Positions 1 through 10,549 of a DNA stretch of 10,549 nt are shown here, piece by piece. The notes below the pieces were generated by a model. The model ran no database searches, had not been told where the DNA came from, and saw nothing but the letters and a program-made list of their open reading frames with translations. This DNA is from Cytophagales bacterium (GTDB taxonomy: Bacteria > Bacteroidota > Bacteroidia > Cytophagales > Cyclobacteriaceae). The DNA lies in contig DNTA01000247.1 in the NCBI GenBank assembly GCA_003500135.1, forward strand, positions 1 through 10,549, given 5' to 3'. The stretch's first letter is position 1. Every line of letters begins with the position of its first letter. A program made the position numbers and the translations under genes.

Positions 1-6
1 AACCAT
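1..6 (-). CDS. Start of a gene running off the left edge (only Met-Val visible)
   Basis: The minus strand reads AGGAGG, six bases, then ATG GTT, so a gene starts at position 6 and leaves the window after two codons. The strong ribosome binding site is notable because Bacteroidota seldom use one: their ribosomes mask the anti-Shine-Dalgarno with bS21, bS6 and bS18. From family knowledge, one gene that keeps a strong site in this phylum is rpsU (bS21), whose translation depends on it for self-control. An rpsU identity is therefore a reasonable guess. It rests only on the leader, because the protein cannot be seen. Confidence 0.4.
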
Positions 7-12
7 TGCAAA

Positions 13-18
13 CCTCCT
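13..18 (-). promoter_or_regulatory. Strong Shine-Dalgarno sequence AGGAGG
   Basis: On the minus strand AGGAGG lies six bases before ATG at 6-4, an ideal spacing. None of the other starts in this window has a comparable site; they have A/T-rich leaders instead. This site supports the left-edge gene start and suggests that its translation is controlled differently. Confidence 0.6.
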
Positions 19-20
19 AA

Positions 21-58
21 AAGAAAAAAAAGGCCGGGATGGCGGACTCAATCCCAGC
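21..58 (-). terminator. Hairpin plus T-run in the leader of the left-edge gene (terminator or attenuator)
   Basis: Read on the minus strand, GCTGGGAT (58-51) pairs with ATCCCGGC (40-33), with one G-U pair, around a 10-nt loop. It is followed by CTTTTTTTCTTTT. This has the form of an intrinsic terminator, yet it ends two or three bases before the AGGAGG of the next gene. It could therefore be a leader attenuator, or the end of an upstream short RNA. A second GGGAT word (minus strand, 73-69) could pair with the same ATCCC arm and give a competing fold. Confidence 0.5.
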
Positions 59-68
59 GGTACCATTA

Positions 69-108
69 ATCCCAAATTCAGCTGTAGAGCAGAATTTGCC
101 CAATGGGC
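69..108 (-). promoter_or_regulatory. Structured leader segment with two small hairpins and a weak promoter-like sequence
   Basis: Two inverted repeats are visible. CAAATTC (73-79) pairs with GAATTTG (92-98), extended by GCT/AGC (81-83/88-90) around a four-base loop with one A-A mismatch. GCCC (98-101) pairs with GGGC (105-108). On the minus strand there is also ATTG, 20 bases, then TGAATTTG, one base off the TAnnTTTG box. The segment could therefore be either part of a leader RNA or the promoter of the left-edge gene. No known riboswitch or leader class was recognised. Confidence 0.3.
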
Positions 109-109
109 C

Positions 110-173
110 GACGAAAACCCGGTTTTGTCGGGATTAACCCTGACAAAACCGCCTTATATTGGCGGTTTTCGTC
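110..173. repeat. Four-armed set of overlapping inverted repeats
   Basis: The arms are GACGAAAACC (110-119), GGTTTTGTC (121-129), GACAAAACC (142-150) and GGTTTTCGTC (164-173). Arm 1 pairs with arm 4. Arm 2 pairs with arm 3 and is extended by GGG/CCC (130-132/138-140) with one bulged base. Arm 3 can instead pair with arm 4 through AAAACCGCC/GGCGGTTTT. The fold is thus either a three-way junction or two successive hairpins. It follows the stop of the minus-strand gene at 232. Confidence 0.65.
145..173 (-). terminator. Terminator-like hairpin AAAACCGCC/GGCGGTTTT
   Basis: A perfect 9-bp stem (145-153 with 161-169) with a TTATATT loop is flanked by A on one side and T on the other, so it could act in both directions. 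It lies about 60 bases beyond the stop codon of the minus-strand gene ending at 232 and is its most likely terminator. The T-run is short (TTTTGTC), so strength is uncertain. Confidence 0.5.
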
Positions 174-178
174 ATTTG

Positions 179-233
179 GCAATAGAAAATTTAATTTAAA
201 ACCCGAAAATTTTCTATTGCAAAATCCGGGTTT
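179..233. repeat. Perfect 13-bp inverted repeat with a competing 7-bp inverted repeat
   Basis: GCAATAGAAAATT (179-191) is the exact reverse complement of AATTTTCTATTGC (208-220). Inside and beyond it, AAACCCG (199-205) matches CGGGTTT (227-233), which reaches into the stop codon of the neighbouring gene. The two stems cannot fully form at once. On the minus strand this is the immediate 3' end of the 127-aa gene, where it may protect or process the transcript. Confidence 0.6.
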
Positions 234-615
234 ATTTCACTGGTTCCACATCAAATACAAAATATTTCGTATCGCCCCACCATGGGAAGGTAACAAATTT
301 TTCGCGGTAATACAGTTTCACGCGCTCACCTTTTATAATGGCATTATCAATTTTAGCCAGTACGCTGTCGGCTGAATGCCTCACGGTATACTCCCAGGTG
401 GTTGGAATGGCACCTTGTGCGCTGCTGGTGAGTCCTCCAAGGTTCATTTCGCCTTCATAGGTTTTAAAAACCACTCCTTTCTTGCTTATTTTCATGGGTA
501 CACCGACGCGATATCCCTCACTTTTGTGTGAAAACAATAAAAAGGCGAGAATAGCGAGGCCTATAATCACTATCAAAGCCCCTATTCTTTTGACATACAT
601 CATAAATTTCTGCAT
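232..615 (-). CDS. Membrane-anchored protein of unknown function, 127 aa
   Basis: No enzyme motif is recognised. The protein has one N-terminal hydrophobic segment (about residues 10-28) after a basic stretch, then a soluble part of about 95 residues rich in beta-type sequence. The soluble part includes a KISKKGVVFKTYEGEMNLGG segment at about 43-62 and ends in FDVEPVK. This fits a single-pass protein with a small beta-rich domain outside the cytoplasm. From memory, similar short Bacteroidota proteins are sometimes labelled 6-phosphogluconate dehydrogenase. That name cannot be right here: the protein is far too short and has no nucleotide-binding glycine motif. The first ATG is used, though Met5 or Met6 are possible. 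It follows the SRPBCC gene by 7 bp, so the two are probably co-transcribed. Confidence 0.75.
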   Translation of the reverse strand: MQKFMMYVKRIGALIVIIGLAILAFLLFSHKSEGYRVGVPMKISKKGVVFKTYEGEMNLGGLTSSAQGAIPTTWEYTVRHSADSVLAKIDNAIIKGERVKLYYREKFVTFPWWGDTKYFVFDVEPVK

Positions 616-622
616 GGTTATT

Positions 623-1219
623 TTATATGTTTTGAATTGAGTCAGTTTTTATTTCTTCTTTCTGGATGTCTGGGTTTTTGGTTTTTTTCTCAACCACTTT
701 TTTAAGATTGTTCAAACCCTTATCAAAGTCTTCCTCGACCATACCTGGCATCACCCAGTTGATCATAATACGCGCAAAAAGATCATTTTCTGCATCCATG
801 TGTAGTGACCAGGAAACAAGTGACTTTCCATTACTTTCTTCAAATGTCCACTCACCGTTCACGGTACCCTGCTCACCAAAGTCTATTTGTGTGCGTATAA
901 TTTCGTTTTGGCGTGAAACTGTGATTCCCATATGGCCTTTGCCCGCTTTTGGACCTTCCCAGCTATACGACCCTCCTTCCCCAATTGTTTTTACCCCGTA
1001 ATCGATCTTCATTTCAGGGTCTTCCAAATGCCATGTAGACCACAACTCCCAGTTTTTTAAGTCATTTACATACGGAAAAACCGTTTCAACCGGGCGATCT
1101 ATGCTGATATTTCGGGTAATCACCACCTTGGAAGGCAATATGGCGCCTATAGCAGCAAGGATTACGATTATTCCCACAATGACCAGACCGATAATGGTCA
1201 GGATTTTACGAGCTTTCAT
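623..1219 (-). CDS. SRPBCC (START/polyketide cyclase-like) family protein, membrane-anchored, 198 aa
   Basis: Residues 7-28 form one hydrophobic helix after a basic start (MKARK), so the protein is probably anchored in the membrane. The remainder has the look of a START-like fold: an ISIDRPVETVFPYVNDLKNW segment (39-58) is the usual first strand and helix. It is followed by a W-rich stretch with GEGGSYSWEG, then TVNGEWTFEE with strand-like spacing, and a long C-terminal helix containing FDKGLNNLKKVVE. Such domains form a pocket for lipids or other hydrophobic ligands; the ligand here is unknown. The tail (about 180-198) is charged and probably flexible. It is the first gene of a two-gene unit with the 127-aa protein, and a TAGTTTTG box lies 66 bases upstream. 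Confidence 0.8.
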   Translation of the reverse strand: MKARKILTIIGLVIVGIIVILAAIGAILPSKVVITRNISIDRPVETVFPYVNDLKNWELWSTWHLEDPEMKIDYGVKTIGEGGSYSWEGPKAGKGHMGITVSRQNEIIRTQIDFGEQGTVNGEWTFEESNGKSLVSWSLHMDAENDLFARIMINWVMPGMVEEDFDKGLNNLKKVVEKKTKNPDIQKEEIKTDSIQNI

Positions 1220-1284
1220 GTTGAATCCAGGTTGTTTTGTAAATCAATATTCGAAAATTATAGGTGAGTTGAAAGTGTTTTGAG

Positions 1285-1292
1285 CAAAACTA
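1285..1292 (-). promoter_or_regulatory. Candidate -7 promoter box for the SRPBCC gene
   Basis: The minus strand reads TAGTTTTG (1292-1285), an exact match to the Bacteroidota -7 consensus TAnnTTTG, 66 bases before the ATG at 1219. No clear TTTG/TTG -33 element is found at the usual 19-21 base spacing, so this is a half-supported promoter. Confidence 0.4.
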
Positions 1293-1364
1293 ATCAAAAA
1301 ATAGATGTACGGTTTATTAAATTCTGTGTAGGTGTTCTTTTCCCGATAATGTAATCTTCCATGA

Positions 1365-1372
1365 TAGTTTTG
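1365..1372 (+). promoter_or_regulatory. Candidate -7 promoter box for the DUF92 gene
   Basis: TAGTTTTG, an exact TAnnTTTG match, lies 29 bases before the ATG at 1402. A T-rich stretch (TTTTC, 1338-1342) is the only -33 candidate, about 22 bases upstream. It is divergent from the similar box at 1292-1285, which suits the back-to-back gene pair. Confidence 0.45.
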
Positions 1373-1401
1373 CCGAATGACAATTTTATTAAATTGGCGG
1401 T

Positions 1402-2097
1402 ATGTGGACCGCATATTTGTTTATCGCCATTTTTGGAGTTTCAAGTTACCTGTTAAAAAAACTGACATTGTCCGGTTCTATTGCCGGCAGCATTCTGGCA
1501 GGTCTATTATACCATGCATTTTCATGGGCCGGGCTCATAATCCTAATCACTTTTTTTGTATTCGCCAACCTTGCTACAAGGTGGAAAAGGAATACCAAAA
1601 GAAGGCTTCCGGGCGCTGAAATGGAGGAAGGGATAAGAAGCTGGCCCAATGTGCTGGGAAATGGCGGAATAGCGGGTATCCTGGCAATTGTTGCTGCTTT
1701 ATGGCCGCAATACCGTGATTTATGCATGGTGATGGCCGCATCTGCCTTTGCCACCGCTTGTTCCGATACGTTATCTTCAGAATTAGGAAACATTTATGGC
1801 AAGCGTTTTATTTATGTGCTGGGTGGAAAAGGTATTAGGGGAAATAATGGTGTAATTAGCCCCGAAGGCACGGCTTTCGGATTTTTAGGGGCCTTATTAG
1901 TTGCTATAAGTATTTATCCATTTATGAATACCTTACAAACTGTGGTAATCATTACAATAGCCGGGTTTGCAGGGAATCTAACTGACACCTTTCTAGGGGC
2001 GATTCTTGAAAACAAAGGCATCATTAATAACCACCAGGTAAATGCTCTGGCTACAGCATCTGGGGCAATTCTTGGCGCCTTATTGCATATCTTTTAG
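1402..2097 (+). CDS. DUF92 / TMEM19-family integral membrane protein, 231 aa
   Basis: The family is recognised by its conserved blocks: LSGSIAGSILAG (23-34), RSWPNVLGNGG (79-89), FATACSDTLSSELG (116-129) and GNLTDTFLGAILE (191-203), in a protein with about six hydrophobic segments. The acidic residues in the SDTLSSE and LTDT blocks are the conserved polar positions within the membrane. The best known relatives are plant VTE6, a phytyl-phosphate kinase, and human TMEM19. By analogy a role in prenyl or isoprenoid phosphate metabolism is possible, but the bacterial function is not established. The length is near the family norm. The start ATG is 29 bases after a promoter box. The gene stands alone on the plus strand and converges on the acyltransferase gene. 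Confidence 0.85.
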   Translation: MWTAYLFIAIFGVSSYLLKKLTLSGSIAGSILAGLLYHAFSWAGLIILITFFVFANLATRWKRNTKRRLPGAEMEEGIRSWPNVLGNGGIAGILAIVAALWPQYRDLCMVMAASAFATACSDTLSSELGNIYGKRFIYVLGGKGIRGNNGVISPEGTAFGFLGALLVAISIYPFMNTLQTVVIITIAGFAGNLTDTFLGAILENKGIINNHQVNALATASGAILGALLHIF

Positions 2098-2100
2098 GTC

Positions 2101-2640
2101 CTAAGCTTCGTTCAGGCCCTTTTTATCTGCAAACCACCCCTGAATTTCGGGCAAATCCTTTTGATAATCACCACTTGGCCAATAGGGCTCATCACGAAAT
2201 ATTACTGATTTGGTTGCATAATCCAATCCGGCGAATACGAGAGGGATTTTGGCCAGTGTAGCAATGTGATAAAACCCGGATTTCCATTTGGTGACCTGTT
2301 TCCGGGTGCCCTCCGGGGTGATGGCGATGACAAACTCAGAATGTTGATTAAATATCTCGGCCACGGCTTCGACCATGTTAGAGCTTTTGGACCTATCGAC
2401 CGGATATCCACCTAATAGACGAAATAACCAGCCCAAAGGAGGTAGAAAAAGCTGTTTCTTAGCCAAATACCTCGATTTAAACCCAACCACTCCCCGTGTG
2501 AAAACCCCTAATAAGAAATCCCAGTTGGAGGTGTGGGGCGCCACAACGATGATATATTTTTTTAATCCCTCTTTGGGAGCACCAATAATGCGCCAGCCCG
2601 CCAGGGTGCAAAAGATAAATTTGTATATCGCTTTTTTCAT
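2101..2640 (-). CDS. PlsC-like 1-acyl-glycerol-phosphate acyltransferase family protein, 179 aa
   Basis: The glycerolipid acyltransferase signature is clear. HTSNWD (His36-Asp41) is the catalytic HX4D motif. GGYPVDRS (77-84) and PEGTRK (109-114) correspond to the substrate-phosphate binding blocks, and KIPLVFAGLD (131-140) is the later conserved proline block. Such enzymes move an acyl chain from acyl-ACP or acyl-CoA to a lysophosphatidate-type acceptor at the inner face of the membrane. At 179 residues it is shorter than typical PlsC (about 240) and lacks a long N-terminal membrane region, so it may use another acceptor. It lies 65 bp (66 bp to the first base of the other stop) downstream of the CPBP protease gene on the same strand. 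Its stop is only 3 bp from the stop of the DUF92 gene, with no hairpin terminator between. Confidence 0.85.
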   Translation of the reverse strand: MKKAIYKFIFCTLAGWRIIGAPKEGLKKYIIVVAPHTSNWDFLLGVFTRGVVGFKSRYLAKKQLFLPPLGWLFRLLGGYPVDRSKSSNMVEAVAEIFNQHSEFVIAITPEGTRKQVTKWKSGFYHIATLAKIPLVFAGLDYATKSVIFRDEPYWPSGDYQKDLPEIQGWFADKKGLNEA

Positions 2641-2705
2641 TTCCTATACGGCTGTGGAATGGCAATATGATACATTTTATATAATTGCGCTATTAAAAAT
2701 AAGAT

Positions 2706-3251
2706 TTAATCTCGTGCTAATCGCATGAGTAATATGAAATCGATCATGGCATGTGCTGTTATGGCCGAAATAATGCCTATTTCTTCCGTCATTACGCCCA
2801 ACAGTCCTATTGCTAACACCATGAATAACCCATATGCCGTTAAAGGTCTGTTAAACGGATTGATGTAGCCATGAAGCAGAACAAATAAAAAAGAAGTCAG
2901 GGCAATACCTAAATATGGCTGTATGGCGCCCCGAAAAAACATTTCCTCACCTATACCGGCACATATACTGATCCAGAAGATATCAAATAAGGACAAATTG
3001 AAGGATTTAAACAACTCACCAAAAAATGCATTTACCTTTTTGAGGTATGGCATCTGTATGATCCAAAGCGCAATACTTGCCAACAACCAACCTACTAACA
3101 AACCTATTAAAAGTTGCTGCCACCATACCCATCCCTGTGAAAGAAATCGAATGGCGCTAACTCCCCTCGACCAGGGGACAATAAGCAAGCCTAAACCGCC
3201 CATTACGAGCAAGGTTGCCGTGGCCAAAATAAGTAGCGTGCGTTTAGTCAT
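2706..3251 (-). CDS. CPBP-family intramembrane metalloprotease (CAAX protease/bacteriocin-processing type), 181 aa
   Basis: All family motifs are present (numbered from the ATG): EEMFFR (102-107) is the EExxxR glutamate motif, FVLLH (123-127) the second motif ending in a histidine, and HAMID (167-171) the HxxxD motif. They sit in a strongly hydrophobic protein with about five to six membrane helices. The motif residues are thought to activate water for peptide cleavage within the membrane. The substrate is unknown; relatives process prenylated proteins, bacteriocin leaders or anti-sigma factors. I chose the ATG at 3251. The reading frame extends four codons to a TTG at 3263, which is a less likely start. 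The gene is followed on the same strand by the acyltransferase gene. Confidence 0.85.
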   Translation of the reverse strand: MTKRTLLILATATLLVMGGLGLLIVPWSRGVSAIRFLSQGWVWWQQLLIGLLVGWLLASIALWIIQMPYLKKVNAFFGELFKSFNLSLFDIFWISICAGIGEEMFFRGAIQPYLGIALTSFLFVLLHGYINPFNRPLTAYGLFMVLAIGLLGVMTEEIGIISAITAHAMIDFILLMRLARD

Positions 3252-3424
3252 GATGGTAAACAATCATCGGCAGAATGATCAAATATTATCAATTGGGGAA
3301 AATGCATTTCATCTAGTTGTATAATATTGTAAGATTGACCAAAAACTTTCAAAGACACAAATCTCTTATCATTTTGATTTAATTTCCTAATTCAGTACCA
3401 AATTCTTAAATTAACCCAATACCC

Positions 3425-3457
3425 TTCGCGACTATACGCCAAAAAGTATTAGTTTTG
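3425..3457 (+). promoter_or_regulatory. Likely promoter of the kdn/kds cluster
   Basis: TAGTTTTG (3450-3457) matches TAnnTTTG exactly. TTCG (3425-3428) stands 21 bases upstream where the -33 TTTG is expected. The box ends 30 bases before the kdnA ATG. This is the best-formed Bacteroidota-type promoter in the window and the only one found ahead of the cluster. Confidence 0.6.
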
Positions 3458-3487
3458 CAGGAAATTTCATAAAAAATCAACATTCAT

Positions 3488-4678
3488 ATGCCAGGAACAG
3501 AATTATTCGGTGCAGAAGAGAAAAAAGAAGTGATGGATGTGCTGGAAACAGGCATCCTTTTTCGATATAATCATGATAATCTGAGAAACGGCCACTGGAA
3601 GGCTAAAACATTAGAAAAGGAGCTGGCACAGTTTTGCGGATCAAAATATGCCCATGCGGTATCCAGTGGATCAACTGCGGTAGCTACAGCTATGGCAGCT
3701 GCCGGAATTGGTGCTGGCGATGAGGTGATCGTCCCTCCTTTTACCTTCTTAGCTACTATAGAAGGAGCCCTTCTCGGCGGAGCGCTTCCTGTTTTTGCTG
3801 AAATAGATGAAACACTTTGTATCAGCCCGGAGGGTATTAAGGCAGCCATTACACCAAAAACGAAGGCGGTTGTACTCGTTCATATGCTGGGTGGAATGGC
3901 CCGCATTGACGAGATTGTTGATATTTGTAAGGAACACAATCTGATTTTGATAGAAGACACAGCTCAGGCATTAGGAGGCTCATTTAAAGGCAAAATGCTG
4001 GGGACCTTCGGTCAGGTTGGGTGCTTTTCATTCGATTTCTTTAAAATCATTACGGCAGGTGAAGGTGGTGCGCTGATCACCGATGACAAGCAGATCTACG
4101 ATAATGCCCACATGTTCTCAGACCACGGGCACGATCATATTGGTGATAACCGCGGCGCTGAACAACATCCTATCCTGGGTTTTAACTACCGTATTGGTGA
4201 ACTTAATGCCGCCGTAGGTCTGGCACAGCTTAGAAAAATTGAATATATCCTGGCAAGGCAACGTGCCAATAAAAAGAAGATCAAGGACATGTTGAAGCAG
4301 TTTCCGGAAATCACCTTCCGCAATCTGCCCGATGAAAATGGAGACACCGCCACTTTTCTCAATTTCTTCTTAAAAGATGAGGCAACCGCCAGACGCGTGC
4401 ATGAAGCGATGAGCGCTGCTTCACTAGGATCAGCTTATTGGTACGACAATAACTTCCACTATATCAAAAACTGGGACCACCTCAAGAATATGAATACGAT
4501 TGCCAAATTGCCAATCGAAATGATGGAAGCTCCTCAGGACTATAAAAACCTTAAGTTGCCAAAGTCTGATGAGGTACTAAGCAGAATGGTATGCTTCTTA
4601 ATAAAAGTGAACTGGACTGAGGAAGAGCTCGACAGCTATGTGGCAAAAATCGAACAAGTATTAAAAGAAGTGCTGTAA
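3488..4678 (+). CDS. kdnA: 8-amino-3,8-dideoxy-D-manno-octulosonate transaminase (KdnA)
   Basis: This is a PLP-dependent DegT/DnrJ/EryC1/StrS-type aminotransferase. SFDFFKIITAGEGG (181-194) holds the PLP-binding Lys186, and IEDTAQALGG (155-164) holds Asp157, which pairs with the pyridine nitrogen. SSGSTAVATAMAAAGIGAGDEVIVPPFTF (59-87) is the usual N-terminal cofactor-phosphate region. Its neighbour is an iron-type dehydrogenase of KdnB type, followed by KdsA. This identifies the pair that converts Kdo to 8-amino-Kdo: KdnB oxidises C8 to the aldehyde, and KdnA transfers an amino group, probably from glutamate. The reaction is cytosolic, before CMP activation and transfer into lipopolysaccharide. 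The length (396 aa) is normal. Without the context, any sugar aminotransferase of this fold would be possible. Confidence 0.85.
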   Translation: MPGTELFGAEEKKEVMDVLETGILFRYNHDNLRNGHWKAKTLEKELAQFCGSKYAHAVSSGSTAVATAMAAAGIGAGDEVIVPPFTFLATIEGALLGGALPVFAEIDETLCISPEGIKAAITPKTKAVVLVHMLGGMARIDEIVDICKEHNLILIEDTAQALGGSFKGKMLGTFGQVGCFSFDFFKIITAGEGGALITDDKQIYDNAHMFSDHGHDHIGDNRGAEQHPILGFNYRIGELNAAVGLAQLRKIEYILARQRANKKKIKDMLKQFPEITFRNLPDENGDTATFLNFFLKDEATARRVHEAMSAASLGSAYWYDNNFHYIKNWDHLKNMNTIAKLPIEMMEAPQDYKNLKLPKSDEVLSRMVCFLIKVNWTEEELDSYVAKIEQVLKEVL

Positions 4679-4703
4679 AAGCACGCATTGATATTACTCC
4701 AAG

Positions 4704-5783
4704 ATGTTTAAAAACTTTAAAAGTGTAACCAAAACGGCTTATGGAAGAGGTAGTTTCGATAAGCTTGATGAAATATTGGAAGAAAAGCGCCCTACTCCTG
4801 ATGCTTGTATGGTATTTCTGGTAGATGATGTTTTTCAAAGCAAACCAGGTGTAAAAGACCGAATCCCGGTGCGTGGCAATGATGTTCTTCTATGGATCAA
4901 TGTAGCTAAAGAACCTACAACAGAGCAGGTGGATAAAATCCGCGACGATGTGCTACGTGATAAAGGCCTGCCCGCAGGTATAATTGGTATCGGTGGCGGA
5001 AGCGTAATGGATTTAGCCAAAGCCACATCGCTTATGTTCACTAATGAAGGATCTTCTACCCTTTATCAGGGACTTAATCTGGTCAAAAAGCCTGGAATTT
5101 ACCACGTGGGTGTTCCTACTATTTCCGGTACCGGCGCTGAAGTGTCAATGACAGCTGTTTTGACAGGGCCCACAAAAAAACTGGGCCTTAAATGCGATTG
5201 GACCGTATTTGATCAAATCGTACTGGACCCCGACCTTTTGGACGGTGTCGATCGAAATCAGTGGTTTTACACAGGCATGGACTGTTACATACACTGTGTG
5301 GAATCAATGACGGGCACACAAAAGAACACCTTCAGTGAAGCCTATGGTTGGAAAGCCCTGGAATTATGTAAAGAGGTATTTCTCGATAGTGATAATGGGC
5401 GGTCAAAAGAAAACGAGGAAAAGCTAATGGTCGCTTCTTACATGGGAGGACTGAGCCTTACCTATTCAGAAGTGGGTGTTTGTCACGCCCTCTCCTATGG
5501 ATTGTCCAAAATTTTTGACATTCACCATGGTATAGCCAACTGCATAGCTTTCAATCAATTGAAAGATGTGTATGGTGATTTTGTGGATGAATTCCATACC
5601 ATGGTGGAAAAGCACAAGATCGATATCCCAAAAAACCTATCAGCCCAGTGGAATGAAGAAGATATTGATGCAATGGCAGAGGTAGCAATCAAACTGGAAC
5701 ATATGTGGAACCATGCATTCGGCGCCAATTGGAAAAAGGTGTTGGATAAGGACCGCATAAAGGGTTGGTATCGAAAAATGTAA
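4704..5783 (+). CDS. kdnB: 3-deoxy-D-manno-octulosonate 8-oxidase, iron-type alcohol dehydrogenase (KdnB)
   Basis: The protein is a group III (iron-dependent) alcohol dehydrogenase. GIGGGSVMDLAK (95-106) is the dinucleotide-binding loop and VPTISGTGAEVSM (137-149) the conserved second block. Asp193, His197, His261 and His275 lie at the metal-ligand positions (DCYIH, GVCHALSYG, IHHG). As KdnB it would oxidise the C8 hydroxyl of free Kdo to 8-oxo-Kdo for KdnA. The equilibrium should be unfavourable unless coupled, which agrees with its placement 25 bp after kdnA in one transcription unit. The length (359 aa) is close to the characterised enzyme. The assignment to Kdo rests on family resemblance plus the flanking kdnA and kdsA; the dehydrogenase class itself is certain. 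Confidence 0.87.
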   Translation: MFKNFKSVTKTAYGRGSFDKLDEILEEKRPTPDACMVFLVDDVFQSKPGVKDRIPVRGNDVLLWINVAKEPTTEQVDKIRDDVLRDKGLPAGIIGIGGGSVMDLAKATSLMFTNEGSSTLYQGLNLVKKPGIYHVGVPTISGTGAEVSMTAVLTGPTKKLGLKCDWTVFDQIVLDPDLLDGVDRNQWFYTGMDCYIHCVESMTGTQKNTFSEAYGWKALELCKEVFLDSDNGRSKENEEKLMVASYMGGLSLTYSEVGVCHALSYGLSKIFDIHHGIANCIAFNQLKDVYGDFVDEFHTMVEKHKIDIPKNLSAQWNEEDIDAMAEVAIKLEHMWNHAFGANWKKVLDKDRIKGWYRKM

Positions 5784-5792
5784 TTAAGATCA

Positions 5793-6623
5793 ATGGAAAA
5801 GAAAATAGTAAAAGTAGGTGATATTATTTGTGGAAGTGATGAGCTTTTTCTGATCTCCGGTCCATGCGTTATCGAAGAAGAATCGACCATGATGAAAACG
5901 GCCGAAATGCTAAAGGAGGTTTCGGAGCGCATGAATATCCCGGTCATATATAAATCATCATTTCAAAAAGACAACAGAAGCTCCGTGGAGTATTATACGG
6001 GCCCGGGGCTGGATGAAGGCCTGAAACTACTCCAAAAAGTAAAGGAACAATTTGGCTTCCCCATTCTTTCAGATGTACACTACCCCGATCAGGTGGATGC
6101 TTCAGCTGAGGTATTGGATGTAATTCAGATACCGGCTTATCTTGTAATGCAAACAACACTTGTTACCGCAGCAGCTAAAACAGGCAAGGTGGTAAACCTG
6201 AAGCACGGACAATTTCTGGCTCCTGAAAATATGGCAAAGCCTGCACAAAAATGTGTGGATAGTGGTAATGATCAGATCATTCTGACTGAACGCGGTTATA
6301 CGTTTGGATACAACGATCTGATTGTAGACCCCAGGAGTTTTTACCACATGCGACAAATTGGTTATCCTGTGGTTTTTGATATCACCCACTCCATTCGCAA
6401 ATACGGCATTCCTTCGGCTGACCCAAGTGGTGGCGCCAAGGAGTTTTTACCCACTTTATCAAGAGCAGGGGTGGCTGCGGGTGTTGATGGTGTGTTTATT
6501 GAAACACATCCAGAACCCGAAAAGGCCCTTTGCGATGCCGCCAGCCAACTTTGTGTTTACGATTTGGAGGAGTTTTTAAAACCCCTGATAGAAATTCATA
6601 ACTTAGAGGTTCAGTACCGATAA
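5793..6623 (+). CDS. kdsA: 3-deoxy-8-phosphooctulonate synthase (Kdo-8-phosphate synthase), class II metal-dependent type
   Basis: KdsA condenses phosphoenolpyruvate with D-arabinose 5-phosphate to give Kdo 8-phosphate in the cytosol. The TIM-barrel family blocks are present: SGPCVIE (22-28), KSSFQKDNRSS (54-64), SDVH (93-96), IQIPAYL (111-117), NLKHGQFLAP (135-144), TERGYTFGYNDLIVD (165-179) and FIETHPEPEKALCD (235-248). Cys25, His199, Glu237 and Asp248 match the four metal ligands of the metal-dependent class. Compared with remembered canonical enzymes, several usually conserved residues differ: DKAN is QKDN, RQTD is MQTT (Arg to Met119), and KK is KH at 137-138. These may mark a specialised subfamily. 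The gene follows kdnB by 9 bp and uses the first ATG; the length (276 aa) is normal. Confidence 0.88.
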   Translation: MEKKIVKVGDIICGSDELFLISGPCVIEEESTMMKTAEMLKEVSERMNIPVIYKSSFQKDNRSSVEYYTGPGLDEGLKLLQKVKEQFGFPILSDVHYPDQVDASAEVLDVIQIPAYLVMQTTLVTAAAKTGKVVNLKHGQFLAPENMAKPAQKCVDSGNDQIILTERGYTFGYNDLIVDPRSFYHMRQIGYPVVFDITHSIRKYGIPSADPSGGAKEFLPTLSRAGVAAGVDGVFIETHPEPEKALCDAASQLCVYDLEEFLKPLIEIHNLEVQYR

Positions 6624-6659
6624 ATAGAAGAGAAAAGACTAACTTATTAATAGTAGACA

Positions 6660-7670
6660 ATGGAATTATATTTAGATTCTGCTGATTTAAACGAAATTGA
6701 AAAAGCCTTTGAAGTAGGTTTTTTGAATGGTCTTACGACCACCCCAACGTTCATGCATCGACATGGTGTGACCGATATTGATGCTCTAATACTCAAACTT
6801 GCCGACATTGTACCTGTGCTGCAGGTTGAAGCGTTGGGAGAAAATGCAGAAGATATCGTAAAGGAGGCCGACCGATTACTGGAACTGGGCCTGAGCAAAG
6901 AAAAAACCGTATTTAAAATACCGGTTTCAATGGAAGGTGTAAAAGCATGTAATGAACTTAGTAAAAAAGGCATCATGGTCAATGTGCACCTTGTGTATAC
7001 CTTACAGCAAGCCTACATGGCAATGCATGCCGGCGCCGCTTATGTGTGCCCGTTAGTTGGTCGACTTCAGGACCAGGGACATGATGCCCTGGGATTGGTG
7101 GAACAATGTGTGGATTCCGTAGACCGTTATGGTTACGGTTCAAAGATCATGTTCTCATCGGTCAGGCACCCTGAGCATGTGAGAAATGCCCTGAATATTG
7201 GTGTGCATACGATCACAGTGCCCTACAAGATCCTCAATATGCTGACCGAAAATAATTTCACAAAACTCGGCACAGAACAGTTCTTTGAGCATACGCGTCT
7301 CATGACGGTAAAAGTCAAAGATGCCATTAACACACACAATAATCCTATTGTTACTTATGATGACACCCTGGGCGAGGCCATATTCAAAATGACGCAATCC
7401 GGGTACGGGTGTGTTAGTGTTGTGGATAACAATGGTTCACTGGCTGGCGCTTTTACTGATGGTGACTTGCGAAGAATGATTGCCAATGGAGAAGGTAGTA
7501 TTGCCATGCAAAAGAAAATGTCGGAGATCAAGTACAACAAGCCAATAACAATCGAATCAACGGCTCTGCTGAACGATGCGAACACCCTTTTACATGAAAA
7601 AGGTGTGGACACTTTAATCGTTACGGAAAAGGATAAAGTGGTAGGTATTCTTGATATTCAGGATTTGTAG
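6660..7670 (+). CDS. Transaldolase/fructose-6-phosphate aldolase-like domain fused to a CBS pair, 336 aa
   Basis: Residues 1-215 are a small transaldolase-type TIM barrel of the fructose-6-phosphate aldolase group. LYLDSAD (3-9) carries Asp6, GLTTTPT (24-30) the TTNP-like loop, Gln55 lies in VLQVEA, FKIPVSMEG (85-93) carries the Schiff-base Lys86, and YVCPLVGRLQDQG (128-140) is the late barrel strand. Residues 228-336 are two CBS motifs with AFTDGDLRRM (264-273) and GILDIQDL at the end. These words are typical of arabinose-5-phosphate isomerase (KdsD), where a CBS pair follows an SIS domain. The SIS domain is absent here. Three catalytic positions differ from classical enzymes (Asn to Thr28, Thr to His110, Tyr to Leu132). 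The gene lies 36 bp after kdsA. A role in supplying or sensing arabinose 5-phosphate is inferred, not known. Confidence 0.85.
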   Translation: MELYLDSADLNEIEKAFEVGFLNGLTTTPTFMHRHGVTDIDALILKLADIVPVLQVEALGENAEDIVKEADRLLELGLSKEKTVFKIPVSMEGVKACNELSKKGIMVNVHLVYTLQQAYMAMHAGAAYVCPLVGRLQDQGHDALGLVEQCVDSVDRYGYGSKIMFSSVRHPEHVRNALNIGVHTITVPYKILNMLTENNFTKLGTEQFFEHTRLMTVKVKDAINTHNNPIVTYDDTLGEAIFKMTQSGYGCVSVVDNNGSLAGAFTDGDLRRMIANGEGSIAMQKKMSEIKYNKPITIESTALLNDANTLLHEKGVDTLIVTEKDKVVGILDIQDL

Positions 7671-7693
7671 TCAAAAACTTAATATTTAACTTG

Positions 7694-7728
7694 AAAACCA
7701 CCTTTTCCAAGGTGGTTTTTTTATTTTT
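7694..7728 (+). terminator. Strong intrinsic terminator between the transaldolase-CBS gene and kdsC
   Basis: AAAACCACCTT (7694-7704) pairs perfectly with AAGGTGGTTTT (7709-7719) around a TTCC loop, followed by a T-run with one A up to 7728. It starts 24 bases after the stop at 7670 and ends five bases before the kdsC ATG at 7734. It should end most transcripts of the upstream genes, or act as an attenuator in front of kdsC. Confidence 0.8.
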
Positions 7729-7733
7729 ACAAA

Positions 7734-8435
7734 ATGTTAAATCCAGAAAGAGTATTCCGCGATTTGGGCGGACAATTCGTAGCCAGCCCCCAACAATTGG
7801 TTGAAAAAATTTCAAAAATTAAAGTGTTTTTGTTCGATTGGGACGGCGTATTTAACGCCGGTTACAAAGGAGAAGGTGCAACAAGTTTATATTCAGAGAC
7901 CGACTCTATGGGAACCAACCTGATGCGTTTCGGCAAATATTTGCAGAACGGAAAAATCCCCTTCACCGCGATCATCACCGGCGAACAAAACGAAAGCGCT
8001 TTTAAACTGGCAAGAAGAGAACATTTTAATGCTGTCTTTTTCAAAGTTAAAAATAAAAGGCTTGCCCTTTCTTATCTTGGGAAAGTTCAGGGAATAAAGC
8101 CGGAAGAAGTGTGTTTTTTCTTTGATGATGTTCTCGATATGGCTATTGCCAAAGAGGTAGGGCTGAGGGTTATGATCCACCGAAATTCAAGTCCGTTATT
8201 CACCGGTTTTGTGCGTGAAAATCAATTTGCGGATTATATCACTGCCTATAGCGGTTCACAAAATGGGCTCCGGGAAGCTTCAGAAGTTATCATGTCCTTC
8301 TCCGAGGTCTTTGATCGCGCATTGGATGAACGCATTAATTATTCCGATAATTATCAGCAATACATTCACTTGCGCAATGCGCAATCAACCAGTTTCTTTA
8401 CGCAAGAGGACAATCAGATAATTGATCATTTATAA
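7734..8435 (+). CDS. kdsC: KdsC-like HAD-family phosphatase (probable Kdo-8-phosphate phosphatase), 233 aa
   Basis: This is a small, cap-less HAD hydrolase. FLFDWDGVFNAG (32-43) holds the nucleophile Asp35 and acid/base Asp37, AIITGE (79-84) holds Thr82, Lys108 is the phosphate-binding lysine, and FFFDDVLD (128-135) supplies Asp131/Asp132 for magnesium. NGLREASEVI (177-186) matches the closing helix of KdsC-type phosphatases. By context it removes phosphate from Kdo 8-phosphate, giving free Kdo for KdnB. It is larger than usual KdsC (about 180-190 aa), with about 20 extra residues at the N-terminus and 45 at the C-terminus. The usual ITGR and GDD words are ITGE and FDD. The ATG at 7734 directly follows a terminator, so the true start could be later; no other ATG precedes the nucleophile. 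Confidence 0.72.
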   Translation: MLNPERVFRDLGGQFVASPQQLVEKISKIKVFLFDWDGVFNAGYKGEGATSLYSETDSMGTNLMRFGKYLQNGKIPFTAIITGEQNESAFKLARREHFNAVFFKVKNKRLALSYLGKVQGIKPEEVCFFFDDVLDMAIAKEVGLRVMIHRNSSPLFTGFVRENQFADYITAYSGSQNGLREASEVIMSFSEVFDRALDERINYSDNYQQYIHLRNAQSTSFFTQEDNQIIDHL

Positions 8436-8453
8436 AATTGAACAAAATTAAGA

Positions 8454-8492
8454 AAGAGCTCAAAAATAAAATTAGAGCTCTTCCCTTTTTTT
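8454..8492. terminator. Bidirectional terminator between kdsC and fhs
   Basis: AAGAGCTC (8454-8461) pairs with GAGCTCTT (8475-8482) around a 13-nt A-rich loop. On the plus strand it is followed by CCC and seven T (8486-8492); on the minus strand by TTTCTTAATTTT. It serves the two convergent genes, whose stops are 55 bp apart. The T-run overlaps the fhs stop codon. Confidence 0.7.
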
Positions 8493-10161
8493 ATGATAAT
8501 CCGGAAATAATCCCATGATCATCTATATCTATCCCCTCTGCCGCCGGAGTAGAAGGTAAACCCGGCATCCGTAGTATTGTGCCCGCAATTGGAATAAGAA
8601 AACCAGCGCCTGCAGCTATTTCAAATTCCCTGATATGAATGTCAAAATTCTCGGGCCTGCCAAGTAACTTTTCATCATCGGAAAGCGACTTTTGCGTTTT
8701 GGCGATGCAAATTGGCAAATCGCCAAATCCTAATTCTTCAAATCGCTTAAGTTGCCGCTTGGCTTTATTCGAAAAAATGACATATTGGGCTCCATAAACT
8801 GTTCGGCAGACTTTCTCAATCTTCTCACGTACGCTGTCTTCCAAATTATAGGTTGGCTTGAAGGTTGATTCACAGGACTCTGCTGCATTCATTACTTCCC
8901 TGGCCAGATCCAGTGTACCTTCACTACCTTTGGCAAAACCCTCACTCACTACAAAAGGTACATTGCAGTCCACACAAGCTGTTTTCAAAGCTTCAATTTC
9001 GGCATCCGTATCGGAATGAAAACGATTGATGCAAACCACGGCTGGTAAACCAAAGCTATTAATCGTTTCAACGTGCTTTCTTAAATTTTCCTTGCCTTGA
9101 ACCACAGCTTCCACATCTTCCTGTGTCAATTCTTTCAATGCTTTACCACCATGATATTTCAATGCTCTTATGGTAGCCACTATGACAACCGCCTTAGGGG
9201 AAATACCGGCATACCGGCATTTGATATTAAAGAATTTCTCAGCCCCCAAATCTGCGCCAAAACCGGCTTCTGTAACCACATAATCTGCCAGTGACATGCC
9301 CATTTTTGTAGCAATGATACTATTGGTCCCCTGGGCAATATTGGCAAACGGCCCTCCATGAATGATTGCCGGGGTTGCTTCAAGGGTCTGAACAAGATTA
9401 GGTTTTATTGCATCTTTCATTAATGACGTCATTGCACCCTCGGCCTTAATATCACGTGCAAAGATCGGTTGATTGTCAAAAGTATCACCTACATAAATAT
9501 TACCAAATTTTTCCTTCAGGTCTGCTATGTTTTTACTGATACAAAGTATCGCCATCACTTCGGAAGCTGCTGTAATATTAAATCCGGTTTCCATAGGTAT
9601 ACCACCTGATTTGCCACCCAGGGCTGTTATTACTTTACGCAAAGCACGGTCATTCATATCCATGCAGCGTTTCCACAAAATTGTTCTTGGGTCGATGCCC
9701 AGACTTCTGTTTTTGCTTTGCACATTATTATCAATCAGTGCAGCAAGCAGGTTATTGGCTTTTTCTATTGCTGAAAAATCGCCGGTAAAATGAAGGTTGA
9801 TGTCTTCCATTGGAACTACCTGGGCATAACCACCTCCTGCAGCTCCTCCTTTGATACCAAATACAGGTCCCAGTGAAGGCTCCCGCAGTACAACTGTCGT
9901 TTTTTTATTGAGCTTTGATAATCCATCAGCCAACCCGATGGATGTTGTGGTTTTCCCTTCACCGGCTGGTGTGGGAGTAATGGCGGTTACCAATATTAAA
10001 TTACTCTCATTTACCTTATTGTCATCGATCAAATCAAGGGGCAGTTTCGACTTGAATTTGCCGTAGAGATCCATATCAGCAGGTTTCAAGCCCAATTTGG
10101 CTCCTATTTCATCAATATGTTTCAGCTTTGTTGCCTGTGCAATTTGTATATCGGTCAGCAT
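8491..10161 (-). CDS. fhs: Formate-tetrahydrofolate ligase (10-formyltetrahydrofolate synthetase)
   Basis: The enzyme joins formate to tetrahydrofolate with ATP, giving 10-formyl-THF for purine and formyl-Met-tRNA synthesis or running in reverse to release formate; it is a cytosolic homotetramer. The diagnostic ATP loop TPAGEGKTTT (64-73) is followed by LREPSLGPVFGIKGGAAGGGYAQ and the EDINLHFTGD block. The C-terminal part has the family-typical EIAAGAGFLIPIAGTILRMPGLP stretch and the closing DIDDHGIISGLS. The full length (556 aa) is normal and the reading frame is intact. The start is the ATG at 10161, before TDIQIAQ, the usual N-terminal type. The gene is alone on the minus strand: no folD or purine gene is adjacent, and it has no evident link with the sugar cluster. 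Confidence 0.95.
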   Translation of the reverse strand: MLTDIQIAQATKLKHIDEIGAKLGLKPADMDLYGKFKSKLPLDLIDDNKVNESNLILVTAITPTPAGEGKTTTSIGLADGLSKLNKKTTVVLREPSLGPVFGIKGGAAGGGYAQVVPMEDINLHFTGDFSAIEKANNLLAALIDNNVQSKNRSLGIDPRTILWKRCMDMNDRALRKVITALGGKSGGIPMETGFNITAASEVMAILCISKNIADLKEKFGNIYVGDTFDNQPIFARDIKAEGAMTSLMKDAIKPNLVQTLEATPAIIHGGPFANIAQGTNSIIATKMGMSLADYVVTEAGFGADLGAEKFFNIKCRYAGISPKAVVIVATIRALKYHGGKALKELTQEDVEAVVQGKENLRKHVETINSFGLPAVVCINRFHSDTDAEIEALKTACVDCNVPFVVSEGFAKGSEGTLDLAREVMNAAESCESTFKPTYNLEDSVREKIEKVCRTVYGAQYVIFSNKAKRQLKRFEELGFGDLPICIAKTQKSLSDDEKLLGRPENFDIHIREFEIAAGAGFLIPIAGTILRMPGLPSTPAAEGIDIDDHGIISGLS

Positions 10162-10174
10162 TTCATTTTTGAGT

Positions 10175-10203
10175 TTTGTTTGAATTCAATGTACTTACTT
10201 TTG
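10175..10203 (+). promoter_or_regulatory. Promoter-like sequence pointing right, away from fhs
   Basis: TACTTTTG (10196-10203), an exact TAnnTTTG match followed by CGC, stands 17 bases after TTTG (10175-10178). The spacing is slightly shorter than the usual 19-21. It lies divergent to fhs, but the next 300 bases on this strand carry no convincing gene, so it could drive a short RNA, a gene beyond the window, or nothing. Confidence 0.3.
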
Positions 10204-10301
10204 CGCTAAAAAGCATTTTCGTTAAGGCATTATAATTGAAAAAAAACTACTGTCATCCGACTAACTTCTAAAATAGGAAAAAAGGGGCTTATATTTAAAG
10301 G

Positions 10302-10538
10302 TCAAGGTGATTTTCCGAGTTTTTGAAAAACACCCTTGCGCTTCAATGTAAATAAATCCAGTTGTACAATTTTTAGATCGCGCTCCTTTCTGTTCAGTCG
10401 TCCGGACTTCACCAACTTGATTAGTGAGATGTAGGACCCCATATTGATTGCTGCCAGGTTTACTATTGTAACAAATAACTCTGCTTCTTTACACTGTCTG
10501 TGAATGACTGAAAATAGTAGATTGGCTATCTGTTTATT
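10302..10538 (-). pseudogene. Possible gene remnant or short ORF, 78 open codons without an early start
   Basis: On the minus strand the frame is open from just after a TGA (10541-10539) to a TGA at 10304-10302. The translation looks protein-like: a hydrophobic stretch (LFVTIVNLAAI) is followed by a basic helical part (VKSGRLNRKERDLKIVQLDL) and a lysine-rich end. There is no ATG, GTG or TTG start until Met at 10442, which would leave only 46 residues. The other two minus frames are also closed near the window edge, so a simple extension off the window is not possible. It may be the decayed end of a gene, a 46-aa protein, or chance; the family was not recognised. Confidence 0.2.
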
Positions 10539-10549
10539 TCACTTGAAAA

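What the first reader, a model, noticed from the sequence alone, without database searches (positions are those of the whole stretch)
6660..7670. Transaldolase-CBS fusion standing in for arabinose-5-phosphate isomerase in an 8-amino-Kdo cluster
Seen: a fructose-6-phosphate-aldolase-like barrel with Schiff-base Lys86 is joined to a CBS pair carrying FTDGDLRR and a GILDIQDL end. These words are characteristic of the CBS pair of KdsD. It lies directly after kdsA. Known: KdsA needs D-arabinose 5-phosphate, normally made by KdsD (SIS + CBS); E. coli fructose-6-phosphate aldolase accepts glycolaldehyde as a donor. Inference: aldol addition of glycolaldehyde to D-glyceraldehyde 3-phosphate with the stereochemistry of that aldolase gives exactly D-arabinose 5-phosphate. 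The fusion could therefore be a novel, CBS-regulated source of the KdsA substrate. Alternatively it could be a sensor or partner that controls flux into Kdo8N. I do not recall an assigned function for this fusion.
Basis: partly seen in the sequence, partly recalled or inferred. Interest (0 to 1): 0.78.

Follow-up and report, generated by a model that had tools for sequence, protein, structure and literature searches.

The report
Alternative arabinose-5-phosphate enzyme for Kdo synthesis
Many Bacteroidota bacteria appear to have replaced the standard enzyme that makes the five-carbon sugar needed for their outer-membrane sugar Kdo with an unrelated, uncharacterised enzyme, a transaldolase-like barrel carrying a similar regulatory domain, whose exact chemistry is still unknown.

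Summary
In detail: window 6660-7670 encodes a 336-aa transaldolase/F6P-aldolase barrel (Lys86) joined to a CBS pair, 36 bp after kdsA. By motif and fold the CBS pair is of the arabinose-5-phosphate isomerase (KdsD) type. Comparative genomics supports the claim that the fusion stands in for KdsD. In 395 phylum genomes, 6 have the fusion and none of these has KdsD over cut-off; 43 of 44 non-fusion members of the same families do. Of 80 fusion genomes from a second scan (one shared), 73 lack it. Of 80 fusion loci, 71 have a Kdo gene in the fetched stretch. One single-contig genome (G249) has the operon without the fusion and KdsD elsewhere: a natural swap. The barrel is no ordinary transaldolase: Lys86 and the phosphate site are invariant, but the donor and water pocket is rewired (T28, H110, C130, L132) in all 120 proteins and 80 loci aligned. 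New: its partner KdsA is a separate clade (KANRS to KDNRS, Met for Arg106). Most likely the fusion supplies D-arabinose 5-phosphate under end-product feedback. Glycolaldehyde + glyceraldehyde 3-phosphate is the favoured reaction; pentose-phosphate isomerisation is not excluded. No activity was measured. The link is to Kdo generally, not only Kdo8N.

The parts
6660..7670 (+). TAL_FSA-CBS fusion, 336 aa, proposed D-arabinose-5-phosphate-supplying enzyme
6660..7289 (+). transaldolase/F6P-aldolase barrel (residues 1-210); retained D6, E57, K86, N108, R135, S167, R169; switched T28, H110, Y113, C130, L132, Q137
6915..6917 (+). codon of Schiff-base Lys86
   Evidence: position follows; alignment
7296..7667 (+). 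CBS pair of arabinose-5-phosphate-isomerase type (residues 213-336)
5793..6623 (+). kdsA, variant clade (KDNRS; M119 in place of A. aeolicus R106; R202 in place of Q188)
4704..5783 (+). kdnB, Kdo 8-oxidase
   Evidence: PDB 5k8c 421.9 bits
3488..4678 (+). kdnA, Kdo8N transaminase
   Evidence: PDB 5k8b 522.3 bits
7734..8435 (+). long KdsC-like HAD phosphatase (233 aa), conserved next gene
7693..7720 (+). intrinsic-terminator-like hairpin directly after the fusion

Best explanation
The fusion is a catalytically active, feedback-regulated enzyme that supplies D-arabinose 5-phosphate (A5P) to KdsA, a non-orthologous replacement of the isomerase KdsD. Lys86 of the transaldolase barrel forms the Schiff base. 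Arg135, Ser167 and Arg169 hold a phosphorylated substrate. The switched residues (T28, H110, C130, L132) remove the pocket for the hydroxymethyl arm of dihydroxyacetone and rebuild the acid-base site. The favoured reaction is aldol addition of glycolaldehyde to D-glyceraldehyde 3-phosphate, whose transaldolase stereochemistry gives A5P (inferred; about 0.45 of the 0.7, the other 0.25 being rival 1, which shares the product). The KdsD-type CBS pair senses an end product, most likely a CMP-Kdo-like nucleotide sugar (inferred). Shown: architecture, conservation, linkage, exclusion with KdsD, the swap in G249. Inferred: product, substrates, ligand.
Against: No activity was measured. No gene for a glycolaldehyde supply is linked, and free glycolaldehyde is scarce in cells (general knowledge). 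The pocket changes that fit a smaller donor also fit a pentose-phosphate imine. Seven of 80 fusion genomes do have KdsD and an eighth (G441) is just under the cut-off. The partner KdsA differs at two positions of the usual A5P site, so its acceptor could differ. Eukaryotic GFATs, relatives of GlmS, have A5P isomerase activity (PMC11301363), so GlmS cannot be excluded as an A5P source.
Confidence: 0.7

Rival explanations
1. Same product, other chemistry (this share lies inside the 0.7 of the best explanation): the barrel makes A5P without glycolaldehyde. Lys86 forms an imine with ribulose 5-phosphate or ribose 5-phosphate and the new invariant His110 moves the proton, so that it acts as an isomerase or C2-epimerase on an aldolase scaffold (Pdx1/PdxS is a recalled precedent for pentose-phosphate isomerisation at a lysine imine).
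For: No donor-supplying gene in the cluster. Two of the three residues that hold the catalytic water in FSA (Thr109, Tyr131; passages of PMC13259622) are replaced by His and Leu in all rows aligned. A G249-type swap with an isomerase needs no new substrate.
Against: Asp6, Glu57 and Asn108 of the aldol machinery stay invariant. Transaldolase stereochemistry already gives A5P. No isomerase of this fold is known to me.
Confidence: 0.25
2. The fusion makes a different aldehyde (or hands its product over in a complex), and the variant KdsA (D60, M119, R202) is specialised for that; the cluster is a parallel Kdo front end that does not run through free A5P.
For: In a 64-row tree the 28 KdsA rows taken from fusion genomes (with G249) are one side of a 100/100 branch of length 1.03. 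D60 and M119 in 78 of 78 rows (69 distinct sequences) against A60 and R119 in 35 of 35 canonical rows. G399, G400 and G415 carry both KdsA types; in G399 the canonical one lies beside KdsD and the variant beside the fusion.
Against: G249 has the variant KdsA as its only KdsA, and KdsD as its only recognised A5P source. Q188 to R202 may make up for the lost R106. TIGR01362 is met (336 bits against a 314 cut-off).
Confidence: 0.13
3. A5P comes from GlmS as a side activity and the fusion only regulates flux or does other sugar-phosphate chemistry.
For: Eukaryotic GFATs complement an E. coli A5P-isomerase mutant (PMC11301363, section 5 read); the own genome has one double-SIS frame, GlmS-like by length.
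Against: E. coli without KdsD and GutQ is an A5P auxotroph although it has its own GlmS (general knowledge). GlmS is widespread (from knowledge), so it does not explain why the fusion genomes in particular lack KdsD. Catalytic residues of the barrel are invariant.
Confidence: 0.07
4. An ordinary transaldolase or F6P aldolase that happens to lie beside kdsA.
Against: The own genome has a second transaldolase match and fusion genomes G091, G146, G190, G292 and G385 have two or three barrel matches each. Active-site positions are switched in all rows aligned. NCBIfam cut-off not met. Linkage to Kdo genes and exclusion with KdsD would be unexplained.
Confidence: 0.04

Closest known systems
Fructose-6-phosphate aldolase / small transaldolase (TalC/MipB; PF00923, TIGR00875)
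   Different: N28T, T110H, F132L, S130C, D137Q in all rows aligned; CBS pair added; below the TIGR00875 cut-off; 33-38% identity to 24 Bacteroidota transaldolases.
D-arabinose-5-phosphate isomerase KdsD/GutQ/KpsF (TIGR00393)
   Same: CBS pair (sequence, motif, fold); proposed role as A5P source for KdsA.
   Different: No SIS domain; unrelated catalytic barrel.
KdnA/KdnB Kdo8N pathway of Shewanella
   Same: kdnA and kdnB in the window are clear relatives of 5k8b and 5k8c.
   Different: The fusion also occurs in genomes without a KdnB match (7 of 55).
KdsA (KDO8P synthase, TIGR01362)
   Same: Over cut-off; metal-dependent type by its GPC cysteine (that rule is recalled).
   Different: Separate clade with KDNRS, M119, R202, an insertion at 206.

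Membership tests
FSA/TalC (TIGR00875) | curated score cut-off 246 bits | tested here: not met
   166.8 bits
TAL_FSA superfamily (PF00923) | Pfam gathering score | tested here: met
   129.6 against 27 bits
TAL_FSA superfamily (PF00923) | Schiff-base Lys with Asp6, Asn108 and phosphate Arg/Ser | tested here: met
   invariant in 120 of 120 listed proteins and 80 of 80 loci
FSA/transaldolase, functional | donor and water pocket N28, T109, S/A129, F/Y131 (FSA numbering) | tested here: not met
   24 of 24 canonical Bacteroidota rows have N, T, S, F; all fusion rows have T, H, C, L
KdsD/KpsF (TIGR00393) | SIS sugar-isomerase domain and curated cut-off | tested here: not met
   only the CBS part aligns, 66 bits against 203.7
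API-type CBS pair | closest to CBS pairs of arabinose-5-phosphate isomerases | tested here: met
   sequence 4o9k 1.6e-13; fold top three entries 3k2v, 3fna, 4o9k
API-type CBS pair | binds CMP-Kdo | not testable with these tools
   the 4o9k title is cut after 'in complex wi'; CMP-Kdo is recalled
A5P-producing enzyme | forms A5P | not testable with these tools
   needs assay; comparative support only
KdsA (TIGR01362) | curated cut-off 314 bits | tested here: met
   336 bits
KdsA, canonical A5P site | KANRS motif and Arg106 (A. aeolicus) | tested here: not met
   D60 and M119 in 78 of 78 rows, 69 distinct sequences
Kdo8N pathway | KdnA and KdnB relatives | tested here: met

The most novel reading that the evidence does not exclude
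The cluster is a complete, separately evolved front end of Kdo synthesis: a transaldolase-fold enzyme with a captured KdsD-type regulatory domain makes the acceptor, a rebuilt KdsA (D60/M119/R202) takes it, and a long KdsC-like HAD finishes. It either runs on glycolaldehyde + G3P, which would be the first natural pathway built on that aldol reaction that I know of, or passes an acceptor other than free A5P between partners.
Probability: 0.4. Interest if true: 0.9.

Novelty: new variant of a known kind. Interest (0 to 1): 0.8.

Why it matters
Kdo synthesis is a textbook pathway and an antibacterial target, and its first step is taught as the work of a SIS-type isomerase.

Tried and rejected
Rejected: chance fusion or artefact (120 full-length homologues). 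Ordinary transaldolase (switched residues, second transaldolase in the genome). A link to Kdo8N only. A KdsD gene merely missed through assembly gaps: possible for one MAG, hardly for 73 of 80 plus all 6 of the phylum sample.

Against the reading, told in full: 7 of 80 fusion genomes have KdsD over cut-off (4 of 50, 3 of 30) and G441 is just below (193 against 203.7 bits). 9 of 80 loci have no Kdo gene in the fetched stretch, four of these stretches being under 10 kb; without counting the HAD, 65 of 80 have one. 17 of 80 loci have no kdsA in the fetched stretch; of 10 of those genomes tested, 10 have KdsA elsewhere (an eleventh L-genome in that call, G430, already had it adjacent), and 7 were not tested. 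Of the 118 genomes without KdsD over cut-off, 17 have KdsA over cut-off (13 of 80, 4 of 38). 6 of these are the fusion genomes; G230, G238, G347, G351, G279 and G378 have sub-cut-off KpsF hits at 1e-44 to 1e-52; G200, G272, G023, G303 and G358 have neither, and family mates of each have KdsD, so gaps are likely (inference). KdsC: besides fusion genomes G000, G091 and G292, the non-fusion genome G249 is also under the KdsC cut-off. In G399 KdsD does lie beside a (canonical) kdsA. S30T, engineered into FSA to improve G3P use, is not special to the fusion: T30 also occurs in T. maritima and T. acidophilum transaldolases (alignment, titles).

Family strata were counted by hand. G430 is the same genome as G146 (same coordinates and scores). 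The 78 KdsA rows hold 69 distinct sequences; five rows are second fetches of the same gene, and two of the 63 loci with kdsA were dropped because their pieces missed the 1e-40 cut-off. The 24 canonical transaldolases are the best-matching loci, not a random sample. The tree used 28 fusion rows and flags possible long-branch effects among canonical rows. L068, L081 and L112 sit in Deltaproteobacteria/Azovibrio-labelled bins and are probably misbinned. The 13 KdsD loci are from the listed top places and were searched with the variant KdsA and this HAD, so a canonical KdsC beside them could be missed (rerun at E <= 1 gave only three weak KdnB/KdsB hits). The full-length model is weak at residues 1-40 (block means 50-68).

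Led nowhere: paper searches for the fusion or for KdsD-less Kdo pathways (listings and abstract starts seen, empty, mostly kinetoplast DNA) showed no title naming it; the library is open-access only. KdsA papers (passages) did not state the role of Arg106, which stays recalled.

Full report
OBSERVATION. The window carries kdnA (3488-4678), kdnB (4704-5783), kdsA (5793-6623), the fusion (6660-7670) and a KdsC-like HAD (7734-8435), all on the + strand. kdnA and kdnB are clear relatives of the solved Kdo8N transaminase 5k8b (522 bits) and Kdo 8-oxidase 5k8c (422 bits). The fusion has a TAL_FSA barrel and two CBS stretches. It scores below the NCBIfam F6P-aldolase cut-off, and only its CBS part matches KpsF/KdsD. 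A terminator-like hairpin follows it at 7693-7720 (12 pairs; -14.6 kcal/mol, z -3.6; the scan's total of 6 such sites is near the 4.8 of shuffles), so the fusion may be the last gene of its transcript.

ACTIVE SITE. Against 24 canonical Bacteroidota transaldolases from the phylum sample, the fusion keeps D6, K86, N108, R135, S167 and R169 (E57 too, which 22 of the 24 share) but has T28, H110, Y113, C130, L132 and Q137 where they have N, T, F, S, F and D (24 of 24). All these fusion positions are invariant in the 120 listed homologues and the 80 genome loci, two sets that may overlap. In E. coli FSA, Gln59, Thr109 and Tyr131 hold the catalytic water, and Asn28 and Ala129 stabilise the dihydroxyacetone donor (passages of PMC13259622). 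So phosphate and Schiff-base sites are kept while donor and water sites are rebuilt: an active enzyme with another donor or another reaction, not a plain transaldolase and not a dead sensor (inference). The genome has another transaldolase match.

DISTRIBUTION AND KdsD. In 395 genomes drawn from the phylum, 6 have a full-length fusion match (E below 1e-130; the next best match is 1e-42 and barrel only). The same 395 were searched for KpsF/KdsD: 277 are over cut-off, none of them a fusion genome (one-sided Fisher 6.5e-4). In the four families with fusions (f1, f3, f5, f17; 50 genomes, counted by hand) 43 of 44 non-fusion genomes have KdsD. The exception, G066, has only a KdsA-model hit far below the KdsA cut-off (138 against 314 bits). 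The exact product over families is 9.5e-6. In the window's own genome (94% complete) the only SIS matches lie in one 616-aa frame, with the length and double domain of GlmS. Of 80 fusion genomes found by a scan of the species collection (one is G146 again), KdsD is over cut-off in 4 of 50 and 3 of 30. All 6 phylum-sample fusion genomes have KdsA.

LINKAGE. Within the fetched stretch (at most 8 kb a side) of the 80 loci there is the HAD in 68 (median start 1031 after that of the fusion), KdsA in 63 (median 886 before), KdnA and KdnB in 31, KdsB in 28, WaaA in 12; 71 have at least one of these. KdsB and WaaA representatives were named by family scans (TIGR00466 212.8 bits against 155.2; PF04413 159 against 23.9). 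ORF clustering gave no other family in more than 13 of 80 loci. In 13 KdsD loci of relatives (about 7 kb a side) no KdsA, KdsB or this HAD was found.

THE PARTNER KdsA. KdsA of fusion genomes is a separate clade: 28 such rows plus G249 are one side of a 100/100 branch of length 1.03 in a 64-row tree. It has Asp in place of Ala in KANRS (D60) and Met in place of the Arg that is R106 in A. aeolicus KdsA (1t8x has Gly there), in 78 of 78 rows (69 distinct sequences) against 0 of 35 canonical rows; Arg202 replaces a Gln (A. aeolicus Q188). That R106 binds the A5P phosphate is recalled. Three fusion genomes that also have KdsD (G399, G400, G415) have two KdsA, one of each type; in G399 the canonical one lies beside KdsD. 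G405 and G441, with one KdsA each, have the variant.

NATURAL SWAP. G249 is a single-contig genome without the fusion (best barrel match 1.1e-37, residues 1-212 only). It has kdnA-kdnB-kdsA-HAD-kdsB in one row, with 91 bp between kdsA and HAD, one KdsA, of the variant type, and KdsD about 2.1 Mb away in contig coordinates. Its KdsA is sister (100/99) to that of G190, which has the fusion and no KdsD. The simplest reading is that fusion and KdsD are interchangeable, so the fusion makes A5P and the variant KdsA can use it.

MECHANISM. FSA makes A5P from glycolaldehyde + G3P in vitro and in engineered E. coli (passages of PMC6298115 and PMC9947464), and PDB 3upb is titled a transaldolase in covalent complex with A5P. 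I favour this aldol route because D6, E57 and N108 are kept and the stereochemistry fits. The missing glycolaldehyde source is its weak point and keeps an imine-based isomerase in play. GlmS is a further possible A5P source, since eukaryotic GFATs complement the E. coli mutant (PMC11301363, section 5 read), but it does not explain the pattern.

Kdo8N. A KdnB match (E <= 1e-60) is found in 48 of 55 fusion genomes and 9 of 23 non-fusion relatives (odds 10.7, p 3e-5): associated, not required.

NOVELTY. No paper naming such a fusion or a transaldolase-based A5P supply in Kdo synthesis showed up in the listings; the library is partial. I file it as a new variant of a known kind: a known pathway step, an unknown enzyme.

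Noticed in passing
window 5793-6623: kdsA belongs to a divergent clade with KDNRS, Met for Arg106, Arg for Gln188 and an insertion at 206; found in every fusion genome whose KdsA was aligned.
   Followed up: yes
window 7734-8435: Long KdsC-like HAD (233 aa, FDWDGVFN) far below KdsC cut-offs; fusion genomes G000, G091 and G292 have no KdsC-model match over cut-off (nor has non-fusion G249, which has this HAD), so it may be a second rebuilt step.
   Followed up: partly
L205 (G249) 9144-14103: kdnA-kdnB-kdsA(variant)-HAD-kdsB operon without the fusion, in a genome that has KdsD.
   Followed up: yes
L066, L119, L173 (Chryseolinea serpens DSM 24574, G415): Carries both systems: KdsD and a canonical KdsA, and the fusion with a variant KdsA; a good organism for deletions.
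   Followed up: partly
window 8491-10161 -: Formate-tetrahydrofolate ligase-like gene (name recalled from its sequence) faces the cluster; also near the fusion in 3 of 80 loci (L065, L089, L094).
   Followed up: no
window 7693-7720: Terminator-like hairpin between the fusion and the HAD gene.
   Followed up: partly
L068, L081, L112: Fusion contigs inside bins labelled Deltaproteobacteria or Azovibrio, probably misbinned Bacteroidota.
   Followed up: no
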